Assembly (NCBI RefSeq): GCF_017094465.1
Contig: NZ_CP064791.1
Location: forward strand, 1,550,001 to 1,614,000
Length of the DNA: 64,000 nt
From: Halapricum desulfuricans
GTDB lineage: Archaea; Halobacteriota; Halobacteria; Halobacteriales; Haloarculaceae
Reading direction: 5' to 3'
Shown here: in pieces, positions 1 to 64,000 of the stretch
Position numbering within the stretch: position 1 is the first letter of the stretch
Layout: every line of letters starts with the position of its first letter
Notes under the pieces: model-generated
Database searches by the model: none
What the model saw: the letters and a program-made list of their open reading frames with translations, nothing else
What the model was told of the DNA's origin: nothing
Translations under genes and position numbers: made by a program

Positions 1-495
1 ACCGGCCTCCTCGAAGGTGGCCTCGCTGTGGATCGTCATCGAGCAGCGATCGACGCTCTCGACGACCCGCTGGGAGAGGGTCGCACCCATCCCATCGGCG
101 AAGACGAACTCGTTATCGAGATGAATCTCGGGGACGCGGCTGGACGCCCAGTCGACGTCGCTCGCGACGGCGTCGTCGCGGTTGTCAAGCGTCTGCTCGC
201 GCTCGGGATCCCACAGCAACGTGTGGTAATCGTAAAACAGTTCGATGTCAGAGCGGAACGCGGACGTCTCCTCGATGATCGCCCCCTCGGCGTCGATCCG
301 GGGGTTCGCGGCGTAGCAATTGGCTGAAACCAGCACGTGCTGGCCGTCACCCGCCGGTGTGCTCGCGATGGCATCCTTGTCGCTGGGTACCTGAAAGTCG
401 ATCGGGGGCTCCATGTGTGTCTGTACCACGCGAGGCTGGGTGAAATAGCTGTGGCCGGCGTGCGTCTCGCCTGCCCGGGCGCGAGCCTGTGACAC
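1..495 (-). CDS. hypothetical protein, 3' part cut by window edge
   Basis: An open frame runs on the minus strand from a GTG at 495 (or an ATG at 414) through position 1 without a stop, so the C-terminus lies outside. The visible product (138-165 residues) has haloarchaeal composition, acidic with GC-rich third positions. I recognise no family and see no signal peptide or membrane segment. I prefer GTG because the 27 residues before the ATG read as ordinary protein (SQARARAGETHAGHSYF...). It lies 60 bp downstream of cdc48 on the same strand. Confidence 0.6.
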   Translation of the reverse strand, partial: MSQARARAGETHAGHSYFTQPRVVQTHMEPPIDFQVPSDKDAIASTPAGDGQHVLVSANCYAANPRIDAEGAIIEETSAFRSDIELFYDYHTLLWDPEREQTLDNRDDAVASDVDWASSRVPEIHLDNEFVFADGMGATLSQRVVESVDRCSMTIHSEATFEEAG

Positions 496-497
496 AC

Positions 498-547
498 GAG
501 ACCTTGATCGCCTCCCCGGACATACCGAGGTCTCGATCGCCTCCCGG
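498..547. repeat. imperfect 21-bp direct repeat between genes
   Basis: Two near-identical stretches (498-518 and 527-547, core TGATCGCCTCCC / CGATCGCCTCCC) lie 29 bp apart between the cdc48 stop and the next gene. Role unknown; they could affect the 3' end of cdc48 or the promoter of the downstream gene. Confidence 0.5.
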
Positions 548-555
548 AGAGACGG

Positions 556-2655
556 TTACTCTTCGAGTGCGTTCTCGAAATGTGCGGCCGTGACCGATAT
601 TTCGTCGGCGTACTCGTTGGCCTCCTCGGGTGCGTGAGCGAGCACGATATCGTCGATAGCGGCGATCGTGGCCTTTCGGACCAGCGCCTCGATCTCCGCG
701 CCGGAGTACCCCTCCGTCCTGGTCACCAGCTCTTCGAGGTCGACGCCCCCGCCGAGGGGCTTGTCTCGCGTGTGGACGTCGAGTATTTTCCGTCGGGCGT
801 CGGCGTCGGGCAGAGGGACCTCGATGTGCTCTTCGAGTCGCCCGGGTCGCAACAGCGCGTCGTCGATCGCAGCCTTGCGATTGGTCGCGGCGACGACGAC
901 GAGGTTGGGGTTCTCGGCGACCCCGTCCAGTTCAGTCAGTAGTTGGGAGACGACGCGCTCGGTCACCTCGTTGGAGTCCCCACGTCGGCCCGCGATGGCG
1001 TCGATCTCGTCGAGGAAGACGATCGTCGGCGCGGTCTGGCGAGCCCGATCGAACACTTCCCGGACCGACTCCTCGGACTCGCCGACGTATCGATCCAGTA
1101 GCTCGGGGCCGTTGACGTGAACGAAGTTGACCCCACTTTCGCCGGCCAGCGCTCGCGCGAGCAACGTCTTGCCAGTCCCTGGAGGCCCGTGTAACAGGAC
1201 GCCGCTGGGCGGTTCGGTGTCGGCGGCGTCGAACAGCGGCCCGTACTGTAGCGGCCACTCGACGGCCCGTTCGAGCGCCTCCTTGGCGTCGTCCAGCCCA
1301 CCGACGGCCTCGAAGTCGACGCTCGGGGATTCGGCGACGTACTCCCGCATCGCCGAGGGGTCGACCGATGCCAGTGCCGCCTCGAAGTCCTCGCGACTGA
1401 CCGTCGGCCGTTCCTGATCCCGTCGCAACGCGTGCATCGCGGCCTCGGTCGTCAGGCTCTCGACGTCGGCACCGACGAACCCGTGCGTCCGCTCGGCGAT
1501 CCGGTCGAGGTCAACGTCCGCTGCCAGTGGCATCCCTCGCGTGTGCACATCGAGGATTTCCCGGCGACCGTCGACGCCCGGCACGCCGATCTCGATCTCC
1601 CGGTCGAAGCGCCCGCCCCGGCGCAACGCGGGGTCGACCGCATCGACGCGGTTAGTCGCACCGATGACCACGACACGGCCACGGTCTTCGAGCCCGTCCA
1701 TCAGCGTCAGTAGCTGGGCGACCACACGGTTCTCCATGTCGCTGTCGTCGTCGCGAGCGCCCGCGATCGAGTCGACTTCGTCGATGAACAAGATCGCCGG
1801 GGCGTTCTCGGTCGCCTGATCGAACGCCTCGCGCAGCCGCTCCTCACTTTCGCCCTTGTACTTCGAGACGATTTCCGGACCGGAGATGACATCGAAGTAG
1901 GCATCGACCTCGTTCGCGACCGCCCGGGCGATCAGCGTCTTGCCGGTCCCCGGCGGGCCGTACAGCAAGACGCCGCTCGGCGGCGCGATCGACAGCCGCC
2001 GGAACAACTCGGGTTCTGACAGCGGGAGTTCGATCATCTCACGGACCCGCTCTAGCTCGTCGTCGAGTCCGCCGATGTCCTCGTATGTCGTCCCGTCCTC
2101 GCCCTCGTCGGACCGATCGGGGTCCTCGCCGTCGGACTGGGGCTCGCTGCCCGTCTGTTGGTCCGTCCGATCGCGCTCCGCGACGCGTACGTTGGTACTG
2201 GCCTCGACGCGAACCGAGCCGCCCGGTGTGGTATCGAGGACCTGAAAGCCACCGATACCTTCGACGTGGAACTGTTCGCCCTCGCGTACCGGTCGGTCGG
2301 CCAGCCCGTCCTCGACGAGCAGCGCGATCGAATCCGCCTCGAACTCCTCGAGGGGCTCAGTTGGCGTGACCCTGATAGATCTGGCTGTCGAGACTGTCGC
2401 CGGTCTGACGCGGACGGTATCTCCGATCGTCACGCCCGCGTTCGACCGCGTGTCGGCGTCGATCCGGATCACGGCCTCGTCGCCGTCGCCCGGCCAGACC
2501 TTCGCGACCGTCTCTCGATCCCCTTCGATGACGATCGAATCGCCGCTCAGGATGCCGAGACGACTCCGGACCGGCTCGGGAATCCGGGCGATGCCGCGGC
2601 CGGCGTCGCGCTTGCGTGCGCCGGCGACCGACAACTCCACCCCGTTGGCTGTCAT
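556..2655 (-). CDS. cdc48: CDC48/VCP-type AAA+ ATPase
   Basis: A 699-residue archaeal homologue of p97/CDC48, a hexameric unfoldase that extracts and unfolds proteins for degradation or remodelling in the cytoplasm. An N-terminal double-psi beta-barrel region (about 5-160) and an acidic linker precede two AAA+ modules. D1 has Walker A GPPGTGKT at 233-240 and Walker B ILFIDE at 288-293. D2 has GPPGTGKT at 490-497 and IVFLDE at 545-550, and both have the downstream sensor region (GATNR, AATNR). The frame is open 26 codons further upstream, but [20 protein letters not shown] matches the usual CDC48 N-terminus, so I start at 2655. Haloarchaea carry several paralogues and I cannot say which this is. 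Confidence 0.95.
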
Positions 2656-2797
2656 AGCCCCGCGTTCGGGTGCCACCGACTTGAGCGTTTCATCGTGGCG
2701 GGCCGCATCGATCGGCTCAGCACACTTCCGCATCGGTCCAACTCCACGCTCGCGAGAGGTCGAAACACTTACGCCGTCGAACGACCCAGTAGGGAGT

Positions 2798-2950
2798 ATG
2801 AGCTCCGACAGCGGCGGATTGATGTCCAGCGCCGGCCTCGTCCGGTACTTCGACGCCGAGGATCGAAACGCGATCCGGATCGACCCGAAGACCGTGGTCG
2901 CATTCGGTGCAATGTTCGGCGTGCTCGTTCTCGTGTTGAACGCACTGTAG
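2798..2950 (+). CDS. secG: preprotein translocase Sec61-beta/SecG subunit
   Basis: A 50-residue protein, the small subunit of the archaeal SecYE-beta channel. A short hydrophilic part ([20 protein letters not shown]) with the conserved GLxRYFDAED stretch is followed by one membrane helix (about 33-49, [18 protein letters not shown]). A ribosome binding site AGGGAG at 2791-2796 precedes the ATG. It is divergent from cdc48. Too short for many gene callers, but the family match is clear. Confidence 0.93.
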
Positions 2951-3107
2951 TCGCAACCGCGACGTTTTCAACGCCGGGCCGTGAATCAGCGGCCAAGATG
3001 GACGTTCGCCCGTTACTATGTCTACCGCTCCGTCGTATCGCCGCGAGACGTGAGCGTGTCGCTCCGTCGCCGAAACCGAACGAGCCGTGTCGAACGGGTT
3101 CCCAGCT

Positions 3108-4499
3108 ATGAGTGACGCTGCCCGCGTGAAGGTCAGAGGGATCTACACGACTGCACTGACTCGTGCCCTTGCCACGGCGGACGACTTCGAAGTCGTCCAG
3201 GCCTCGCCGGCGATCGACGACCGTTTCGACCGCGAGTTCGATCCCGAGCCGGCCGACGCGACCGTCCGGACGACCGACGACCGACAGGGCGTCGGCATCG
3301 TCGGCCCCGAAGCGCCCGCCGTTCGTGAGCGACTGGCAGCAGTCGGTCGGGACACGTTCACCTGGCTGGATGATGCGCCACGCGGGGCCGTCGTCGACGC
3401 GACTGTCACCGAAACCAGGGGAAGCGGCGCGATCCTCGATCTGGGCGAGCGGTCCGGGTTTCTGCCCTTCTCGAACAGCGACGAACACGTCTCGGAAGGA
3501 GACACTCTCCGCGTGCAGGTGACTGAAGCGCGGCCACCCTGGGACGACGGCCGACCGGTGGTCGATACGACGGTTCGCGTCCAGCGCCCGCTCGTGACGC
3601 TGGTTCGGGACGGAACGGGTAGACCGAGCGGCCAGCCCGAACTCGTGGAGCTACTCCCGACGGAGCCGCCCGAAGGATGGCGTGCCAAGTGGGCTCGCGT
3701 GGCCGACGACGCCGGCCTGGACGCGCTCGGGGACGCGCTCGACGCGGCCGTCGAACGAGCCAAAACTATCGATACGGCCATCCAAGAGACTGGTGCAGTC
3801 GAGGAGACTCCTCACACAGTTCTCGACGGACAGCCGACAGTCTGGGCCTGGTTCGGCCGTGAGTCCCGGTTCGAACTCGACGAACACCGACGGGAAGTCA
3901 CGGAGACGATGGCCGGCCACCACCGGATCAAGGCCGGCGACGAACGGGCCAGCGCGGCCGTCGATTTCGTCGAAGCAGTCTGTGACGGTGACGGCGAGTT
4001 CCCCTTCGAGGCCGTTTCCCGGCAGTTCGGCCCGACCAGAGGCGGCACCGTCGCGATCGACCACGGCAAGCCGGCCGGCCACTGCATCCGACTCGGGCGT
4101 GGTGAAGTCGTCGAATACGATCCTGAGGGGACCATCCGCGTCGAGCGGGAGATGTCTCCCGGCGGGACCTACGACGCCCTGGGGGTGGATCGCCAGGCCG
4201 GCGACGTCGCGCGGACGAAGTTCACGGAAGGCAAGTGGTGGTATCCGACCGTCTACGAGGGGCCGGACGGCGAGAAACGCGGGACCTACATCAACGTCTG
4301 TACGCCCGTCGAGATATTCCCGACGAGCGTCCGCTACGTCGACCTGCACGTGGACGTGGTCAAACACGCCGACGGCACGGTCGAGCGCGTCGACGACGAC
4401 GAACTCGACGCGGCCGTCGAGGCGGGTGACATTCCACAAGCGCTGGCCGAAAAAGCTCGCGGAGTCGCCAGCGCCATCGAGAACGCACTCAGAAGTTGA
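3108..4499 (+). CDS. FAU-1 family RNA-binding protein / ribonuclease (S1-like plus DUF402)
   Basis: A 463-residue protein of the archaeal FAU-1 (AU-1) family, which relates to the RNA-binding region of bacterial RNase E/G; characterised members bind AU-rich RNA and act in rRNA processing. An S1-like region about 85-150 contains GAILDLGERSGFLPFSNSD. The C-terminal DUF402 domain (about 250-440) holds the pattern KFTEGKWWYPTVYEG. An ATG 7 codons earlier is less likely than MSDAARVKVRG at 3108. Its stop overlaps the convergent AIM24-like gene by 11 bp, so the two 3' ends are antisense. Confidence 0.85.
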   Translation: MSDAARVKVRGIYTTALTRALATADDFEVVQASPAIDDRFDREFDPEPADATVRTTDDRQGVGIVGPEAPAVRERLAAVGRDTFTWLDDAPRGAVVDATVTETRGSGAILDLGERSGFLPFSNSDEHVSEGDTLRVQVTEARPPWDDGRPVVDTTVRVQRPLVTLVRDGTGRPSGQPELVELLPTEPPEGWRAKWARVADDAGLDALGDALDAAVERAKTIDTAIQETGAVEETPHTVLDGQPTVWAWFGRESRFELDEHRREVTETMAGHHRIKAGDERASAAVDFVEAVCDGDGEFPFEAVSRQFGPTRGGTVAIDHGKPAGHCIRLGRGEVVEYDPEGTIRVEREMSPGGTYDALGVDRQAGDVARTKFTEGKWWYPTVYEGPDGEKRGTYINVCTPVEIFPTSVRYVDLHVDVVKHADGTVERVDDDELDAAVEAGDIPQALAEKARGVASAIENALRS

Positions 4500-5199
4500 T
4501 ATCGAACCCGCCGCCGCGGCCGCCGCCGTCGTCGCCACTGGGGAGGTTCGGGGCGAGCCAGGAGATGAACGCATCGGGGCTGCGGGTCTGCAGCCATACC
4601 GTGCCCGGGCCAGTAAACTCACAGACGAGCCCCTCGCCGCTGAACAATGTCGATTTCAGCCCCCCGACCTTCCGCACGTCGAAGTCAGTCGTCCCCTCGA
4701 AGGCGACAATGTGGCCGGTGTCGACGATGTAGGACTCGCCGGGCTCGAGTTCCTTGGCCTCGATCGCACCGTAACTCGAGAGGAACGTCGACCCTGCGCC
4801 AGTCAACTTCAGCAGGAACAGCCCCTCCCCACCGAAGAACGTCTTGCCACCGCCGAACTCGGTGTCGATGTCCACGTTCGGCTCGGCGGCGACGAACGAT
4901 CCCGACTGGACGTAGAGCGTGTTCTGATTCAGACCGTACTGGATCACGTCGCCGGGTAACGGTGGCGCGAGCGTCACGTGGCCCGGCCGCTCGGCGGTGA
5001 ACGTGTTCATAAAGAACGACTCGCCGCCGAAGGCCTTGCGCTTGAGCGAACTGAGCATCCCTCCATCGGCGCTGGTCTCGATCTCGATGCCGTCGGTATG
5101 GCTCACCATCGCACCCGCTTCGGAGACGAGCGAGTCGCCTTGATTGAGTTCTGCCGTGATGAGCGCGTAGGACGGTCTGTGGTCGATGTCGTACTCCAT
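4489..5199 (-). CDS. AIM24 / TIGR00266 family protein
   Basis: A 236-residue beta-rich protein with the family's glycine-rich repeats (GGGKTFFGGEGLFLLKLTGAG; GGLKSTLFSGEGLVCEFTGPGTVWLQTRSPD) and a Gly/Asp C-terminal tail. Biochemical function is unknown in archaea; the fungal relative AIM24 is mitochondrial inner-membrane associated. I start at MEYDIDHRPS (5199); the frame is open further upstream but that part looks non-coding. It converges on the FAU-1 gene with an 11-bp overlap. Confidence 0.85.
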   Translation of the reverse strand: MEYDIDHRPSYALITAELNQGDSLVSEAGAMVSHTDGIEIETSADGGMLSSLKRKAFGGESFFMNTFTAERPGHVTLAPPLPGDVIQYGLNQNTLYVQSGSFVAAEPNVDIDTEFGGGKTFFGGEGLFLLKLTGAGSTFLSSYGAIEAKELEPGESYIVDTGHIVAFEGTTDFDVRKVGGLKSTLFSGEGLVCEFTGPGTVWLQTRSPDAFISWLAPNLPSGDDGGGRGGGFDINF

Positions 5200-5309
5200 A
5201 TCGGCTATTCGACAGAGAGAATTATATGACTTTGCCAACAGATGTGGGTTAGGAAAGCGAAGGCAGGCGAAAGCCGCTGACTTTTGTCGACCCGAGACCA
5301 ACAGTCGGT

Positions 5310-6047
5310 ATGATCGAACCGGATCTCGCCGGACAGGTCGCGCTCGTGACCGGAAGCGCGAAGGGAATCGGTCGGGACCTGTTGCTTACACTCGCTGATC
5401 GTGGGGCAGACGTAGCCGTTCACTACCGGAGTAGCGACGACGCGGCCGCCGAGGTCGCTCGCGAGGCCAGCAAGCGAGGCGTTCGGGCGACTGTCGTCCA
5501 GGCCGACGTGACCGAACCGGATCAGGTCGCCGCACTGTTCGAAACCGTCGAGGCAGAACTGGGGGCCGTGGATATCCTGGTAAACAACGTCGGCGCGTTC
5601 GCGCCTCGCCACTGGGAGGCGATCGACTTCGAGACCTGGAACACGGTCCTGGAGACGAACCTCAACGGGACCTATCTCTGCTCGAAGGCCGCCCTGCCGG
5701 CGATGCGCGAGCAAGAGTACGGACGGATCGTCAACGTCGGCTACGCCTCCAGCGAGAAGGGGCTGGTCAACACCCAGAACTTCCCGTATTTCGCGGCCAA
5801 ATCAGGCGTCCTGATGTTCACGCGAATGCTCGCGGCCGACACCCAGCACGACGGCATCACCGTCAACGCCGTCTCGCCGTACGTCGTCGAAAACTCCGAC
5901 GAGTTCCCCGCGGAAGCACCCCGCGGTCGGTGGGCGAGCACGGACGACCTGGCGCAGGTGCTGCTCTTTTTCCTCGATCCGGACAGCGGCTACATCTCCG
6001 GGCAGAACGTCGAAGTCGACGGCGGGTGGCTTCCTGAAACGGTGTAG
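5310..6047 (+). CDS. SDR family oxidoreductase (FabG-like)
   Basis: A 245-residue classical short-chain dehydrogenase. The nucleotide-binding TGSAKGIG is at 14-21, NNVG at 92-95 and the catalytic Tyr160-x3-Lys164 (YFAAK), with the expected C-terminal SGQNVEVDGGW. Position-40 residues (HYRSSDD) suit NADP(H). Sequence alone does not fix the substrate; 3-oxoacyl-ACP reductase is the generic label but haloarchaea lack standard fatty acid synthesis. No obvious operon partner. Confidence 0.88.
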   Translation: MIEPDLAGQVALVTGSAKGIGRDLLLTLADRGADVAVHYRSSDDAAAEVAREASKRGVRATVVQADVTEPDQVAALFETVEAELGAVDILVNNVGAFAPRHWEAIDFETWNTVLETNLNGTYLCSKAALPAMREQEYGRIVNVGYASSEKGLVNTQNFPYFAAKSGVLMFTRMLAADTQHDGITVNAVSPYVVENSDEFPAEAPRGRWASTDDLAQVLLFFLDPDSGYISGQNVEVDGGWLPETV

Positions 6048-6059
6048 CGCGGCCGCTTG

Positions 6060-6262
6060 AGGTGTTTGTCACGGCAGCAGGGAGTGCAGTCGCCCGGGTC
6101 ACGGACTGCTCCGGCGGGTCGGCGACGGCGTCGGTGGCCTGAACCCATGCTGGTCGAGAGCGTCCAGTCTTCGGGCGGCGACAATGTTGACGGGCCACCG
6201 ATCCGATCGTCAAGCTCGTCGATCGACTGCCAGCTGCGGCTCCCGAGTCTCATGGCCGACAC
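6060..6262 (-). pseudogene. decayed copy of a tRNA-associated haloarchaeal gene (copy P1)
   Basis: From a GTG at 6262 the minus strand reads a stretch closely matching the decayed gene at 59750: SWQSIDELDDRIGGPSTL, then PEDWTLST. Similarity also extends upstream of the GTG. After WTLST (about 6145) the frame shifts and continues as AWVQATDAVADPPEQSVTRA before losing likeness. I do not recognise the family. It lies 237 bp beyond the copied 3' end of tRNA-Ala, in the same orientation as the tRNA, mirroring the tRNA-Pro locus. Confidence 0.6.
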
Positions 6263-6498
6263 ATCCCGCTATCGAGAGCTGAGCACCGCTGATGGTCATG
6301 ATCGATCGGTAGCCCACAGTAATTACAGATCGGCCTGAACTCCCTCTCAGAATCGATCGATGCCGTCGAGGCGCGTTCGAAGTCCGAACGGACTCTCTTC
6401 TCTGAGAGAGTCGTCTCAGATCTGTGGCTGTCGAATTCGAAGTCCTTAGAAGCTAATACCCGATTCGGATTGCCCCCTCGATGAGGGCTCATTTCAAA
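6263..6498. other. non-coding stretch between decayed gene and tRNA-Ala repeat
   Basis: No convincing gene. The part next to the decayed gene is homologous to the region upstream of the copy at 59750. A short palindrome (ACTCTCTTCTCTGAGAGAGT, 6394-6413) and an AT-richer patch near 6440-6470 are the only other features. Confidence 0.5.
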
Positions 6499-6520
6499 TG
6501 GACTCGCCGGGATTTGAACC
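6499..6520 (-). repeat. extra copy of the tRNA-Ala 3' end
   Basis: These 22 bp are identical to 6639-6660, the T-arm and acceptor 3' strand of tRNA-Ala. No D arm or anticodon arm accompanies them, so this is not a second tRNA. An inverted partial copy (6585-6599) and a conserved-loop hairpin (6543-6563) lie between the two. Confidence 0.85.
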
Positions 6521-6542
6521 AGAGGAAGACGTTCCGGGCGTG

Positions 6543-6563
6543 CGGCCTCACTGCGCTCGGCCG
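6543..6563 (-). repeat. conserved-loop hairpin downstream of tRNA-Ala
   Basis: Stem CGGCC/GGCCG around the minus-strand 11-nt loop GAGCGCAGTGA. One of at least seven hairpins in this window whose loops fit RARCGNAGYGA while the stems differ. Confidence 0.7.
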
Positions 6564-6638
6564 TTCCGGGCTGCGACTTCCAGGGGTTCAAATCCGGGCA
6601 TCGCCATTCGCTCTCTCGACACGGCCGTCGGTCGCTCA

Positions 6639-6710
6639 TGGACTCGCCGGGATTTGAACCCGGGGCCTCTCCCATGCCAAGGGAGTGATCTACCTCTGAT
6701 CTACGAGCCC
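6639..6710 (-). tRNA. tRNA-Ala (anticodon GGC)
   Basis: A full cloverleaf on the minus strand. Acceptor GGGCTCG pairs with CGAGTCC (one G-U), the anticodon stem CTCCC/GGGAG encloses loop TTGGCAT with anticodon GGC, and the T arm carries GGTTCAAATCC. Discriminator A; CCA is not encoded. It decodes GCC/GCU. Confidence 0.96.
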
Positions 6711-6735
6711 GCGACGCACTCGAATGTACCCGAGG

Positions 6736-6747
6736 GTATTTCTTAAA
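6736..6747 (-). promoter_or_regulatory. TATA box for tRNA-Ala
   Basis: The minus-strand TTTAAGAAATAC is centred about 31 bp before the tRNA 5' end, the expected archaeal TATA position for a short-leader tRNA. Confidence 0.65.
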
Positions 6748-6914
6748 CCCATCGAACCGAGCCGTCCCCTGTCGATCGGTCGCATGCGACGACGCGTATC
6801 GTGCTGTTGGCCGCAACAGCTAAACGCTTGCACCGTCCAATGTGGCCCCACACAGCGGAGCATCGATCTCGAGGGGCCGTACTATGAAAACCACAGCGGG
6901 AGACCCGCATCACG

Positions 6915-7487
6915 ATGATAGATAACGGCACGACTCACCGCGGCCGAGCTCGCGGACAGATGACGCTCGATTTCACGATCGGGGTGACGATCTTCCTGAT
7001 CGTCCTCGCAGGGGTGTTCGTGTTCGTGCCGGGGACGCTCCAGCCCTTCGAAGAGGGGGGCCAGGAGGATCTCGTGACGGTCAACCGCGTCGCTGATGGC
7101 TTGGCCGAGCAGTCCCTCACTGGGTCGACGACACCGTATATTCTCGATGCGAACTGCACTGTCGCGTTTTTCGATACCGCCGCGAGCCCATCGTCGGAAT
7201 GTGGGTACAGCGGCGGGAACCTCTCCGAACGGATCGGGGTCAGTGGGCAGCAATCGGTCAACGTCACGATCCGGAAGGGCGTCGACAGCGGTGGGGGTAC
7301 GAGCGCCCCGCTCTGCTACAACGAGTCACAACCGCCCGGCGAGCGACTCAACGAGACTGATTGTGGCAGTGAGGCGACCCGACTGGCCGTCGGTGGGACG
7401 TCAATCGGCGACCAGTCGTCGGTGACTGCGCGCCGTGTGGTCGAACTCGACGGACAGGACGTGTTTCTGGTGGTGGTCATATGGTAG
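6915..7487 (+). CDS. pilin-like secreted protein, first gene of envelope operon
   Basis: 190 residues. A charged start ending RARGQ is followed by MTLDF and a hydrophobic segment (about 21-40), resembling a class III prepilin signal with cleavage after Gly and an acidic residue near +5. The rest is Asn/Thr/Ser-rich with several N-glycosylation sequons (NCT, NVT, NES) and Cys residues, as for an exported haloarchaeal protein. I recall this as a haloarchaeal DUF family (DUF7287), unverified. It overlaps the next gene by 7 bp. Confidence 0.85.
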   Translation: MIDNGTTHRGRARGQMTLDFTIGVTIFLIVLAGVFVFVPGTLQPFEEGGQEDLVTVNRVADGLAEQSLTGSTTPYILDANCTVAFFDTAASPSSECGYSGGNLSERIGVSGQQSVNVTIRKGVDSGGGTSAPLCYNESQPPGERLNETDCGSEATRLAVGGTSIGDQSSVTARRVVELDGQDVFLVVVIW

Positions 7488-8065
7488 CTGATCGAGGACA
7501 GGCGCACACGCTCGAGGCGGTCGTTGCGGCCTTGCTGTTGCTCACGAGTGTCGTCTTCGCATTGCAGATCACGGCTGTCACGCCGCTGTCGGCGAGCACG
7601 TCCAACCAGCACATCGAGAACCAGCAGCAGGCGAGCGCCGCGGGTGCGCTCTCGATGGCTCACGAGAGCGGTGCCCTCGAGGAGTCGATACTGTACTGGA
7701 ATACGTCCGGCGATCGCTTCCACGGGGCCACTCCCAACGGGTACTACACCCGGACGATGTCGACGGCGTTCGGGGAGATACTCGAGCGTTCGTTCGGCGA
7801 ACGCGGGATCGCTTACAACGTCAATCTGATATACGCCACTGACGGCGGTGGTGTCGGACGCGAAGAAATGATCTATCGCGGTGTCCCGAGCGACAACGCC
7901 GTCGTGACGACCAGAACGGTCGTGTTGACCGACGACGATCGCATCCGTCGCGCGAACATGACCGAAGGCGACCGCGTCAACGAGACCGGGTTCTATGCCC
8001 CTGACGTCGGTGATGGCGGGTACTATAATACGATCCGTGTGGAGGTGGTCGTATGGCGGATCTAG
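7481..8065 (+). CDS. pilin-like secreted protein, second gene of envelope operon
   Basis: 194 residues beginning MVADRGQAHTLEA followed by a hydrophobic segment (about 13-32): a prepilin-like signal with Glu close to the +5 position. The exported part carries sequons (NTS, NMT, NET). Its ATG lies inside the end of the previous gene and its end overlaps the next gene by 13 bp, so translation is coupled. Function is unknown; probably a minor pilin or pseudopilin. I recall DUF7288 for this family, unverified. Confidence 0.85.
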   Translation: MVADRGQAHTLEAVVAALLLLTSVVFALQITAVTPLSASTSNQHIENQQQASAAGALSMAHESGALEESILYWNTSGDRFHGATPNGYYTRTMSTAFGEILERSFGERGIAYNVNLIYATDGGGVGREEMIYRGVPSDNAVVTTRTVVLTDDDRIRRANMTEGDRVNETGFYAPDVGDGGYYNTIRVEVVVWRI

Positions 8066-8979
8066 GCGGTGACAACCGGCGACCGTCCGGGAACAACTCC
8101 CGCGGACAGGTGATGTTGATCGCCGCCTTCGTGCTGGCCGTGTCGTTTCTCGCGGTCGCGGTGATGCTGAACGCGGTGATCTATTCGGAGAACCTGGCCA
8201 CCCGGGGTGAAGACGCCCGTGGTTCCGAAGCGATCGCGTACAGAGCCGATATCGCCGACGGTGCCGGGCAACTTCTCGAGTACGCCAATGATAATGGGAC
8301 GGCGTTCAACGACCGGACTGAAGCATTCAACCGGACGCTGCGACCGATGTACAACGACACGGCACGGGTACAGGCGATCGACGGGATCGCGACTGACCTC
8401 TCAGTTCGATCGATCAGCGAGGGGACGCTGGTCGCCCAGCGGGACCCGACGCGGAACTTCACAAACGCGAACGGAAACGAGGAGTGGACTCTCGTGGAGA
8501 ACGCCGCCGGGACGCGGGCGTTTCGGATCAACGTGACCAACCAGGGCGCACTCGCCAGTTCGACCGGTGACGCGTTCACTGTCAACGTCAGCGACGGCAC
8601 CGACGAATGGTCCGTTTCGATCTACGGTAACAGCACCAACACGACGGTCGCGGTCGATGGATCCAGCATATGCACTGTCGGACCGACGCCCTCGATCGAC
8701 GTGACCAGGGGAGAAATAAACGGAAAGCCGTGCGATCCGCTCGTGTTCGCATCCGGCGTTGCCGGTGACTACGCAATCGAGTTCGACGACGCGGACGCGA
8801 TCGTCGGCACCGTCTCGCTTGTCACGAACACCACCGATTACGATACCGATAATTACGACTCCGATGCACCGCGTGTGGAAGCCGTGATTTACTCGGCAAC
8901 GCTGCATCTCCGTCACGCGTCAGCCGATCACGTCTACGCCACGGACGTCCGGGTTGCTCCGGGTGAGACCGATGCGTGA
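8053..8979 (+). CDS. membrane-anchored surface protein, third gene of envelope operon
   Basis: 308 residues. NSRGQVMLIAAFVLAVSFLAVAVMLNAVIY (about 15-44) forms a single N-terminal hydrophobic segment after RGQ, without the acidic +5 residue of true pilins. The outer region has numerous NxS/T sequons (NDT, NFT, NVT, NVS, NST, NTT). It overlaps its neighbours by 13 and 8 bp. I recall DUF7261; no enzyme motif is visible. Confidence 0.83.
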   Translation: MADLGGDNRRPSGNNSRGQVMLIAAFVLAVSFLAVAVMLNAVIYSENLATRGEDARGSEAIAYRADIADGAGQLLEYANDNGTAFNDRTEAFNRTLRPMYNDTARVQAIDGIATDLSVRSISEGTLVAQRDPTRNFTNANGNEEWTLVENAAGTRAFRINVTNQGALASSTGDAFTVNVSDGTDEWSVSIYGNSTNTTVAVDGSSICTVGPTPSIDVTRGEINGKPCDPLVFASGVAGDYAIEFDDADAIVGTVSLVTNTTDYDTDNYDSDAPRVEAVIYSATLHLRHASADHVYATDVRVAPGETDA

Positions 8980-9415
8980 CGAGCGTGGCGTCTCGATGGC
9001 GCTCGGGTACGTGCTCGGGCTGTCAATCGCGTTTCTGCTCGTTGCCGGGTTGTTCGTCGCCGGCGGGAACTTCGTCCAGGAACAGCGCGAGACCAGCGTC
9101 CGAACGGAGATGGCAGTCATCAGCGAGCAGATCGCGTCCGATATGGAGTCCGCGGATCGGCTGGCCCAATCGACCGACAACGGAACTATCGTCGTCGAAC
9201 GATCGCTTCCGTCCCGGGTCAGTGGGTCCGGCTACACCGTCAGCGTCGAGGGTGGCGCCGACCCCCGGCTGGTGTTGCGCACGCGCGATCCGGACGTCGA
9301 GATCACAGCACACTTCTCGAACGTAACTGCCGTCGAGTCGACGGAGACGACCGGCGGCCCCATACAGGTAGTCTATGAAAACGGCGCGCTCGTGCTCGAA
9401 CGGAGGGATCGATGA
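8972..9415 (+). CDS. membrane-anchored surface protein, fourth gene of envelope operon
   Basis: 147 residues starting MRDERGVSMALGYVLGLSIAFLLVAGLFVAGG: basic residues, then one hydrophobic segment, like TadE-type or pseudopilin proteins. An in-frame ATG 6 codons earlier is less likely. The start lies 8 bp inside the previous gene and its stop overlaps the next start (ATGA type). I recall DUF7266. The cell-surface role is inferred from topology and context. Confidence 0.82.
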   Translation: MRDERGVSMALGYVLGLSIAFLLVAGLFVAGGNFVQEQRETSVRTEMAVISEQIASDMESADRLAQSTDNGTIVVERSLPSRVSGSGYTVSVEGGADPRLVLRTRDPDVEITAHFSNVTAVESTETTGGPIQVVYENGALVLERRDR

Positions 9416-10170
9416 TGAACGAACGCGCAGTGAGCGAGGTCATCGGGTTCGCGCTCGTGTTCGGACTCATCGTGTCGACGGTCGCGATCGTCTCGGTCGT
9501 CGGGTTCGACGAGTTGGAGGACACCCGTGATCAGGAGGAACTCAACAACGCGGAACGGGCGTTCGACGTGCTCGCCGACAACATGGCCGACATTCACGAC
9601 AGCGGTGCGCCCAGCCGTGCGACCGAGATGAACCTCCAGTCGGCCCGTCTCCAGGTCGGCCAGTCGGTCACGATCAACGTCACCGGCGTCAATCAGTCCG
9701 GCGCGTCGTTCCCGGTCACCTTCACCTCACAACCGATCGTCTACGCGAGCGGTGACGCCAGGCTGGTCTACTCCGGCGGGGCCGTGTTCCGGACCCAGGA
9801 CGGGAACGGCCTACTCCTCAACGAGCCTCCGTTCCTGATCGACTCCGGGCGCGTGGTGATTCCGGTTGTACAACTTCAACATGACGGGGAAGTGACGAGC
9901 ACGAGTGGCTCCACCGTCCGGATTCGCGCCGAGAACAGCCAGCGACAGCCGATTCACGGGTTCGCCGAGTCACCGACGAACTACGAGCGGATCGTCGTCA
10001 ACATCACGGCTCCGTCGCCGCGGAGCGGCCTCTGGATGGACTACTTGCAGTCACAGGACGGCGTGACAGACTGTGAGCAACCCCGGTCGGACAACGTCCG
10101 CTGTACGATCGACGACCCCCAGTCAGTGTTCGTGAGCCGAACGCTGATCTCCTACGCGTTCGAATCGTGA
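9412..10170 (+). CDS. pilin-like surface protein, fifth gene of envelope operon
   Basis: 252 residues beginning MMNERAVSEVIGFALVFGLIVSTVAIVSVVG, very close to the haloarchaeal pilin pattern RAVSxVIG with Glu. A GGAGG site (9402-9406) precedes the paired ATGs; either could be the start. The exported part is beta-rich with sequons. It relates in plan to the convergent 528-residue protein at 10201: both have SGGAVFRTQDG/QGGGVWRKQDS followed by a proline-containing P(P)EF or PPF stretch. I recall DUF7289. Confidence 0.85.
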   Translation: MMNERAVSEVIGFALVFGLIVSTVAIVSVVGFDELEDTRDQEELNNAERAFDVLADNMADIHDSGAPSRATEMNLQSARLQVGQSVTINVTGVNQSGASFPVTFTSQPIVYASGDARLVYSGGAVFRTQDGNGLLLNEPPFLIDSGRVVIPVVQLQHDGEVTSTSGSTVRIRAENSQRQPIHGFAESPTNYERIVVNITAPSPRSGLWMDYLQSQDGVTDCEQPRSDNVRCTIDDPQSVFVSRTLISYAFES

Positions 10171-10200
10171 TGTTCATACCGGTCTGGACCCAGCGAACGA

Positions 10201-11787
10201 TCAGTCGAGATCGACGTTGATCTTGTTCTCCGTGATGTGGAGGAACGTGACGTATCTCGATCCGGCACCTTCCTCGTACCGGAGCGTCCCGCGGGAGTTC
10301 GGTTCGACGATTGAATCACTGCTGCCCGGTCCGTCTTTGGCGACCAGGTCGACGCTGCTGTCCATCAGGCTGAGATAGTGATTCGTCACCGCCTCTAGGG
10401 TCTGTGTGTCGTTCTGGTCGTACGTCGTCCCGCTGCCACTCTCGTACGGAACCGTCTCGTGCTGGTCCCACACCGTCGAGGACTGGAAACTGAATCCGTC
10501 TTCGTTGTTGATCCGATCGTTGTACGCCCACTTGTTGCCCCGCGTGACGCCGGTCGAAGTACCGGAGTTCGGCTCGTCGATCTTCGGGTCCGGCTGGAAC
10601 GTACCGTCGCTTCCGATCCGGTCATAGACCATCGCGATATCGTCCGAGATGAAGTCGACGTGGAGCTTCAGGTCGCCGCCGTCACAAACCCACTCCATCC
10701 CGTCGGTCTCGTCCAGATCGAGACTGTCTGACTCCCAGGTCTCGTATTCTTTATCGCCGTCTCCATCGTAGTAGTAGACGCTGACGTGGACGTTTGCGTC
10801 CGGACTACAGCCTTTCGGGTTCACGTCGGACGTGACGTGAATCTCGAACTCCTCGGAGTTCTCCTCGGCGTAAAACGAGAAGTGCGGGTTTTGCTTGTCG
10901 ACATCGAGCGTGACATCGAAGTCCGTGATCGGGTGTTCGCCGCCGATCGCGCCGGCGTTGACGCTGTCACCGGCCGGCGGCATCTCGAACGATCCGGGCG
11001 CACCCTCCGTCGTCGCCAGGGTTAGTGTGACAGTGTTCGGCCCGACTCGTGTCGTGTTGCCAGTCGTCCGCTCTTTGAAATACGTTTCCCAGCCGTCGGC
11101 GTACTCGCTTTGGACCGTGACGTTGACTGTTCCTGCCCGAACCGGGTTGGTGTAGTTGCGGTAGCCACTGGTCGGCGTTTCGTCGTACGGTGCGCCGGTG
11201 CCGTTTTCCGTGGCGGTCGTCGCATTCGGATAGACGAGTTGCGCCTGCTGGCGCGGTGTCACCGTCAAGGACACGCTCCCGCTCGCGGCTCCGTCACCAG
11301 TCACCTGGATCGCGGGCAGCGTCAGCGTCGCCCCGCGGTAGTGAAACTCCGGCGGCGAGATCATCTGCGCTCGCCCGCTGTCCTGTTTCCGCCAGACACC
11401 ACCGCCCTGATATGCGATCGTCCCGCGGTCGCTCTCGTAGACGACGCTCCCCAGCGTCTCGTTGAAGATCACCTCCGTCTCACCGCTTCCCGAGTAGTTG
11501 GCGTGGGTGATCCACATCCGGCCGGCGTTGTCCCGGACGGTGATGTCGCCGCTGTCGTGTCCGAGCGAGACGCTCTGTGCGTTGGAATCGCCGAGCGCGA
11601 CCATCGCGGCACGGGAGTCGAACAGCGTCATCGAGTTCTCCGCGCGCTGGAACTCGTTGCTCGCCTTCGTGTCAGCGATCCCGCTCCCCCCGATCGCGAC
11701 TGTCAGCGCCGCCCCCGCGAGGACGAGCGCAACGATGAGCACGAACCCCAGTGTCTCCGACTGAGCGCGGGACGTGTCTCTCGCCAT
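10201..11787 (-). CDS. large pilin-like surface protein (DUF7289-like)
   Basis: 528 residues starting MARDTSRAQSETLGFVLIVALVLAGAALTVA, a class III prepilin-like leader (R-AQSETLGF, with Glu after the cleavage site). The exported part has more than ten NxS/T sequons and an Asp/Glu-rich middle section (about 280-370). It shares the N-terminal half layout with the 9412 protein but carries a long extra C-terminal domain. It converges on the five-gene operon with a 30-bp gap. Probably a cell-surface filament or adhesion component; no machinery genes (PilB/PilC) are in the window. Confidence 0.85.
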   Translation of the reverse strand: MARDTSRAQSETLGFVLIVALVLAGAALTVAIGGSGIADTKASNEFQRAENSMTLFDSRAAMVALGDSNAQSVSLGHDSGDITVRDNAGRMWITHANYSGSGETEVIFNETLGSVVYESDRGTIAYQGGGVWRKQDSGRAQMISPPEFHYRGATLTLPAIQVTGDGAASGSVSLTVTPRQQAQLVYPNATTATENGTGAPYDETPTSGYRNYTNPVRAGTVNVTVQSEYADGWETYFKERTTGNTTRVGPNTVTLTLATTEGAPGSFEMPPAGDSVNAGAIGGEHPITDFDVTLDVDKQNPHFSFYAEENSEEFEIHVTSDVNPKGCSPDANVHVSVYYYDGDGDKEYETWESDSLDLDETDGMEWVCDGGDLKLHVDFISDDIAMVYDRIGSDGTFQPDPKIDEPNSGTSTGVTRGNKWAYNDRINNEDGFSFQSSTVWDQHETVPYESGSGTTYDQNDTQTLEAVTNHYLSLMDSSVDLVAKDGPGSSDSIVEPNSRGTLRYEEGAGSRYVTFLHITENKINVDLD

Positions 11788-11819
11788 TGTACGACACCAC
11801 GGCCTGAAACAGGAAAGGT

Positions 11820-13781
11820 CTACTGGCCGTTCCGGTGTTGCTGGACGAACGTCACGTCGGTTCGACGCTGCTCGATCTCGGTGTCGAGATGGTCGGCGAA
11901 GGCCTCGGGATCGACGTCGTTGCGCTCTTGCTCTTTGCGGTCACGCACGGAGATCGTTCCGTCCGCTTCCTCGTCGGATCCGATGATGAGCATGTAAGGG
12001 ACGCGGTCCTCGTGGGCCTCGCGGATCTTGCGCTTGACCGTCCAGGATCGGTCCTCGATCGTCACGCGGTAGTCGTCGAGATAGCGGTTTTTGATCTGCT
12101 TGGCGTAGGGGATCTGGTCGTCGCTGATGGGGAGGATCCGGATCTGTTCGGGGGCGAGCCACGGCGGGAACTTCCCGTTGTAGTGTTCGGTCAACACCAT
12201 GAAGAAGCGCTCGTAGCTGCCGTACAGCGCCCGGTGGATCATCACCGGGCGGTGTTCCTCGTTGTCCTCGCCGGTGTAACTCAGGTCGAAGCGCTCGGGC
12301 ATGTTGAAATCGAGCTGGACGGTCGGCCCGTCCCAGCTGCGGCCCAGCGCGTCCTCGAAGGCGAAGTCGATCTTCGGCCCGTAGAAGGCGCCGTCGCCGT
12401 CCTCGATCTCGTACTCGATGTCCTGGGCTTCGAGCACGGCCTCCAGTTGCGACTCGGCGCGCTCCCAGATCTCGTCGCCGCCGACTGATTTGTCGGGACG
12501 GGTGGCGAACTGGACGGTATAATCCAGATCGAACGTATCCAGCGTGTCAAGGATGATGTCCATGATCGACTGGACCTCGTCTTCGATCTGGTCCGGGCGG
12601 ACGAACAGGTGGCCGTCGTCGATCGTGAACGCCCACACTCGGGAGAGCCCCGACAGTTCGCCGCGCTGTTCCTTCCGGTAGACTTTCCCGTCCTCGAAGT
12701 ACCGCACCGGCAGATCCCGATAGGACCACTGCTGCTGATCGAAGATGGTCGCGTGACCCGGACAGTTCATCGGCTTGAGGCCGTATTCCTCGTCGTTGAC
12801 GTCCAGCAGGAACATGTCCTCGCGGTAGTTGTCGTAGTGGCCCGACTGCTTCCACAGCTCGGTGCGGAAGACGTGCGGGGTCTCGACTTCCCGGTAACCG
12901 GCCTCGCGGTTGAGGTTCCCCGCGTACTCCGAGAGTTCGTTCAGGACGGTCTTGCCGTTAGGGTGATACAGCGGCAGTCCGGGACCGGTCGTCTCGTCGA
13001 TCGAAAAGAGGTTGAGTTCCTGGCCGATCTTGCGGTGATCGCGCTCCTCGGCCTTTCGGCGCTGTTCGAGGAACTCCTCCAGTTCGTCCTCCTCGGCGAA
13101 GGCCGTCCCGTAGACACGGGTGAGCATCTCGTTTTCCTCCTCGCCGCGCCAATACGCCGAGGAGATCTGCAGGAGTTTGCTCGCGCCGATCTGACCCGTC
13201 GACTCGACGTGTGGCCCCTTGCAGAGGTCCTGCCAGTCGTCCTGGACGTAGAAGGAGATCGGGTCCTCGCCGGCGGCCTCGGTTTCGAGGATGTCCTGTT
13301 TGTACTCGTTGTCGTCGTAGATCTCCTCGGCCTCCTCGCGGTCACGAAGAATGCGCTCGATGTCGTAGTCGGCCTCGATGATCGACTCCATCTCGGCTTC
13401 GATCTCTTCGAAATCGTCCTCGTCGATGTCGACGTTCGCGATGTCATAATAGAAGCCGTCGTCCGTCCAGGGGCCGATCGCGAGTTCGGCTTCGGGATAG
13501 ATCCGCTGGAGCGCCTGGGCGAAGACGTGGGCCGCCGAGTGGCGAACGAGATGGACGTAATCGTCGCTGCCGGGCGTGACGATCTCTATCTCGGTGTCGT
13601 CGGTGATCTCGTACTCCGGGGGAACCAGGTCGCCGTCGACCCGGCCGGCCCGGCAGTCCTCGCCGAGCCCCGGGCCGATCTCGTAGGCGACGTCCTCGAC
13701 GGTGACCGGTTCGTCGAAAGAGAGTTCTGAGCCGTCTGGCAGTACGACCGATACGGATCGCTCTTGTTCTGATTTAGCCAT
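11820..13781 (-). CDS. thrS: threonyl-tRNA synthetase
   Basis: 653 residues with the bacterial/eukaryotic layout. The TGS domain is about 9-70, followed by the N2 editing domain with H81SAAH85 and then the class II catalytic core. The Zn-site region is [12 protein letters not shown], motif 2 is [12 protein letters not shown] and motif 3 includes [12 protein letters not shown]. An anticodon-binding domain ends the protein. Many archaea instead have a DTD-like editing domain, so this gene points to a bacterial-type ThrRS. It charges tRNA-Thr such as the one at 16966. Confidence 0.97.
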
Positions 13782-13826
13782 GGTGAATCACACCGCCCCC
13801 GAGGGCGGAAAATCGCGGACCTGGCG

Positions 13827-13867
13827 GTCGGTGATCATTCGGACCGCGGTGTAAATCGATCACCGAC
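13827..13867. promoter_or_regulatory. inverted repeat upstream of thrS
   Basis: Perfect 10-bp arms GTCGGTGATC (13827-13836) and GATCACCGAC (13858-13867) with a 21-bp spacer lie 46-86 bp before the thrS ATG. This could be an operator or a leader hairpin controlling synthetase expression. Confidence 0.45.
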
Positions 13868-14007
13868 GTGCATCGTACGCGAATCGACGGTGTTGGGACG
13901 AATAAAGCTTTTGAGAGACGCGCTCACACGATCTGTGGGGTGTCACACCAATACACATCCACGACGGCAAGACCTATATCCGTCATCTGTTTACGTGGTG
14001 GCACTCG

Positions 14008-14997
14008 ATGGTACTCGGATTCGTCGGCGCGTTCGAGTGGGCTCACCAGTGGTGGGGTCCGCTCTCGTGGCTGGTCCTGCTCGTGTTCCTCGTCGGGACG
14101 CTCGCCGAGGCGTACGACCGGCGACTCGCCCGGTACGTCCTCGCGAGCGGCTGGGGCGTGCTAGCGCTGTTCTGGGTCTCGGCGATCTATCAGTTCGTCT
14201 TCGACCAGAAGTCGATCACCGAGGGGATCGCCGTCGTCGCTGCGATCCCGCTCTCGCTGTACGTCGGCTATCTGCTCGCCAGCGGTCGGGACCGTCTGAT
14301 CGTCGTCTCGCGAGCTGTCGCCGTCGCGTGGCTGATCTATCTCCCGTTCTCGGCGCTTCCCTTTCTCCGGAACCCGCTGATCTCGATCGTCACCGACCAG
14401 ACCGCGGCTGTACTGTCCCTTCTCGGCGCCGACTTCGAGGTGATCGCGGGCAACAACTTCCCGGCGGACCTCGGTCCCGCCGAGCCGGTCGAACCGTATC
14501 ACAAGACGTTCTTCTTCCACGTTCCCGGCGTGCGAGCCATCTCGTATACGATTATGATGGCCTGTACCGGGGTCGGCAGCATGGCCATCTTCGGCGGCCT
14601 AATCGGCGCCGTCCGCGCCCCGCTGGCGCGGAAACTGAGAGCACTCGCGGTCGCGGTCGGCATCATCTGGGTGCTCAACATCGCTCGGAACGTCTTTATC
14701 GCCTACTCGTTCGGGTATCAGCGCCTGCAGGTCTTCCCCGAGTTCGTGATGTCGACGTTCGGCGTCAACCGGGTCGAAGTGTCCTACATCGTCGCCGATC
14801 GCATCCTCGCGCAGTTCCTCTCGGTCATCGCGCTGGTGGCCATCACGTATATTGTCATCAAACTCCTTCCCGAGGTGCTCGTAGTCGTCGAGGAGGCGCT
14901 GTACGTCCTCACGGGGTCGGAGTACGACCTCCGGAGCGCGCTCGATGTGGAGACTCGGGACGATCGAGACCCGGCTCACCACGAAGAGACGGCGTAA
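14008..14997 (+). CDS. artA: archaeosortase A
   Basis: 329 residues with about eight membrane helices. ArtA cuts PGF-CTERM proteins (such as the S-layer glycoprotein) and links them to archaeal lipid. Cys186 (MACTGVGS), Arg227 (LNIARNVF) and Arg265 (VADRIL) match the catalytic Cys-Arg-Arg set, with Cys-Arg spacing 41 as in Haloferax ArtA. A hydrophilic loop (about 145-170) precedes the active site. It is monocistronic between thrS and dph5. Substrates are not encoded in this window. Confidence 0.94.
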   Translation: MVLGFVGAFEWAHQWWGPLSWLVLLVFLVGTLAEAYDRRLARYVLASGWGVLALFWVSAIYQFVFDQKSITEGIAVVAAIPLSLYVGYLLASGRDRLIVVSRAVAVAWLIYLPFSALPFLRNPLISIVTDQTAAVLSLLGADFEVIAGNNFPADLGPAEPVEPYHKTFFFHVPGVRAISYTIMMACTGVGSMAIFGGLIGAVRAPLARKLRALAVAVGIIWVLNIARNVFIAYSFGYQRLQVFPEFVMSTFGVNRVEVSYIVADRILAQFLSVIALVAITYIVIKLLPEVLVVVEEALYVLTGSEYDLRSALDVETRDDRDPAHHEETA

Positions 14998-15008
14998 AAA
15001 CGTCGCAA

Positions 15009-15791
15009 TTACGCGAGATCCGCGACCTCGGCCGGCAGATCGGCCAGTTCGACCAGCGCGTCCCGCTCGATGTGGTGTAACGCTCCGGGAACGACGAGCA
15101 TATGCAACGGCTCGCCGAACGTCTCCTCGGCCAATGCGTCGAGCCGGTCGCCCCGGACGACCGGGTCGGGGCTGCCCGCTCGTGCGACCACGACAGCCGG
15201 TACCGTCTCCTCCCAGTCGGTCGCGAGCATGGCGGCGGCCTCGTCGCCGGTCATGTAGTCCTCGCGGTCCGAGTCGACCTTGATATCCAGAAAGACCAGC
15301 GTGTGCAGCCCGCGATCGCGGTTGGCTTCGATCGTCTCGATGACGCTGCCGGGGACGCCGTCGCCGCCGTGTGCGGACTCGAAGGGAAGTGTCGTCGCCT
15401 TCCCGAAGCGGTAGTTTTGCAGGCCGGTCAGCGAGCTCGCCGCCGCGGCTGCGGTCGTCCCGTGGACGATCCGGGTCTCGATGCCGCGTTCGTGAGCGCG
15501 CAGGCGCAGATCCACGTGGGTCGTCGATATCATGGTGTCGCCGGCAGTACAGAAGGCCGCGTCCCCCGACTCGGCGGCGTCAAGGATCGGTTCGGGGTCC
15601 TGTTCGACCCCCTCGCGCGCCCGGAGGTCGATATCGATATCGTGTGCGGCCTCGATGTCGTCGAAATCCGCGCCGACGAGCCTGCTGGTGTATCTCTCGG
15701 CGAAGACCTGATCGGCCTGCTCGAGGGCGTCCCGGCCCTGGAGGGTGATCGAGCGCTCGTCGTACAGTCCCAGTCCGACGAAGGTGAGCAT
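15009..15791 (-). CDS. dph5: diphthine synthase
   Basis: 260 residues of the SAM-dependent tetrapyrrole-methylase fold. It methylates the modified histidine of elongation factor 2 in diphthamide synthesis. Visible motifs are MLTFVGLGLYDERSITLQG at the start, CTAGDTMISTTH (about 90) and VHGTTAAAAASSLTGLQNYRFGK (about 110-130), all typical of Dph5. I start at MLTFVGLG (15791) although the frame is open 11 codons further. It is divergent from trm5 with a 71-bp gap. Confidence 0.95.
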   Translation of the reverse strand: MLTFVGLGLYDERSITLQGRDALEQADQVFAERYTSRLVGADFDDIEAAHDIDIDLRAREGVEQDPEPILDAAESGDAAFCTAGDTMISTTHVDLRLRAHERGIETRIVHGTTAAAAASSLTGLQNYRFGKATTLPFESAHGGDGVPGSVIETIEANRDRGLHTLVFLDIKVDSDREDYMTGDEAAAMLATDWEETVPAVVVARAGSPDPVVRGDRLDALAEETFGEPLHMLVVPGALHHIERDALVELADLPAEVADLA

Positions 15792-15862
15792 ACGTCCACT
15801 GGGCGTTCCTGGTGAATAAGCCAACCGACACGCTTACCGCCGACGCTCGGCGAGTGACCGAT

Positions 15863-16846
15863 ATGGAACGCCCGTGCGTCCGTGTCGCCCGCGAGGACGG
15901 CGAGGCGACGCGACAGCGTCTCGCCGAGGCCGAGTTGCTGGATCACGACTACGACATCGTCCACGCGGACGGCGAACTGTACCTGCCGGTCGTCGATCCC
16001 GACGGCGTCCCCGCGGACCTGCCGGTCGCGACTCGCGATGTCCCGCCCAGAGAGAGCCAGACGCTGCCCGTCGACATCCTCGGGTTCGAGCCGACCTACG
16101 AACGCCTCGGGGAGATCGTCATCATCGACGAGGACGACGCCGAGCGCACGAGCGCGATCGCCGACGCGATTATGGATTCCTCGATTCCCGCCGAGACGGT
16201 CCTCAACCGTGCCTCGAAAGTGAAAGGCGAACAACGCGTTCGCGAGTGGGACGTGCTGGCCGGGGACGGTACCGAGACCGTCCATCGGGAGTACGGCAGC
16301 GAGTTCCTGGTCGACGTCGCCGACGTGTACTTCTCGCCACGGTTGGCGACTGAACGCCATCGCGTCGTCGAACAGGTCGAGTCGGGCGAGCACTTCTTCG
16401 ACATGTTCGCCGGCGTCGGGCCGTTCGTGATCCCCGCTGCCAGGCGCGGTGCGACGGCGGTCGGCGTCGACATCAACGAAACTGCTATCGGGTATCTCCG
16501 GGCGAACGCCGAGCGCAACGACGTGGCCGAGCGCGTGACTGCGATCGCCGGCGACGTCCGGGAGGTGGCTGCGGAGTATCCGAGTTGGGCCGACCGACTG
16601 GTGATGAACTTGCCCCACAGCGCCGATGAGTTCCTGGAGACCGCGGTCGAACTGGCCGGCGAGGAGTGCGTACTCCACTATTACGACATCCAGCACGAGG
16701 ACGACCCCCACGGACCGGGCGAGGCGGCGATCCGCGAGGCTGCCGAGCCGGCCGGGTACGATGTCGATGTCGAGACTCGCCATACCGTCCGATCGTACGC
16801 GCCCCACGAATTGAACGTCTGTCTCGACGTGCGACTGATTCGCTAA
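15863..16846 (+). CDS. trm5: tRNA (guanine-N1)-methyltransferase, Trm5 family
   Basis: 327 residues. It makes m1G37 (or a wyosine precursor) next to the anticodon to prevent frameshifting. An N-terminal D1-like domain is followed by a Rossmann methyltransferase with FDMFAGVGPFVIPAARRGA (SAM loop), GVDINETAI and the catalytic NLPHSADEF. I start at MERPCVRVARE (15863); the 17 codons before it are probably leader. Trm5b versus Trm5a/Taw22 type cannot be decided by eye. tRNA-Thr lies 120 bp downstream. Confidence 0.93.
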   Translation: MERPCVRVAREDGEATRQRLAEAELLDHDYDIVHADGELYLPVVDPDGVPADLPVATRDVPPRESQTLPVDILGFEPTYERLGEIVIIDEDDAERTSAIADAIMDSSIPAETVLNRASKVKGEQRVREWDVLAGDGTETVHREYGSEFLVDVADVYFSPRLATERHRVVEQVESGEHFFDMFAGVGPFVIPAARRGATAVGVDINETAIGYLRANAERNDVAERVTAIAGDVREVAAEYPSWADRLVMNLPHSADEFLETAVELAGEECVLHYYDIQHEDDPHGPGEAAIREAAEPAGYDVDVETRHTVRSYAPHELNVCLDVRLIR

Positions 16847-16907
16847 TGGCGTCCGATTCGCAACCCTTATTGTGGTATTCGCTCCAACGAGTAAGTGCAC
16901 AACGCAG

Positions 16908-16973
16908 TGCCGGTGTCCTGCTGAACGTAGTGAAGCAGGGCTCGCCAGACAAACGAAGTGAGTCTGCCGGTGT
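16908..16973 (+). repeat. two conserved-loop hairpins inserted at the tRNA-Thr 5' end, with 9-bp duplication
   Basis: TGCCGGTGT occurs at 16908-16916 and again at 16965-16973, where it forms the tRNA 5' end. Between them lie hairpin CCTGCT-loop-AGCAGG (16917-16939, loop GAACGTAGTGA) and hairpin CAGAC-loop-GTCTG (16946-16966, loop AAACGAAGTGA). A TTATTG box at 16867-16872 fits the first copy better than the real tRNA start. Confidence 0.7.
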
Positions 16974-17039
16974 AGCTCAGACTGGGAGAGCGATTCCTTC
17001 GTAAGGAATAGGCCGAGGGTTCAAATCCCTCCACCGGCT
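16966..17039 (+). tRNA. tRNA-Thr (anticodon CGT)
   Basis: Acceptor GCCGGTG/CACCGGC, D arm AGCTCAGACTGGGAGAGC, anticodon stem ATTCC/GGAAT with loop TTCGTAA (anticodon CGT) and T arm GAGGGTTCAAATCCCTC. Discriminator T, no encoded CCA. A T-run follows at 17041-17045. Confidence 0.95.
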
Positions 17040-17294
17040 CTTTTTGCGACGAGCGAACTCGCGAGTCGTGACCGTCTCTGCGTGAGATTAGAAACTACGG
17101 AGCGGGGATAGCGACCAAAGGTCAGGTAAATCACAGCCCACTCCACCGGCCCTGTCACCGGAAACCGAGACCGAAATACCACCGTCTAGCGTGTATCAGA
17201 CTATTCTTCGGCAGACATTGCCGGGTCTTGTCCGGCCGGAAATGCTGTGATTATAAATAATTCTAGCCAGATGTGAAGCACGAGAGCGCTCTGT

Positions 17295-17987
17295 ATGAAC
17301 GTGCCGATTGGTTCCCACGACGTCCGGTACATCGCCCCTCCCCTCATCGTGTCGGCCATCGCGAGTATGGCGTCAAAGGTCACCCCGTATCCGCTCCAGA
17401 CGACAGCGATCTACGGGTTCGAGGGCGACCTTGTCGCGCTGTTTCAGACCGTCACACATCCGGTGATAACGCAGTTTTTCACGTTCGTTTACATCGGCCT
17501 GTATCCACTGTTGCTGGGGTTGACCTATCTCGCCCTCAAACGCGAGCGGGGGAGTCGACACATCGATTACGCGTTTACGTATACTGCCGTCGTCGTGGCG
17601 GCGACGCCGTTCTTCTATTTCAGCCCCGTCGGTGTCACTGGGTACGTCGTCGACGGCGTCCAGCCGTTACTGTACGAGGGCAGCGGGATCATCGGTGCGT
17701 CGGTGACGAAGATCGACACCTTGCAGAAGGCCATGCCGAGCCTCCATCTCGCGCTGGCCGTCACGGCCTCGCTCTATGCGCCCAAACAGAGGGGATACAA
17801 ACTCCTCAGTTGGGGCGTGACTGCCCTCGTCGCCGTATCGACGCTGTATCTGGGTATCCACTGGGTGAGTGATCTGGTCGTCGGCGGCGCGATCGCGTAC
17901 GGGTGTTACGTCGTGCTGCCGGTCGTTCAGTCGTATCTCGCCGACATCCTGGAACCGGCCTCCGCCGAAGGCGTCTACGGCGACTGA
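17295..17987 (+). CDS. PAP2-superfamily membrane phosphatase
   Basis: 230 residues with about five or six membrane helices. The phosphatase motifs are KAMPSLH (145-151, His151) and GIHWVSD (187-193, His189, Asp193), preceded by a Lys-containing first motif near 138-145. It is likely to hydrolyse a lipid-linked phosphate at the membrane, e.g. in polyprenyl-phosphate recycling or inositol-phospholipid metabolism; the substrate is not determined. Confidence 0.85.
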   Translation: MNVPIGSHDVRYIAPPLIVSAIASMASKVTPYPLQTTAIYGFEGDLVALFQTVTHPVITQFFTFVYIGLYPLLLGLTYLALKRERGSRHIDYAFTYTAVVVAATPFFYFSPVGVTGYVVDGVQPLLYEGSGIIGASVTKIDTLQKAMPSLHLALAVTASLYAPKQRGYKLLSWGVTALVAVSTLYLGIHWVSDLVVGGAIAYGCYVVLPVVQSYLADILEPASAEGVYGD

Positions 17988-18175
17988 CACCCCACCCCTC
18001 TCAGTCTCGTGTAGAGACGGGTTGCGTCGTGGTCGTTTCACACGCCTTCCGAACCACCGAATCGGATGGATGGCCTTTGCCATCCCGATACCGGAGTGGT
18101 GTCCAACCGGCACTGGATACGACGGTCGGTCGACACCCGGCAGTATAAGGAGCCGGCGGGATCTGCTAGGAATAG

Positions 18176-19237
18176 ATGGAGACCAGCCATCGGATCGAGA
18201 CCGGGGACGCCCGGTCGCTTTCGACCGTCGCGGACGACTCAGTCGAGTTGGTGGTCACCTCCCCGCCGTATCCGATGATCGAGATGTGGGACGAGCTGTT
18301 CGCCGATCTCGATCCCGACGTGGCCGATCGTCTCGATGCGGGTGACGGCTCCGGGGCCTTCGAACGGATGCACGAGATCCTCGATTCGGTCTGGCGAGAG
18401 CTCCGTCGGGTTCTCGTTGACGGGGGGATCGCGTGTATCAACGTCGGTGACGCGACCCGCAGCATCGGCGGACGATTTCGGGTCTTCCGCAACCACGACC
18501 GGATCAGCGACGCGTTCGAGCGGCTGGGATTCGACCCGCTCCCGGAGATTCTGTGGCGCAAGCCCACGAACTCCGGCGCCAAGTTCATGGGCTCGGGCAT
18601 GGTCCCGCCCAACGCCTACGTCACGCTCGAACACGAGTACGTGCTGGTCTTTCGCAACGGCGAGGACAGCCGCCAGTTCGAGCCGGGCGCACAGCACCGA
18701 TACGACGCGGCGTACTTCTGGGAGGAGCGCAACCGGTGGTTCTCCGACATCTGGACGGACGTGCAGGGCGAGTTACAGCGTCTCGAAAGCGACGACCTCC
18801 GGGAGCGCTCCGGCGCGTTCCCCTTCGAGATCCCCTACCGGCTGATCAACATGTACTCCGTCTACGGTGATACCGTCCTCGACCCGTTCTGGGGGACTGG
18901 AACCACGTCGCTGGCGGCGATGATCGCCGGCCGCAACTCGGTCGGCTACGAACTGAACCCGGAGTTTCAGGCGTTGTTCGACCGGCGCATCGAGAAGCTC
19001 CCTGAACGCTCCAGGGACGTGATAGAGCGCAGACTTCAGGCCCACGCCGATTTCGTCAGCCGGCAGCGCGCCGAAGGCGAGACGTTCGATTACGAGGCCG
19101 AACGCTACGGCTTTCCCGTACGGACGAAACAGGAGCGATCGATCACCTTCTACGAGGCGACGGAGGCGTACAAGACGGGTGAAGGCTACGCTGTCGCTCA
19201 CGAGCCCGTCGAGGACGCGCCGGACACTCGGACCTGA
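18176..19237 (+). CDS. orphan site-specific DNA methyltransferase (N4-cytosine type, probable CTAG methylase)
   Basis: 353 residues. TSPPY at 28-32 is the catalytic motif IV of amino-methyltransferases and DPFWGTGTTSLAA (236-248) is the SAM-binding motif I; this order makes it a beta-class enzyme. Ser in SPPY favours m4C. No restriction endonuclease or specificity gene lies nearby, so it is an orphan. Length, motifs and orphan state agree with the widespread haloarchaeal m4C methylase linked to CTAG; the target is inferred. Confidence 0.85.
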   Translation: METSHRIETGDARSLSTVADDSVELVVTSPPYPMIEMWDELFADLDPDVADRLDAGDGSGAFERMHEILDSVWRELRRVLVDGGIACINVGDATRSIGGRFRVFRNHDRISDAFERLGFDPLPEILWRKPTNSGAKFMGSGMVPPNAYVTLEHEYVLVFRNGEDSRQFEPGAQHRYDAAYFWEERNRWFSDIWTDVQGELQRLESDDLRERSGAFPFEIPYRLINMYSVYGDTVLDPFWGTGTTSLAAMIAGRNSVGYELNPEFQALFDRRIEKLPERSRDVIERRLQAHADFVSRQRAEGETFDYEAERYGFPVRTKQERSITFYEATEAYKTGEGYAVAHEPVEDAPDTRT

Positions 19238-19323
19238 GTGCCGACACGGACGATCGAACGGACTGTCCCGCCATGCCGACCGCTGTCGGCGGTCGATACA
19301 CACGGGAAGCACAGTTGCCCGTA

Positions 19324-20220
19324 TCAGTCGTCGAGATACGTCAAGACACCGCGAACGTTCATCGCGACCTCGCCGCGAACCTTGCGCTCGTCCCAGACGT
19401 CGGGGGCGTCCTCCCGTTCCAGCAGGTGTTCGACGATCTCGTCCGTCTCCCCGAACCGATCGCGAGCGTCCCGCACGTCCGCGACCCACGATTCGAGCCG
19501 GTCGGCGTAGGCCGACAGTCGGCCGTCGGCCGGTGCAGGCCCGAAGTGCGCGTACAGCAGCGTCTCCGGCTCGAGATCCTGGATCATCGCCACGTCTTCG
19601 ATTGCGCCCTCGAGATCGAACTGCGGCGGCGGGCTCGTGGCGTGGATACGGTCGATAGAGGGCGTGTAGACGCCCGCGGCGTCGCCGGTGAAGACGGAAT
19701 CGATCTCGGGAACCTCGAAGACGACCTGATGTGGTGCGTGTCCCGGCGCGTGGTGGGCTCGGAGCGTGTGCGTTCCGAGATCGATCTCGTCGCCGTCGGT
19801 GATCCGTTCGATTCGGTCACCGGGAACCGGTTTCGGCTCGGTGTAGAAGACGATCTGGTCGCCGACGGCTCCCTTCGTACCCTCCCAGAGCCGCTCGGGG
19901 TCGGCCAGGTGTGGGGCACCGATCTCGTGGACGTAGACCTCCGCGTTCGGACACGCCTCAGCGAGGAAGCCAGCCCCGCCGGCGTGATCGAGATGGACGT
20001 GTGTCAGCGCGATCGCGGAAAGCTCGTCGGGCTCGATCCCGGCACTGTCGAGCAGGTCGATGATCCGCTCGTAGTTCGTCCCGATCCCGGTATCGACCAG
20101 GGTGGGACGGTCGTCGTCGATCAGATAGACGGATCCGTACTCCGCGGAGTCGTACATGCCGGTGTCGACGTACCGGATACTCCCGTCGACTGGCACCGTT
20201 GAGACATCGCCGATCGCCAT
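19324..20220 (-). CDS. metallo-beta-lactamase fold hydrolase
   Basis: 298 residues. The metal-binding THVHLDHAGG (His74, His76, Asp78, His79) and further His/Asp ligands (GHAPHQVVF, FTGDAAG, YAHFGP) define the MBL fold. A C-terminal helical region (about 220-298) follows. Probable thioesterase or glyoxalase-II-like hydrolase; the substrate is unknown. It is divergent from the GT87-like gene. Confidence 0.88.
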   Translation of the reverse strand: MAIGDVSTVPVDGSIRYVDTGMYDSAEYGSVYLIDDDRPTLVDTGIGTNYERIIDLLDSAGIEPDELSAIALTHVHLDHAGGAGFLAEACPNAEVYVHEIGAPHLADPERLWEGTKGAVGDQIVFYTEPKPVPGDRIERITDGDEIDLGTHTLRAHHAPGHAPHQVVFEVPEIDSVFTGDAAGVYTPSIDRIHATSPPPQFDLEGAIEDVAMIQDLEPETLLYAHFGPAPADGRLSAYADRLESWVADVRDARDRFGETDEIVEHLLEREDAPDVWDERKVRGEVAMNVRGVLTYLDD

Positions 20221-20384
20221 GTCCGAACGGACGACGCCGTCCGGTGAAAAGCCGCCGGTTTCGAGCGTGTCTGCCTGGGAGGAGCCGAACGACCGCCCGT
20301 CTAGCAGTCGGCGTCCGGTTGATCCCCGTGGGCTACCTGCGAAGAACCGTCAGACCCTTGCCGAACGGGGCCGCCCGTCCCGCC

Positions 20385-21626
20385 ATGGAGTCTCGTCACC
20401 GGGGCGCTCGCGCCGTCTTGCTGGTCGGGATCCTGCTCGGGGTCGGCAATCTGCTGTACGTCCTGGCCGCCAGTCCCGTACACGTCGGGATCGACTATCG
20501 CGTCTATCATCTCGCGGGGAGCGTCGCCCTCGAAGGCGGAAATTTCTATCGAGCCGTCCCCGAGGGCCTGGCGGGGTATTTCCATTACGTCTATCCACCG
20601 ATCACCGTCTTCGGGTTTGTCCCGCTGGCGCTCCTGGGCAGTGAGACGGTCGGGTTCGCCGTCCACACCGTCCTGACAGTGCTCGTGGGACTTGCCGCGG
20701 TGTGGCTGCTCGTCCGATACATCGAGCGAGTCAGCGATACTCGCCTCCCGTGGCTCGATCGAGGTCTGATCGCGGCCTTCGTCGTCGGATCGGTCCACTC
20801 GATGTCCTCGCTGTTTTTCGGGCAGGTCAACCACCATCTTGTGGCCGCGCTGGTGGTGGGCTTCCTCGCGCTCGACGCCGACAGGGAGACGCTCGCCGGC
20901 GTCGCGTTCGGGTTCGCGGCGTTTCTGAAGGTGTTTCCGGCGGCTGTCGGGCTCTGGTTGCTCCGCCGGCGGGCCTGGCGTGCGATTGCCGCGGCCGTGA
21001 GTTTCGCCGCCGCCGGCTTCGTCGCCGGAATCGTCGTCTTCGGGCCGGATCTGACGGTCGCGTACGTCGAGCGCGCGCTCGTACCGCGGCTCTCTACCGG
21101 CGAGTTCGCGGGCGGTCTCGACCCGGGCGCGACGTATCTGACGATCCGGCGACCGATTTCAGTGTTGCTACCGACCGTCGATCCGGCGCTGTACAGCGTG
21201 CTCGCGGGGCTCGTGCTCGCGCCCCCAGTGGCGTATCTCTACCGGACGATCGAGGACCGCGAGGACCGACTCGTCTCGATCATGGGGACGATGGTCGCAA
21301 TCCTGCTGTTCTTCCCGTCGTATCCGCTTTACTTTGTGATCCTCTACTTCCCGCTGATCCCCTTACTGTATCTGCTTGCAGGCGGGCGACCGCGGCAGTT
21401 GCTACTTGCCGGCGCACTCGTTTCTTCGATCGCCATCCGCTACGACGATCTTCAGACCGCGTTCGCGCTCCTCGGTGAGACACCCGAGTCGCTCCTGACT
21501 GTGCTCCGTCCGATACTAACGTTCGTGACGCCCGGTCTTCTCGGCACGCTCCTCATCCTCGCGGCCTGTCTGCTTCAGCGTCGTCGCAAACACGGTCCAC
21601 AGTTCCGTTTTCGGAGACTGGCGTGA
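20385..21626 (+). CDS. GT87/DUF2029-type polyprenol-dependent glycosyltransferase-like membrane protein
   Basis: 413 residues with about ten membrane helices. The early extracytoplasmic loop has GIDYRVYHLAGSVALEGGNFY, matching the catalytic Asp region of GT-C family 87 (DUF2029), then HYVYPPITVFGFVPLALLG. Family members use polyprenyl-phospho-sugars, e.g. mannose. The frame is open 62 codons upstream but that part is Arg-rich and unlike protein, so the start is MESRHRGARAV (20385). Confidence 0.8.
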   Translation: MESRHRGARAVLLVGILLGVGNLLYVLAASPVHVGIDYRVYHLAGSVALEGGNFYRAVPEGLAGYFHYVYPPITVFGFVPLALLGSETVGFAVHTVLTVLVGLAAVWLLVRYIERVSDTRLPWLDRGLIAAFVVGSVHSMSSLFFGQVNHHLVAALVVGFLALDADRETLAGVAFGFAAFLKVFPAAVGLWLLRRRAWRAIAAAVSFAAAGFVAGIVVFGPDLTVAYVERALVPRLSTGEFAGGLDPGATYLTIRRPISVLLPTVDPALYSVLAGLVLAPPVAYLYRTIEDREDRLVSIMGTMVAILLFFPSYPLYFVILYFPLIPLLYLLAGGRPRQLLLAGALVSSIAIRYDDLQTAFALLGETPESLLTVLRPILTFVTPGLLGTLLILAACLLQRRRKHGPQFRFRRLA

Positions 21627-21678
21627 ACACGGCCGGCGAAAGGGTTATTGCGATGTGAGTAAATATTTGAAAGTGACT

Positions 21679-22773
21679 ATGTCTCAGGTATTCAAGTCGC
21701 CGGCGGCGTACGTACAGGGACGTGGCGTTGCCGACGAGATCGGCACACACGCAGTCTCGCTGGGTGAGAACGCGCTGTTGCTCGCCGACGAGATCGTCCT
21801 CGGACTCGTCGAGGACCGCGTGCTGGGCAGTCTCGAAGACGCCGGGATGGACGCGAGTTCGGTCGAATTCCAGGGCGAGGCCTCCGAGGCCGAGGTCGAC
21901 CGGATCACAGAGATCGTTCGCGACCGCGGCGCCGACGTCGTCATCGGCGCGGGTGGCGGCAAGGCTCTGGACACCGCCAAGGCCGTTCGGGAGAACCTCG
22001 AAGGCGGGGCGATGGTGTCGATGCCGACTGTCGCCTCGACCGACGCGCCGACGAGTGCGCTGTCAGTCATCTACAGCGAACACGGCGAGTTCGAGGAGTA
22101 CTGGTTCTACAACGAGCACCCGGATCTTGTGCTGGTCGACACCGACGTCGTCTCGGACGCGCCGACACGGTTCTTCCGGTCCGGAATCGCCGACGGACTC
22201 GCCACCTGGTTCGAGGCCGACGCAACCGATCGCTCGGACGGCGACAACGTCGTCGGCGGCAAGCCGACGCGCGCCGGCCACCGCCTGGCCAGCCTCTGTT
22301 ACGAGACGCTGCGCGAACACGGCCAATCCGCGGTCGACGCGGTCGAGCGCGACGCCGTCACCGAGAGCGTCGAGGCCGTCACCGAGGCGAACACGCTATT
22401 GAGCGGGCTGGGCTTCGAGAGCGGCGGGCTTGCGGCAGCCCACTCGATCCACAACGGACTGACCCAGCTCGAAGCCACCCACGACGCGACCCACGGCGAG
22501 AAGGTCAACATCGGAACGATCACACAGCTCGTCCTCGAAGGTCGCGAGGACGCCTTCATCGAGGATTACGTCGAGTTCTCCCGGGAGATCGGTCTGCCGG
22601 TCGCGCTGTCCGATATCGGCCTGGACGACCCCACCGACGAGCAGCTCGACGTCGTCGCCGAAGCCGCCTGTGACCCCGAGGAGACGATCCACAACCAGCC
22701 CTTCGAGGTCACCCCGCCGATGGTCCGCGACGCCCTGAAGACCGTCGACGAGATCGCCGAACGCGTTCGATAG
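21679..22773 (+). CDS. gldA: glycerol dehydrogenase
   Basis: 364 residues of the Fe/Zn-dependent polyol dehydrogenase family, oxidising glycerol to dihydroxyacetone with NAD. Motifs are SPAAYVQGRGV at the start, GAGGGKALDTAKAV (about 94-107), PTVASTDAPTSALSVIY (about 115-131), and the metal ligands Asp in GIADGLATWFEA and His in AAHSIHNGL and ATHGEKVNIG. Glycerol-1-phosphate dehydrogenase is related, but the DAPTSALSVIY pattern is that of GldA. A TATA-like TAAATATTT lies at 21660-21668. Confidence 0.88.
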   Translation: MSQVFKSPAAYVQGRGVADEIGTHAVSLGENALLLADEIVLGLVEDRVLGSLEDAGMDASSVEFQGEASEAEVDRITEIVRDRGADVVIGAGGGKALDTAKAVRENLEGGAMVSMPTVASTDAPTSALSVIYSEHGEFEEYWFYNEHPDLVLVDTDVVSDAPTRFFRSGIADGLATWFEADATDRSDGDNVVGGKPTRAGHRLASLCYETLREHGQSAVDAVERDAVTESVEAVTEANTLLSGLGFESGGLAAAHSIHNGLTQLEATHDATHGEKVNIGTITQLVLEGREDAFIEDYVEFSREIGLPVALSDIGLDDPTDEQLDVVAEAACDPEETIHNQPFEVTPPMVRDALKTVDEIAERVR

Positions 22774-22847
22774 CCACACTCCCATTCCGTTCTCCGATTT
22801 TTCCGTCTCCTGTCACGAAAGTGTCCGAACACACCCGCCTATTTATC

Positions 22848-22864
22848 ATATTAGATCATAATAT
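22848..22864. promoter_or_regulatory. perfect 17-bp palindrome in the alcohol dehydrogenase promoter
   Basis: ATATTA-GATCA-TAATAT overlaps the 3' end of the TATA box (TTTATCATA, 22842-22850) and ends 10 bp before the ATG at 22875. A second small palindrome GTGTCCGAACAC is at 22821-22832. Both could be operators. Confidence 0.55.
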
Positions 22865-22874
22865 ATAGTGAGCC

Positions 22875-23918
22875 ATGAGAGCAGCACGACTCCACGAGTA
22901 TACCGAGAACATGAGCGAGGGGCTGACGATCGACGAGATCGACCGGCCGGAGATAACGCGGTCGGACGAAGTGATCGTCGAGGTAGAGGGCGCGGGCTGG
23001 TGTCAGACGGACAATCACATCATCGAGGGGATGTGGGAACAGTACGTTCCCCAGTCGCTGCCGATGACGCTCGGACACGAGAACGCCGGGATCGTCGCCG
23101 AGACAGGTGAGGAGGTCGAGATCGTCGAGGAGGGCGATCCGGTCATCTGTCACCCGGTCCAGACCTGTGGGACCTGCCGGGCCTGCCGGCAGGGCGAGAC
23201 GATGTACTGCGAGAACCAGTCGTTCAACGGGTTGTCGATGGCTGACGGCGGCTTCGCGGATTACCTGCTGACGAACGAGCGGGCAGTCATCCCGCTCCCG
23301 GACGGCGTCGATCCGACCGACATCGCGCCCCACGCCGACGCGGGGATCACCGCTTACCACGCCGCGAAGAAGGCCGTCAGGAAGCTGAATCCGGGCGATC
23401 ACGCCGTCATCGTCGGGATCGGTGGCCTGGGCCACATCGGCGTCCAGGTCGTCGACGCGATGAGTGCCGCGCAGATCACGGCCGTCGATCTCAAGGACTC
23501 CGCACTCGAACTGGCCGAAGAAGGCGGGGCCGACCACCTCGTCAATCCCGAAAAAGAGGACGTCCGGGAGTTCGTCGATAGCGTCACCGACGGGACGGGC
23601 GCCGCGCAGGTGCTGGACTTCGTCGGCGCGGACGTGACCACGGAGTACGCACCCGACATCACCGCGGCCGGCGGCGACCACCACATCATCGGCTACGGCG
23701 GGCATATCCACGAACCCGCGCAGGCGCTGGTCAACGGCGAGTTTTCCTACGTGGGCAACATCGTCGGCCAGTACACCGAACTCCAGGAACTGGTCGCACT
23801 GGTCGAACAGGGCGACGTCGACTTGCACACCAGTCGCTACGATCTCGAGGAGGTCAACACGGTCGCCGAGAAGCTCGAACACCGCGAGATCGACGGGCGC
23901 GCGGTCATCACGCCCTGA
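22875..23918 (+). CDS. adh: zinc-dependent alcohol dehydrogenase
   Basis: 347 residues of the medium-chain dehydrogenase family. Catalytic Zn ligands are Cys43 (GAGWCQTD) and His68-Glu69 (GHE). Structural Zn is held by Cys98, Cys101, Cys104 and Cys112. The Rossmann motif GIGGLGHIG is near 176-184, followed by AVDLKDS, which favours NAD(H). With gldA just upstream it may act in alcohol or aldehyde turnover, but the two have separate promoters. Confidence 0.9.
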   Translation: MRAARLHEYTENMSEGLTIDEIDRPEITRSDEVIVEVEGAGWCQTDNHIIEGMWEQYVPQSLPMTLGHENAGIVAETGEEVEIVEEGDPVICHPVQTCGTCRACRQGETMYCENQSFNGLSMADGGFADYLLTNERAVIPLPDGVDPTDIAPHADAGITAYHAAKKAVRKLNPGDHAVIVGIGGLGHIGVQVVDAMSAAQITAVDLKDSALELAEEGGADHLVNPEKEDVREFVDSVTDGTGAAQVLDFVGADVTTEYAPDITAAGGDHHIIGYGGHIHEPAQALVNGEFSYVGNIVGQYTELQELVALVEQGDVDLHTSRYDLEEVNTVAEKLEHREIDGRAVITP

Positions 23919-23991
23919 GCTCCCGTCTTTTCTCCTCAGCGGTGGCGCGCGCTACCGACAGATCCGTGTGCCTGGCCAGGGTAGCGCCACC

Positions 23992-25116
23992 ATGGAACTG
24001 ATCTGCTCGGACTGCGATCGGACGTACCCCGCGGACGGCCCCTGGCGATGTGAGTGTGGCCGCCCCCTCGAGTTCGCGGAGCGCCCCGTACCCGACGGGA
24101 GTCCACCGGCGACGCTCGATCGCGACGACGGCCTGTGGGTCTTTTCGGATCTTCTGCCCGTCGAACGGCGGGTCTCGCTCGGCGAGGGTTGGACGCCGCT
24201 GGTCGACGGCGACGAGTGGGGAGTGCAGTTCAAACTCGAATCGATCTTCCCAACCGGGAGCTTCAAGGACCGCGGCGCGGCGACGACCATCTCCCGTGCA
24301 CTCGGACAAGGGGCCGATCGGGTCGTCGAGGACTCCTCGGGCAACGCCGGCCTGGCGATCGCGACCTACGCCGCACGTGCGGGGATCGACGCCGAGATAT
24401 TCGTGCCCGCGGACGCCAAGCCGGGCAAACTTCGGGCGATCGAGCGGACCGGGGCGACGCTCAGGCGGATCGAAGGCACCCGCCGGGATGTCACAGACGC
24501 CTGCATCGACGCCGTCGAGTCGGGCGTCACCGAACGGAGTGAGGGGAAGTCAAGCGAGTCGGGCGACGCATACTACGCAAGCCACGCCTGGGACCCCGCC
24601 TTCTTCGCCGGGACTGCGACCGTCGCCTTCGAGATCGCGGCCCAGCGCGGCTGGTCGGCGCCCGACGCGTTCGTGACGCCGCTGGGTCACGGAACGCTGT
24701 TTCTGGGTGCGTATCGCGGCTTCCAAACCCTGTATGAGGCGGGCTGGATCGACTCGATGCCGCGGTTGCTCGGCGCGCAGGCCGCCGGCGTCGCACCGAT
24801 CGTCGAGGCGCTGGACGGCGACTCTAATCCGGGTGCCGGCGAGCGAAACGACGCCGCCGACGGGATCCAGATCACCGAACCGGCGCGGGGAGAGCAGATC
24901 GTCGAAGCGATCGAGGCGACCGACGGCGACGCCGTGGCGGTCGGGACCGGCGCGACCCAACGCGAACACGACCGTCTCGCTCGGGCCGGATTCCACGTCG
25001 AGCCGACCTGTGCCACGGCGACTGTCGCGCTCGACCGGTTCCGGGATCGGGGTGCGATCGACGACAAAGACGACGTGGTCGTGGCACTGACCGGGAGCGG
25101 CCTGAAAACCTCGTAG
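23992..25116 (+). CDS. threonine synthase paralogue (PLP-dependent), with short internal insertion
   Basis: 374 residues. A small Zn-ribbon-like start (Cys5, Cys8, Cys20, Cys22) precedes a fold-type II PLP core. PLP Lys92 is in TGSFKDRGA, phosphate is bound near SSGNAG (115-120) and the C-terminal loop is VALTGSGLK. It resembles threonine synthase, but residues 179-191 (VTERSEGKSSESG) look like a 13-residue insertion coded by DNA bounded by an 11-bp direct repeat. Threonine synthase or a related lyase; the exact reaction is uncertain. Confidence 0.8.
   Translation: MELICSDCDRTYPADGPWRCECGRPLEFAERPVPDGSPPATLDRDDGLWVFSDLLPVERRVSLGEGWTPLVDGDEWGVQFKLESIFPTGSFKDRGAATTISRALGQGADRVVEDSSGNAGLAIATYAARAGIDAEIFVPADAKPGKLRAIERTGATLRRIEGTRRDVTDACIDAVESGVTERSEGKSSESGDAYYASHAWDPAFFAGTATVAFEIAAQRGWSAPDAFVTPLGHGTLFLGAYRGFQTLYEAGWIDSMPRLLGAQAAGVAPIVEALDGDSNPGAGERNDAADGIQITEPARGEQIVEAIEATDGDAVAVGTGATQREHDRLARAGFHVEPTCATATVALDRFRDRGAIDDKDDVVVALTGSGLKTS
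24516..24565 (+). repeat. 11-bp direct repeat flanking an in-frame palindrome remnant
   Basis: CGAGTCGGGCG occurs at 24516-24526 and 24555-24565, 39 bp apart (13 codons). The interval holds GAACGGAGTGA (24532-24542), which fits the RARCGNAGYGA loop; the flanking stem is weak (TCACC/GGGGA). Confidence 0.55.
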
Positions 25117-25169
25117 GGCCACACTGACCGATCTTGGCCCACTCACTGCGCGATCTGCCGGGAATTCGA

Positions 25170-26648
25170 CTATCCGAGGAACTGTCGGACCTGGGCGGCC
25201 CGGACGACCCCGGCCCGGATCGCGTCGCCGTCTTCGCGCTCCAGTGCGTCGATGACATCGTCGGTCGCCGCACGGTGTCGCGGATCGAAATCGACGTCGA
25301 CCAGATCGAGCCCCGCCGTCGCGCGCTCCTCGTCCAGCGGCAGGATCAGTTGTGAGCGAGGGTTGTAGTACCGTGCGGCGTCTTCGAGCGTCTCGAAGAA
25401 CCGCGGGAACGCCTCCTCGACGAACGCGATGTCCTCCTCCGAGAGGCCAGCCAGCCCCATCAGCGTCGGCGGGAAGCCGATGCTGTACAACGTCGCGGTG
25501 TAGGTGATCGCCCGCGGGAGTTGCATCTCGCCGACCTCACGGGAGTACCCGAACAGCCCCACGTGGAGCTTCCGGGCCCGCCGTTTGGGCGTGTACTCGG
25601 CGATCCGGTTGACCAGCGGCGCGACCTGCTCGACTTGCTCGGCGTAGACCTCCTCGACGGCGTCGACGACCTCCAGCGCGCGTTCCTCGTCGATGCGTTT
25701 CTCGTGTCGACTCTCCGGTGCCGATCGGAGCGTCTCGATCGCCCCCTGGACCGTCTCGATCGGGTAGTCGTACTTGAACGCCGACTGGACGGTGAAGGTC
25801 TCGACCTCCGGCCACGCGTCGAGGGTTTCCTCGACGGTCGTCGGCGAGAGGTTGCCCCGAAACGGCGCAGAACCGGCACCGAGCATCGGATAAATCTCGA
25901 TTCCTTCTTCCTCGGCCATGTCGTACAGCCGCTGCATCGTGACCTTGTTGATGAGGTCCGCCGACAGTGACCCGTAATTGAGTGCCGGGTCCGAACGCGC
26001 CAGGAAGACCCGCTGGGTGTCGATATCGCGGCCCTCGACGTACCCGCGGATGATCTCGTCGGCTGCGAGCATGTGCTTGCGCTCCTCGATCAGCGGGATG
26101 ACGTTGATCGAGTTCGGTCGGAACTCCCCGACCCATTCCGAGACCGTTCGATCCTCTAGCAAGTATTCGTCGCCCTTGCCGACCACGAACTGCTCGTAGT
26201 AGTCGTGGACGGCGTTGAGCTGATCGGCGTCGGTCACCATCGGAATGATGACCTCGAAGATCGGCGGGACAACCTGCTCGTCGTGTTCATCGTAGAACAG
26301 CTCCGCGGCGTCGTACGACCGCGGGATGCTCTCGAGAATCTCCAGCAGAATCTTCGCCTCTGCTTCCTCGATGTCGGGGTTCGGCCCGCGAACCGTCAGC
26401 CGGGCGTCCCCGCCCAGCTTCGAGTCGAGGAAGTACTGATCGAACCGCGACAGTAGCTTCTTGACCGCGTACTCGTCGCCCTCCTTGCCCTCGAAGTCCC
26501 ACATCTGCTCGTCGGCTCCGAGATGCGAGTACGCGTAGTACGCCTCCTGGATCTCGTCTTCGCCCTCTATCACGTCCCCCTCTGCGAAGAACGGAACCGT
26601 CGCGTTGTCCGGGTGTTGTGTGCTGAGTACGCGCGGTGGATCCGGCAT
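25170..26648 (-). CDS. ppcA: archaeal-type phosphoenolpyruvate carboxylase
   Basis: 492 residues, about half the length of the bacterial enzyme. It makes oxaloacetate from PEP and bicarbonate to refill the TCA cycle. Family signatures include STQHPDNATVPFF at the start, EVIIPMVTDADQL, RVFLARSDPALNYGSLSADLINK, PMLGAGSAPFRGNLSP and the C-terminal LDEERATAGLDLVD. A TATA box (minus TATATAATT) at 26668-26676 lies about 24 bp before the ATG, so the mRNA is probably leaderless. Confidence 0.93.
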   Translation of the reverse strand: MPDPPRVLSTQHPDNATVPFFAEGDVIEGEDEIQEAYYAYSHLGADEQMWDFEGKEGDEYAVKKLLSRFDQYFLDSKLGGDARLTVRGPNPDIEEAEAKILLEILESIPRSYDAAELFYDEHDEQVVPPIFEVIIPMVTDADQLNAVHDYYEQFVVGKGDEYLLEDRTVSEWVGEFRPNSINVIPLIEERKHMLAADEIIRGYVEGRDIDTQRVFLARSDPALNYGSLSADLINKVTMQRLYDMAEEEGIEIYPMLGAGSAPFRGNLSPTTVEETLDAWPEVETFTVQSAFKYDYPIETVQGAIETLRSAPESRHEKRIDEERALEVVDAVEEVYAEQVEQVAPLVNRIAEYTPKRRARKLHVGLFGYSREVGEMQLPRAITYTATLYSIGFPPTLMGLAGLSEEDIAFVEEAFPRFFETLEDAARYYNPRSQLILPLDEERATAGLDLVDVDFDPRHRAATDDVIDALEREDGDAIRAGVVRAAQVRQFLG

Positions 26649-26772
26649 ATATTACTGTTTCTCGAACAATTATATAGCAGTTTCTATACTACGTATCTCT
26701 CGAAGGCACAACCGGTTGCACAGGCCGCGGACAGCGACACAGTAATCGGTGTCTAGCCCTCAGTGTACGTGT

Positions 26773-26988
26773 ATGGAACAGAACGTCGGTTCCCTTGATA
26801 AGAGCGTTCGTATCGCTATCGGTGCGATCGCCGGAATTGTGTCGCTTGCAATACTGGGTGGACAGATCGGTCTGCCGGAGATTGCGTCACCAGTCCTGGG
26901 TATCGTCGCAGTTATGATGCTCGGGACGGCGCTGACTGGCACCTGTGGGTTGTACTCGGTGCTCGGTATCGACACCTGCTCGGTGTGA
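26773..26988 (+). CDS. YgaP-like DUF2892 membrane protein
   Basis: 71 residues: MEQNVGSLDKSVRIAIGAIAGIVSL starts with the conserved NVGxxDRxxR-like pattern, then two membrane helices (about 12-31 and 36-57) and a C-terminal GTCGLYSVLGIDTC. Function is unknown; such proteins often accompany rhodanese domains. The frame is open 8 codons upstream, but the ATG at 26773 gives the family start. A structured repeat module follows its stop. Confidence 0.85.
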   Translation: MEQNVGSLDKSVRIAIGAIAGIVSLAILGGQIGLPEIASPVLGIVAVMMLGTALTGTCGLYSVLGIDTCSV

Positions 26989-27002
26989 TCGGCGCCAGCT
27001 GC

Positions 27003-27179
27003 GTTTTACTGCGTCGGGTGCGCTCCCGGTGGTCGCGCACCACTCTCTGTTCACGGCGACCTCGCCGTCGTTCGCACGGCCAGTGGGATCTTCAGTCTCG
27101 CCCGGTTTACAAAAACGTGGGGCAAAACGTCCTGCTGGCTCCCGACAGTCGCCAGCACTGAAACCGGTTTCGGCCGTAT
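27003..27179 (+). repeat. structured intergenic module, copy C
   Basis: It shares ordered blocks with the copies at 36491-36625 (minus) and 49031-49268: CTGCGTCGGGT, then a hairpin (GGTGCGC/GCGCACC), CCACTC, ACAAAAACGTGGGG, a hairpin (TGCTGGC/GCCAGCA), CTGAAACC and GCCGTAT. It lies downstream of the DUF2892 gene in the same direction and ends 3 bp before the convergent tiaS stop. Confidence 0.65.
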
Positions 27180-27182
27180 AGG

Positions 27183-28448
27183 CTATTGTTCGGGGTGGAT
27201 CGGTCCGTCGAATCCGCCACGAACCAGCGGTTTCGCGATGTGGCGTCTCGCAACCGGCGGCACCTCGTACCATCCGACTTCGAGGTCACGGTCGATCTCC
27301 CGCGCGACCTTCCCGTCCGCGCTCGTCCTGCAGTCTCGACACCGGTAGCCTTGCCCTCGTCCGGCACTCTCCATCGAACGCCCACACTCGGGGCAGTCCG
27401 GTGTCGCCAGTGCAGTCTCACGCAAGTCCCGCACCGCGAACTTCTCCAGTTTCAGGGTTCCATCGCTCACTTCGCCACAGACGGTTACGTCGTCGCCGAC
27501 TCTGAGCGCCCGAACTCGGTCACGAAATCGCTTGGTCGGCTCGAACGCTGCACACTCGATCGTGTGCTTGCCGTCGCCAACCGTCAGGAACACGTGGCCA
27601 CCTGTGTGGGTCTCCGGCGGCTCGGTGATCGTCCCGTCGACGCAGTACGCGCGTCCGTCAGTCGTCTCCCCGATCGTCGCCGGTTCGAGGTGAGCGTCTG
27701 TCCCCTGGTTGGTCACGAACAGCTGTCGGCTAGCCACCGGCTCGCTCTCGATACGGTCAGCGACGCTTTCGACCACATCCGGATCGTCACCACGGATACC
27801 ATAGAGGATCGGGCACGGCGTGTGCGGGATACAGACTGCCTGGCCCTCGCCGCGATCGACGGTGTCCCAGGCGTCGGGATAGGCCGCCTCGGCGGCCGCG
27901 AAGACCGGTTCGCGATCGACATCCCGATCGGTTCCCCAGCGCTCGCGCTCGCGATAGCTGATCGACTCGTAGGTCCACTCCTCGAAGGCTTCCCAGGCAC
28001 CGACCGCGGCCAGTGCCCCGATCAACCCGCGACCGTTGCCCCGCGACAGCGTCGCGAAGCCGTGGCGGTCGGTCAGCTCGCGGGCGTCGTCGATATCGTG
28101 GTGGGTCCTGATCGCCCTGCGAGCGAACTCGGCCACGTCGTCAGGTATCCACTCTGGTTTGCCGTCAGCGACGACGACGCCGGGGTTGGTGCGGGGGTCC
28201 TCGGTCTCGGCCAGCTCGATCACCTCGCCGATGAGAGTGCGGGCGGTATCGACATCGGCGTCGGTGTGGACTGCCAGCGCGGCGTTGCCCCGCGTCTTGT
28301 GCTCGACGGCGGGGTTGAGCCGAACCAGAAGCGTTCGCTCGACGTTCCAACCCGCCTCTCGCAGTCGCCTCGCGAGTCTGGCGGCGACGTAGGTCGTACA
28401 CATCCCGCGATCGCGGGAATCCGTATCGTCCAGGCCGACGACGGTCAC
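27183..28448 (-). CDS. tiaS: tRNA(Ile2) 2-agmatinylcytidine synthetase
   Basis: 421 residues. TiaS attaches agmatine to C34 of tRNA-Ile(CAU) so that it reads AUA, an archaeal process. The N-terminus MTVVGLDDTDSRDRGMCTTY holds the kinase-like DDTDS motif. A central domain has HGFATLSRGNGRGLIGALAAVG, an OB-fold lies about 270-345, and a Zn ribbon CPECGRSM...YRCRDC is near 365-390. Its stop lies just after repeat module copy C. Confidence 0.95.
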   Translation of the reverse strand: MTVVGLDDTDSRDRGMCTTYVAARLARRLREAGWNVERTLLVRLNPAVEHKTRGNAALAVHTDADVDTARTLIGEVIELAETEDPRTNPGVVVADGKPEWIPDDVAEFARRAIRTHHDIDDARELTDRHGFATLSRGNGRGLIGALAAVGAWEAFEEWTYESISYRERERWGTDRDVDREPVFAAAEAAYPDAWDTVDRGEGQAVCIPHTPCPILYGIRGDDPDVVESVADRIESEPVASRQLFVTNQGTDAHLEPATIGETTDGRAYCVDGTITEPPETHTGGHVFLTVGDGKHTIECAAFEPTKRFRDRVRALRVGDDVTVCGEVSDGTLKLEKFAVRDLRETALATPDCPECGRSMESAGRGQGYRCRDCRTSADGKVAREIDRDLEVGWYEVPPVARRHIAKPLVRGGFDGPIHPEQ

Positions 28449-28597
28449 AGCAGGTCGTACTCGATTGTGCCACTAATAGTGCTCGTTGTCCCTCTGTTCC
28501 ACGATTCGTGGGGTCGCATCGATGCCTCGCTACTACGACGGCTGTCGCATCGGCCCCAGATATTTACAGGTGAATTCCTAATAACGCCTAAAAGATC

Positions 28598-29050
28598 ATG
28601 GTGGATGCGAATGCTCCAGCTGAGAGTGTCGCCGACAACCCTGTCGCTCGCCTCACCGAGCAGTTCGTCACCTACGTCGAGCTGGTCGCCGCGGCCGTGT
28701 TCGCGCTCCTGTTTGCCATCGGCGTCGGTGATCTCGTCCTTCAGATCGGGGACGCTGTCCTGACGGGATCGATCACCGACCCGCTCGTCGTGATCGGGTT
28801 CATCGACACGGGACTGCTATTGCTCATCATCGTCGAGGTCTACCAGACGGTGATCGCCTACACGACGAAAAGCGGCACTGCCGAAATCGTCCGTCTGGTC
28901 ATCTACACCGGCGTGATCGCGATGGTTCGGAAGGCTATCGTCTTCCGGGTCAGTGAGTACCCGACGACCGGCGATGCGCTGGCCGCTTCCGTCGCGTATA
29001 CGGTTCTTCTCCTCGGACTGGGCGTGCTGCTCGTCATCCAACGAGACTGA
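28598..29050 (+). CDS. PsiE-like membrane protein
   Basis: 150 residues with four predicted membrane helices (about 28-48, 63-83, 97-115, 126-147) and a conserved EVYQTVIAYT loop, as in phosphate-starvation-inducible PsiE-domain proteins. The role in archaea is unknown. An AT-rich stretch (CCTAATAAC, near 28579) could be its TATA region. Confidence 0.75.
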   Translation: MVDANAPAESVADNPVARLTEQFVTYVELVAAAVFALLFAIGVGDLVLQIGDAVLTGSITDPLVVIGFIDTGLLLLIIVEVYQTVIAYTTKSGTAEIVRLVIYTGVIAMVRKAIVFRVSEYPTTGDALAASVAYTVLLLGLGVLLVIQRD

Positions 29051-29241
29051 GGTCCGTCCGCATTCCAGCGGGATACCCGTCTTGCTACGAAACGCTACAG
29101 AACTGTCTCCGTGTCTCTTTGCTGGCGGGAAGCACCGCCGGCGGTTCGATCTACGAGCACTTCTATATCAATCACGGGGGAACCTTCGTGGAAAACCGCA
29201 ATACGACGCTTCTCCGCCTGCCGCAAACCATATATGCGATG

Positions 29242-29259
29242 AACTACTTACGTCTAGTT
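29242..29259. promoter_or_regulatory. possible operator AACTA-N8-TAGTT upstream of an HTH gene
   Basis: Arms AACTA (29242-29246) and TAGTT (29255-29259) lie between a TATA-like CATATAT (29229-29235) and the ATG at 29270. The position suits autoregulation, but short arms could arise by chance. Confidence 0.35.
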
Positions 29260-29269
29260 CGAGATACCG

Positions 29270-30232
29270 ATGTCCCGATCCGCACTGGTCGAGAACGTGA
29301 TCGCGATGTTAGAGGACGCGGGGTTCCTCGTCAGCGACCGGTGTGCGATCCGCCCGAAGAGTTTCGACGTGGCCGCCCGGCGCGGGCGAGACACTGTCCT
29401 GGTGAAGATCCTCGGCAACATCGACGCGTTCGACGGCCGGACCGGCGCGGAGATGCGCCGGCTCGGGGAGTACCTCCGGGCGACGCCGATCGTCATCGGG
29501 CTGCGCACCCGTGACGAGGATCTCAAGCCGGGCGTGGTCTACTTCCGCCACGGGGTCCCCGTCCTCTCGCCGGACACCGCGATGGACCTGTTCGTCGAGG
29601 AAGTCCCGCCGCTGATCTACGCCGCTCCCGGCGGGCTGTACGTCAACATCGACAGCAAGATCCTCGAGGACGTCCGCCAGGAGCGCGAGTGGAGCCTCGG
29701 CAAGCTCGCCAAGGAGCTCGGCGTCTCCCGGCGCACCGTCTCGAAGTACGAAGACGGCATGGACGCAAGCGTGGATGTCGCCGCCAAACTTGAGGAGCTG
29801 TTCGACGCGCCGTTGACCTCGCCGGTCGAGGTGCTCGACGGAGCGGACGAGATCCGCGACGACGAACCCACGCCGGACGATCCCGAAGTGAATCCCGAAG
29901 ACGAACCGATCGTTACCGTGCTCACGCGCGTCGGCTTCGACGTGCATCCGACCGAGCGTGCGCCGTTCAAAACGGTCAGTGAGAACGAGCAACGCCGCCA
30001 GCAGATGCTGACCGGCCACTCGGAGTTCACCGAAACCGCCGAGAAACGCGCTCGAATTATGTCTTCGGTCGGGGAAGTGACCGGGACCACGTCCGTCTAC
30101 GTCGTCGAGCGGGCGACCCGAGAAGCCGTCGAGGGGACGGCACTCATCGAGGAATCGGAGATGGAAGCGATCGACGACGCCGACGAGCTCCGGGACCTCA
30201 TCCGCGAGCGCGCCGACGGATCGGCCGACTAG
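29270..30232 (+). CDS. HTH-type transcriptional regulator, archaeal MJ1545-like family
   Basis: 320 residues. The N-terminal alpha/beta domain (about 1-130) includes [24 protein letters not shown], resembling a nuclease-like or sensor fold. An XRE-type helix-turn-helix follows at about 141-163 ([23 protein letters not shown]), then an acidic linker and a C-terminal domain. Family members are conserved in archaea with unknown targets. The upstream palindrome would fit autoregulation. Confidence 0.85.
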
Positions 30233-30301
30233 TGGCTAGGGCCGGCTCAGTCCGATTCTTCCCGACAGCATTAATACCGCTTGCGCCACTTTCACAGCCA
30301 C

Positions 30302-30880
30302 ATGGAGTATACGCTCGCGATCGAGAACACACCGGAGACAGTATCAGGCGGGACCGGCATCCTGCTCGTCCATCCCAGTACCGGCGAAACCGATCGGATC
30401 GATACGGAATTTCTCGGTACCGACACCGACCGCATGCTGATAATCTCGACGCGAACGAGCGCCCGGGAGGTCGAGCAGAAACTCGAACACTACGCTGTCG
30501 ACGAATCGAAGGCAACGATTCTCGATACGCTGTCGGTCGAACGGGGCTACACCCGTCGCAAGACCGACCACGTCCAGTACGTCACCGCGCCGGACAACCT
30601 CGACGAGATCGTCGACCAGACCCGTCAGTTCCTCGAAGAAACCGACGGCAAGCGCCGTATCTCGGTCGACTCCGTCACCGAGATGGCCTACTACGCCGAC
30701 GAGGACAGCGCCCGCGACGCCGTCGAATCCCTGCTCGACCTGCTCGCGGAACACGACGCCGTCGGACTGTTCCACCTGGCTAAAAGCGTCCACGATGAGG
30801 ACGTACTCGCTAGCTATCGCGACCTGTTCGACGGGACGATCGATCTCGCGGAAGACGGCACTGTGACCACGTCGTTCTGA
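30302..30880 (+). CDS. uncharacterised RecA/KaiC-like haloarchaeal protein without Walker A
   Basis: 192 residues. The first 110 alternate strands and helices (GTGILLVHPS, RMLIISTRTSAREVEQKL, VQYVTAPDNLDEI), like the degenerate RecA-fold proteins common in haloarchaea, with no GxxxxGK loop. The C-terminal half (about 120-180) looks like a winged helix (DSVTEMAYYADEDSARDAVESLLDLL). Function unknown. I start at MEYTLAIEN, since the 7 codons before it overlap a promoter-like stretch (TTAATACC). Confidence 0.75.
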   Translation: MEYTLAIENTPETVSGGTGILLVHPSTGETDRIDTEFLGTDTDRMLIISTRTSAREVEQKLEHYAVDESKATILDTLSVERGYTRRKTDHVQYVTAPDNLDEIVDQTRQFLEETDGKRRISVDSVTEMAYYADEDSARDAVESLLDLLAEHDAVGLFHLAKSVHDEDVLASYRDLFDGTIDLAEDGTVTTSF

Positions 30881-30978
30881 GGGCAACTGGCCGCCGGCCC
30901 ACTGCACGAACCGGCAATCCGTGCCCCGTTGTAGCACATCACCAATGATTAAGGTGGATGAGACCAAGACAAGGGTGT

Positions 30979-31137
30979 ATGCCGGAATGCCAGAACTGTG
31001 GCTCATTTGTAACGGCGGCCTACGCGCGTGTGTTCACGCCGAACGGGATCGAGAATCCGAGAGTGTGCCCGCAATGTGAGGACAAGATCCGCGACGGTGC
31101 GGACGTCCGCGAAGCCCGCTCGACGCGTCGCGGATAA
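30979..31137 (+). CDS. small zinc-finger protein (two CxxC motifs)
   Basis: 52 residues, MPECQNCGSFVTAAYARVFT then NGIENPRVCPQC: Cys4-x2-Cys7 and Cys30-x2-Cys33 form a four-cysteine zinc site. This matches the abundant haloarchaeal micro-proteins with CPxCG-like motifs, some of which affect biofilm and swarming. Codon use is typical and an AAGG site precedes the ATG. It is monocistronic and convergent with the phosphohexomutase gene. Confidence 0.88.
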   Translation: MPECQNCGSFVTAAYARVFTPNGIENPRVCPQCEDKIRDGADVREARSTRRG

Positions 31138-31169
31138 CCCGTCTCGAATCGCCACCGAACGCCTCTTTC

Positions 31170-32492
31170 CTACGTTTTCGTCGTCGCGTCCCTGGCGTCC
31201 TCGACTATCGATTTTGCCTCGGTGAGATACGTCCGTGCTTGCTCGCTGTCACGCGCTTCCGCGGTCACACGAACGAGCGGCTGCGTACCGCTCGCCCGGA
31301 TCAAAAACCAGCCGTCCGCCAGTGCGACCCGGACACCGTCCAGCGTCATCACGTCGTCGTACGCCTCGGTGACCGATTCGGTAACTCGTTCCATCACGGC
31401 AGTCTTCTCAGACACGTCGAGGCTCTCGCGTTCGATCGGATAGGTCTCGATGTCGGCGACGCGCGCGTCGAGCGATCGCTCGCCCGCCAGCGCGGCCAGT
31501 TTCGCGGCCGCCAGCGGACCGTCGGGGCACAGCGTCGCCTCTGGCCAGATCCACGCGCCCGAGGGCTCGCCGCCGAAAGCCACATCCGGTTCGGTGACCC
31601 GCTCGGCGACGTAGACATCCCCGACTCTCGTCCGCGTAACCGCGACGTCGATCGCCGCGAGGTGGTCGTCGACGGCCATGCTCGTGTCGACGGGGACAGC
31701 GACGCGCTGGCCCGGTTCGGCCGCTTCCCGGGCGAGTATCGCCAGGAGCACGTCCCCCGAAACGAACTCGCCGTCGCCGGTCACGGCCCGCATTCGGTCG
31801 GCGTCGCCGTCGTGGGCGATCCCCAGGTCGGCGTCGCTCGCGCCAACGAGTTCCGCCAGCGACTCGCAGTGCTCTGCCGTGGGCTCGCTCGGACGGCCGG
31901 GGAACGACCCGTCCGGCTGGGCGTTCAGCGTCTCGACCGAGCAGCCAAGCGCCTGCAGGGTATCGACGCTGACGCCGCCGGCCCCGTTTCCGAGATCGAC
32001 GACAATCGACGGTGGGTCTTCGATGTCGACGGCGTCGGCGATCGCTTCGACGTGGCGCTGTCGGGCAGTAGCCGTCTCGCGAGCGCCGAGTTCGTCCCAC
32101 GGCCGGAGATCGACTTCCTCGGAGTCGATCCGTTCGGCGATCCGGTCCTGCATGGCGTCGTCGAACGCCTGCCCCGAGGGTTGCCACAGCTTGATTCCGT
32201 TGTCCGGCGCGGGGTTGTGACTGGCCGTGATCGCGACGCCGGCGTCGGCGTCCTCCCAGGCGACTGCGCGGGCGATTGTCGGGGTCGCAGCCACTCCCAG
32301 CTCGAGCACGTCCGTGCCGGATTCCCGGAGCCCCGCGGTAAGGGCGTCCGTGAGGAACTGTCCGCTCTCGCGGGGGTCACGGCCGACGACGACGCGGTCG
32401 GTCTCGACGCCAAGGGCGCGGCCGACCGACAGTGCCAGCCCGGCTGTCACGTCTTTGCCGACTGGACCGCGAATCCCACTGGTTCCGAACAT
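31170..32492 (-). CDS. phosphohexomutase (phosphoglucomutase/phosphomannomutase/GlmM family)
   Basis: 440 residues. Phosphoserine loop TASHNP (89-94, Ser91), Mg loop DGDADR, sugar loop GGEPSGAW and phosphate-binding RASGTQPLVR are all present. It starts MFGTSGIRGPVG at 32492; the 57 codons upstream are Arg-rich and overlap the neighbouring permease gene. It interconverts hexose 1- and 6-phosphates for glycan precursors; glucose, mannose or glucosamine specificity cannot be read from the sequence. Confidence 0.92.
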   Translation of the reverse strand: MFGTSGIRGPVGKDVTAGLALSVGRALGVETDRVVVGRDPRESGQFLTDALTAGLRESGTDVLELGVAATPTIARAVAWEDADAGVAITASHNPAPDNGIKLWQPSGQAFDDAMQDRIAERIDSEEVDLRPWDELGARETATARQRHVEAIADAVDIEDPPSIVVDLGNGAGGVSVDTLQALGCSVETLNAQPDGSFPGRPSEPTAEHCESLAELVGASDADLGIAHDGDADRMRAVTGDGEFVSGDVLLAILAREAAEPGQRVAVPVDTSMAVDDHLAAIDVAVTRTRVGDVYVAERVTEPDVAFGGEPSGAWIWPEATLCPDGPLAAAKLAALAGERSLDARVADIETYPIERESLDVSEKTAVMERVTESVTEAYDDVMTLDGVRVALADGWFLIRASGTQPLVRVTAEARDSEQARTYLTEAKSIVEDARDATTKT

Positions 32493-32533
32493 ACTCGTCT
32501 CGGCGCGCGGCAGCGAGAAAAATGGGACGGTCC

Positions 32534-33886
32534 TCACTCGTACCGCAATGCGTCGATCGGATCGGTCCGAGAGGCATTCCAGGCCGGGTACAGGCCGGCA
32601 AGCACGCCAACGGCGATCCCGACGACGATCGCGAGCGCCGTCCAGCCAACCGGGAACACCCACGGGATCCCGATATATCCCGCGACGACGTATCCGGCGA
32701 GCAGCCCCAGCGCAGTGCCGAGGATCGCCCCGAGGACACCAAGGATGACCGCCTCGACGATGAACAGTTCCAGGATGTCCCGACGCTGGGCGCCGACGGC
32801 TTTCATGATCCCGATCTCACGGGTCCGCTCGGTGACCGAGACCAGCATGATGTTGGCGATACCGATCGACCCGACCAGAAGCGAGATGCCCGCGATCCCG
32901 ACGATGAAGTCCTGCAGGAGATCTAACACGTCTTCGAGTTGGCTGATCAACTCGGCGCTGGTCTTGAGCTGAAAGGCCAGCCCTTCGGATCGATCGCTAG
33001 CGTCGGATTCGGCGCTGTCGAGGTACGCTTCGGTCTCGGTTTTCACCCGCTCGATGTCCGCATCGCTTTTCGAGGGGGCTTCGACGACCAGCGCGATGTG
33101 ACGCGAACTCTCGCCGGGAGTTGACTGGCCTAGCAGACCACTGAGCTCCCCGGAGAGATTCGACTGGTTCGATATCTCTCTATCACCCAGTAACTCTGAG
33201 AGCTCTTCGTCAGATAGGTTGAGTTCGGTCTGTGTATCCGCGTTCTCAGTCAGGTCCGCTGGGACGTACAGCCGCGGAGAGGGAGCGAACCCCTCGAACG
33301 CACTCATACTTTCGGAGTCTTCCAGGATCCCCGTCACGGTGACGTCGATCTGTACCCCCTGGAAGATACCCAGCGTCAGCGTATCGCCGACGGAGACGTT
33401 CCCGTCGAACAGGCCGGCCATCGCCGGGTTGATCACCGCCTGGGCCTCCCCGCGCTCGAATCTCTCACCCTCGGCGAAATCCTCGGCATCGAAATAGCCG
33501 GGGCCGGTCCCGACGAACCCGCCGTCTCTGGGGACGGTGTCCCCGGCGTACGTGACCGACTGTCCGGGGATGCGGGTGTACACGTAGGCATCGTCCACCC
33601 CCGAGAGATTCGCGACCTCGCTCGCGTCGCGCTGGGTGAACACCGGCTGTGCGCCCGCCAGCGGCCCCTGCCCGCTGTCTTCGGGCGGGGCCGCCCAGAC
33701 GTAGACGTTCTGCTGGTCGTCGGGGCTGATGTCGCCGACGATCTCGTCCTGGAGTCCGGTTCCGAGTGTGACGAACGTGATGACGGCGGCGATCCCGATG
33801 ATCACTCCAAGTGTCGTCAGCGTCGACCGGAGTTTGTGCCCTCTGATCGACCGCCAGGAGATCCGCAGACTCTCCAGGGGATTCAT
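32534..33886 (-). CDS. MacB/FtsX-type ABC transporter permease
   Basis: 450 residues. It has an N-terminal membrane helix (about 21-42, [20 protein letters not shown]), a large extracytoplasmic domain (about 45-310) and three C-terminal helices (about 325-350, 375-400, 415-440), typical of type VII ABC systems. The motif [17 protein letters not shown] is the coupling region. Its start overlaps the ATPase gene stop (ATGA). Such pairs export or act in mechanotransmission; the substrate is unknown. Confidence 0.92.
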
Positions 33887-34593
33887 CGGCCGACCTCCGA
33901 TAGCTCCTCCACGCGCTCGATCTCGCCGTCCAGCAAGTGGACGATCCGTTCGGCGTGTTCGGCGATCGGCCGCTCGTGGGTCACCATCAGGATCGTATTC
34001 CCCTGCTCGTAGAGTTCCTCAAACAGCCCCATGATCCGTTCGCCGGTCTCGGTGTCGAGGTTGCCAGTCGGTTCGTCGGCCAACAGCAGCGCCGGATCGT
34101 TCACGAGCGCCCGGGCGATGGCGACCCGCTGGCGCTGTCCACCGGAGAGTTCGTTCGGTCGGTGATCGAGACGGTCGCCCAGTCCGACCGAATCGAGGAC
34201 CTCGGCTGCCCGCTGTCGGCGCTCGCTCCGACCGACCCCGCGGAAGACCATCGGGAGGGCGACGTTCTCCCGGGCGGTCAGCCGCGGCATGAGGTTGAAC
34301 GTCTGGAAAACGAACCCGATATCCTCACCGCGGATTCGCGTCCGCTCGCGGTCGCTCACGGCCGTCACGTCCTGGTCGTCGATCGTGATCGTCCCCGCTG
34401 TCGGCGTATCCAGACAGCCGACCAGATTCATCAGCGTCGATTTACCCGACCCGCTCGGACCCATGACCGCAGTGTACGAGCCCGTCGGGATCTCGAGGGA
34501 GACCCCATCGAGCGCGTGGACAGGCTCGCCGAGCTGGTAGGTCTTTCTGACCCCCGACAGCGATACAGCTGCCGACCCGCGTTCCGTTGCCAT
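33883..34593 (-). CDS. ABC transporter ATP-binding protein (MacB/LolD type)
   Basis: 236 residues. Walker [10 protein letters not shown] (45-53), signature [15 protein letters not shown], Walker [13 protein letters not shown] and switch His in VTHERP. The sequence [25 protein letters not shown] is classic for the LolD/MacB branch. It is the first gene of a two-gene operon with the permease; a 234-bp AT-rich region lies upstream. Confidence 0.95.
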
Positions 34594-34827
34594 ACTTTCA
34601 TTCAGGGATGGACCGTCAAAAGCACGTCGCGGTCTGGGATAGTCGAACCGCTTGAGTTGATCGTGGCTCCAGAAGCAACCGCATTTATTTATATAAATTT
34701 ACTTATAATAAAAGGAAGTCAACGATATCCAGTTCTGGCGCGCGCTCAACGACCTCGAAGATCGATACAATGCCTGATGCCACACGACATCACACCACTG
34801 CCGAGCATACTTGAAGGCACTTCGTCG
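34594..34827. other. AT-rich intergenic stretch
   Basis: No gene seen. A marked AT-rich core (about 34679-34712, ATTTATTTATATAAATTTAC) contrasts with the surrounding GC-rich DNA. It marks one edge of the islet with the AAA/DUF234 ATPase and may hold the promoter of the ABC operon. Confidence 0.6.
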
Positions 34828-36228
34828 TCACCCATCGATACCGCCCGGCACGATGTCGCTGGGTGTGAACAGTAACACGTCGTCACGTTCCGCAGCCACC
34901 TGTTGCAGGCCATCGGAAAACCCGGAGCGACAGAAACAACAGTACTGCTCCGTCTGATTGCTTTCGTTGGATGGCGTCCACTGGACCTCCGATGCTGTCC
35001 GTTCGAGGTCGGCCAGGTCGCCTTCGGTCATCTCTCGGCTGGTGTACTTGCACTCTCCTGCGACGAGTGTCCCGTCGCTCGCGAGCCCCACGACATCGAG
35101 TTCGTGCTGCTTGTGCCACCAGTAGCCGATGCCATGGTACGTCTTTGGAACCAGCGATGGGAGCACATTCTGACAGACGCGCTCGAACATCGTCCCCATA
35201 TAGTCGGTGAAGGTCGGTTCGACCATTTGCTCGTAGGCGTCGTCGCCGAGCTGGACGAGTTCTCCCTGCTGGCCGTAGACGTACCGGAACCAGAACCGGA
35301 ACAGCGGTTCCTTCAGCCGGTAGCGGCTCTTCCGCGTCGAGTTGGGATCGGCGGTCACGGGTATGTCCCGTTCGACGAGCCTGAGACGCCGGAGCTTCGA
35401 GAGGTACGAACCCAGCGCGTTGGAGTCGATACCAGCGAACCCGGCGATCTCGTTTGCCGCGCGTTTCCCGGTCGCGATTGCCCGGAGAATCGTGTAGTAC
35501 GTCTGTGGCTCGCGGATACCGAACTCGGTCCGTAAGAGGAACTCCGGTTCGTTGTGGAGGACGCCGTGCTCCGAGAGTACCTGTGACTGGACGTTCTCGG
35601 CCAGCGAGCGGGACGGGTCGAGGGCCTGAAGATAGTATGGCGTCCCGCCGAAGACACTCCAGGCCTGGATGACCTCGTCCGGGCCGTCACCGGGGTAGAA
35701 CTGCTGTGCATCCGTGAGATCGAGTGGTGGCAGGTCGAGGGTCGCCGTCCGGCGGCCGTACAGCGGACTCCCTCCGCTGAGAACCTTGTCTTCCATAATG
35801 CTGATCGACGAGCCGACAAGCACGAGTGTCGTGTCCGTCTCCGCAAGATGCGTGTCCCAGACGCGCTGTATCTTCGACGGGAGCGCATCGTCCGATTCGA
35901 CGAGATAGGGGAACTCGTCTAGGACGACGATTGCGTCTTCGCGGCCGAGTGCCCGGAGCAGGGCTTCCCAGTCGCGCTGGATGTCCCCCAGTAATGGAAA
36001 TGTCTCGCTGGCCGTGTCGACGAAGTTAGCGAGTTGTGCGGCCGCAGTCTCCTCGGTTGCCTGCCAGTATATCGCATTCTCCCGGTCCCGAACTGCTTCG
36101 CGCACGAGTGCACTCTTGCCGAGGCGTCGTCGTCCGTAGATTACGAGCAGTTCGGCACTATCGCTCTCGAACCGCGAATTCAGCAATTCGAGTTCGTCCT
36201 CGCGGTCGACGAAACGCTGGTTGGTCAT
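34828..36228 (-). CDS. archaeal AAA ATPase with DUF234-type C-terminal domain
   Basis: 466 residues. Walker A GRRRLGKS (32-39), Walker B IVVLDEFPYL (about 98-107) and a sensor VLVGSSISIM belong to the archaeal ATPase (PF01637-like) family. A winged-helix region (about 245-290) follows. The C-terminal part contains HELDVVGLASDGTLVAGECK, a PD-(D/E)xK nuclease-like signature as in DUF234. Such genes are often laterally transferred and of unknown role, perhaps defence-like. AT-rich flanks support transfer. Confidence 0.88.
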   Translation of the reverse strand: MTNQRFVDREDELELLNSRFESDSAELLVIYGRRRLGKSALVREAVRDRENAIYWQATEETAAAQLANFVDTASETFPLLGDIQRDWEALLRALGREDAIVVLDEFPYLVESDDALPSKIQRVWDTHLAETDTTLVLVGSSISIMEDKVLSGGSPLYGRRTATLDLPPLDLTDAQQFYPGDGPDEVIQAWSVFGGTPYYLQALDPSRSLAENVQSQVLSEHGVLHNEPEFLLRTEFGIREPQTYYTILRAIATGKRAANEIAGFAGIDSNALGSYLSKLRRLRLVERDIPVTADPNSTRKSRYRLKEPLFRFWFRYVYGQQGELVQLGDDAYEQMVEPTFTDYMGTMFERVCQNVLPSLVPKTYHGIGYWWHKQHELDVVGLASDGTLVAGECKYTSREMTEGDLADLERTASEVQWTPSNESNQTEQYCCFCRSGFSDGLQQVAAERDDVLLFTPSDIVPGGIDG

Positions 36229-36254
36229 AGCCCCTGTTCCACCCCAACGAATAT

Positions 36255-36298
36255 TATCCTTCCGATTATCTTAATCCCGATTTTACTAATCGAGATTT
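36255..36298. promoter_or_regulatory. 15-bp tandem AT-rich repeats upstream of the AAA/DUF234 gene
   Basis: CCGATTATCTTAATC (about 36261-36275) is followed directly by CCGATTTTACTAATC, 12 of 15 matching, then a weaker third unit GAGATTTTATAACTC. They lie 30-75 bp before the ATG and cover the promoter, so they may be an operator. Confidence 0.5.
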
Positions 36299-36359
36299 TA
36301 TAACTCGGGCCAAGAAGTCTCAGATCTCAGAGTCGAGATCACAGTCATGGTATCGACGG

Positions 36360-36490
36360 CGGTTCACGGTTACACCGTTCGCCGACCGCGGCGCTTCGCG
36401 CCGCTCACCGCTCACCGCTCGTCTTCCGAGCCCTCGCTCGCTGCGCTCGCGAGGAGGGGGACAGCTCGATTTGTTGCGGCGAAGACGAGC
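36360..36490. repeat. hairpin-rich stretch with tRNA-Phe-like fragment
   Basis: It contains GCGGCG/CGCCGC at 36387-36403, a conserved-loop hairpin CCTCGC/GCGAGG (36432-36454) and GGGGGACAGCTCGAT (about 36456-36470). The last is identical to part of tRNA-Phe at 36797-36811. No gene. Confidence 0.6.
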
Positions 36491-36625
36491 ATACGGCGAG
36501 CGAAGCGAGCCGTTTCACTGCTGACGAGCGAAGCGAGTCAGCAGGTGTTTTTCCCCACGTTTTTGCAAGGAGTGGTTCCCGCAGCGAGCGGAGCGAGCGA
36601 GGAAACCCGACGCAGCAAAAAGTGG
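36491..36625 (-). repeat. structured intergenic module, copy A
   Basis: Read on the minus strand: CCACTTTTTGCTGCGTCGGG, a TTCC/GGGAA hairpin, CCACTCCTTGCAAAAACGTG, GGGAAAAACACC, hairpin CTGCTGAC/GTCAGCAG (36518-36544), GTGAAACGGC and hairpin ACGGC/GCCGT (36493-36513), ending GCCGTAT. The block order matches copies B and C. It follows the second tRNA-Phe 3' end after 2 bp. Confidence 0.7.
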
Positions 36626-36627
36626 TA

Positions 36628-36648
36628 TGCCGCCTCCCCGATTTGAAC
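36628..36648 (-). repeat. extra copy of the tRNA-Phe 3' end
   Basis: 21 bp identical to 36776-36796, the T-arm and acceptor 3' strand of tRNA-Phe, with no other tRNA parts. An inverted fragment TCAAATCGG (36700-36708) and a 9-bp-stem hairpin (36724-36768) lie between the copies. Confidence 0.85.
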
Positions 36649-36775
36649 CCGCCGAGACGGTCCTGCTCGCTCCGCTGCGCGGGCGTGCGACTCGTCTGCT
36701 CAAATCGGCTCGGATATGATTTCGCGGCCGACGGCTCACTCGCTACGCTCGTTCGCGTTGTCGGCCGCAGAAACA

Positions 36776-36849
36776 TGCCGCCTCCCCGATTTGAACGGGG
36801 GACAGCTCGATCTTCAGTCGAGTGCTCTCCCAGTCTGAGCTAAGGCGGC
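36776..36849 (-). tRNA. tRNA-Phe (anticodon GAA)
   Basis: Acceptor GCCGCCT/AGGCGGC, D arm AGCTCAGACTGGGAGAGC, anticodon stem CTCGA/TCGAG with loop CTGAAGA, T arm CCCCGTTCAAATCGGGG, discriminator A. CCA is not encoded. Confidence 0.96.
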
Positions 36850-36937
36850 GCGCACTCCTACCTGGGAGGGACCCAGAAAAAAGGATTTCGAATGACGGCC
36901 GTCGTCCTGACACTTATCTCACATTCGAAGCAGCCGA

Positions 36938-38647
36938 TCACTCGGCGCGCTCGGCGACCGCGAACTTCGAGAGGTCGGCGGCCGCGATCTCCTCGACACT
37001 GTCGTAGGGGCGATCGACCACGATGTTGCCGGCGCGCTGGCGACCCAGCTCCGGCAGCGCCTGCAGTTCGTCCATCGACGCCGAGTTCACGTCCAGCGGG
37101 TACGGCACGCCGGTCACCGAGCGATAGCCGTGGTCGGTCACTGCGACGTCGATCGTCGCGCCGAGCTCGCGCTCGCCGGGCACCGCGACCAGCAGCGGGT
37201 AGGTCCCCAGTTGGCGGCCGAAGGTCTTGCCGTCCTGGTGGTATTCGAGGTGGACATCCTCGAGGATCGTCCCCGGTGGCGCGAGACGCTGTAACATCGG
37301 GTTGTCGATCTCCTCGCGGACCTCCCGCTTGTACTGTTTGAACAGCTGCTTGTGATCGGCGGCGATCTCGGCGCCGGTGTCGGCCATCTCGGTCCCTTCG
37401 AAGGCCATGACCTGCCGGATGTTGACCCGTCGGAGCAACAGTCCCTCGTCGTAGACGCGCTGGAGGAATCGCTTGTTGTGCTCGAAGGTCTCCCTGCGCT
37501 CACCTTTGAGCCCGTGGACGAGGTTGATCCCCGGCAACAGCTTCGGCAGGCGCGGGGCGGCCTCGTCGCCGAAAGTGGGTGCGTGGGCGGGATCCTCGCC
37601 CGGTCGCCAGCCGGCCTCCTCGTTAACGATCCGCACGGCTTCCAGACACTCCTCGGCGGTGACGTTGAGGTTGTTGTCGCTCTGGACCTGCGGATCCGCG
37701 GATTCGAGCCCGAACGCGGCCGTGTCGCCCGGCGTGTTGTGCTCGGCGATGATCCGGATCCCCTCGCGAGCTTTTTCGGGCCACTTGACAACAGTGATCG
37801 GATTCATGTTGTCCAGGTGGAGCGTCTCCAGGTCCGGGGCGACTTCACGGATGCCCCGATAGAGCGACCGGAGCGCGTCGGGATTGGGTTTCTCGCCGTC
37901 GCCGCCGTAGGCCAGGATGTCGGCCTGGCGGCCGAGCCGGAAGTGCCTGACGCCGTGCTCGGAGAGGGCGTCGACCTCGTCGACGACGCTCTCGGGCGGC
38001 CGAAAGTCGGGATCGCCGTACATCGGCTCCGTGCAGAACGAACACCGGTAGGGACAGCCCCGCGAGGTCTCCAGTTCGGCGAGCAGGTACTCCGGGTGGT
38101 TGGGGTGCTGCTCGACCACGAACGCGCCCTTGCGCGCCCATCGCGTCTCCTCGGGGACGCCACGATAGCGCGGTTCGAACCCCTCCAGTCCGTTCTCGAC
38201 GAGGTCGAAGACCGCGGCTTCGATGTCCGCGCCAGCCACGAAATCGAAGTCCAGATCGTCTCGTTCAGTCTCGCTCGCGCCGGCGTTCTCCTCGCCGACG
38301 CCAAACCGGATCGGGCCGCCCATGATCGACGTGCCATCGGCCGTCCAGGCGATCTTTCGAACCTCGTCTGGTTCGGCGGGCGTCCCCCCGACGTAGTTGC
38401 CGGGGACTGTCATCCCACCGACGTAGACGGTCAGATCGGCGTCAGCGACATCTCGCCAGCGCGCGTTCTCCTCGCGGAGCGCGTCGATCGTGTAGTAGGT
38501 GACGTGATCGCGCGGAACGCCAGCGTCGACCAGCGCGCCGGCGACGTACCGCGGATAGGTAGAGATGTATGGGGGGACGCCGAAGTGTGCGGGCTCGTCG
38601 ACGTAGCCGTCGACGATGGTCACCTCAAGCGTAGCGGGATCGGTCAT
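36938..38647 (-). CDS. radical SAM protein with C-terminal helix-hairpin-helix
   Basis: 569 residues. An N-terminal B12-binding-like region (1-160) precedes the radical SAM cluster motif Cys198-PYR-Cys202-SF-Cys205 (RGCPYRCSFC), then a TIM-barrel portion with HLDNMNPITV and a TRAM-like region. The C-terminus (about 515-560) is a helix-hairpin-helix (VNSASMDELQALPELGRQRAGNIV), typical of nucleic-acid binding. This architecture is conserved in archaea and of unknown function; tRNA or DNA related modification is plausible. Confidence 0.87.
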   Translation of the reverse strand: MTDPATLEVTIVDGYVDEPAHFGVPPYISTYPRYVAGALVDAGVPRDHVTYYTIDALREENARWRDVADADLTVYVGGMTVPGNYVGGTPAEPDEVRKIAWTADGTSIMGGPIRFGVGEENAGASETERDDLDFDFVAGADIEAAVFDLVENGLEGFEPRYRGVPEETRWARKGAFVVEQHPNHPEYLLAELETSRGCPYRCSFCTEPMYGDPDFRPPESVVDEVDALSEHGVRHFRLGRQADILAYGGDGEKPNPDALRSLYRGIREVAPDLETLHLDNMNPITVVKWPEKAREGIRIIAEHNTPGDTAAFGLESADPQVQSDNNLNVTAEECLEAVRIVNEEAGWRPGEDPAHAPTFGDEAAPRLPKLLPGINLVHGLKGERRETFEHNKRFLQRVYDEGLLLRRVNIRQVMAFEGTEMADTGAEIAADHKQLFKQYKREVREEIDNPMLQRLAPPGTILEDVHLEYHQDGKTFGRQLGTYPLLVAVPGERELGATIDVAVTDHGYRSVTGVPYPLDVNSASMDELQALPELGRQRAGNIVVDRPYDSVEEIAAADLSKFAVAERAE

Positions 38648-38685
38648 TGGGCGTCTTTCGCGCTCGACGATGAAAACGATGTCTC

Positions 38686-38767
38686 ATAGTGATTACTGTA
38701 AGTCCCTTCCGGGTCAACCGCACGAAGTAGTGCGGTCGTACCGGTGAATCGTTACAGTAATCACTAT
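38686..38767. repeat. 82-bp element with perfect 16-bp terminal inverted repeats
   Basis: Arms ATAGTGATTACTGTAA (38686-38701) and its exact complement (38752-38767) flank an inner hairpin ACCGCAC-GAAGTA-GTGCGGT (38717-38736). It lies between the radical SAM start and the stop of the AAA gene. MITE-like by structure, but no target duplication is clear. Confidence 0.75.
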
Positions 38768-38799
38768 CACTCGCCCTGGAGCGAGTTCGTGGCGGCCGA

Positions 38800-40137
38800 T
38801 CAGTGTTCGTGCTCGTGGCTGTCACCGCCGGGCGTGCCACCCGCAACCAGCGCGTCGTGGTCGCCCTCGATCATGTCGAGGTTCTTGAGGTTGTCACGCT
38901 CCTCGAAGTTCGCGATCGCATCTTCGAGATCCTGCTGGGTAAGCGTCGTCCGCTCTTCGGTCAGGGCATCGAGTACTGCTTCCCGGAGGACGAGCCGCAG
39001 ATCGCTGCCGGTCAGCCCCTCGGTCATCTCCGCGAGCTGGCCGGGATCGAAGTCGACGATCTCCATTTCGCGGGTGACGACCCGGAGGATGTCCGCGCGC
39101 ATGCCCCGGTCGGGCTTGGGGAAGTTGACGATCTCGTCGAAGCGCCGCCAGGCCGCTGCGTCGAGCTGGTCGGGGTGGTTCGTCGCACCGATAAGCAAAA
39201 CCTCGTCGTCGATCAGGCTCACCTCGTCGATTGATTTGAGCAGGGTGTTCACCGCACGCTTGATCGCGGCGTGCTCGTCGCTAGCCCGGGTCTTGGCGAC
39301 GAAGTCGAATTCGTCCATAAAGAGGATGCACGGCGAGAGGCGCTTTGCGACCTCGAAGACCTTCTCGACGTTCTTGGCAGTCTCCCCGAGGTACTGGGAG
39401 GTGATCATCGAGAGCTTCACCTCGACGAAGGGGAGGTCCAGATCGTGCGCCAGCGCCCGGGCGACGCTGGTCTTGCCGGTCCCCGGCGGCCCGACGAACA
39501 GGAGCTTCCCGATCTCGCGAAGTCCGATCTGTGCGAGGTAGTCGCGGTGCTCGATCGCCTTGACGAGCTTGTTGATCTCGTCCTCTTGATCGGACGTGAG
39601 CACCAACTCGTCCAGTCGCATCTCGACCTCCTCGGGGGCACGCACGTCGACGAGATCGAGCATCTCCTCTTCGTCCTCGTCGTCGAAGTACTCCTTGAGC
39701 ATCGAGTCGATCCAGACCCGGTCGGCCCTGAGGGGACGGTTGTTCTCCCGGGCGCGCTCGTGGGAGACTTCCTCGAACTCGTCTTCGTACTCGAAGGCGA
39801 GAACGGGATTCGCGGCGAGGTCCGTGGCTTCGACCCGGTCGAGGAACCACTCCTCGGCCATCCCCCGATCGGTGAACGTCAGCGACCCGTCGAAGTCGTC
39901 GTGGTCGGTGAACATCAGCCCGGAGATGGCGTCCCAGGGCCGCTCGATGCCGGTCGCCTCGCGGGCGGTATCGACGGTCGGCGTGAGCGGACGCTCGATC
40001 GTGCCGTCGCTCCAGAACACTCCCCGGACGTCCGGCGGCAGGTCGTCCGGTTCCAGATCGCGATTGTCCGTGTAGACTGTCGCCGTCAGCACAAACTCGA
40101 TGACGTCACGTGCCGCGTTGCTCATTCCTCGAGACAT
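38800..40137 (-). CDS. single-module AAA+ ATPase (haloarchaeal, His-rich tail)
   Basis: 445 residues. An N-terminal domain (about 1-190) with acidic runs precedes one AAA+ module: Walker A GPPGTGKT, Walker B CILFMDEFDF, sensor LLIGATNHPDQLD, and arginine-finger-like AWRRFDEIV. The tail ends GGDSHEHEH. Related to FtsH/26S-type ATPases by the core but without protease or membrane parts. ATGs at 40137 and 40125 are both possible starts. The 16-bp inverted-repeat element lies 33 bp beyond its stop. Confidence 0.88.
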   Translation of the reverse strand: MSRGMSNAARDVIEFVLTATVYTDNRDLEPDDLPPDVRGVFWSDGTIERPLTPTVDTAREATGIERPWDAISGLMFTDHDDFDGSLTFTDRGMAEEWFLDRVEATDLAANPVLAFEYEDEFEEVSHERARENNRPLRADRVWIDSMLKEYFDDEDEEEMLDLVDVRAPEEVEMRLDELVLTSDQEDEINKLVKAIEHRDYLAQIGLREIGKLLFVGPPGTGKTSVARALAHDLDLPFVEVKLSMITSQYLGETAKNVEKVFEVAKRLSPCILFMDEFDFVAKTRASDEHAAIKRAVNTLLKSIDEVSLIDDEVLLIGATNHPDQLDAAAWRRFDEIVNFPKPDRGMRADILRVVTREMEIVDFDPGQLAEMTEGLTGSDLRLVLREAVLDALTEERTTLTQQDLEDAIANFEERDNLKNLDMIEGDHDALVAGGTPGGDSHEHEH

Positions 40138-40292
40138 TGATTCGGGAGAACAATAAGCCGTCCGAAGTGCGATCGTGCTGCCGGCTGTGCTATCCTGTGT
40201 CGTTGAGACATTGCCGAGCGCCCACACGAAGCAACTGTTGTTACCGATTCGACTCCGAACTCCTCAAATAACTCCACCGCGTACAAGGTGGC

Positions 40293-42374
40293 GTGTCACA
40301 GCAGGTCGCCCAGGTGGATACGCTGTTCCTTCACGAGCAGGGTGAGAACGTTCGCGTCGCCGTCCAGCGCGAGGGCAGCCGCGTGCTCGACGCGATTCTC
40401 GAACTCAAAGAGACCAGTGCCGGTCCGCGTCCGGCACGGTTGCGAGTCAAAAAGGGGTCGAGCGAGGAACCACGCAGCCCCGACCAGTTCGTCGAACTCG
40501 CCCGCCAGGCGACCCGCATTCGCATCTCCGAGCAGACCTCCGAGCGCGGTCGGGACCGACTCAGGGAGATGCTCCAGGCCTACCAGCTCGATGCGAGGGT
40601 CGTCCGGACCTGCCGGTACTGTGCCTCCGCAGGCCAGTACTCGCCGATCACGAGTGAGACGGCAATCCTGGCCGACGACGAGTACATCTGCCCGGACTGC
40701 GCGATCGAGGAGTTAGAGCGCGAGCTGGCTTATCACGGCGACGTGACCGGCAGCGCTCGCGACCGACTCGAAGAACTGCTGCTGGACGTGCAGGACCTCG
40801 ACCGGATCACGAACCTGCTGGCGGGTGATCTCGACCCCGAGCTCACGAAGTTCGACGAGATCTCCGCGACCCTTGATGAGGTCGATCCCGTCCCGACCGA
40901 CTCGCTTTCTCTCCACCCGGGGATCCAGAACAAGCTCGAAGACCGATTCGATACCTTGCTGCCGGTCCAGAGTCTCGCCGTCGAGAACGGCGTGACGCAG
41001 GGCCAGGATCAACTCGTCGTCTCGGCCACCGCGACCGGGAAGACGCTGGTCGGCGAGATGGCCGGCATCGACCGCGTCCTCAACGGCAAGGGCAAGATGC
41101 TGTTTCTCGTCCCGCTGGTGGCGCTGGCCAACCAGAAGTACAACGACTTCCAGGAGGAGTACGGCGACATCGTCGACGTGACGCTGCGGGTCGGGTCGAG
41201 CCGGATCGGCGGCGACGACAACCGGTTCGATCCGAGCGCGGACGTGATCGTCGGCACCTACGAGGGGGTCGACCACGCACTGCGGACCGGCAAGGACCTC
41301 GGGACGATCGGGACGGTCGTCATCGACGAGGTCCACACCCTCGGGGAAGGCGAGCGCGGCCACCGGCTGGACGGGTTAATCTCACGACTGAAGTACTACT
41401 GCGAGGTCGACCGGACCGTCGCCCAGCGATACGACGGCCGTCCGGGCGCCCACGACGCCGGCGACACCCAATGGATCTATCTGTCGGCAACGGTCGGAAA
41501 CACCTCCGAACTGGCCGAGAAGCTGAGCGCCCAGCTCATCGAGTTCGAGGAACGACCGGTCCCGATCGAGCGCCACGTGACCTTCGCCGACGGCTACGAG
41601 AAGCTCGATCTGGAGGACAAGCTCGTCAAGCGCGCGTTCGACACCAAGTCCTCGAAGGGCTACCGCGGGCAGACGATCATCTTCACTAACTCCCGGCGGC
41701 GGTGTCACGAAATTTCCCGGAAATTGCAGTACTCTTCGGCGCCGTATCACGCCGGGCTGGACAACAAGCGACGCAAGCGCGTCGAACAGCAGTTCGCCGA
41801 CCAGGACCTCGCGGCGGTCGTGACTACCGCCGCGCTCGCAGCCGGGGTCGATTTCCCAGCCTCACAGGTCATCTTCGATTCGCTGGCGATGGGCATCGAG
41901 TGGCTGACCGTCCAGGAGTTCCACCAGATGCTCGGCCGCGCTGGCCGACCGGATTACCACGACAAGGGGACGGTCTACCTGCTCGTCGAGCCCGACGGGG
42001 CGTATCACAACAGTCAGGAGATGACCGAAGACGAGGTGGCATTCAAGCTCCTGAAAGGCGAGATGGAGTCGGTGATGACCCGCTACGACGAGAACGCGGC
42101 CGTCGAGGAGACCCTCGCGAACCTCGTCGTGGCGGGATCGGAGGCGAAGCGACTCAACGCCCGGATGCTCGGCGAGATCCCGACCAAACACGCGATCGGG
42201 AAGCTCCTCGAGTACGAGTTTATCGACGGCCTCGAACTGACCGATCTCGGCCGGGCGGTCTGTCGACACTTCCTGTCGCCGACGGAGGCGTTCCTGATTC
42301 TGGATCAGATCCGCAAGGGGGCCGACCCGTACGAAACCATCGCGGAACTGGAACTGCACGAAGAAGAGCTGTGA
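40293..42374 (+). CDS. Ski2-like DEAD/DEAH-box helicase with zinc finger
   Basis: 693 residues, starting at GTG. The N-terminal region holds a Cys4 zinc finger (CRYC...CPDC, about 107-139). Helicase motifs are Q-like LPVQSLAVENG, motif I SATATGKT, motif II DEVH, motif III LSATVG, then TIIFTNSRRRCHE and the motif VI QMLGRAGRPDYHDKG. A winged-helix-like C-terminal part follows. Probable RNA or DNA helicase of the Ski2/Hel308 superfamily; substrate not determined. Confidence 0.9.
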   Translation: MSQQVAQVDTLFLHEQGENVRVAVQREGSRVLDAILELKETSAGPRPARLRVKKGSSEEPRSPDQFVELARQATRIRISEQTSERGRDRLREMLQAYQLDARVVRTCRYCASAGQYSPITSETAILADDEYICPDCAIEELERELAYHGDVTGSARDRLEELLLDVQDLDRITNLLAGDLDPELTKFDEISATLDEVDPVPTDSLSLHPGIQNKLEDRFDTLLPVQSLAVENGVTQGQDQLVVSATATGKTLVGEMAGIDRVLNGKGKMLFLVPLVALANQKYNDFQEEYGDIVDVTLRVGSSRIGGDDNRFDPSADVIVGTYEGVDHALRTGKDLGTIGTVVIDEVHTLGEGERGHRLDGLISRLKYYCEVDRTVAQRYDGRPGAHDAGDTQWIYLSATVGNTSELAEKLSAQLIEFEERPVPIERHVTFADGYEKLDLEDKLVKRAFDTKSSKGYRGQTIIFTNSRRRCHEISRKLQYSSAPYHAGLDNKRRKRVEQQFADQDLAAVVTTAALAAGVDFPASQVIFDSLAMGIEWLTVQEFHQMLGRAGRPDYHDKGTVYLLVEPDGAYHNSQEMTEDEVAFKLLKGEMESVMTRYDENAAVEETLANLVVAGSEAKRLNARMLGEIPTKHAIGKLLEYEFIDGLELTDLGRAVCRHFLSPTEAFLILDQIRKGADPYETIAELELHEEEL

Positions 42375-42386
42375 AGGGCGGTATTT

Positions 42387-42653
42387 TCAAGCGCCGGCTT
42401 CTTGCAGCGCGTCCTCGAGATCGTCAGCCTGCGTGACGCCGATGAAGCGGTCGACGACGCCGTCGTCGTTCTCGACGATGAGCGTCGGGAGCGAGCGTAC
42501 CTGATACTCGTTGGCGATGTCCTGTCGCTCGTCGACGTCGATCCGTTCGAACTCGACGTCGGGATAGTCCTCTTCGAGGTCCTTGATAATCGGTTCTTGC
42601 GTCTTGCAGGGCCCACACCAGTCAGCCTGGAAATCCATGAGCGTCACCGTCAT
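42387..42653 (-). CDS. thioredoxin
   Basis: 88 residues with the redox centre WCGPC (12-16) and the cis-proline SLPTL (about 54-58). It is shorter than E. coli thioredoxin but complete in fold: DFQADWCGPC, FERIDVDE and VENDDGVVDRFIG. It acts as a cytoplasmic disulfide reductase. It converges on the helicase gene with a 12-bp gap. Confidence 0.95.
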   Translation of the reverse strand: MTVTLMDFQADWCGPCKTQEPIIKDLEEDYPDVEFERIDVDERQDIANEYQVRSLPTLIVENDDGVVDRFIGVTQADDLEDALQEAGA

Positions 42654-42750
42654 GTATCCTGCCAGTAGTTGCCGAGGAATTCAGATAAGGGTTTCCATAG
42701 TCGCGGTCTGTCGCCTCGATCGCGGACGGCCCACACCTAGCGTGGTCGCA

Positions 42751-42814
42751 TCGACCGTAGAGCGGCCAGTCCGTTGGACGTGTCGATCGTAGAGCGGCCA
42801 GTCCGTCGGACGTG
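42751..42814 (+). repeat. 32-bp tandem duplication upstream of gfcR
   Basis: Two adjacent 32-bp units (42751-42782, 42783-42814) differ at two positions. Each holds CGGCCAGTCCG followed by palindrome GTCCGTCGGAC (T in place of C in unit 1). The 16-mer CGGCCAGTCCGTCGGA recurs inside gfcR at 43037-43052. They lie about 40-100 bp upstream of the TATA box. Confidence 0.7.
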
Positions 42815-42851
42815 TTCGTGAACCGTGCCCGCGAACGCAGATCACAGGTGG

Positions 42852-42860
42852 TTTTATTCC
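42852..42860 (+). promoter_or_regulatory. TATA box of gfcR
   Basis: TTTTATTCC is centred 27 bp before the ATG at 42883, as for a leaderless haloarchaeal mRNA. Confidence 0.6.
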
Positions 42861-42882
42861 CGGCGCCCGAACGGGCCGACGA

Positions 42883-43503
42883 ATGAAGTCCACCGACGAA
42901 CTCATCGACAGTGCGGGTGAGCTGACGGAACGCGGTCTCTCGAAGGGCGAGATCGCCGACGAACTGAACGTCTCCAGGGAGACAGCGAGCTGGCTCGTCG
43001 ATCAGAGCGGCGAAGGGACCGACGAACTGGCCGGATCGGCCAGTCCGTCGGATGTCCACGTCGACTGGAGCGCGATCGGTCGCGACAGCAACCGCCTGAC
43101 TCACGTCGGGATCGCGATGGCGGACCTGCTGGGTGACAAAAGTGATGCCGTCGACCTGACGGTTGGGGTCGGCAAGTCCGGCGGTCCGCTGGCGACGGTC
43201 ATCAGCCGGGAACTGGATACCGATCTCAGCGTGTACCTGCCGAGCAAATACCAGTGGAACGACGAGGGTGGGGGCGGTTCGGGTTCGTTTTCGCGGAACT
43301 TCGCGTCGATCCGTGACCGGCAATGTTACGTCGTCGACGACAACATCGACACCGGTCAGACGATGACCGAGACGATCGAGCACGTTCGCAACCGTGGCGG
43401 TGACGTTGAGGCAGCAGTCGTACTCACTGACAAACACGGCGAAGACGAACTCCTCGGCGTCCCGGTGTACTCGCTGATCGAGATCGTCCAGATGCGGGAT
43501 TGA
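42883..43503 (+). CDS. gfcR: transcriptional regulator GfcR (phosphoribosyltransferase-like)
   Basis: 206 residues. An N-terminal helix-turn-helix (about 18-40, GLSKGEIADELNVSRETASWLV) is fused to a type I phosphoribosyltransferase domain with the PRPP loop VVDDNIDTGQT (150-160). In Haloferax volcanii GfcR controls sugar catabolism genes, e.g. of the semi-phosphorylative Entner-Doudoroff and lower glycolytic routes. Its position opposite an alpha-glucosidase gene agrees with a sugar role. Tandem repeats upstream may be binding sites. Confidence 0.9.
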   Translation: MKSTDELIDSAGELTERGLSKGEIADELNVSRETASWLVDQSGEGTDELAGSASPSDVHVDWSAIGRDSNRLTHVGIAMADLLGDKSDAVDLTVGVGKSGGPLATVISRELDTDLSVYLPSKYQWNDEGGGGSGSFSRNFASIRDRQCYVVDDNIDTGQTMTETIEHVRNRGGDVEAAVVLTDKHGEDELLGVPVYSLIEIVQMRD

Positions 43504-43508
43504 GGCCG

Positions 43509-45209
43509 CTACGCGAGACGGAAGACACGCGCCTCGTAGGGGCGCAGCGCAAGCGCGCCGAGGTCGGTTCCGGGGTCGTCGTAGTTACAGGCGAGTATCG
43601 ACGTGACTTCTCCGGCATCGGAGAGATCGACCCGTGACGTGCGCCCGGCCCAGTTGAGCGCGACGAGCAGCCGTTCGTCGCCGAGCGATCGCTCGAAGGC
43701 CCACACGCGCGGGTGATCGTCGGTCAACAGGTCGTAGACGCCGTAGACCAGCGCCTCCTCGTTGTGGCGTAGCTCGATCAGATCCTGGTAGTACGAAAGC
43801 ACCGAGTCCGTCCGGTCGCGCTGGTCGGCGACGTTGATCTCCTCGCTGGCTGGATTGACCGGGATCCACGGTTCACCGTCGGTGAACCCGCCAGCCGCGT
43901 CGCCGGACCACTGGATCGGCGTGCGAGCGTTGTCCCGCGAGCGGTAGCGGACGACGTCGGCCACGTCGGCGAACTCCTCGGCACTATCCTCCTCGAAGGC
44001 CAGTTCGACGCGGTTCGTCGCGTCGGCGTCGCGCATTTCCTCGCGCGAGGACCAGGGGTAGTTGGTCATCCCGATCTCGTCGCCCTGGAAGCAGAACGGC
44101 GTGGCCGGGAATGTCAACAGCAGGGTTCCGAGCATCGTCGCCGACTCGTAATGGTAGCGGTCGTCGTTGCCGAACCGCGAGACGATCCGCGGCGTGTCGT
44201 GAGTCCCCAGGTAGACCGTGTTCCAGGCGTCGGTCACCTCCAACTGCTGAACCCACTTCGTCAGCGCCTCCCGGATCTCCGAGACCTCCCAGTCGACGAT
44301 GTCCCACCAGCCCCCGTCGCCGTAATCGAGCATTGTATGGTCGTAGTGATAGACCATGTTCAGCCCGTCGCCGGACGGGCCACAGTACCGCTTGGCCGCC
44401 CGCGGCGTGATGTCCATCCCTTCCCCGACGGTCATCACGTCGTACGCCGAAAGTACGTCGTCGTAGAGGCCGCCGACGTATTCGTGAATGCGGGGCCCGT
44501 CCGAGAAGTGTTCCATGCCGATCCAGCCGCCGTCGGGGTCACCGTCGGGATACCCCTCTGGCTTGGACATGACGTTGAATACGTCGAAGCGGAACCCGTC
44601 GATTCCCTTCTCGAGCCAGAACTCGACGACGTCGTGCATCTCCCGGCGTACCTCGGGGTTGCGCCAGTTCAGGTCGGGCTGTTTCTCGTGGAAGAGATGG
44701 AGATACCACGCTTCCCGCGTGTCATCGTACGTCCAGGCCGGGCCGCCGAACCCGGAGGTCCAGTTGTTCGGGGGCTGGTCGGGATCGCCCTCGACCCAGT
44801 GATAGTAGTCCTCGTAGCCGTCCTCCTCGCGGCGGGACTTCCGGAACCACTCGTGTTCGTCGGAGGTGTGGTTCAAGACCATGTCCAGGATGAGCCGGAT
44901 ATCGCGGTCGTGCAACTCCGACAGGAGTCGATCGAAGTCGTCCATGTCGCCAAACGCGTCGAGAATCGACCGATAGTTCCGGATGTCGTAGCCGTTGTCC
45001 GCGTGTGGGGAGTCGTACGGCGGCGTCATCCAGATGACGTCAATTCCCAACTCGTCGAGATAGTCGGCCTTCTCGATGACCCCAGGGATGTCACCGATCC
45101 CGTCGCCGTCGCTGTCGTTGAAGCTCTGCGGGTAGATCTCGTACACGACTGCTTCTTTCCACCAGGCGGGTTCGCCGTTGCCGATCGTCTCGGTGTCTGC
45201 GGGACACAT
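43509..45209 (-). CDS. GH13 alpha-glucosidase / oligo-1,6-glucosidase
   Basis: 566 residues with the GH13 core: EAVVYEIYPQSFNDSDGDGI, DMVLNH (109-114), GFRFDV with nucleophile Asp209, VGEG with acid Glu263, and THD (336-338). The first conserved region QSFxDSxGDGIGD is typical of the oligo-1,6-glucosidase/trehalose-6-P hydrolase clade. No signal peptide, so it is intracellular. The frame is open 171 codons upstream, but the true start is MCPADTETIG (45209). Convergent with gfcR (5-bp gap). Confidence 0.93.
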   Translation of the reverse strand: MCPADTETIGNGEPAWWKEAVVYEIYPQSFNDSDGDGIGDIPGVIEKADYLDELGIDVIWMTPPYDSPHADNGYDIRNYRSILDAFGDMDDFDRLLSELHDRDIRLILDMVLNHTSDEHEWFRKSRREEDGYEDYYHWVEGDPDQPPNNWTSGFGGPAWTYDDTREAWYLHLFHEKQPDLNWRNPEVRREMHDVVEFWLEKGIDGFRFDVFNVMSKPEGYPDGDPDGGWIGMEHFSDGPRIHEYVGGLYDDVLSAYDVMTVGEGMDITPRAAKRYCGPSGDGLNMVYHYDHTMLDYGDGGWWDIVDWEVSEIREALTKWVQQLEVTDAWNTVYLGTHDTPRIVSRFGNDDRYHYESATMLGTLLLTFPATPFCFQGDEIGMTNYPWSSREEMRDADATNRVELAFEEDSAEEFADVADVVRYRSRDNARTPIQWSGDAAGGFTDGEPWIPVNPASEEINVADQRDRTDSVLSYYQDLIELRHNEEALVYGVYDLLTDDHPRVWAFERSLGDERLLVALNWAGRTSRVDLSDAGEVTSILACNYDDPGTDLGALALRPYEARVFRLA

Positions 45210-45267
45210 GTTAGCACCGACTCGGCGGTAGGCCAAAAGAGTCCGGGCATCCTCAGCCGCGTTGATT

Positions 45268-45279
45268 GTCACATGTGAC
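45268..45279. promoter_or_regulatory. perfect 12-bp palindrome between divergent genes
   Basis: GTCACATGTGAC lies about 60 bp before both the alpha-glucosidase ATG (45209) and the small membrane protein ATG (45333). It is a candidate operator. Confidence 0.45.
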
Positions 45280-45332
45280 CGACCACCATAGTTATACTCT
45301 GCCAATCCAAAAGGAATATCGACTGCTGATCG

Positions 45333-45629
45333 ATGGGACGAGACGGTCTCAAGCGTCGGCTCTGGGAGTGGCTCGTAGCTGTGCATTCCGACGTACGGGT
45401 TGCAGCGTTCCTGCAGGCGCTCGCAATCGTCGGGATATACGGCGGCCTTGCCGCGTTCGTCGTCGGCGTCAACCCATTTGTCACGCCGCACGTGGCGCGA
45501 GCGACTACCTACAGCGGCAACACGATCGGATTGATCGGTATGGCCGGGCTCTTGATACACGTCTGGAGCCTCGTGTACTACTTTGCGACCAGACCGAGAC
45601 ACCTCGACGACGACCTGATACGGTACTAA
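45333..45629 (+). CDS. small two-helix membrane protein
   Basis: 98 residues. Two hydrophobic segments (about 25-46 and 64-84) end in the charged tail RPRHLDDDLIRY. Not recognised. A TATA-like AGTTATACT (45289-45297) lies about 40 bp before the ATG. Codon use is typical and the next gene, DUF420, follows after 62 bp. Confidence 0.75.
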   Translation: MGRDGLKRRLWEWLVAVHSDVRVAAFLQALAIVGIYGGLAAFVVGVNPFVTPHVARATTYSGNTIGLIGMAGLLIHVWSLVYYFATRPRHLDDDLIRY

Positions 45630-45691
45630 TTGTCCCTGCGATCGGCAACGGATACGGAATTGACTTACCGCGTCACGACAACGACACGCCA

Positions 45692-46255
45692 ATGCAACGG
45701 ACGTTCCGTCGGCACGTTCCACTGATCACCACTCTGTTGACGGTCGTGTCGCTTGTAGTCGTCATCGCGGCGGTCAGGCAGCTCGTTCCCGAGGCGGTGC
45801 TCCCGCCGCTACCGGACGGTGTTCTCCACGCGATCCCCCACGCGAACGCGGCGATCAGCGCGCTGGCGATCGGGACGATCGTGTATGGCTGGCGGTCGAT
45901 TCGAGACGGGCGGATCGAGCGCCACCGCCGGGCGATGGGCGCGAGTTTCCTCCTGTTTCTTGCCTTTCTCGGTCTGTATCTCCTCCGAGTGGCGATCGAG
46001 GGGCCGACCACGTTCGACGGCCCGGAGGCGCTGAAGCTGTGGGTCTACTATCCGGTGCTCGGCATCCACATACTGCTGGCGATCGTCTGTCTGCCGCTGG
46101 TGTACTACGTGCTGTTGCTCGCGGCGACGCACGAGCCGTCCGAACTCGGCGAGACGGCCCACCCACGGGTCGGCCGCGTCGCCGCGGGTCTGTGGCTGAT
46201 CTCGTTCGCGCTGGGTATCGTCGTCTATCTGCTGCTGTACGTCCTCCCGATCTAG
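45692..46255 (+). CDS. DUF420 family membrane protein
   Basis: 187 residues with about five membrane helices. HAIPHANAAISALAIGTIVYGW and ERHRRAMGASFLLFLAFLGLYLLR, plus a conserved HILLAI, are characteristic of DUF420 proteins, related to cytochrome oxidase assembly (CtaM-like). The ATG at 45692 was chosen because the upstream open frame is Arg-rich and overlaps the neighbouring gene. Confidence 0.85.
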   Translation: MQRTFRRHVPLITTLLTVVSLVVVIAAVRQLVPEAVLPPLPDGVLHAIPHANAAISALAIGTIVYGWRSIRDGRIERHRRAMGASFLLFLAFLGLYLLRVAIEGPTTFDGPEALKLWVYYPVLGIHILLAIVCLPLVYYVLLLAATHEPSELGETAHPRVGRVAAGLWLISFALGIVVYLLLYVLPI

Positions 46256-46333
46256 CGGTGTCGCCGGCGACCGGGCACGCGATAACTGAAGTTATATCAC
46301 TGGGTAGGCCCTGTCATTACACGGAGGATTCAC

Positions 46334-47500
46334 ATGGCATCCGCACACATCGCTGGGGTCGGCATGACCGAGTTCGGGGAGTTCCCCGAGCGGACCGGTC
46401 GCGACCTCTTCGGCGAAGCTGGGGACACCGCTATCGAAGACGCCGGGATCGACCGCGAGGCGATCGACGCGCTGTACGTCGGGAACTTCATGGGCGAGCT
46501 CTCGGAGAACCAGGGTCATATGGGGCCGCTGATGGCCAAGGCTGTCGGAATCGACGCGCCCGCCACACGGGTCGAGAGCGCGTGTGCGTCAGGCGGGATG
46601 GCCGTCCGGCAGGCGGTCAAGGACGTCCGCAACGGCGAGGCGGACGTCGTACTGGTCGGCGGCGTCGAGCGCATGCACAACATGGGTACTGCCGGCGCGA
46701 CGGGCGGCCTGTCGGTCGCGGCGGACGACCTCTGGGAGATCCGTCAGGGGATCACGTTCCCGGGTGCGTACGCGCTGATGGCACAGCGGTACTTCGCGGT
46801 CCACGGCGGCGACCGCGAGGACCTGGCCCACGTCGCCGTCAAGAACCACGCGAACGCCGCGAACAACCCGCTCGCACAGTACCAGACCGAGATCTCCATC
46901 GAGAAGGTGCTTGACGCCCCACCAGTCGCGACACCGATGGGGCTGTTCGACTCCTCGCCGATCACCGACGGCGCGGCCGCGACGGTGCTGGTCAGCGAGG
47001 CGTACGCCGAGGAACACGGTCTGGAGACGCCGGTCGCGATCACCGGGAGTGGCCAGGGGACCGACAACCTCTCGCTGGCCGAGCGAGATTCGATGGTCCA
47101 GACGCCCGCAACCGAGGACGCGGGTCAGGAAGCCTACGAGGATGCCGGCATCTCCAAAGATGACGTCGACTTCCTCGAGGTCCACGACTGTTTCACGATC
47201 GCCGAGGTGCTCGCGATCGAAGGGCTGGGCTTCTACGAGGAAGGCGAGGGCGTCACCGCCGCTCGGGCGGGCGAGACGACCGCCGACGGAGAGCTGCCGG
47301 TCAATCTCTCCGGCGGGCTGAAGGCCAAGGGCCATCCGGTCGGTGCGACCGGCGTCGCCCAGATCACGGAGATGACCAAGCTGTTCCGTGGTGACCACGT
47401 CAACAGCGACGCGGTCGAGGACGCCGCGGTCGGGCTGACCCACAACGCCGGTGGGACGGTCGCCTCTGCAGTCGTCCACGTCCTGGAGGTGGCAGAATGA
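46334..47500 (+). CDS. archaeal thiolase (acetyl-CoA C-acyltransferase)
   Basis: 388 residues. The nucleophile Cys84 lies in VESACASGG; the second-site region is HDCFTIAEVLA and the C-terminal loops are GGLKAKGHPVGATG and HNAGG. The archaeal lineage forms a complex with a DUF35 protein, and here that gene follows with a 4-bp overlap (ATGA). It condenses acetyl-CoA, e.g. for mevalonate or acyl metabolism. An SD-like GGAGG (46322-46326) precedes the start. Confidence 0.9.
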   Translation: MASAHIAGVGMTEFGEFPERTGRDLFGEAGDTAIEDAGIDREAIDALYVGNFMGELSENQGHMGPLMAKAVGIDAPATRVESACASGGMAVRQAVKDVRNGEADVVLVGGVERMHNMGTAGATGGLSVAADDLWEIRQGITFPGAYALMAQRYFAVHGGDREDLAHVAVKNHANAANNPLAQYQTEISIEKVLDAPPVATPMGLFDSSPITDGAAATVLVSEAYAEEHGLETPVAITGSGQGTDNLSLAERDSMVQTPATEDAGQEAYEDAGISKDDVDFLEVHDCFTIAEVLAIEGLGFYEEGEGVTAARAGETTADGELPVNLSGGLKAKGHPVGATGVAQITEMTKLFRGDHVNSDAVEDAAVGLTHNAGGTVASAVVHVLEVAE

Positions 47501-47883
47501 GCGACGACGAAATTCACAACGACGGCTACGATCAGGCGCTCGATGCGATCGAAAACGGCGAGCCGTACGCACTGGAGTGTCCGGACGGCCACCAGTCGAT
47601 GCCGCCGCGCCGGGTCTGTCCCGAGTGTGGCTCCGGGGACCTTGAGGAAGTCGAGATCCCGACCACGGGCGAATTGCTGACCTACAACGTTACTCACGTC
47701 CCGACGCCGGACTTCGCGGACGACGTGCCGTACGTCCTCGGAATCGCCGAGTTCGACGACGTTCGGCTGACCGGCCGCGTGCAGGCCGACGCCGACGAGG
47801 TGGACGTCGGCACGTCGGTCGAGGTCGGTCTGGGCGAATCCGAGACGACCGAGCGGCCGCTGGTCGTCTTCGAGTTGGCGTAG
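47497..47883 (+). CDS. DUF35 OB-fold/zinc-ribbon acyl-CoA-associated protein
   Basis: 128 residues. The N-terminal rubredoxin-like zinc ribbon has Cys28 and Cys41-x2-Cys44 (CPDGH...CPECG), followed by an OB-fold (about 55-128). DUF35 proteins bridge thiolase and HMG-CoA synthase in archaea and channel acetoacetyl-CoA. Translational coupling to the thiolase gene supports this role. Confidence 0.92.
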   Translation: MSDDEIHNDGYDQALDAIENGEPYALECPDGHQSMPPRRVCPECGSGDLEEVEIPTTGELLTYNVTHVPTPDFADDVPYVLGIAEFDDVRLTGRVQADADEVDVGTSVEVGLGESETTERPLVVFELA

Positions 47884-47927
47884 GCGCCGTCCGCCGACCG
47901 TTTTCTCTGTCGCCGCAACCCGGGGGT

Positions 47928-47936
47928 CTATTTATC
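47928..47936 (+). promoter_or_regulatory. TATA box of hemH
   Basis: CTATTTATC is centred 25 bp before the ATG at 47957, predicting a leaderless mRNA. Confidence 0.6.
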
Positions 47937-47956
47937 ACCGGCCGTAAGGCCCGACC

Positions 47957-49027
47957 ATGTCGACAGGTGTGGTCCTGCTGAACTTCGGCGAACCGCCGAC
48001 GGCCGACCGCGAGGTCGTCGTCGACTACCTCGAACGCATCTTCTACTCGAATATGGACATCGAGGAGGACCCGGATCTCACCCCGGAAGCCGCACACAAA
48101 CGCGCCGGCAAACTCGCGGAACGCCGCGCGCCCGGGTTGATCGAGGAGTACGAGGAGATCGGCGGCGGCTCACCGCTCAACGACCAGGCCAGCGCGCAGG
48201 CTGACGCCCTGGAGACTGAGCTTCGAAACCGCGGCTACGACGTTGCGACATACTCCGGGATGCTCTATACGGAGCCGTTCACCGACGAGGCCGCCGAACG
48301 GGCCGTCGCTGACGGCCACGACGAGGTGCTCGGGCTGCCGATCTATCCCCTGTGTGGCCCCTCGACGACGAACCTCTCGCTGGATCACCTGTCTGCGGGG
48401 CTCGATGAGGCCGGGTTCGACGGCGAGTTGCACGAGGTCAGCGGCTGGCATCGGCATCCGACCTACAACCGCCTGCGCGCCGAGAACATCCGCGAGTACG
48501 CCGATAGCGAGGGGGTCGATCTCCACGACGAGGACACTGTCCTGTTCTTTTCGGCCCACGGGACGCCCCGGTACTATCTGGACGAGGGGAGTCGCTACGA
48601 TCGGTACGTCGACGAGTGGTGTGCCGGCATGGCCGGTATCCTGGGGGTCGAGGACTACGAACTGGGCTTTCAGAATCACGACAACCGCAGCGAGGTCGTC
48701 TGGACCGAACCAGACGTCGAGGAGGCGATCGAGAGTCTCGACGCCGAGCAGGTCGTCGTCGAGCCGGTCAGCTTCATGCACGAGCAAAGCGAGACCCTTT
48801 CGGAACTGGACATCGAACTCCGCGAGGAGGCCGAGGAAGCCGGGCTGGAGGAGTTCTACCGCGTCCCGATTCCCCACGACGACGACCGGTTCCCGTCGGT
48901 GCTGGCGGATCTGGCAGAGCCGTTTCTCGCCGACTTCGATCCGGGCTACTTCCAGTTCCGGCAGTGTCACTGCCGGGACAAGCCGGGCACGATGTGTCTG
49001 AACGCCCCAGATCCGGACTGGGACTGA
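47957..49027 (+). CDS. hemH: ferrochelatase (possibly coproporphyrin-type) with Cys-rich C-terminus
   Basis: 356 residues. VVLLNFGEPP at the start, IGGGSPLN, the catalytic His in LFFSAHGTPRYY and the second-site ESL-like VEPVSFMHEQSETLSELDIE. The tail FRQCHCRDKPGTMC (about 336-349) supplies three closely spaced cysteines, suggesting an iron-sulfur cluster. Convergent hemE implies tetrapyrrole synthesis; in haloarchaea with a PitA/ChdC-type enzyme the substrate would be coproporphyrin III, which is inference. Confidence 0.92.
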   Translation: MSTGVVLLNFGEPPTADREVVVDYLERIFYSNMDIEEDPDLTPEAAHKRAGKLAERRAPGLIEEYEEIGGGSPLNDQASAQADALETELRNRGYDVATYSGMLYTEPFTDEAAERAVADGHDEVLGLPIYPLCGPSTTNLSLDHLSAGLDEAGFDGELHEVSGWHRHPTYNRLRAENIREYADSEGVDLHDEDTVLFFSAHGTPRYYLDEGSRYDRYVDEWCAGMAGILGVEDYELGFQNHDNRSEVVWTEPDVEEAIESLDAEQVVVEPVSFMHEQSETLSELDIELREEAEEAGLEEFYRVPIPHDDDRFPSVLADLAEPFLADFDPGYFQFRQCHCRDKPGTMCLNAPDPDWD

Positions 49028-49030
49028 GAA

Positions 49031-49268
49031 CCACTTTTTATTCCGTCGGGTTTCCTCGGGTTTCGGCCCTGCGGGAACCTCTCCTCGCAAAAACGTCCTC
49101 AGAAATCGGAGATTTCTGATGGGCTGCGTCAGAGCTTCGCTCTGACGAACGTGGGGAAAAACGACCTCGACCGCACTACCTCGCGGCTCCGCTGCTCGGC
49201 TTTCCGCGGTCGCGAGGCGACCGCACTACCGTTCGGTCGAGTGAAACGGCTCCCTGCGGTCGCCGTAT
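49031..49268 (+). repeat. structured intergenic module, copy B (largest)
   Basis: Starts 3 bp after the hemH stop: CCACTTTTT, CGTCGGGTTTCCTCGGG hairpin, CTGCGGGAACC, GCAAAAACGT, two extra hairpins (TCAGAAATC/GATTTCTGA and CGTCAGA/TCTGACG), AACGTGGGGAAAAACG, a long compound hairpin (CTCGACC ... GGTCGAG) and GTGAAACGGC...GCCGTAT. It ends 5 bp before the convergent hemE stop. Confidence 0.7.
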
Positions 49269-49273
49269 GCAGG

Positions 49274-50281
49274 TCACCACCGGAAGTTCTTCGCCGTCTC
49301 GACGAACGTCTGAACGCTCTCGACTGGCGTCTCCCGATCGACGCCGTGGCCGAGATTCAGCACGTGGCCCTGTGGGCCAGCCGCCTCGATGATCTCCCGC
49401 GTCCGTTCCCGGATTGTCTCACGGTCGGCGAACAGCACGGACGGGTCGAGGTTCCCCTGTACGCCCAGGTCGTCGAGCTGGGCCCGTGCATCGCCCATCT
49501 CGACCGTCCAGTCGAGGCCGACCACGTCGGGATCGGCCGCGGCCAGTTGCCCGAGCCGCCCGTTCATGTTCCGGACGAACAGGATCGTCGGCGCATCTAC
49601 TGCGTCGATGATCTCCCGATGGCGCGGCACGATGTGTCGCTCGTAGTCGGCCGGCGGAAGGACGCCAGCGTAGGTGTCGAACACCTGCACGACATCGGCT
49701 CCGTGGGCGACCTGATACTGCAGGAAATCGGCGACGGCGGCCGTGAAGTGATCGAGCAGTCGCTCGAACGCCCCAGGGTGTTCGAGCCGGAATCGTCGTG
49801 CAGGCAGGTGGTTGCGCGAGGGCTCGCCGGCGATCGCATACGAGGCCAGGGTGAACGGGCCGCCGGCGAAGCCGATCAGCGACGTTCGATCGCCGACGCG
49901 ATCGTCGAGGCGGTCCAGCAGTTCGCCGACGTACGCAAGGCGCTCGGAGATCGGCTCGCGGGACCGGTCGGTATCCTCCGGGCGCGAGACCGGATTCTCG
50001 ATCACCGGACCGACGCCGGATTCGATGTGGTAGTCGAACCCCAGTGGCTCGAGGATCGTCAGGATATCCGAGAACATCACGAGCCCGTCGGGACGATACC
50101 GCTCCCACGGCAGCATCGTGATCCGTTCGGCCACCGCCGGGTCGGTGACGGCTTCGACGAACGAGTGGTTCTCGCGGATCTCTCTGTACTCCGGGATGTG
50201 CCGGCCGGCCTGACGCATCAACCAGACCGGGGGCCGTTCGGTCCGCTCGCCGCGGGCCGCGCGAACGAGGAGATCACTCAT
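49274..50281 (-). CDS. hemE: uroporphyrinogen decarboxylase
   Basis: 335 residues. It removes four acetate carboxyls from uroporphyrinogen III to give coproporphyrinogen III. The signature RPPVWLMRQAGRHIPEYRE sits near the N-terminus (17-35), then FAGGPFTLASYAI and the C-terminal LNLGHGVDRETPVESV. It is convergent with hemH across the repeat module, placing two tetrapyrrole genes tail to tail. Confidence 0.95.
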   Translation of the reverse strand: MSDLLVRAARGERTERPPVWLMRQAGRHIPEYREIRENHSFVEAVTDPAVAERITMLPWERYRPDGLVMFSDILTILEPLGFDYHIESGVGPVIENPVSRPEDTDRSREPISERLAYVGELLDRLDDRVGDRTSLIGFAGGPFTLASYAIAGEPSRNHLPARRFRLEHPGAFERLLDHFTAAVADFLQYQVAHGADVVQVFDTYAGVLPPADYERHIVPRHREIIDAVDAPTILFVRNMNGRLGQLAAADPDVVGLDWTVEMGDARAQLDDLGVQGNLDPSVLFADRETIRERTREIIEAAGPQGHVLNLGHGVDRETPVESVQTFVETAKNFRW

Positions 50282-50426
50282 CGGGCTCGCTTGGTGGCCG
50301 ACCCGTTAATAGTGCACGTTGTCGGCCCGTCCGGTGCCGGCTGTCGCGCTCTTGGCGCTTTTTGTCATCCAGTTGTTTCGCCACCGATCGATCGTCGTCG
50401 TCGGGCGGCGCGACAGTTTGGACAAC

Positions 50427-50435
50427 CATTTATAC
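50427..50435 (+). promoter_or_regulatory. TATA box of the adk operon
   Basis: CATTTATAC is centred 26 bp before the adk ATG at 50457; leaderless transcript expected. Confidence 0.6.
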
Positions 50436-50456
50436 GCCGGGCCGAAAGCGGCCGGT

Positions 50457-51104
50457 ATGAGCAATCCGCGAATTCTTCTGCTCGGACCGCCGGGCGCTGG
50501 CAAAGGGACACAGTCGAGCAACATCGTCGAGGCGTTCGGTGTCGAACACGTCACGACGGGTGACGCGCTTCGGTCGAACAAGGAGATGGACATCTCCGAT
50601 ATGGACACGAAGTACGACACCCCTGGCGAGTATATGGATCGGGGCGAACTCGTTCCCGACGCCGTGGTCAACGCGATCGTCGAGGAGGCGCTCACCACCG
50701 CTGACGGGTTCGTGCTCGACGGGTACCCGCGCAACCTCGAGCAGGCCGAGGAACTCGAAGGGATGACGGATCTCGACGCGATCCTCTCGCTGTCGGTCGG
50801 CGAGGAGGAACTGGTCGATCGACTTACCGGGCGACGCGTCTGTGACGACTGCGGAACGAACTACCACGTCGAGTTCAACCAACCCGAAGCGGACGGCGTC
50901 TGCGACGAGTGTGGCGGCGAGTTGGTCCAGCGTGAGGACGACACCGAAGAGTCGGTCCGAAATCGGCTCGAGGTGTTCGAGGACAACACCGCGCCGGTGA
51001 TCGATCACTACCGCGACCACGAGGGCTTCGTCGAGATCGACGGCGAGGGGACTCCCGACGAGGTCTGGACGGAACTCAAGGCCGCGATCGAACGCAAAGC
51101 CTGA
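50457..51104 (+). CDS. adk: adenylate kinase
   Basis: 215 residues. P-loop GPPGAGKGT (10-18), the NMP-binding [18 protein letters not shown] and a zinc-binding LID with [12 protein letters not shown] and CDECGG. It balances AMP, ADP and ATP. The open frame begins 46 codons earlier, but the TATA spacing and the family start [10 protein letters not shown] fix the ATG at 50457. First of four genes: adk, DUF106, cmk, cbf5, a conserved archaeal cluster. Confidence 0.96.
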
Positions 51105-51131
51105 TTTAGACTGGAGCATTAGAGATCCACA

Positions 51132-52013
51132 ATGGCACGCACGGCACAGAAGGTCGAATCCCTCGTCGCTGAGGACGCCAGTATGGAGTCGTCCATCGAG
51201 ACCGTCCTCGAAACGGCCGAGGACGACGGCGTCGTCAGATGGAGCGACGTCAGCCACGAGCTCACGAGCGGCCAGTGGGGGCGTCTCATCGAGAAGGGAA
51301 TACTCGTCGATGCCGATGGAGACGGGTTCGTCATCGACGATCCCGATGGCGTCAGAGAGGCACTCGAAGACGCCGAGCCACCGGACGAAGACGACAGCGG
51401 CTGGTCGAGCTGGGACAAGCTCGCACTCGTCGGTTCGCTGTCGCTGTTCGTCGGCTACTGGCAGCCGTCGATCCGCAACCAGATCGGCAACGCGATCGAC
51501 ATCTTGCTCGGCCCGCTCGATGCTGTCCTGCCGTTCTATCTCGTCATTCTGGTCCTCGCCGTGCTCACCGGGCTGTGGTCGACGCTGCTACAGGATCGGC
51601 TGACGAACCTCGAAGGGATGAGCGACTACCAGTCGAAACAGGAGGAGCTTCGCGAACGCGAGGAGAAAGCCAAAGAGCGCGACGACGAGGAAGCCCTCGA
51701 GGAGATCCGCCAGGAGCAGATGGAGATGATGACCGATCAGTTCGGAATGATGAAACAGCAGTTCCGCTCGATGCCCTGGATTATGCTGTTGACTATCCCC
51801 GTGTTCCTATGGGTCTACTGGCAGGTCCTCGGCGTGGGCGTCGGTAGTGGCAGCAGTTCCGTCATCGTTATGCCGTTGATCGGCGAGGTAAGCAGCTGGC
51901 AGGCCGGCATCATCGGGCCCATGCAGGCGTGGATTTTCTGGTATATCCTGTGCTCGATGAGCCTCTCGCAGTTCCTGCGCAAATCACTGAACGTTCAGAC
52001 GTCGCCGACGTAA
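51132..52013 (+). CDS. DUF106 (EMC3/TMCO1-related) membrane insertase-like protein
   Basis: 293 residues. A cytoplasmic N-terminal winged-helix-like region (1-85) precedes three membrane helices (about 100-120, 132-155, 213-235, plus a hydrophobic C-terminal segment). A cytosolic coiled coil (about 165-205, QSKQEELREREEKAKERDDE...EQMEMMTDQFGMMKQQ) separates TM2 and TM3, the Oxa1/YidC superfamily layout. DUF106 is proposed to help membrane protein insertion. Confidence 0.88.
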   Translation: MARTAQKVESLVAEDASMESSIETVLETAEDDGVVRWSDVSHELTSGQWGRLIEKGILVDADGDGFVIDDPDGVREALEDAEPPDEDDSGWSSWDKLALVGSLSLFVGYWQPSIRNQIGNAIDILLGPLDAVLPFYLVILVLAVLTGLWSTLLQDRLTNLEGMSDYQSKQEELREREEKAKERDDEEALEEIRQEQMEMMTDQFGMMKQQFRSMPWIMLLTIPVFLWVYWQVLGVGVGSGSSSVIVMPLIGEVSSWQAGIIGPMQAWIFWYILCSMSLSQFLRKSLNVQTSPT

Positions 52014-52070
52014 CGCTTCTTTCCGCTTCCGAGACGCAATCTCTTTGAATCACACACCCGGAGTAGGGAT

Positions 52071-52649
52071 ATGTTGATCACCGTCTCCGGCCCGGCCGGC
52101 AGCGGCAAGAGTACGCTCGCCGAGAGTCTCGCTGATGCGCTGGATTACGAGCACGTTTCCGGTGGGGACATCTTCCGAGATCTCGCCGAAGAGCGCGGTA
52201 TGACGCCGCTGGAGTTGAACAAACAGGCCGAGGAAGACGAGGATATCGACCGGGATCTGGACCGTCGACTTCGCGATATCGCTCGCAAGCGCGACGAGGT
52301 CGTTCTCGAATCCCGGTTGGCGGGTTGGATGGCCGGCGACTACGCCGACCTGAAGGTCTGGCTGTCCGCACCGCTGGAGATCCGAGCCGAGCGGATCTCT
52401 CAGCGGGAGAACAAACCCATCGAGCAGGCCCGCGAGGAAACCCGCGAACGCGGCGAGAGCGAGGCCCACCGGTACAACGAGTACTACAACATCGACTTCG
52501 ACGATCTGTCGATCTACGATCTGTCGATCAACACCGCACGCTGGGGGCCCCAAGGCGTGCTCAGCCTGACACTGCACGCCGTCCAGTCCTACAAGGAAAC
52601 CGGTGACGAGGGGAAGACACCGATCACCGACGTCGAGTACGATCTCTGA
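52071..52649 (+). CDS. cmk: cytidylate kinase
   Basis: 192 residues. P-loop GPAGSGKST (7-15) and [17 protein letters not shown] resemble archaeal CMP kinases, which are short like this one. It phosphorylates CMP/dCMP. The stop lies 1 bp before the cbf5 ATG, so the two are translated together. The order matches other archaea. Confidence 0.93.
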
Positions 52650-52650
52650 G

Positions 52651-53520
52651 ATGCTCCGTGGCCCACCGTCCGAGCGCTCGCCGGCCGAACTGCTCGAGTT
52701 TGGCGTCGTTAACCTCGACAAACCGCCCGGCCCCTCGGCCCATCAGGTCGTCGCCTGGCTCCGGGACATGGCCGAGCTCGATCGGGCCGCCCACGCCGGG
52801 ACGCTCGACCCCAAAGTGACCGGTTCGCTGCCCGTCTTGTTGGGGGACGCGACCCGGATGGCACAGGTCTTCGACGACGCCGTCAAGGAGTACGTCGCCG
52901 TTCTGGAGTTGCACGATGAGCCCTCGGCGGATCTGCGTGACATCATCGCTGCGTTCGAAGGGGCGATCTACCAGAAGCCGCCACGGAAGAGCGCGGTCGT
53001 CCGAAAACTTCGCGTCCGCGAGATCCACGCGCTAGACGTGCTGGAGGTACGGGAGCGGCAGGCGCTGCTTCGGGTGCGCTGTGAGAGCGGGACGTATATC
53101 CGGAAACTGTGTCACGATATCGGACTGGCGCTGGGCACCGGCGCGCACATGGGGGATCTGCGCCGGACGGCCACGGGGACCTTCGACGATCGGTCGCTGG
53201 TGACGATGCACGATATAGCGGACGCGCTGGCGTGGTGGAACGAGGACGACAGAACCGAGCCGCTTCGGGAACTCGTCCAACCCGCCGAGCGTGCCCTTGA
53301 GGGCGTGCCGGGGCTGACGATCGCCCCAAGTGCTGCCGAGAGCGTGGCCACCGGTGCGCCCGTATACGCCCCGGGGATCATCGAGTGTCAACACGACCCT
53401 GACGGTCAACTGGTCGCCTGCTACACGCCGGCCGGGGCCGCGGTCTGTATCGGCCATCTGGTCGGCGATCCCGACGCCGAGTCGGGCCTTATCGTCGACC
53501 TCGAACGCGTGCTGGTATGA
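52651..53520 (+). CDS. cbf5: Cbf5/TruB tRNA-rRNA pseudouridine synthase
   Basis: 289 residues. Catalytic Asp53 lies in HAGTLDPKVTGSLP; KPPRKSAVVRKLRVREI, CESGTYIRKLCHDIGL and a C-terminal PUA domain (about 215-289) complete the family features. It is the catalytic part of H/ACA guide particles and can make tRNA pseudouridine 55. The ATG at 52651 lies 1 bp after cmk; the frame is open further upstream only by overlap. Confidence 0.94.
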   Translation: MLRGPPSERSPAELLEFGVVNLDKPPGPSAHQVVAWLRDMAELDRAAHAGTLDPKVTGSLPVLLGDATRMAQVFDDAVKEYVAVLELHDEPSADLRDIIAAFEGAIYQKPPRKSAVVRKLRVREIHALDVLEVRERQALLRVRCESGTYIRKLCHDIGLALGTGAHMGDLRRTATGTFDDRSLVTMHDIADALAWWNEDDRTEPLRELVQPAERALEGVPGLTIAPSAAESVATGAPVYAPGIIECQHDPDGQLVACYTPAGAAVCIGHLVGDPDAESGLIVDLERVLV

Positions 53521-53567
53521 GAAGCGTCGACATGCGCAAGTCGGTAGAGGGCGGTCCGAAACGACAC

Positions 53568-53600
53568 CCTTAATTGGCGGTCCCTCTTCGGTCCACGTGC
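53568..53600 (+). promoter_or_regulatory. tRNA-Pro(GGG) promoter and leader with acceptor-like sequence
   Basis: CCTTAATTGG (53568-53577) is a TATA box about 28 bp before the tRNA. The leader contains GGCGGTCCC (53576-53584), identical to the tRNA 3' strand at 53662-53670 and complementary to its 5' strand GGGACCG. Confidence 0.5.
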
Positions 53601-53671
53601 GGGACCGTAGGGTAGCGGTATCCTCGGCGCATGGGGTGCGTCGGACCCGTGTTCGAATCACGGCGGTCCCA
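53601..53671 (+). tRNA. tRNA-Pro (anticodon GGG)
   Basis: Acceptor GGGACCG/CGGTCCC, anticodon stem GGCGC/GCGTC with loop ATGGGGT (anticodon GGG), T arm CCGTGTTCGAATCACGG, discriminator A, no encoded CCA. Decodes CCC/CCU. Confidence 0.94.
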
Positions 53672-53888
53672 TCAAATCTTCTAATAGATGCTCACAGTCG
53701 ACAGCTGAGACGCTCGAATATCCAAATTCCTCGGATACTATCCCTGTCAACAAATCGGCGTTTAAATAGGATATTCTCATCTGAATTCGGTCAAGAAGCT
53801 TCGTTTCGTCGTATCGAACAGCTCCGTCGTTCGAGCCGGCCGTACGGCCCCGAAGTTCGTCTGCCCCTCTCATCGCTGTGATACCCAT
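53658..53888 (-). CDS. possible small ORF ending inside tRNA-Pro(GGG) 3' end
   Basis: 76 codons; the last residues (MGPP) and stop come from the tRNA 3' sequence. The middle (DRIQMRISYLNADLLTGIVSEEFGYSSVSAVDCEHLLEDL) reads like protein and its DNA is AT-richer than the neighbours. It may be the truncated end of a gene joined to the tRNA by an integration event. Family not recognised; a chance ORF is possible. Confidence 0.3.
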   Translation of the reverse strand: MGITAMRGADELRGRTAGSNDGAVRYDETKLLDRIQMRISYLNADLLTGIVSEEFGYSSVSAVDCEHLLEDLMGPP

Positions 53889-54245
53889 GCGAGCGAGTGC
53901 ATCCTGGGGTGATCAAAGAGATGATCGCTCGCAGTCGGTTGCACGTCGAGCGTGTCGTTGAGACCGCCGAGCTAGGGGCCGGCGAACAGTGAAGGGGAAT
54001 ACCCCCATAAGGTGGGTTTCCCCGATCGATGGCTGGCGGGCAAACACTGGGGCGACACCAATAGATCTGGGGGGTCAGGTATCGGTTTCCCGCCGTTCAG
54101 GGGTTCGTTTCCGCGAATTGTAAATCTTGTTGGGAGTTATTCTCATGATTCGGCATATCAAGCAATCTCACACGGGGGCAACGTCCGGTTCACGGCCGGT
54201 TCCCATCCCAGCGAGCATGTGACCGATCAGGGGCTCCAACAAGTC
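53889..54245. other. gene-free structured stretch, possible non-coding RNA
   Basis: No convincing gene in about 360 bp. Two strong hairpins occur: TGCGAGCGA/TCGCTCGCA (53888-53943) and GGGGAA-ACCCCC/GGTGGGT-TTCCCC with loop ATAA (53994-54023). It lacks the motifs I would expect of SRP or RNase P RNA. Confidence 0.35.
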
Positions 54246-54252
54246 CGGGGAT

Positions 54253-54522
54253 TCACAACCACATGTTCGAGAGGAGGTCCCAGAGCCACCGAAGTAACGC
54301 TTCCGCTGTGTCCGAAAATCCAGGCACGAAGTACCATACGAGAATCGTCGTCAATATACTTGCAGGGATACCCAACAATACCCCAAAGACGATATAATCG
54401 ACCCGATCACTTTCCGCGAGAACGTCCTGGAAATCGCGCTCGTCAACCACTTCCTTCTCTTTGATCCCCGGATCGTGACTCGATCCCCCCTCTTGTTCTT
54501 CCGGCGGGTCGTAGGAGCTCAT
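54253..54522 (-). CDS. small single-helix membrane protein, hypothetical
   Basis: 89 residues. An acidic, disordered N-terminus (MSSYDPPEEQEGGSSHDPGIKEKE) is followed by a hydrophobic segment (about 43-68, YIVFGVLLGIPASILTTILVWYFVPGF). I do not recognise it. AT-richer codon use than the core genes suggests recent arrival. It is divergent from the SLC13-type transporter gene. Confidence 0.6.
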   Translation of the reverse strand: MSSYDPPEEQEGGSSHDPGIKEKEVVDERDFQDVLAESDRVDYIVFGVLLGIPASILTTILVWYFVPGFSDTAEALLRWLWDLLSNMWL

Positions 54523-54709
54523 CTGGTTCTACTTCCCATATTGGGCCATTGATCCCGGAGGAACTTATAACAGACTCAGCTTTTCACTGGGCCTCGCATC
54601 CAGTTATCGGCATCGTCCGGTCTTGGCGCTGCCTACACCATCTCTAAGGTATATGTCTCCGCCCGTATATCTCGAAAAGTAATTCAACCACGCCTCCCAG
54701 TCTCGTAGC

Positions 54710-56620
54710 GTGGCACTGTTCGGACTCTCGGCCGGCGTCCTCGTCGTCTTCGCAATCATTCTCGTAGCGCTGGCACTGTTCGCGACGGAACTGATCCCGG
54801 TCGATATCACTGCAATCGGTGTAATGGTGACGCTGTTGCTCGTCCAGCCGGTTACCGAACAACTGACCATCTGGGGAGTGCTTGAAGCGCCGGTGTACGT
54901 CCTCACCGAACCCGGTAGTGACGTCAGCGCGACCGCTCAGGGGCTGTCGGGGTTCGCAAGCACGGCGACGATCACGGTCCTGGCGATGTTCATCCTCAGC
55001 GCGGGCGTCCGACGGACCGGGGTGATCCAGATTCTCGGCTCGAAGGTCGCTGCGTACACCCGCGAGGACGAGACCAGGCAGCTCGGTGCGACGATCGGGT
55101 TAGTCAGCCCCATTTCGGGGTTCATCAACAACACGGCGGCGGTCGCGATCCTCTTGCCGATGGTTGCCGATCTGGCCCAGAAGGGCAAGACTTCGCCGTC
55201 GAAGCTGCTGATGCCGCTGTCCTTTGCCTCGATGTTCGGCGGCACGCTCACGCTGATCGGCACCTCGACGAACATCCTCGCCAGCGAAATAACCGGCCGG
55301 CTGGGCCGAGAACTGGGAATCGTCTACCTCGAGGAGTTCTCGATGTTCGAGTTCACCTCACTCGGAGTGCTCGTAATGACCGTCGGTATCGTCTATTTGA
55401 TGACTGTCGGTCGATGGCTCGTCCCGGAACGGATCAAGGTCGCCGAGGACCTCACTGACGAGTTCGAGATGGCCGACTACCTGACGGAAGTAGTCGTCCG
55501 CGAGGACTCACCAATTGTCGGCCAGACCGTCCGATCGGCCTTGCAGGAGACTGACCTCGATGTCGACCTCGTGCAGTTGATCCGCGGCGACGAGGTCTTT
55601 CTCGAACCGCTCGGGCCGAAATCGATTCAACCTGGTGATGTTTTCACCGTCCGGACTGACCGGGACACGCTCGTTGAAGTCATGGATACTGACGGTCTAG
55701 ACCTGCTCCCGGAGGTCGAAGTGACAGAAGCAGAACTCGAAGCACCCGAGAGCGGGCACAACCTCGTCGAAATCGTCATTGCGCCCGGGTCGTCGTTGGT
55801 CCGGGAAACGTTGGCGAGTTCGAATTTCCGACAGCGCTACGACGCGACCGTGCTAGCGCTGCGGCGCGGTGACGCCCTCCTCCGTGAGCGCATGGACGAG
55901 GCGAAACTCCGGGTCGGGGACACGCTCCTCATCGAGGCGACGACCGACAGTATCGACCGGCTGAACAACAATCGGAACTTTATCGTCGCCCAGGAGGTCG
56001 ATCGTCCGGACTACCGCCAGTCGAAGATCCCCGTCGCCGTCGGGCTGGTCGCCGCCGTGGTTGGATTGGCCGCGGCGACGCCGATCGACATCGCGACAGC
56101 CGCGCTGGCCGGCGCGCTCGGGATGGTCCTCACCGGCTGTCTCAAGCCGACTGAGATCTACGATTCCGTGCAGTGGGACGTCATCTTCCTGCTCGCGGGG
56201 GTCATTCCACTGGGGATCGCACTGGAGGTCACCGGCGGCGCGGAGTTGATCGCCGACGCGATCGTCGCGATCGCACCCTCGCTGCCGCCGATCGTCGTTC
56301 TCGGGCTCATGTACGTCGTGACTGCCCTGTTGACGAACGTCATCTCGAACAACGCGTCTGTCGTACTGATGGTCCCGGTTGCCGTAGAGGTCGCAACCCA
56401 ACTGGGTGCCAACGCCTTCGCCTTCGTTCTCGCTGTGACCTTCGCTGCGTCGACGGCGTTCATGACACCGATCGGCTATCAGACGAATCTCTTCGTGTAC
56501 GGGCCCGGTGGCTACCGATTCACCGATTACATTCGTCTCGGCGGGCCGCTACAGGCCATCTTCGCAGTCGTTACGACGCTTGGCATCGCATTCATCTGGG
56601 GATTGCAACCGCCGGTCTAG
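54710..56620 (+). CDS. SLC13/DASS-type anion permease with TrkA-C domains
   Basis: 636 residues, starting at GTG. About eleven membrane helices form two inverted halves, each with a conserved NN/T loop (SGFINNTAAVAILLP, GTSTNI; NVISNNASVVLMVP, TPIGYQTN). Two RCK-C/TrkA-C domains lie between them (about 265-345 and 350-435). Such proteins carry sulfate, dicarboxylates or other anions with sodium; the substrate is unknown. The 5' end shows a 60-bp-spaced near-repeat, so the exact start is uncertain. Confidence 0.88.
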   Translation: MALFGLSAGVLVVFAIILVALALFATELIPVDITAIGVMVTLLLVQPVTEQLTIWGVLEAPVYVLTEPGSDVSATAQGLSGFASTATITVLAMFILSAGVRRTGVIQILGSKVAAYTREDETRQLGATIGLVSPISGFINNTAAVAILLPMVADLAQKGKTSPSKLLMPLSFASMFGGTLTLIGTSTNILASEITGRLGRELGIVYLEEFSMFEFTSLGVLVMTVGIVYLMTVGRWLVPERIKVAEDLTDEFEMADYLTEVVVREDSPIVGQTVRSALQETDLDVDLVQLIRGDEVFLEPLGPKSIQPGDVFTVRTDRDTLVEVMDTDGLDLLPEVEVTEAELEAPESGHNLVEIVIAPGSSLVRETLASSNFRQRYDATVLALRRGDALLRERMDEAKLRVGDTLLIEATTDSIDRLNNNRNFIVAQEVDRPDYRQSKIPVAVGLVAAVVGLAAATPIDIATAALAGALGMVLTGCLKPTEIYDSVQWDVIFLLAGVIPLGIALEVTGGAELIADAIVAIAPSLPPIVVLGLMYVVTALLTNVISNNASVVLMVPVAVEVATQLGANAFAFVLAVTFAASTAFMTPIGYQTNLFVYGPGGYRFTDYIRLGGPLQAIFAVVTTLGIAFIWGLQPPV

Positions 56621-56904
56621 AGCAAGGCGAGTCCGGCGATAACGGATCCAGCGACGAACGCCACTTCGAAGTACGACAGCAGGATCACTAACAGCGCCCC
56701 CGGGACGCCTGCGATAGCCACCACGAGCAGTGACAGCGGTGTGATCGTGACTGAAAGCCCGAACAGGGCGTCCGCGAGCACGAACACCACGAGACCGATT
56801 ACAGCGTTCCAGACGAACGGCTTGACCGCTTTGACGATCTTGTACGCGCCAAACAGCAACGCGAGAACGACGAGGACCAGGCCGACTTCGACGAGTGTTA
56901 CCAT
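56617..56904 (-). CDS. BofA-like (pro-sigmaK inhibitor family) membrane protein
   Basis: 95 residues with about three hydrophobic segments (5-22, 32-52, 57-90) and the BofA pattern KAVKPFVWNAVIGLVVFVLADALFG, GVPGALLVILLSYFEVAF. Haloarchaea have these small proteins but no sporulation, so the role is unknown. Its stop overlaps the transporter stop by 4 bp (convergent). Confidence 0.85.
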   Translation of the reverse strand: MVTLVEVGLVLVVLALLFGAYKIVKAVKPFVWNAVIGLVVFVLADALFGLSVTITPLSLLVVAIAGVPGALLVILLSYFEVAFVAGSVIAGLALL

Positions 56905-56978
56905 GTTCGAACTGTGGATTGGGAGCGGTATGTGTTTTCGGGCCAGCGTTAGGTGTGACTCGCAATCCAGCGGCTCGA

Positions 56979-59360
56979 TCAGAATCCGACGGCGTCGTGA
57001 TCCAGTGGGGCGTCGAGTGTGAATACGCCGATAGTCTCGACCTCAAGGGCCCCCGTCCCATCGCCGACAGCAGTCTCGGTTACGAGGTTCGTCTCGTCTA
57101 CACTTCTCGGCACCGTCACCTCGATCGGATCGGCCTCGAAGTTCAGGACGATCAGCACTCGATCCGGACCTGTGACGTCCGATAGGCGGGTCGCATCGCG
57201 GACGAACGCCGTCGCCAGCACGTCGCTATCGGTCGCGATCGGATCGAGTGCCGCGTCCGGTCCGAGCACGTCGAGGTCGTGATACAGGTCGATCAGCGTC
57301 CGATAGAACGACAGGTGTTCGTTGTCGTACTCGGCCCAGTTCATAAACGCGCGCTGGCGGCCGCCCGGCCGAACGTCGGTCCGCGGGACGACTTCACCGT
57401 CCCGGATCCCCCGGCCGTCGCCCTCGCCCCGATGACGACCCTGGCCGTACCGGCTGATCGCCCGTTCCTGGCCGTAATAGATCAGCGGGACACCCGGCAG
57501 CGCCACGGTCGCGGCGAAGCAGGCGCGCTGGAGTGCCATCGCGCGCTCCCACTGCTCGTCGGAGACACTCTCGCGGTCGGGATCGGCCGGATCGATCACT
57601 GCCTGGTTCAACAGCCGGAGTTCGTCGTGGTTCTCCAGCGCGTTGAGCAGCCGCGTGAACTCGGGATGCCCCTGCCGGCGCCGGGCCAGCACGTCCTCGA
57701 CCAGGCGATCCGGATGCGTCCGACTATCGGGGTCAAGCGTCGCGACGCCCTGGGCCGTGTGCGTGAACCCGTGCGTATCGAAGTGCATGTCGAACTGCGA
57801 GGCGGCGTAGGCGGGGTCGTTCGGCAGCGTCTCATCGAGCATGAGAAACTCCGAGTCGACGCTCCGGACGAGTTCGCGGACGTCCATCCAGAAACTGTGG
57901 GGGACGCCGTACGCGACATCACATCGGAAGCCGTCGACACCGACCTCCCGGGCCCAGAAATCGGCAACAGCGAGGATATACGAGCGGAGTCCGAGCGACT
58001 CGTAGTTGAAATTGGGCATCCAGCGCGTGTCGGCGAATCCGGTCGGGCGCGGGGCGGTTTCGAGAACGGTCCCGTCCTCCGCATAGCGGGGGACGTCGAT
58101 CCTGTCGAACCAGTCGAAGGTCGTCGCGTCGTGGTCCCAGGACTCGACCGTCGGCAGGGACAGGAGGCCGCTATCCGTCGGTTCTCCCGTTCGATCGATC
58201 GTGTCCTCAAAGAGATAGATATCACGACCGGCGTGATTGATCACGAGATCGAACACGACCTTGATGTCCCGCTCGTTGCAGGCCTCGACGAAGTCCCGAT
58301 AGGCTTCGACGGGATCGTCATACCCCTCCGGTACCAGGTCCGCTGCGACTCCCATATACTCCAGCGTCCCGTAGCCATGGGGGCCACCGGGCGCACCGAC
58401 AGCGCCGGCGCTCATCGCCGGCACGATCGGCGTCAGCCAGACCGCATCGACGCCAAGTTCGTCGAGATACTCGACGCCGCGCGCACCGGTCTCGCTGTCG
58501 CCGTCGACCAGCGTCTCGAAAGTCGTCTCGCCGGGTTCGCCGGCCCACGATCGCGGGAAGATCTCGTAGATCACCGCGTCGTCGAGCCACGCCGGCGGCC
58601 GGTTCGGGGTTTCGACGGTCCCGTCGGGGTGTAGCTCCAGCACGTCCTGTGTACTGATCGCCCGTCCGTCGTGTGCGGCCGCGTGGACCCGACCGACTGT
58701 CCCCGAAAGTGCGTCACGGGGGACTGTTGCAGTCGTTCCGTCGCCGCTGATCTCGATATCGTGGGTCGATAGCATGTCGCGGTCGTCCGCGAGGAACTGC
58801 ACAGATAGCGCCTCGCGGGCGGCGTCGCTCGACGGCGCAAGCTGAGCGTTTGACTCAACGTGGAAGCTGTCGCTGGCCTCGTCGTAGGAGGCGTCGAGTT
58901 CGATCCGCGGGGGATCTGCCTGTGGGTCGGTTCCGGGAAACGCGTGGAGTGTCATCTCGTGGGAGCCGTCGGGCGCGTCGAGCCGGAGTCGGTAGCGCCC
59001 GGGAACGTCGGCCTCGAACTCGGCGACGGTGTCGTCACCGGCGTCGTATCGCGGTACTGCAGTCGTCGAGGTCGCGAACGAGAGCACGTCGCCGTCGCTC
59101 CCCTCGGGGACTGAGGTGACCGACCACTCGAAGTTCGTGGGGTCGTATTCCGTGGGTGTGGCCGAAATCTCCGGGAGTCGCGGAGAGAGGTTATCCCGGC
59201 CGTGGTCGTGCGGATCGATATCAGCGTCCATATCGAGACCGGTCGTGTCGGCCCTGAGGACGAAGACGGGGTCGCGGATCGGGTCGCCGACGGTCACGAA
59301 CCGCGGCGGGCCGGGGTGATACGATTCGACTGGCGTCCGTGGATCGAACCCATCGACCAT
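56979..59360 (-). CDS. GH13 alpha-amylase family enzyme, large N-terminal extension
   Basis: 793 residues. The N-terminal 270 residues are beta-rich domains (carbohydrate-module-like). The catalytic core begins AVIYEIFPRSW and has DLVINH, GFRCDVAYG (nucleophile Asp), LMLDETL (acid Glu) and ENHDE. A C-terminal beta-domain follows. No signal peptide is visible, so it is probably intracellular. The active-site layout is that of maltogenic-type or cyclomaltodextrinase-like amylases; specificity cannot be decided. A palindrome lies just upstream. Confidence 0.9.
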   Translation of the reverse strand: MVDGFDPRTPVESYHPGPPRFVTVGDPIRDPVFVLRADTTGLDMDADIDPHDHGRDNLSPRLPEISATPTEYDPTNFEWSVTSVPEGSDGDVLSFATSTTAVPRYDAGDDTVAEFEADVPGRYRLRLDAPDGSHEMTLHAFPGTDPQADPPRIELDASYDEASDSFHVESNAQLAPSSDAAREALSVQFLADDRDMLSTHDIEISGDGTTATVPRDALSGTVGRVHAAAHDGRAISTQDVLELHPDGTVETPNRPPAWLDDAVIYEIFPRSWAGEPGETTFETLVDGDSETGARGVEYLDELGVDAVWLTPIVPAMSAGAVGAPGGPHGYGTLEYMGVAADLVPEGYDDPVEAYRDFVEACNERDIKVVFDLVINHAGRDIYLFEDTIDRTGEPTDSGLLSLPTVESWDHDATTFDWFDRIDVPRYAEDGTVLETAPRPTGFADTRWMPNFNYESLGLRSYILAVADFWAREVGVDGFRCDVAYGVPHSFWMDVRELVRSVDSEFLMLDETLPNDPAYAASQFDMHFDTHGFTHTAQGVATLDPDSRTHPDRLVEDVLARRRQGHPEFTRLLNALENHDELRLLNQAVIDPADPDRESVSDEQWERAMALQRACFAATVALPGVPLIYYGQERAISRYGQGRHRGEGDGRGIRDGEVVPRTDVRPGGRQRAFMNWAEYDNEHLSFYRTLIDLYHDLDVLGPDAALDPIATDSDVLATAFVRDATRLSDVTGPDRVLIVLNFEADPIEVTVPRSVDETNLVTETAVGDGTGALEVETIGVFTLDAPLDHDAVGF

Positions 59361-59382
59361 TGACGTCGTATCTCGGAGGCCC

Positions 59383-59409
59383 GTGGTAAATAACGAAACG
59401 CTTTACCAC
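59383..59409. promoter_or_regulatory. palindromic operator candidate between amylase and tRNA-Pro
   Basis: GTGGTAAA (59383-59390) and TTTACCAC (59402-59409) are perfect arms with an 11-bp spacer, 23-49 bp before the amylase ATG (minus) and 24-50 bp before tRNA-Pro. The site fits a TATA-proximal repressor for either gene. Confidence 0.5.
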
Positions 59410-59432
59410 TCCACCACACTACAGAAGGGCAC

Positions 59433-59505
59433 GGGGTCGTGGGGTAGCTTGGTAACCTTCGGGCCTTGGGTGCCCGTACCCCCGGTTCAAATCCGGGCGA
59501 CCCCA
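59433..59505 (+). tRNA. tRNA-Pro (anticodon TGG)
   Basis: Acceptor GGGGTCG/CGACCCC, anticodon stem CGGGC/GCCCG with loop CTTGGGT (anticodon TGG), T arm CCCGGTTCAAATCCGGG, discriminator A, no encoded CCA. Confidence 0.96.
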
Positions 59506-59549
59506 CTGTGTTTTGCCGCGAGCAAGACCGCGAGCGGCAACGCTGTCTG

Positions 59550-59626
59550 TCGCCCGGATTTGAACGAGACTGAGGTTCTGCGAGCGAAGCGAGCAGGTTC
59601 TCAGGCGTGGTTCACAATCCGGGCGA
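59550..59626. repeat. large foldback carrying tRNA-Pro 3' sequence in both orientations
   Basis: The 5' arm TCGCCCGGATTTGAACG (59550-59566) is complementary to 59606-59626 (one inserted C in the 3' arm). At the tip lies the conserved-loop hairpin CTGC-GAGCGAAGCGA-GCAG (59578-59596), between CTGAG/CTCAG arms. Confidence 0.75.
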
Positions 59627-59631
59627 CCCCA
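59609..59631 (+). repeat. extra copy of the tRNA-Pro(TGG) 3' end
   Basis: It repeats the last 22 bp of the tRNA with one inserted C (GGTTCACAATCCGGGCGACC, then CCA). No anticodon arm, so it is a duplicated end, not a tRNA. Confidence 0.85.
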
Positions 59632-59749
59632 TTCTATATAAAAGTAAAGCAAGAATATCTGCCGGTTCTTTCGGCCGGCGAATTTGCGAGTTCTGCGGGG
59701 GCTACATTTCGTCCGAGCAGCAGCTGTGCCCCGCACTTGACCAGGGGGA

Positions 59750-60137
59750 GTGTCAGCCCTGAGTCGTTCTGCCGAGCCCAGCTGGCAGCCGATCGACAAC
59801 GTCGCCGACCAGATCAGTGGCCCACCGACGCTGTCGCTGCCCGAGGACTGGACGCTTTCGACAACCTGGCAGCGCGCCCAGGAGGAAACCGATGCAGGAG
59901 GCCTCATCACGTCGCCGAGCGTCTCGTCGCGCTCAGCGACGGTGACGACCGGCACAGAGTGACGTTCGCTCTCGAAGGCGAGTTGTCGCCGAGTGTGACT
60001 CCGCCGGCTACCAGTATCACGACGGCTGGTGTGCCCACGTCGCGAGCCTCTGGTGGGGCTGGTCGATCGCCGAGATCGTCGTCAGCCACCTCGATACGGG
60101 CCGGGAGTACGAACAACCCCCGCCTGGCTCGAACTAG
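59750..60137 (+). pseudogene. decayed tRNA-associated gene (copy P2), two frameshifts
   Basis: From a GTG at 59750: SWQPIDNVADQISGPPTL, then PEDWTLSTTWQRAQEETDA. The frame then shifts near 59898 to HHVAERLVALSDGDDRHRVT, and shifts again near 60003 to AGYQYHDGWCAHVASLWWGW followed by SIAEIVVSHLDTGREYEQ, ending at TAG 60135-60137. Restored, it would be about 129 residues. It matches the decayed copy at 6262. The family is not known to me. Confidence 0.75.
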
Positions 60138-60340
60138 ACGGTCACACCGACTACGACGCGCTGAGCCCCTACGGGTCGGCAAGCGTTCAGAACCGAGGCG
60201 GCACCGCCTACGTCGCGATCGCGCGCCGGCTCGTCGAGCATTGCGGGATCGAACCGGGGACATCGCTCTCGCGGGCGTTCCATCCCGAGAGTAGTGCCCT
60301 GATTATCCCGCTCAATGACGATGTCAACCTGTTCGAATGA
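60118..60340 (+). pseudogene. AbrB/SpoVT-like protein lacking an obvious start
   Basis: A frame reads WLELDGHTDYDALSPYGSAS then VQNRGGTAYVAIARRLVEHC and SALIIPLNDDVNLFE to a stop at 60340. Repeated small beta units and the GTAYVAIARRLVEHCGI part resemble swapped-hairpin AbrB domains. No ATG or GTG is found in frame near the beginning, and it overlaps the end of the decayed gene, so it is probably 5'-truncated. Confidence 0.45.
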
Positions 60341-60362
60341 CCGGGAAAACGCTTACTACTCC

Positions 60363-60379
60363 GTATAGTCGAATTATAC
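60363..60379. promoter_or_regulatory. palindrome GTATA-N7-TATAC before vapB
   Basis: Arms GTATA (60363-60367) and TATAC (60375-60379) end 2 bp before the vapB ATG and overlap the probable TATA/start region. Type II antitoxins bind such sites to repress their own operon. Confidence 0.5.
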
Positions 60380-60381
60380 AC

Positions 60382-60585
60382 ATGGGAAGCACTATCCGAG
60401 TTTCCGATAACACGAAAGAACTTCTCAACCGGCTCAAACAAGAAAACGAAACATACGACGAGCTTCTGGCGCGACTCGCTCGGGAGAGCGATACGATGAA
60501 TGCCGGCGTCTGGGACGACGAGCAGGCTGAGGCCGCCCGTGAGGTGCTGAAACAGTCCCGACAGAGTTTTGAACAGGACCGATGA
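60382..60585 (+). CDS. vapB: VapB-type antitoxin
   Basis: 67 residues: MGSTIRVSDNTKELLNRLKQ is a ribbon-helix-helix-like start, then a charged helix that would wrap the toxin (ARLARESDTMNAG...AREVLKQSRQSF). The ATG at 60382 is preferred over one 15 codons earlier, which lies before the promoter palindrome. It overlaps vapC by 4 bp (ATGA). It neutralises the PIN toxin and represses the operon. Confidence 0.88.
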   Translation: MGSTIRVSDNTKELLNRLKQENETYDELLARLARESDTMNAGVWDDEQAEAAREVLKQSRQSFEQDR

Positions 60586-60977
60586 GTTTTCTGGACACAT
60601 CCACCATCATCGACTATCTGGCTGGCGTCGATGATGTGGTTGCGTTCGTAGACAGTCAAGACACGCTTTTAACATCGAGCATCTGTGTCTACGAGGTTCT
60701 CGCGGGCGAAGTTCTCGGTCCTGGGCCGACCGATGTCTACCAGCGTCGGCAGGACTTCGGCCGAGTCCAAGCGCTCGACTTTTCGGAAACGATCGCGATC
60801 GAGGCCGCGCGGTTACAACAAGAGTTGATGGAGGACGGTGTCCAGCTCGCCGCCAGGGATATGATGATCGCTGCGACCGCCCGCTCAACCGGCGCGGAGT
60901 TGGTCGTCGCTGACTCTGACTTTGAAGTGGCAAGTCTCGAATCCTATATGGCCGTTCGTAATCTTCGAAACGAGTAG
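60582..60977 (+). CDS. vapC: VapC-type PIN-domain ribonuclease toxin
   Basis: 131 residues. PIN acidic residues Asp5 (SFLDTSTIIDYL), Glu38 (CVYEVLAG), Asp93 (ARDMMIAATA) and Asp111 (VVADSDF) make a complete metal site. Likely cleaves tRNA or rRNA. The pair lies among element remnants between tRNA-Pro and a truncated integrase, a usual setting for toxin-antitoxin modules. Confidence 0.93.
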   Translation: MSFLDTSTIIDYLAGVDDVVAFVDSQDTLLTSSICVYEVLAGEVLGPGPTDVYQRRQDFGRVQALDFSETIAIEAARLQQELMEDGVQLAARDMMIAATARSTGAELVVADSDFEVASLESYMAVRNLRNE

Positions 60978-61098
60978 TGTCCGCTTCTGTCCCCAGACTC
61001 GGACAGATCCGGCTCGATCACGCCGAGATTACCCTCGAATCACGTCGATAACCCGCTCATTTGGGACCTTTTTGTCCGGTTAGGGTAACATTCCGGAC

Positions 61099-61449
61099 GT
61101 GAATCTCGACGACTACCCCGACCAGGACGGAAAGAAAGTGTGGCTCTCACAGGACGAAGTCGACCCGCTCCTCGACGCGACCGACGATGTCGCGTTTCGG
61201 CTGGCCGTCCGCTGTGGGCTCCGCAGCGAGGAGGTCATCGGCGTTGCTCCGAACGACGTCGTCGATACTGACGCTGGCATGATGCTCCGGATCTGGAACG
61301 GCGCGAAGACTGGTGAGTATCGCGAGACACCGATCCCCGAAGCGCTCGCGAACACGATCACCACGATCGCCGACGTGCGCGACGACAGTGGAGCCCTGTC
61401 TCGAAGCGTTCGCTATCTGGTGGAACCAGTGCCAAAGTTGACACGGTGA
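61099..61449 (+). pseudogene. truncated tyrosine recombinase (integrase), 5' fragment of catalytic domain
   Basis: 116 codons from GTG. VWLSQDEVDPLLDATDDVAF then RLAVRCGLRSEEVIGVAP holds the first catalytic Arg (Arg42) of the phage-type integrase domain, then GAKTGEYRETPIPEAL. The His-x-x-Arg and Tyr parts are missing, and the last 25 residues are unrelated. It marks an integrative element that has lost its end near tRNA-Pro. Confidence 0.75.
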
Positions 61450-61748
61450 TCAGTGCGGCGTAGTACCACGCAAACGCTAGATCGAAAGCATCTTTACAAC
61501 CCGAGTTAAAATCCCGATAGCCCGTAGGCGTCCTGTCGTAGCTTTCTCTCTACTGGGACGCCCCACGGGCCACCCCCACCCCCCACCCCCACCCTTTTGA
61601 ATCCCACACGGATACTGGCGAGTGTGTTCGGGCGTTCCGCGACGGCCCGTTGAGACCAGCGACCGGTTCTCTGTCCACCGCGATAGCGATCAGCCACGGG
61701 ACGAACCACCGGTAGGTCTTTGCCACTGGCGGTGGCTCCGGGTAAGAC
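61450..61748. other. gene-free stretch with G-quadruplex-type tract
   Basis: No gene seen. It holds an AT-richer part (61490-61515) followed by a C-rich run (61571-61594) whose minus strand has five or six G-tracts, then the leader of the Gfo/Idh-type gene. Confidence 0.55.
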
Positions 61749-62801
61749 ATGGGAGAGACGACACCACGCGTCGGTCTCGTCGGGCTCGGCGGGATCGGCA
61801 AGTACCACGCAGACCTCATCGGCGACACCGACGCTAAACTGGTCGCCGGACTGGATTCCGACTCGTCAGCACGACAGCGATTCGAATCGGAATACGGAGC
61901 CGAGACCTACACCGAGACCGCGCCGTTCTACGACGCGGTCGATGCGGTGATCGTGACGACGCCGAACGCGTACCACGAGGAATACGCCGTCGGCGCGCTG
62001 GAAGCGGGGTGTGCGGTACTGGTCGAGAAGCCGCTGGCGCACACCCTCGAAAGTGCCGAGCGAATCGCGGCTGCGGCCGAATCGACCGACGAAATCTGTA
62101 TGGTCGGGTTCCACAACCGGTTCGATCCGCGGTCGGAAGCACTGGCAGCGTATCGCGACGACGGCTTTTTCGGGGAGATCACCCACGTCGACGCGACGTA
62201 CGTCCGGCGCCGGGGGATCCCCGGACAGGGAACGTGGTTCACCGACGCGGAGGTCGCCGGTGGCGGCGCGATGATCGACATCGGCGTCCACGTCCTGGAT
62301 CTGGTGCTCTGGCTGCTGGGATTCCCGCCAGTTGCAGAGGTCAGCGGCGTCACCCGATCGACGTTCGGATCGCGCGAGGAGTACGTCGACGTCCGGGGAT
62401 GGGGTGGCGGGGACGGGACCGTCAGCGTCGAAGACTCGGTCACGGCACAGCTACGAACTGCCGGGGACGCGACAGTCTCGCTAGACGTCGCGTGGGCGAG
62501 CAACCGAACCGACGAAAAAGCAGTCCGCATCCGTGGGACTGACGGCGGCGCCCGTCTCGATCTGGACGGGGAGTTGACGCTGTACGAGTCGACCAGTCGC
62601 GGCGTCGACCACCACCGAACGACGACGGTCGAGACGCCCGAGTACGACGGCCACGCGGCCGAGCAGCGCGCGTTCTTCGAGGCGATCGTGGACGGAGTTC
62701 CACCGGAGCGCAACACCCCCGAGCAGGCGCTGACGGTCCAGCGCCTCGTCGAGTCGATCTACCGATCGAGTGCCGACGGGCGGGCTGTCTCGCCCGACTA
62801 G
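61749..62801 (+). CDS. Gfo/Idh/MocA family oxidoreductase
   Basis: 350 residues. Rossmann GLGGIGKYHA (12-21), the family EKP motif (LVEKPLAHTLESAERI) and a C-terminal alpha/beta domain with GGGAMIDIGVHVLDLVLWLLG, where Asp and His are catalytic. It oxidises or epimerises a sugar or inositol with NAD(P). Separated from its neighbours by more than 80 bp on each side. Substrate unknown. Confidence 0.9.
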   Translation: MGETTPRVGLVGLGGIGKYHADLIGDTDAKLVAGLDSDSSARQRFESEYGAETYTETAPFYDAVDAVIVTTPNAYHEEYAVGALEAGCAVLVEKPLAHTLESAERIAAAAESTDEICMVGFHNRFDPRSEALAAYRDDGFFGEITHVDATYVRRRGIPGQGTWFTDAEVAGGGAMIDIGVHVLDLVLWLLGFPPVAEVSGVTRSTFGSREEYVDVRGWGGGDGTVSVEDSVTAQLRTAGDATVSLDVAWASNRTDEKAVRIRGTDGGARLDLDGELTLYESTSRGVDHHRTTTVETPEYDGHAAEQRAFFEAIVDGVPPERNTPEQALTVQRLVESIYRSSADGRAVSPD

Positions 62802-62885
62802 CGGCGGATCGCAAACGACGAGGGTCCGGACCGGTAACACTCACGTCAGCGCGAGTTCAAGTACGTCCGGCCGCTACATCCGGCA

Positions 62886-63899
62886 ATGACCGATCCGACC
62901 CCGACACCCGGCATCCACCACGTCACCTGTATCGCCAGCGACCCCCAGGAGAGTCTCGATTTCTGGGTCGAAGCACTCGGCCTGCGGCTGGTGAAACGCT
63001 CCGTCAATCAGGACGATCCCGGGACGTATCACTTCTTTTTCGCCGACGAGGAGGGGACACCCGGCACGAGCATGACGTTTTTCCCCTGGGCGGATCTCCC
63101 ACAGGGGGAAGTCGGTGCCGGCCAGGTCGCCCGAACGGCGTTTCGCGTGCCCGAGGACAGTCTCGACTACTGGGAGGGGCGTTTCGAGGAGCACGACATC
63201 GAGTATAGCGACCGATTCGAGCGTGTTATCGACGGGCCCGACGTGGATCGGACGACCGAGATCGTCCTCCCTTTCCGTGATCCTGACGGCCTGCCGCTCG
63301 AGTTGGTTGCGGTGTCGATTCCCGACGACGATCCGACCGTCCCCTGGACGGAGTTCGTCCCGGAGGACGCGGCGATCAGGGGCTTTCACTCGGTGACGCT
63401 GTGGGAGTCCGAGCCGGACCGGACCGCGGCGCTACTCGAAACGATGGGACTGGAGGAGGCCGGGACGGTCAGCGCCGACGACGGACCCGGCGGGCAGCGC
63501 CGGCGATTCAGCGCGTCCGGCCCCGTCGGGAAGTACGTCGACCTCGTCGAGACGGGCGAGCGTGGCCGACAGGGTTCCGGGACGGTCCATCACGTCGCGT
63601 TCCAGACGCCGACCGACGACGACCAGATGGCGATGCGGTCGGCCGTCCGCGAGGCGGGGCTGAACCCGACGCGACAGATTGACCGCCACTGGTTCCGGTC
63701 GGTCTACTTCCGGGAGTTCGGCGGCGTCCTCTTCGAGTTGGCGACCAGCGGCCCGGGCTACACGAGCGACGAGCCGCTCGAGGGACTCGGCGAGCGGCTC
63801 GTCCTGCCCGGCGAGTTCGAACAGCGACGTGGGGAGATCGAATCGCAACTGGCAGATGTGACGGTTCCACGCCCGGAAACGGCCGCGAGCGGAGAGTAG
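62886..63899 (+). CDS. VOC-family ring-cleaving dioxygenase-like protein
   Basis: 337 residues with two or more vicinal-oxygen-chelate modules. GIHHVTCIASDPQESLDFW (9-27) starts module one, GFHSVTLWE module two, and SGTVHHVAFQTP and FGGVLFELATSGPGY provide metal ligands. It is close to MhqO/MhqA-type proteins linked to quinone stress and aromatic ring cleavage. Substrate and activity in archaea are unproven. Confidence 0.88.
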   Translation: MTDPTPTPGIHHVTCIASDPQESLDFWVEALGLRLVKRSVNQDDPGTYHFFFADEEGTPGTSMTFFPWADLPQGEVGAGQVARTAFRVPEDSLDYWEGRFEEHDIEYSDRFERVIDGPDVDRTTEIVLPFRDPDGLPLELVAVSIPDDDPTVPWTEFVPEDAAIRGFHSVTLWESEPDRTAALLETMGLEEAGTVSADDGPGGQRRRFSASGPVGKYVDLVETGERGRQGSGTVHHVAFQTPTDDDQMAMRSAVREAGLNPTRQIDRHWFRSVYFREFGGVLFELATSGPGYTSDEPLEGLGERLVLPGEFEQRRGEIESQLADVTVPRPETAASGE

Positions 63900-63907
63900 G
63901 ATTTCCG

Positions 63908-64000
63908 CTACGTCGATTCGAGTTGCGAGACGTACTCCTTGACGACCTGCTCTTCCGCGCGGTGGAGAGTTTCGCTGGCGGTCGACTTCGCGATGTCGAG
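63908..64000 (-). CDS. C-terminus of a bat-type HTH regulator (partial)
   Basis: 30 codons plus stop at the right edge: LDIAKSTASETLHRAEEQVV is the recognition-helix part of HTH_10 (bacterio-opsin activator-like) domains. The N-terminal sensor part lies outside the window. It is convergent with the VOC gene. Confidence 0.85.
   Translation of the reverse strand, partial: LDIAKSTASETLHRAEEQVVKEYVSQLEST

Follow-up and report, generated by a model that had tools for sequence, protein, structure and literature searches.

Several families of short mobile repeats are relevant to the element described here. Rickettsia palindromic elements (RPEs), as summarized in PMC10969869, are rickettsial repeats of about 150 bp. 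They are short, dispersed and palindromic, fall into several families, and often lie in frame in protein genes, where they encode a peptide missing from homologues. The PATEs of Haloquadratum walsbyi lack a transposase, have palindromes near their ends and are of IS605-type origin, with no target duplication (PMC3119063). The small mobile repeats (SMRs) of Haloquadratum are 80–110 bp in length, with an unknown mover, a strong target preference and terminal inverted repeats; they leave their target unduplicated, and it is usually another mobile element (PMC3119063).

The window analysed here, a stretch of 64,000 nucleotides from Halapricum desulfuricans, contains a 57-bp unit with two hairpins at the 5′ end of a tRNA-Thr gene (Table 1). 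The segment is probably one member of a dispersed set of non-autonomous palindromic elements in haloarchaea, inserted at the motif GGYGT. Like the PATEs, the unit is haloarchaeal and transposase-free, with palindromes near its ends. Like the SMRs, it is short and haloarchaeal and has a strong target preference. Unlike the PATEs, however, it leaves a direct repeat (9 bp here, compared to one copy in empty sites; GGCGTC is doubled in a hydantoinase B gene), and unlike the SMRs it duplicates its target core. MITEs are non-autonomous, short, multi-copy elements with a target duplication, and their terminal inverted repeats match those of a parent transposon. The unit has the non-autonomous nature, target-site duplication, short length and multiple copies in common with them, whereas its hairpins are internal and the repeats of MITEs are terminal.

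Table 1. Features of the tRNA-Thr locus, in coordinates of the window
Feature	Position	Strand	Basis
TATA-like TTATTG of the tRNA-Thr promoter	16867–16872	+	Sequence; context kept in congeners
Upstream copy of the target duplication, TGCCGGTGT	16908–16916	+	Sequence; single copy in five congeners
Whole unit and downstream GGTGT	16910–16973	+	Match to family model R2
Hairpin P2: 6-bp stem CCTGCT/AGCAGG, tandem GA/GA, AC/GT pair, GNA triloop	16917–16939	+	Folding; covariation
Linker GCTCGC	16940–16945	+	Family alignment; consensus GCTCGG
Hairpin P3: stem CAGAC/GTCTG, P2-type loop, last base is G1 of the tRNA	16946–16966	+	Folding; covariation
Downstream copy of the target duplication, TGCCGGTGT	16965–16973	+	tRNA positions −1 to 8
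tRNA-Thr, anticodon CGU	16966–17039	+	ARAGORN; Rfam RF00005, 68.7 bits

The two copies of TGCCGGTGT are 57 bp apart, and the downstream one takes in position −1 together with bases 1–8 of the mature tRNA. An earlier note on this DNA had described the 9-bp repeat at the tRNA-Thr start, with two conserved-loop hairpins between the copies, and both features are borne out. In the genome there are 33 occurrences of the loop GAACGNAGTGA, compared to 3 of the reversed control pattern. By base shuffling, the chance of TGCCGGTGT within 160 bp upstream is about 0.001, and a chance repeat is ruled out by the empty sites (see below). At the gathering score, Rfam matched only tRNAs in the window, and not the 57-bp unit.

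A single TGCCGGTGT/GCCGGTGT is present between the same flanks in all five of the other Halapricum genomes examined, which is the empty site that had been predicted for relatives. In four of them, the alignment of the flanks has query positions 1–217 and 266–341 adjoining with a 9-bp overlap; the fifth has a different base before GCCGGTGT. For example, a congener has ...gtgcacagcgcagt joined directly to GCCGGTGTAGCTCAG, whereas the window has ...gtgcacaacgcagtGCCGGTGT, the hairpins, and then GCCGGTGTAGCTCAG. The site is likewise empty in Halapricum sp. CBA1109 and in H. hydrolyticum, the closest named relative by the upstream methyltransferase (88% identical). As the flanks are kept, with a single copy, in all five congeners, a precise 57-bp insertion in the window, exactly at the tRNA 5′ end and with a 9-bp duplication as the earlier note had proposed, is well supported. 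The simplest reading would be that the unit was gained in the window's own lineage.

Hairpin P2 has the sequence CCTGCT-GAACGTAGTGA-AGCAGG, and hairpin P3 has the sequence CAGAC-AAACGAAGTGA-GTCTG. On folding, both loops are readable as a structure in which a tandem GA/GA step is followed by two base pairs and a GNA triloop. The architecture of the family is GGYGT, hairpin, GCTCG, hairpin, GGYGT. In most members the linker CGG has the CCG in the downstream copy as its partner; pairing with the upstream CCG was considered and rejected, as the downstream CCG is the better fit across the alignment.

Covariation is observed in both stems. In 12 units from tRNA-Thr loci, changes on both sides are found in 12 of 14 pairs. 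The wider alignment contains 29 units, drawn from tRNA loci, intergenic DNA and genes, each exactly 64 nt and free of gaps. In this alignment, 96.4% of the cells pair, and double changes are found in 16 of 20 pairs. There are 113 covarying cells, compared to 27 in shuffles, and the score is reached by none of 500 shuffles, which ignore relatedness. The signal is destroyed when the partners are slid by 1–3 columns. Three features are invariant or nearly so in the 29 units: the GG.GT motif, the GA steps in the loops and the linker GCTCG. The resulting model, R2, matches the window with 81 bits and an E value of 2.2e-17 (cmsearch), the window sequence itself being among the 29 from which R2 was built.

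The covariance model derived from tRNA-Thr units has matches in 271 of 391 Halobacteria genomes (E ≤ 0.001). With the wider-set model and 150 candidates scored, at least 9 matches are found in the window's genome and at least 111–136 in each of three genus g5 genomes; some of the matches are larger two-hairpin repeats, and the counts therefore mix families and are not exact numbers of 57-bp units. Judged by these matches, the tRNA-Thr unit belongs to a family dispersed across the class, with protein genes among the sites that it enters. A tRNA-specific element is ruled out by the genic and intergenic copies, and a CRISPR-like array was rejected because the units, although conserved in structure, lack spacers. 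No earlier description of the unit, its loop or its peptide was found in the open-access literature searched. Within that literature, the scatter across most haloarchaea, the rows of units and the in-frame genic copies point to a previously undescribed miniature jumping element.

One of the larger repeats is located in the window at 36484–36630. It consists of CATACGG, two hairpins, TTTTTCCCCACGTTTTTGCAAGGAGTGG and a further hairpin, with an R2 match at 36485–36548, and copies akin to it are found at loci L006, L007, L013, L014, L017–L019, L024, L027 and L028. Several near-identical larger repeats in G242 (L182–L189) have a two-hairpin unit followed by GGTGGACTGAAAGGGCGAGG, and end in GGGCCGAGGGCTTTCG. 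At L033 and L068 (C1:221739 and C1:1288150), tRNA-Gly genes have a repeated GCCGGTG upstream with hairpins between the copies, a divergent relative of the 5′ unit.

In the hydantoinase B gene of G264 (Pfam PF02538), a 57-bp unit is located in frame and accounts for exactly 19 extra residues, which are absent from all 19 homologues compared. GGCGTC is present once in two Halapricum homologues, compared to twice in the gene with the insert. A CobW-type GTPase has two tandem units, also absent from 19 homologues. Both genes are probably still functional, as their open frames are intact. Further Pfam-domain open frames, for CbiC, a histidine kinase and a SnoaL-like protein, have units near their ends, and the frame of a GDSL-type hydrolase has the unit on its opposite strand. 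Stops in the usual coding (GV) frame occur in 5 of 29 units, compared to 12.3 expected, and they are rare on the reverse strand of these units as well. With a length equal to 19 codons and few stops in either reading, the unit can sit in genes. In this respect it is similar to the RPEs: it is palindromic and multi-copy, with two covarying hairpins, and its in-frame inserts in hydantoinase B and CobW are absent from homologues. It differs from them in being 57 bp and archaeal, in having two hairpins with GNA-type loops, and in that it targets and duplicates GGYGT, forms tandem rows and is found repeatedly at a single tRNA nucleotide.

The unit inserts at GGYGT in one orientation, with duplication of the core; it is stacked in tandem and makes recurrent use of one tRNA nucleotide. 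It comprises one target core GGYGT, P2, GCTCG and P3, joined to the next GGYGT, and the direct repeat of the core that it leaves ranges from 5 to 9 bp with the extent to which the flanks match. In the mechanism proposed here, the tRNA-Thr 5′ end (GCCGGTGT) would be a GGYGT-type site that was entered repeatedly in different lineages. Further sites of this kind would be the starts of tRNA-Gly (GCCGGTGG) and, in protein genes, the Gly-Val codon pair GGYGTC. A new unit could enter the restored core, giving rise to tandem rows. The mature tRNA sequence is untouched, and the insertion would be tolerated because RNase P removes the leader. Movement would take place as hairpin DNA, by a trans-acting enzyme. 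If this is correct, a class-wide miniature element of haloarchaea enters the starts of essential tRNAs as well as protein genes without destroying them, adding long structured leaders to the former and 19-residue inserts to the latter. It would be an archaeal counterpart of the RPEs, and its clean empty sites make the mode of insertion testable.

The same tRNA position is occupied in other genera. A set of 80 haloarchaeal loci was collected by the methyltransferase, and the tRNA-Thr gene lies downstream of it in most of them. Units begin at exactly the tRNA position seen in the window in Halorussus ruber, Haladaptatus sp. DYF46, three Halorientalis, a Halobacterium, Halosimplex salinum, Halostella pelagica and others, and the spacing is exactly 57 in eight tRNA-Thr units. 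Some loci have two tandem units; in H. pallida the two are different from each other, and hence there are three copies of GCCGGTGT. About 14 of 73 tRNA-Thr loci have the unit (15 of 73 by the scripted score, with L127 a likely chance match). On the methyltransferase tree, its presence in the 73 loci requires a minimum of about 12–13 changes (13 for the 15 scored positive) and is therefore nearly maximally scattered.

The identical nucleotide and the 57-nt length in many genera would also be expected if the unit had been ancestral before haloarchaeal tRNA-Thr and if slippage or recombination between its direct repeats had frequently removed it precisely. Direct repeats and hairpins favour precise deletion, and repeated slippage loss would look like repeated gain. 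We regard such a history as unlikely, however, since the unit is absent from all five congeners and occurs as lone presences amid absences in Halosimplex, Halorussus, Haladaptatus and Halapricum. Moreover, tandem units at one locus differ in their stems, and an independent insertion is seen in hydantoinase B.

With its C-G closing pair, the GNA triloop of the consensus is similar to DNA mini-hairpins of very high stability and would suit a single-stranded DNA intermediate. Folding energies of the unit as DNA and as RNA do not discriminate between structure at the DNA level and at the RNA level. It is conceivable, but quite unlikely, that the units are recombination sites of a haloarchaeal system acting on folded single-stranded DNA, joined at GGYGT. 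Such a system would be similar to a minimal integron, with tRNA ends as anchors and the core restored at each addition to produce tandem rows.

The promoter context CGATTCGCAACCCTTATT (TTATTG or TTATTT) is kept in the empty-site congeners. From the position of the promoter, transcription of tRNA-Thr would start at about 16892–16897, upstream of the insertion. The leader would then have grown from about 13 to about 70 nt with the promoter unchanged, and this structured leader of about 70 nt would be removed by RNase P. Unconstrained RNA folding prefers the upstream copy as the acceptor strand by 1.6 kcal/mol, a value that does no more than hint at a difficulty for RNase P, as the folding model ignores tertiary contacts and modifications and its preferred fold misses the D arm. 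A further question is how RNase P selects the correct 5′ end with an identical copy of the acceptor strand lying 57 nt upstream.

Strong covariation in the stems, the exact junction with the tRNA 5′ end and the single orientation would be consistent as well with a functional, structured 5′ RNA leader that controls the processing or expression of tRNA-Thr and was spread by interspecies recombination. Most species and all the congeners are without the unit, however, and it is also located in protein genes and intergenic DNA. The DNA hairpins of a mobile element would covary too. We consider a leader of this kind very doubtful.

A derivative of IS200/IS605, moved in the manner of PATEs by a Y1 transposase, is highly improbable. 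Haloarchaeal PATEs do have near-terminal palindromes, but neither they nor IS605 make a target duplication (PMC3119063), as the 57-bp unit does. The host Y1 transposase expected for a PATE was found in 16 of 23 copy-rich genomes and not in the other 7, which have 27–64 matches, and this makes the Y1 route unlikely and leaves an IS200/IS605 mover unsupported. A local accident, in which replication slippage produced the 9-bp repeat and hairpin tract at the tRNA-Thr locus alone, is hardly credible, for although short repeats beside palindromes are prone to slippage, the family alignment refutes it, with the 57-nt architecture recurring across genera and sites.

Repeats are also found at the 3′ ends of tRNA genes. 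About 20 of the 46 tRNA genes of the genome have a copy of their own 3′ end within about 75–150 bp downstream, and none of these genes has such a copy upstream. The copies are 12–24 nt long (mostly 21–24) and reach the discriminator base, and between gene and copy lie hairpins and an inverted copy of the T arm; examples in the window are at 6498–6710 (−), 36627–36849 (−) and 59433–59640 (+). A second unit sometimes begins after the 3′-end copy. A protein-gene parallel is found in G059 and G114 (L206, L207 and L227): downstream of an intact NAD-epimerase gene, the 3′ end of that gene is present a second time, and this duplicate holds a 57-bp unit. These copies were rejected as clean genic insertions, as they lie in the duplicated 3′ fragment downstream of the intact gene. 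In relatives, 19 of 72 tRNA-Thr genes have a 3′-end copy downstream. The tRNA-Thr of the window may have elements on both sides, as a decayed 3′ copy, CTCCACCGGC, is located at 17141–17150 (within 17029–17153). At L074, L087 and L134, a short AAAAAGGGTTCAAATCCTTCTTG, a partial copy of the T arm, directly follows tRNA-Thr.

Follow-up and report, generated by a model that had tools for sequence, protein, structure and literature searches.

The window, that is, the whole 64,000-nt stretch of DNA analysed, contains three copies of a folded intergenic repeat, here called E. One lies between hemH and the convergent hemE (copy B), one between a small membrane-protein ORF and the convergent tiaS (copy C), and one downstream of a tRNA-Phe gene (copy A; Table 1). 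Eleven copies from the window's own genome, trimmed of their loops, went into a covariance model, R1; A and B were in the training set and C was outside it. All three copies match it significantly, and the earlier note was right to treat them as one module. It had described the module as a series of shared, ordered blocks. The ordered combination is significant, but the blocks are approximate and not exact in every copy: CTGCGTCGGGT is found unaltered in A and C alone, B having TTCCGTCGGGT; CCACTTTTT is replaced by CTGCGTTTT in C; and GCAAAAACGTGGGG is uninterrupted only in A, with C reading ACAAAAACGTGGGG. Scanned alone within the window, the individual blocks reached no significance. The paired elements go beyond those listed in the note, and comprise an outer stem, CCA(C)/(G)TGG together with T5/A5, and hairpins 1, 2 and 3.

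Table 1. Copies of E in the window, parts of copy B, and flanking genes
Feature	Position	Strand	Evidence or remark
Copy A of E, canonical, insert-free	36488..36625	-	Covariance model match 75.8 bits, E-value 2.8e-19
Copy B of E, hemH/hemE intergenic region	49031..49271	+	Covariance model match 38.4 bits, E-value 1.2e-8
Copy C of E, DUF2892-like ORF/tiaS intergenic region	26999..27182	+	Covariance model match 23.7 bits, E-value 1.9e-4
Copy B: CCACTTTTT, outer stem 5' half and sense T5 tract	49031..49039	+	3 nt past hemH stop
Copy B: 52-bp palindromic insert between ACGT direct repeats, splits AAAAACGT^GTGGGG	49097..49148	+	
Copy B: ACGTGGGGAAAAAC, outer stem 3' half and second A5 tract (antisense GTTTTTCCCC)	49149..49162	+	
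Copy B: hairpin 2 (CTCGACC/GGTCGAG), insert-enlarged loop	49166..49241	+	
Copy B: 50-bp palindromic insert in hairpin 2 loop, GACCGCACTAC repeats on either side	49180..49229	+	
Copy B: hairpin 3 (ACGGC/GCCGT) and 3' terminal GTATGCA	49246..49271	+	E ends 2 nt short of hemE stop codon
hemH (ferrochelatase), left host of copy B	47957..49027	+	Pfam PF00762, E-value 1.5e-65
hemE (uroporphyrinogen decarboxylase), convergent to copy B	49274..50281	-	Pfam PF01208, E-value 2e-106
Small membrane-protein ORF (putative DUF2892), ends 10 nt before copy C	26749..26988	+	ORF list
tiaS, convergent host gene of copy C	27183..28448	-	Pfam TiaS domains
tRNA-Phe, gene upstream of copy A	36776..36849	-	
Partial second copy of tRNA-Phe 3' end (gggttcaaatcggggaggcggcata), immediately before copy A	36626..36650	-	Sequence

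The core of copy B is a canonical E split twice, by two palindromic inserts. An insert like the 52-bp one occupies the identical site in an E copy of a sister species (locus L146), and its GTCAGAGCTTCGCTCTGAC hairpin is also found in EF-2-linked E copies from three genera (genomes G004, G006 and G007), there between hairpin 2 and the GAA motif. A related version of the 50-bp insert lies at the equivalent place in genome G002 (L111); this insert was also considered as a genome-wide repeat and rejected as one, with a single copy in the window's genome. Copy C has about 57 additional nt separating hairpin 1 from the A5 tract. The gap between tRNA-Phe and copy A (36626-36776, minus strand) consists of about 125 nt with strong hairpins, followed by the partial repeat of the tRNA-Phe 3' end, and a similar layout at tRNA-Phe occurs in another genus (L141).

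Structure, covariation and distribution

The core of E is about 95-150 bp long. In the orientation used by the earlier note, the first half of the consensus is CCAC(C)TTTTT - short junction - TCGG[hairpin 1]ACC-NCTC - junction, and the second half is AAAAAC-N-TGG - GG(C)AAAAA - NN - [hairpin 2] - (T/G)GAA - [hairpin 3] - ATGCT. The long first hairpin is closed by the outer stem, CCA/TGG plus T5/A5, for which compensated variants are found (CGAC/GTCG, CGAA/TTCG, CTAAA/TTTAG, CCAT/ATGG), as they are for the junction stem (CCGC/GCGG, CGCC/GGCG, CGGT/ACCG, GCAG/CTGC).

Covariation was tested on 110 distinct rows and 21 pairs. With the alignment fitted to hairpins 1-3, and so favoring those stems, 93.8% of cells are paired, compared to 70.0% after shuffling and 37-44% when partners are slid by 1-3 columns; the outer stem pairs in 84% of cells even though it lies outside the fit. 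Double changes number 432 cells against 139 shuffled, and the covariation score is 0.455 against 0.112. The compensatory stem changes first seen in three copies are thus confirmed over many, with double changes in 19 of the 21 pairs. At the orthologous 3' end of an enoyl-CoA hydratase family gene (likely menB), where E begins 0-4 nt past the stop codon in genomes G000, G001, G002, G005 and G006, the layout is kept while the stems are largely unrelated. E is conserved in fold, with drifting stems and variable sequence.

The covariance-model search of haloarchaeal genomes that the note had proposed returned many further copies, including 37 in the window's genome (genus Halapricum) at E-value ≤ 1. 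Among 59 relatives, 50 carry E, the richest with about 58 copies. An even sampling across the phylum, at E-value ≤ 1e-5, places it in 27 of about 43 members of the order (Halobacteriales), with zero matches in the roughly 204 genomes from outside it. Among the named carriers are Halapricum, Natronomonas, Haloarcula, Halosimplex, Halorientalis, Halovenus, Salinibaculum, Halococcus and Haloplanus. No orientation bias along the chromosome is obvious.

Other apparent occurrences were set aside. Pattern matches in bacteria (Streptococcus, Selenomonas, Paraburkholderia and others) are probably due to chance, since the phylum sample shows no E outside the order, and those in IMG/VR are chance matches (16 bits, GC 44-48%). 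The pleolipoviruses HRPV-2 and HRPV-6 were rejected as carriers because only the CTCGCTTCGCTCG palindrome is in common. These two viruses have in common a conserved structured intergenic region (L304:370-900, L305:360-620) with TTCCTCGCTCGCTTCGCTCGCTGCGG, which is also the palindrome of type-2 hairpin 1 in E.

Searches of Rfam at the gathering score in the window, and at E-value ≤ 1 over six loci, gave tRNAs and chance miRNA matches and nothing else. No equivalent of E was found in the largely open-access literature searched; only the PATE, SMR and MITE classes surfaced. E is a previously unlisted family of short folded repeats in salt-loving archaea: conserved in structure and free in sequence, present in tens of copies in most of the relatives sampled, and with no Rfam entry.

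Position at gene ends and strand signature

Gene contexts were compared for 200 unique copies, using home-made ORF calls and ARAGORN. In this set, made up of the best model matches plus one DNA pattern and with non-independent copies within a genus, 105 copies (52%) lie between convergent genes, 91 between tandem and four (2%) between divergent ones; for background gene pairs in the same loci the figures are 22% convergent, 60% tandem and 18% divergent. The placement at transcript 3' ends proposed from the three copies is right, in that E adjoins the ends of genes and tRNAs. The claim that every copy follows a transcript running the same way as itself is not supported as worded, as both orientations occur. 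With a limit of 15 nt, 96 of the 200 have the end of a sense gene or tRNA at their left edge, nearly always at 0-6 nt, and 43 have the end of a convergent gene at their right edge, with a peak at -2, where the CT of E plus an A makes the TAG stop of the convergent gene. Just five copies adjoin a gene end at both edges, which suggests that there is usually one host per E, in either orientation relative to it. Among the hosts are 13 tRNAs, EF-2 (in the window's genome and at three further loci) and, at seven loci, an acyl-CoA-dehydrogenase-like gene. Many of the rest occur once. E influences where genes end, and can alter C-termini and stop codons.

Runs of at least five T residues are present on the sense strand in 181 of 209 copies, on the antisense strand in 197 and on both in 175, and the bases following the sense run are mostly AC or CC. 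The intergenic terminator of Haloferax volcanii is a T stretch with C after it, and T5C gave 95% termination in vivo (PMC7237163). E has this arrangement of a T run and then C close behind a gene end, and by analogy with Haloferax its T5 tracts on both strands would bring candidate terminators for both directions.

The internal loops and hairpin loops have a strong strand bias. Among two-by-two internal loops, TC/TC was counted 260 times, the next unpaired type (CT/CT) 32 times and every other at most six times; TC/TC on the sense strand is GA/GA on the antisense strand, i.e., a tandem G-A motif. Of 304 distinct hairpins, 173 have a GNA triloop on the antisense strand and 20 have one on the sense strand, and GNRA accounts for only three of 38 tetraloops. 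TC/TC outnumbers GA/GA by 103 to 1 in left-hosted copies and by 42 to 0 in right-hosted ones, so the signature is a property of E itself and does not stem from the transcript of the host. In hairpins 2 and 3, G-T pairs (1.1 and 0.8%) are about as rare as A-C mismatches (0.9 and 1.1%), while tRNAs from the same loci have 8.4% G-T; counter to this pattern, a T-G pair is conserved on the sense strand of type-2 hairpin 1. Predicted folding energies for RNA are about -54 and -52 kcal/mol for the antisense strand and -49 and -46 for the sense, and the tandem-GA loops form in the predicted antisense RNA structure. GNA triloops, Py-GA-Pu contexts and wobble-free compensated stems are typical of very stable DNA hairpins of the d(GCGAAGC) mini-hairpin type.

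A structured 3'-UTR RNA, as first proposed, is doubtful, because the GA/GNA signature is antisense on whichever side the host lies and because hairpins 2 and 3 are nearly wobble-free; of that proposal, a terminator role is the part that the T5 tracts on both strands do fit. The fixed strand of the signature, together with stems nearly free of wobble, suggests that the hairpins act at the DNA level. If both strands were constrained as RNA, that could likewise leave few wobble pairs. With hundreds of compensated, nearly wobble-free stems, the family offers a natural test of selection on DNA versus RNA hairpins.

Duplications, and gain or loss, at host ends

In 22 of 38 right-hosted copies, the last 20-77 bp of the host gene are repeated on the far side of E. 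The same kind of duplication is found at several tRNA ends, and at none of 78 left-hosted copies with protein-coding hosts; most left-hosted copies have no flanking duplication. One edge of the duplication always coincides with the gene end and the other is variable, so these are not fixed-length target-site duplications, a possibility that was considered and rejected. At locus L086, the duplicates in G000, G003 and G004 each match their own gene, which differs between the species. The left copy there retains its native stop (TCAGTACG), and in G000 and G003 the stop of the copy next to E is built with the last bases of E (GCTAGTACG).

Tandem arrays in which a second E and host end precede the gene (E-g-E-gene) are common, as are truncated remnants of E; one locus (G032:C1:2763268-2763677) has three tandem E copies with a 142-bp period. 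At the 3' end of EF-2, E is present in G000, G004, G006, G007 and G038 and absent in G001-3, G008, G036 and G037. Together with the duplications, arrays and remnants, this suggests that copies have been gained or lost over time. It is not a highly active process, because many positions are old and shared within a genus. No clean, alignable pre-insertion site was found, and several seemingly empty sites contain E remnants. The IscU-like locus L092, put forward at one stage as proof of an empty site, was withdrawn because species lacking E there retain a hairpin 2 remnant. In a sister species, a TnpB-type element apparently takes up the place behind a methyltransferase-like gene that holds E in other species (L176, G001:C1:459400-460800). 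The mobile character that had been suggested as one option for the three copies is borne out by the dispersal of E, its presence or absence among relatives, its tandem arrays and its duplicated host-gene ends.

A proposed mobile element and its relation to known systems

Overall, the sequence evidence points tentatively, and with a little less than even confidence, to E being a short non-coding, transposase-less mobile DNA element of the Halobacteriales, specialized for gene 3' ends, with T5 terminators on both strands and acting by way of its folded antisense strand. The strand opposite to the orientation used above would fold as single-stranded DNA into a long hairpin, closed by CCAC..GTGG and T5/A5, and then hairpins 2 and 3. 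Stems would be free to drift, with the tandem G-A mismatches, GNA triloops and linkers (A5, GTGAA, ATGCT) held constant, and E would be recognized by its fold, not its sequence, and settle directly behind gene 3' ends. There, the T5 tracts on both strands and a possible stop at the right edge (..GCT plus A, giving TAG) would keep the ends of host and neighbor proper; E may be tolerated at stop codons and tRNA ends because stop codons and terminators are reconstituted in this way. Where E faces a convergent gene, the extra copy of the host end could be a by-product of staggered insertion or, as the nascent antisense strand folds, of template switching around it. Template switching would explain why duplications of protein-gene ends are found only on the right, but not the native left end at L086 or the tRNA cases. 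What moves E, and how the ends of host genes become duplicated, are questions that it raises for archaeal mobile DNA generally. A broader proposal, that this repeat of about 130 bp represents a new archaeal mobile class with recognition of folded single-stranded DNA through tandem-GA/GNA motifs, homing to gene 3' ends, rebuilding of the host end by duplication, and terminators for both flanking genes, is rather doubtful.

The main alternative is a bidirectional terminator maintained by vertical descent. E could quite possibly be an immobile 3'-end module, serving as terminator and as mRNA or tRNA trailer, with hairpins that act in RNA in either direction: the left transcript would end at the T5 behind a stop codon and the right one at hairpins 3 and 2 with T5CC after them, and copies would be inherited vertically with occasional duplication. 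Its position 0-6 nt behind stop codons or tRNA ends, the enrichment between convergent genes, T5 on both strands with T5C a known terminator (PMC7237163), and the conservation of the menB and EF-2 positions across species would all be expected of such a module, as would hosts that include tRNAs and EF-2, the stable antisense RNA fold and, if RNA is read from both strands, the absence of wobble. However, the tandem-GA/GNA signature stays on one strand whatever the direction of the host, E is missing behind the same essential genes (EF-2) in close relatives, ordinary haloarchaeal terminators require no such structure, and the host-end duplications and tandem arrays are left unexplained. The mobile element is tentatively favored over this module.

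It is unlikely that E is a self-perpetuating palindromic repeat, its stems corrected by template switching and spread by local duplication and recombination with neither function nor dedicated mobility. Near-perfect, wobble-free stems, the replacement of entire stems, nested palindromic inserts, tandem arrays and the many decayed remnants could all arise in this way, but conserved unpaired motifs, specific internal loops, a tight position at gene ends, depletion at promoters and dispersal to unrelated genes could not readily do so. An independent structured RNA from the antisense strand is very improbable in spite of the more stable antisense fold and the tandem-GA loops predicted in it, given hairpins 2 and 3 with no wobble enrichment on either strand, triloops instead of RNA-type tetraloops, a multicopy and dispensable character, and no Rfam match.

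For the mobile element, no transposase or recombinase was identified, nor any link to TnpB elements. E-like structure is absent at 11 of 12 TnpB loci of the window's genome, and no TnpB motif is present in 178 E loci; derivation from IS605/TnpB ends is therefore unsupported. The two matches at one TnpB locus (L344) lie about 1.4 kb from it and are ordinary copies of E. TnpB C-terminal domains (PF07282) number 24 in genome G000, and several lie on a 180-kb contig with no E match.

Several known systems have features in common with E. Integron attC sites are structure-conserved, sequence-variable hairpins of one DNA strand at gene 3' ends, each a single imperfect hairpin with R''/L''-L'/R' boxes and with an IntI integrase nearby. 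The likeness is one of analogy only, as E has three separate hairpins and hosts in both orientations, and is seemingly not part of cassette arrays with an integrase. MITEs differ in having terminal inverted repeats, which E lacks, and duplications of fixed length, while those of E range from 20 to 77 bp or more. SPRITE, BOX, RUP and other MITE-like repeats are small, interspersed intergenic hairpins, some of them terminator-like (reviewed in PMC10969869); compared to these, E is archaeal and conserved in structure but not in sequence, with no terminal inverted repeats or fixed-length target duplication. It resembles the T-stretch terminators of Haloferax volcanii (PMC7237163) in having T5 and then C shortly past stop codons, but adds about 100 bp of conserved structure to such simple tracts and has tracts on both strands.

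Nearest in kind are the PATEs of Haloquadratum walsbyi, which are short, transposase-free, palindrome-built elements without terminal inverted repeats, present in many copies per genome; their palindromes are also reported to be targeted by smaller inserted elements, they make no target duplications, and their ends resemble those of the IS605 type (PMC3119063). Like them, E has no terminal inverted repeats, its ends (CCAC.. and ..ATGCT) not being inverted copies of each other in the unique copies inspected. It departs from PATEs in two of their defining features, since it has duplications and no relation to IS605/TnpB was found, and is set apart from them by direct repeats of host ends (20-77 bp, in 22 of 38 right-hosted copies), a fixed three-hairpin plan, an outer stem with T5/A5, and a preference for the 3' ends of genes.
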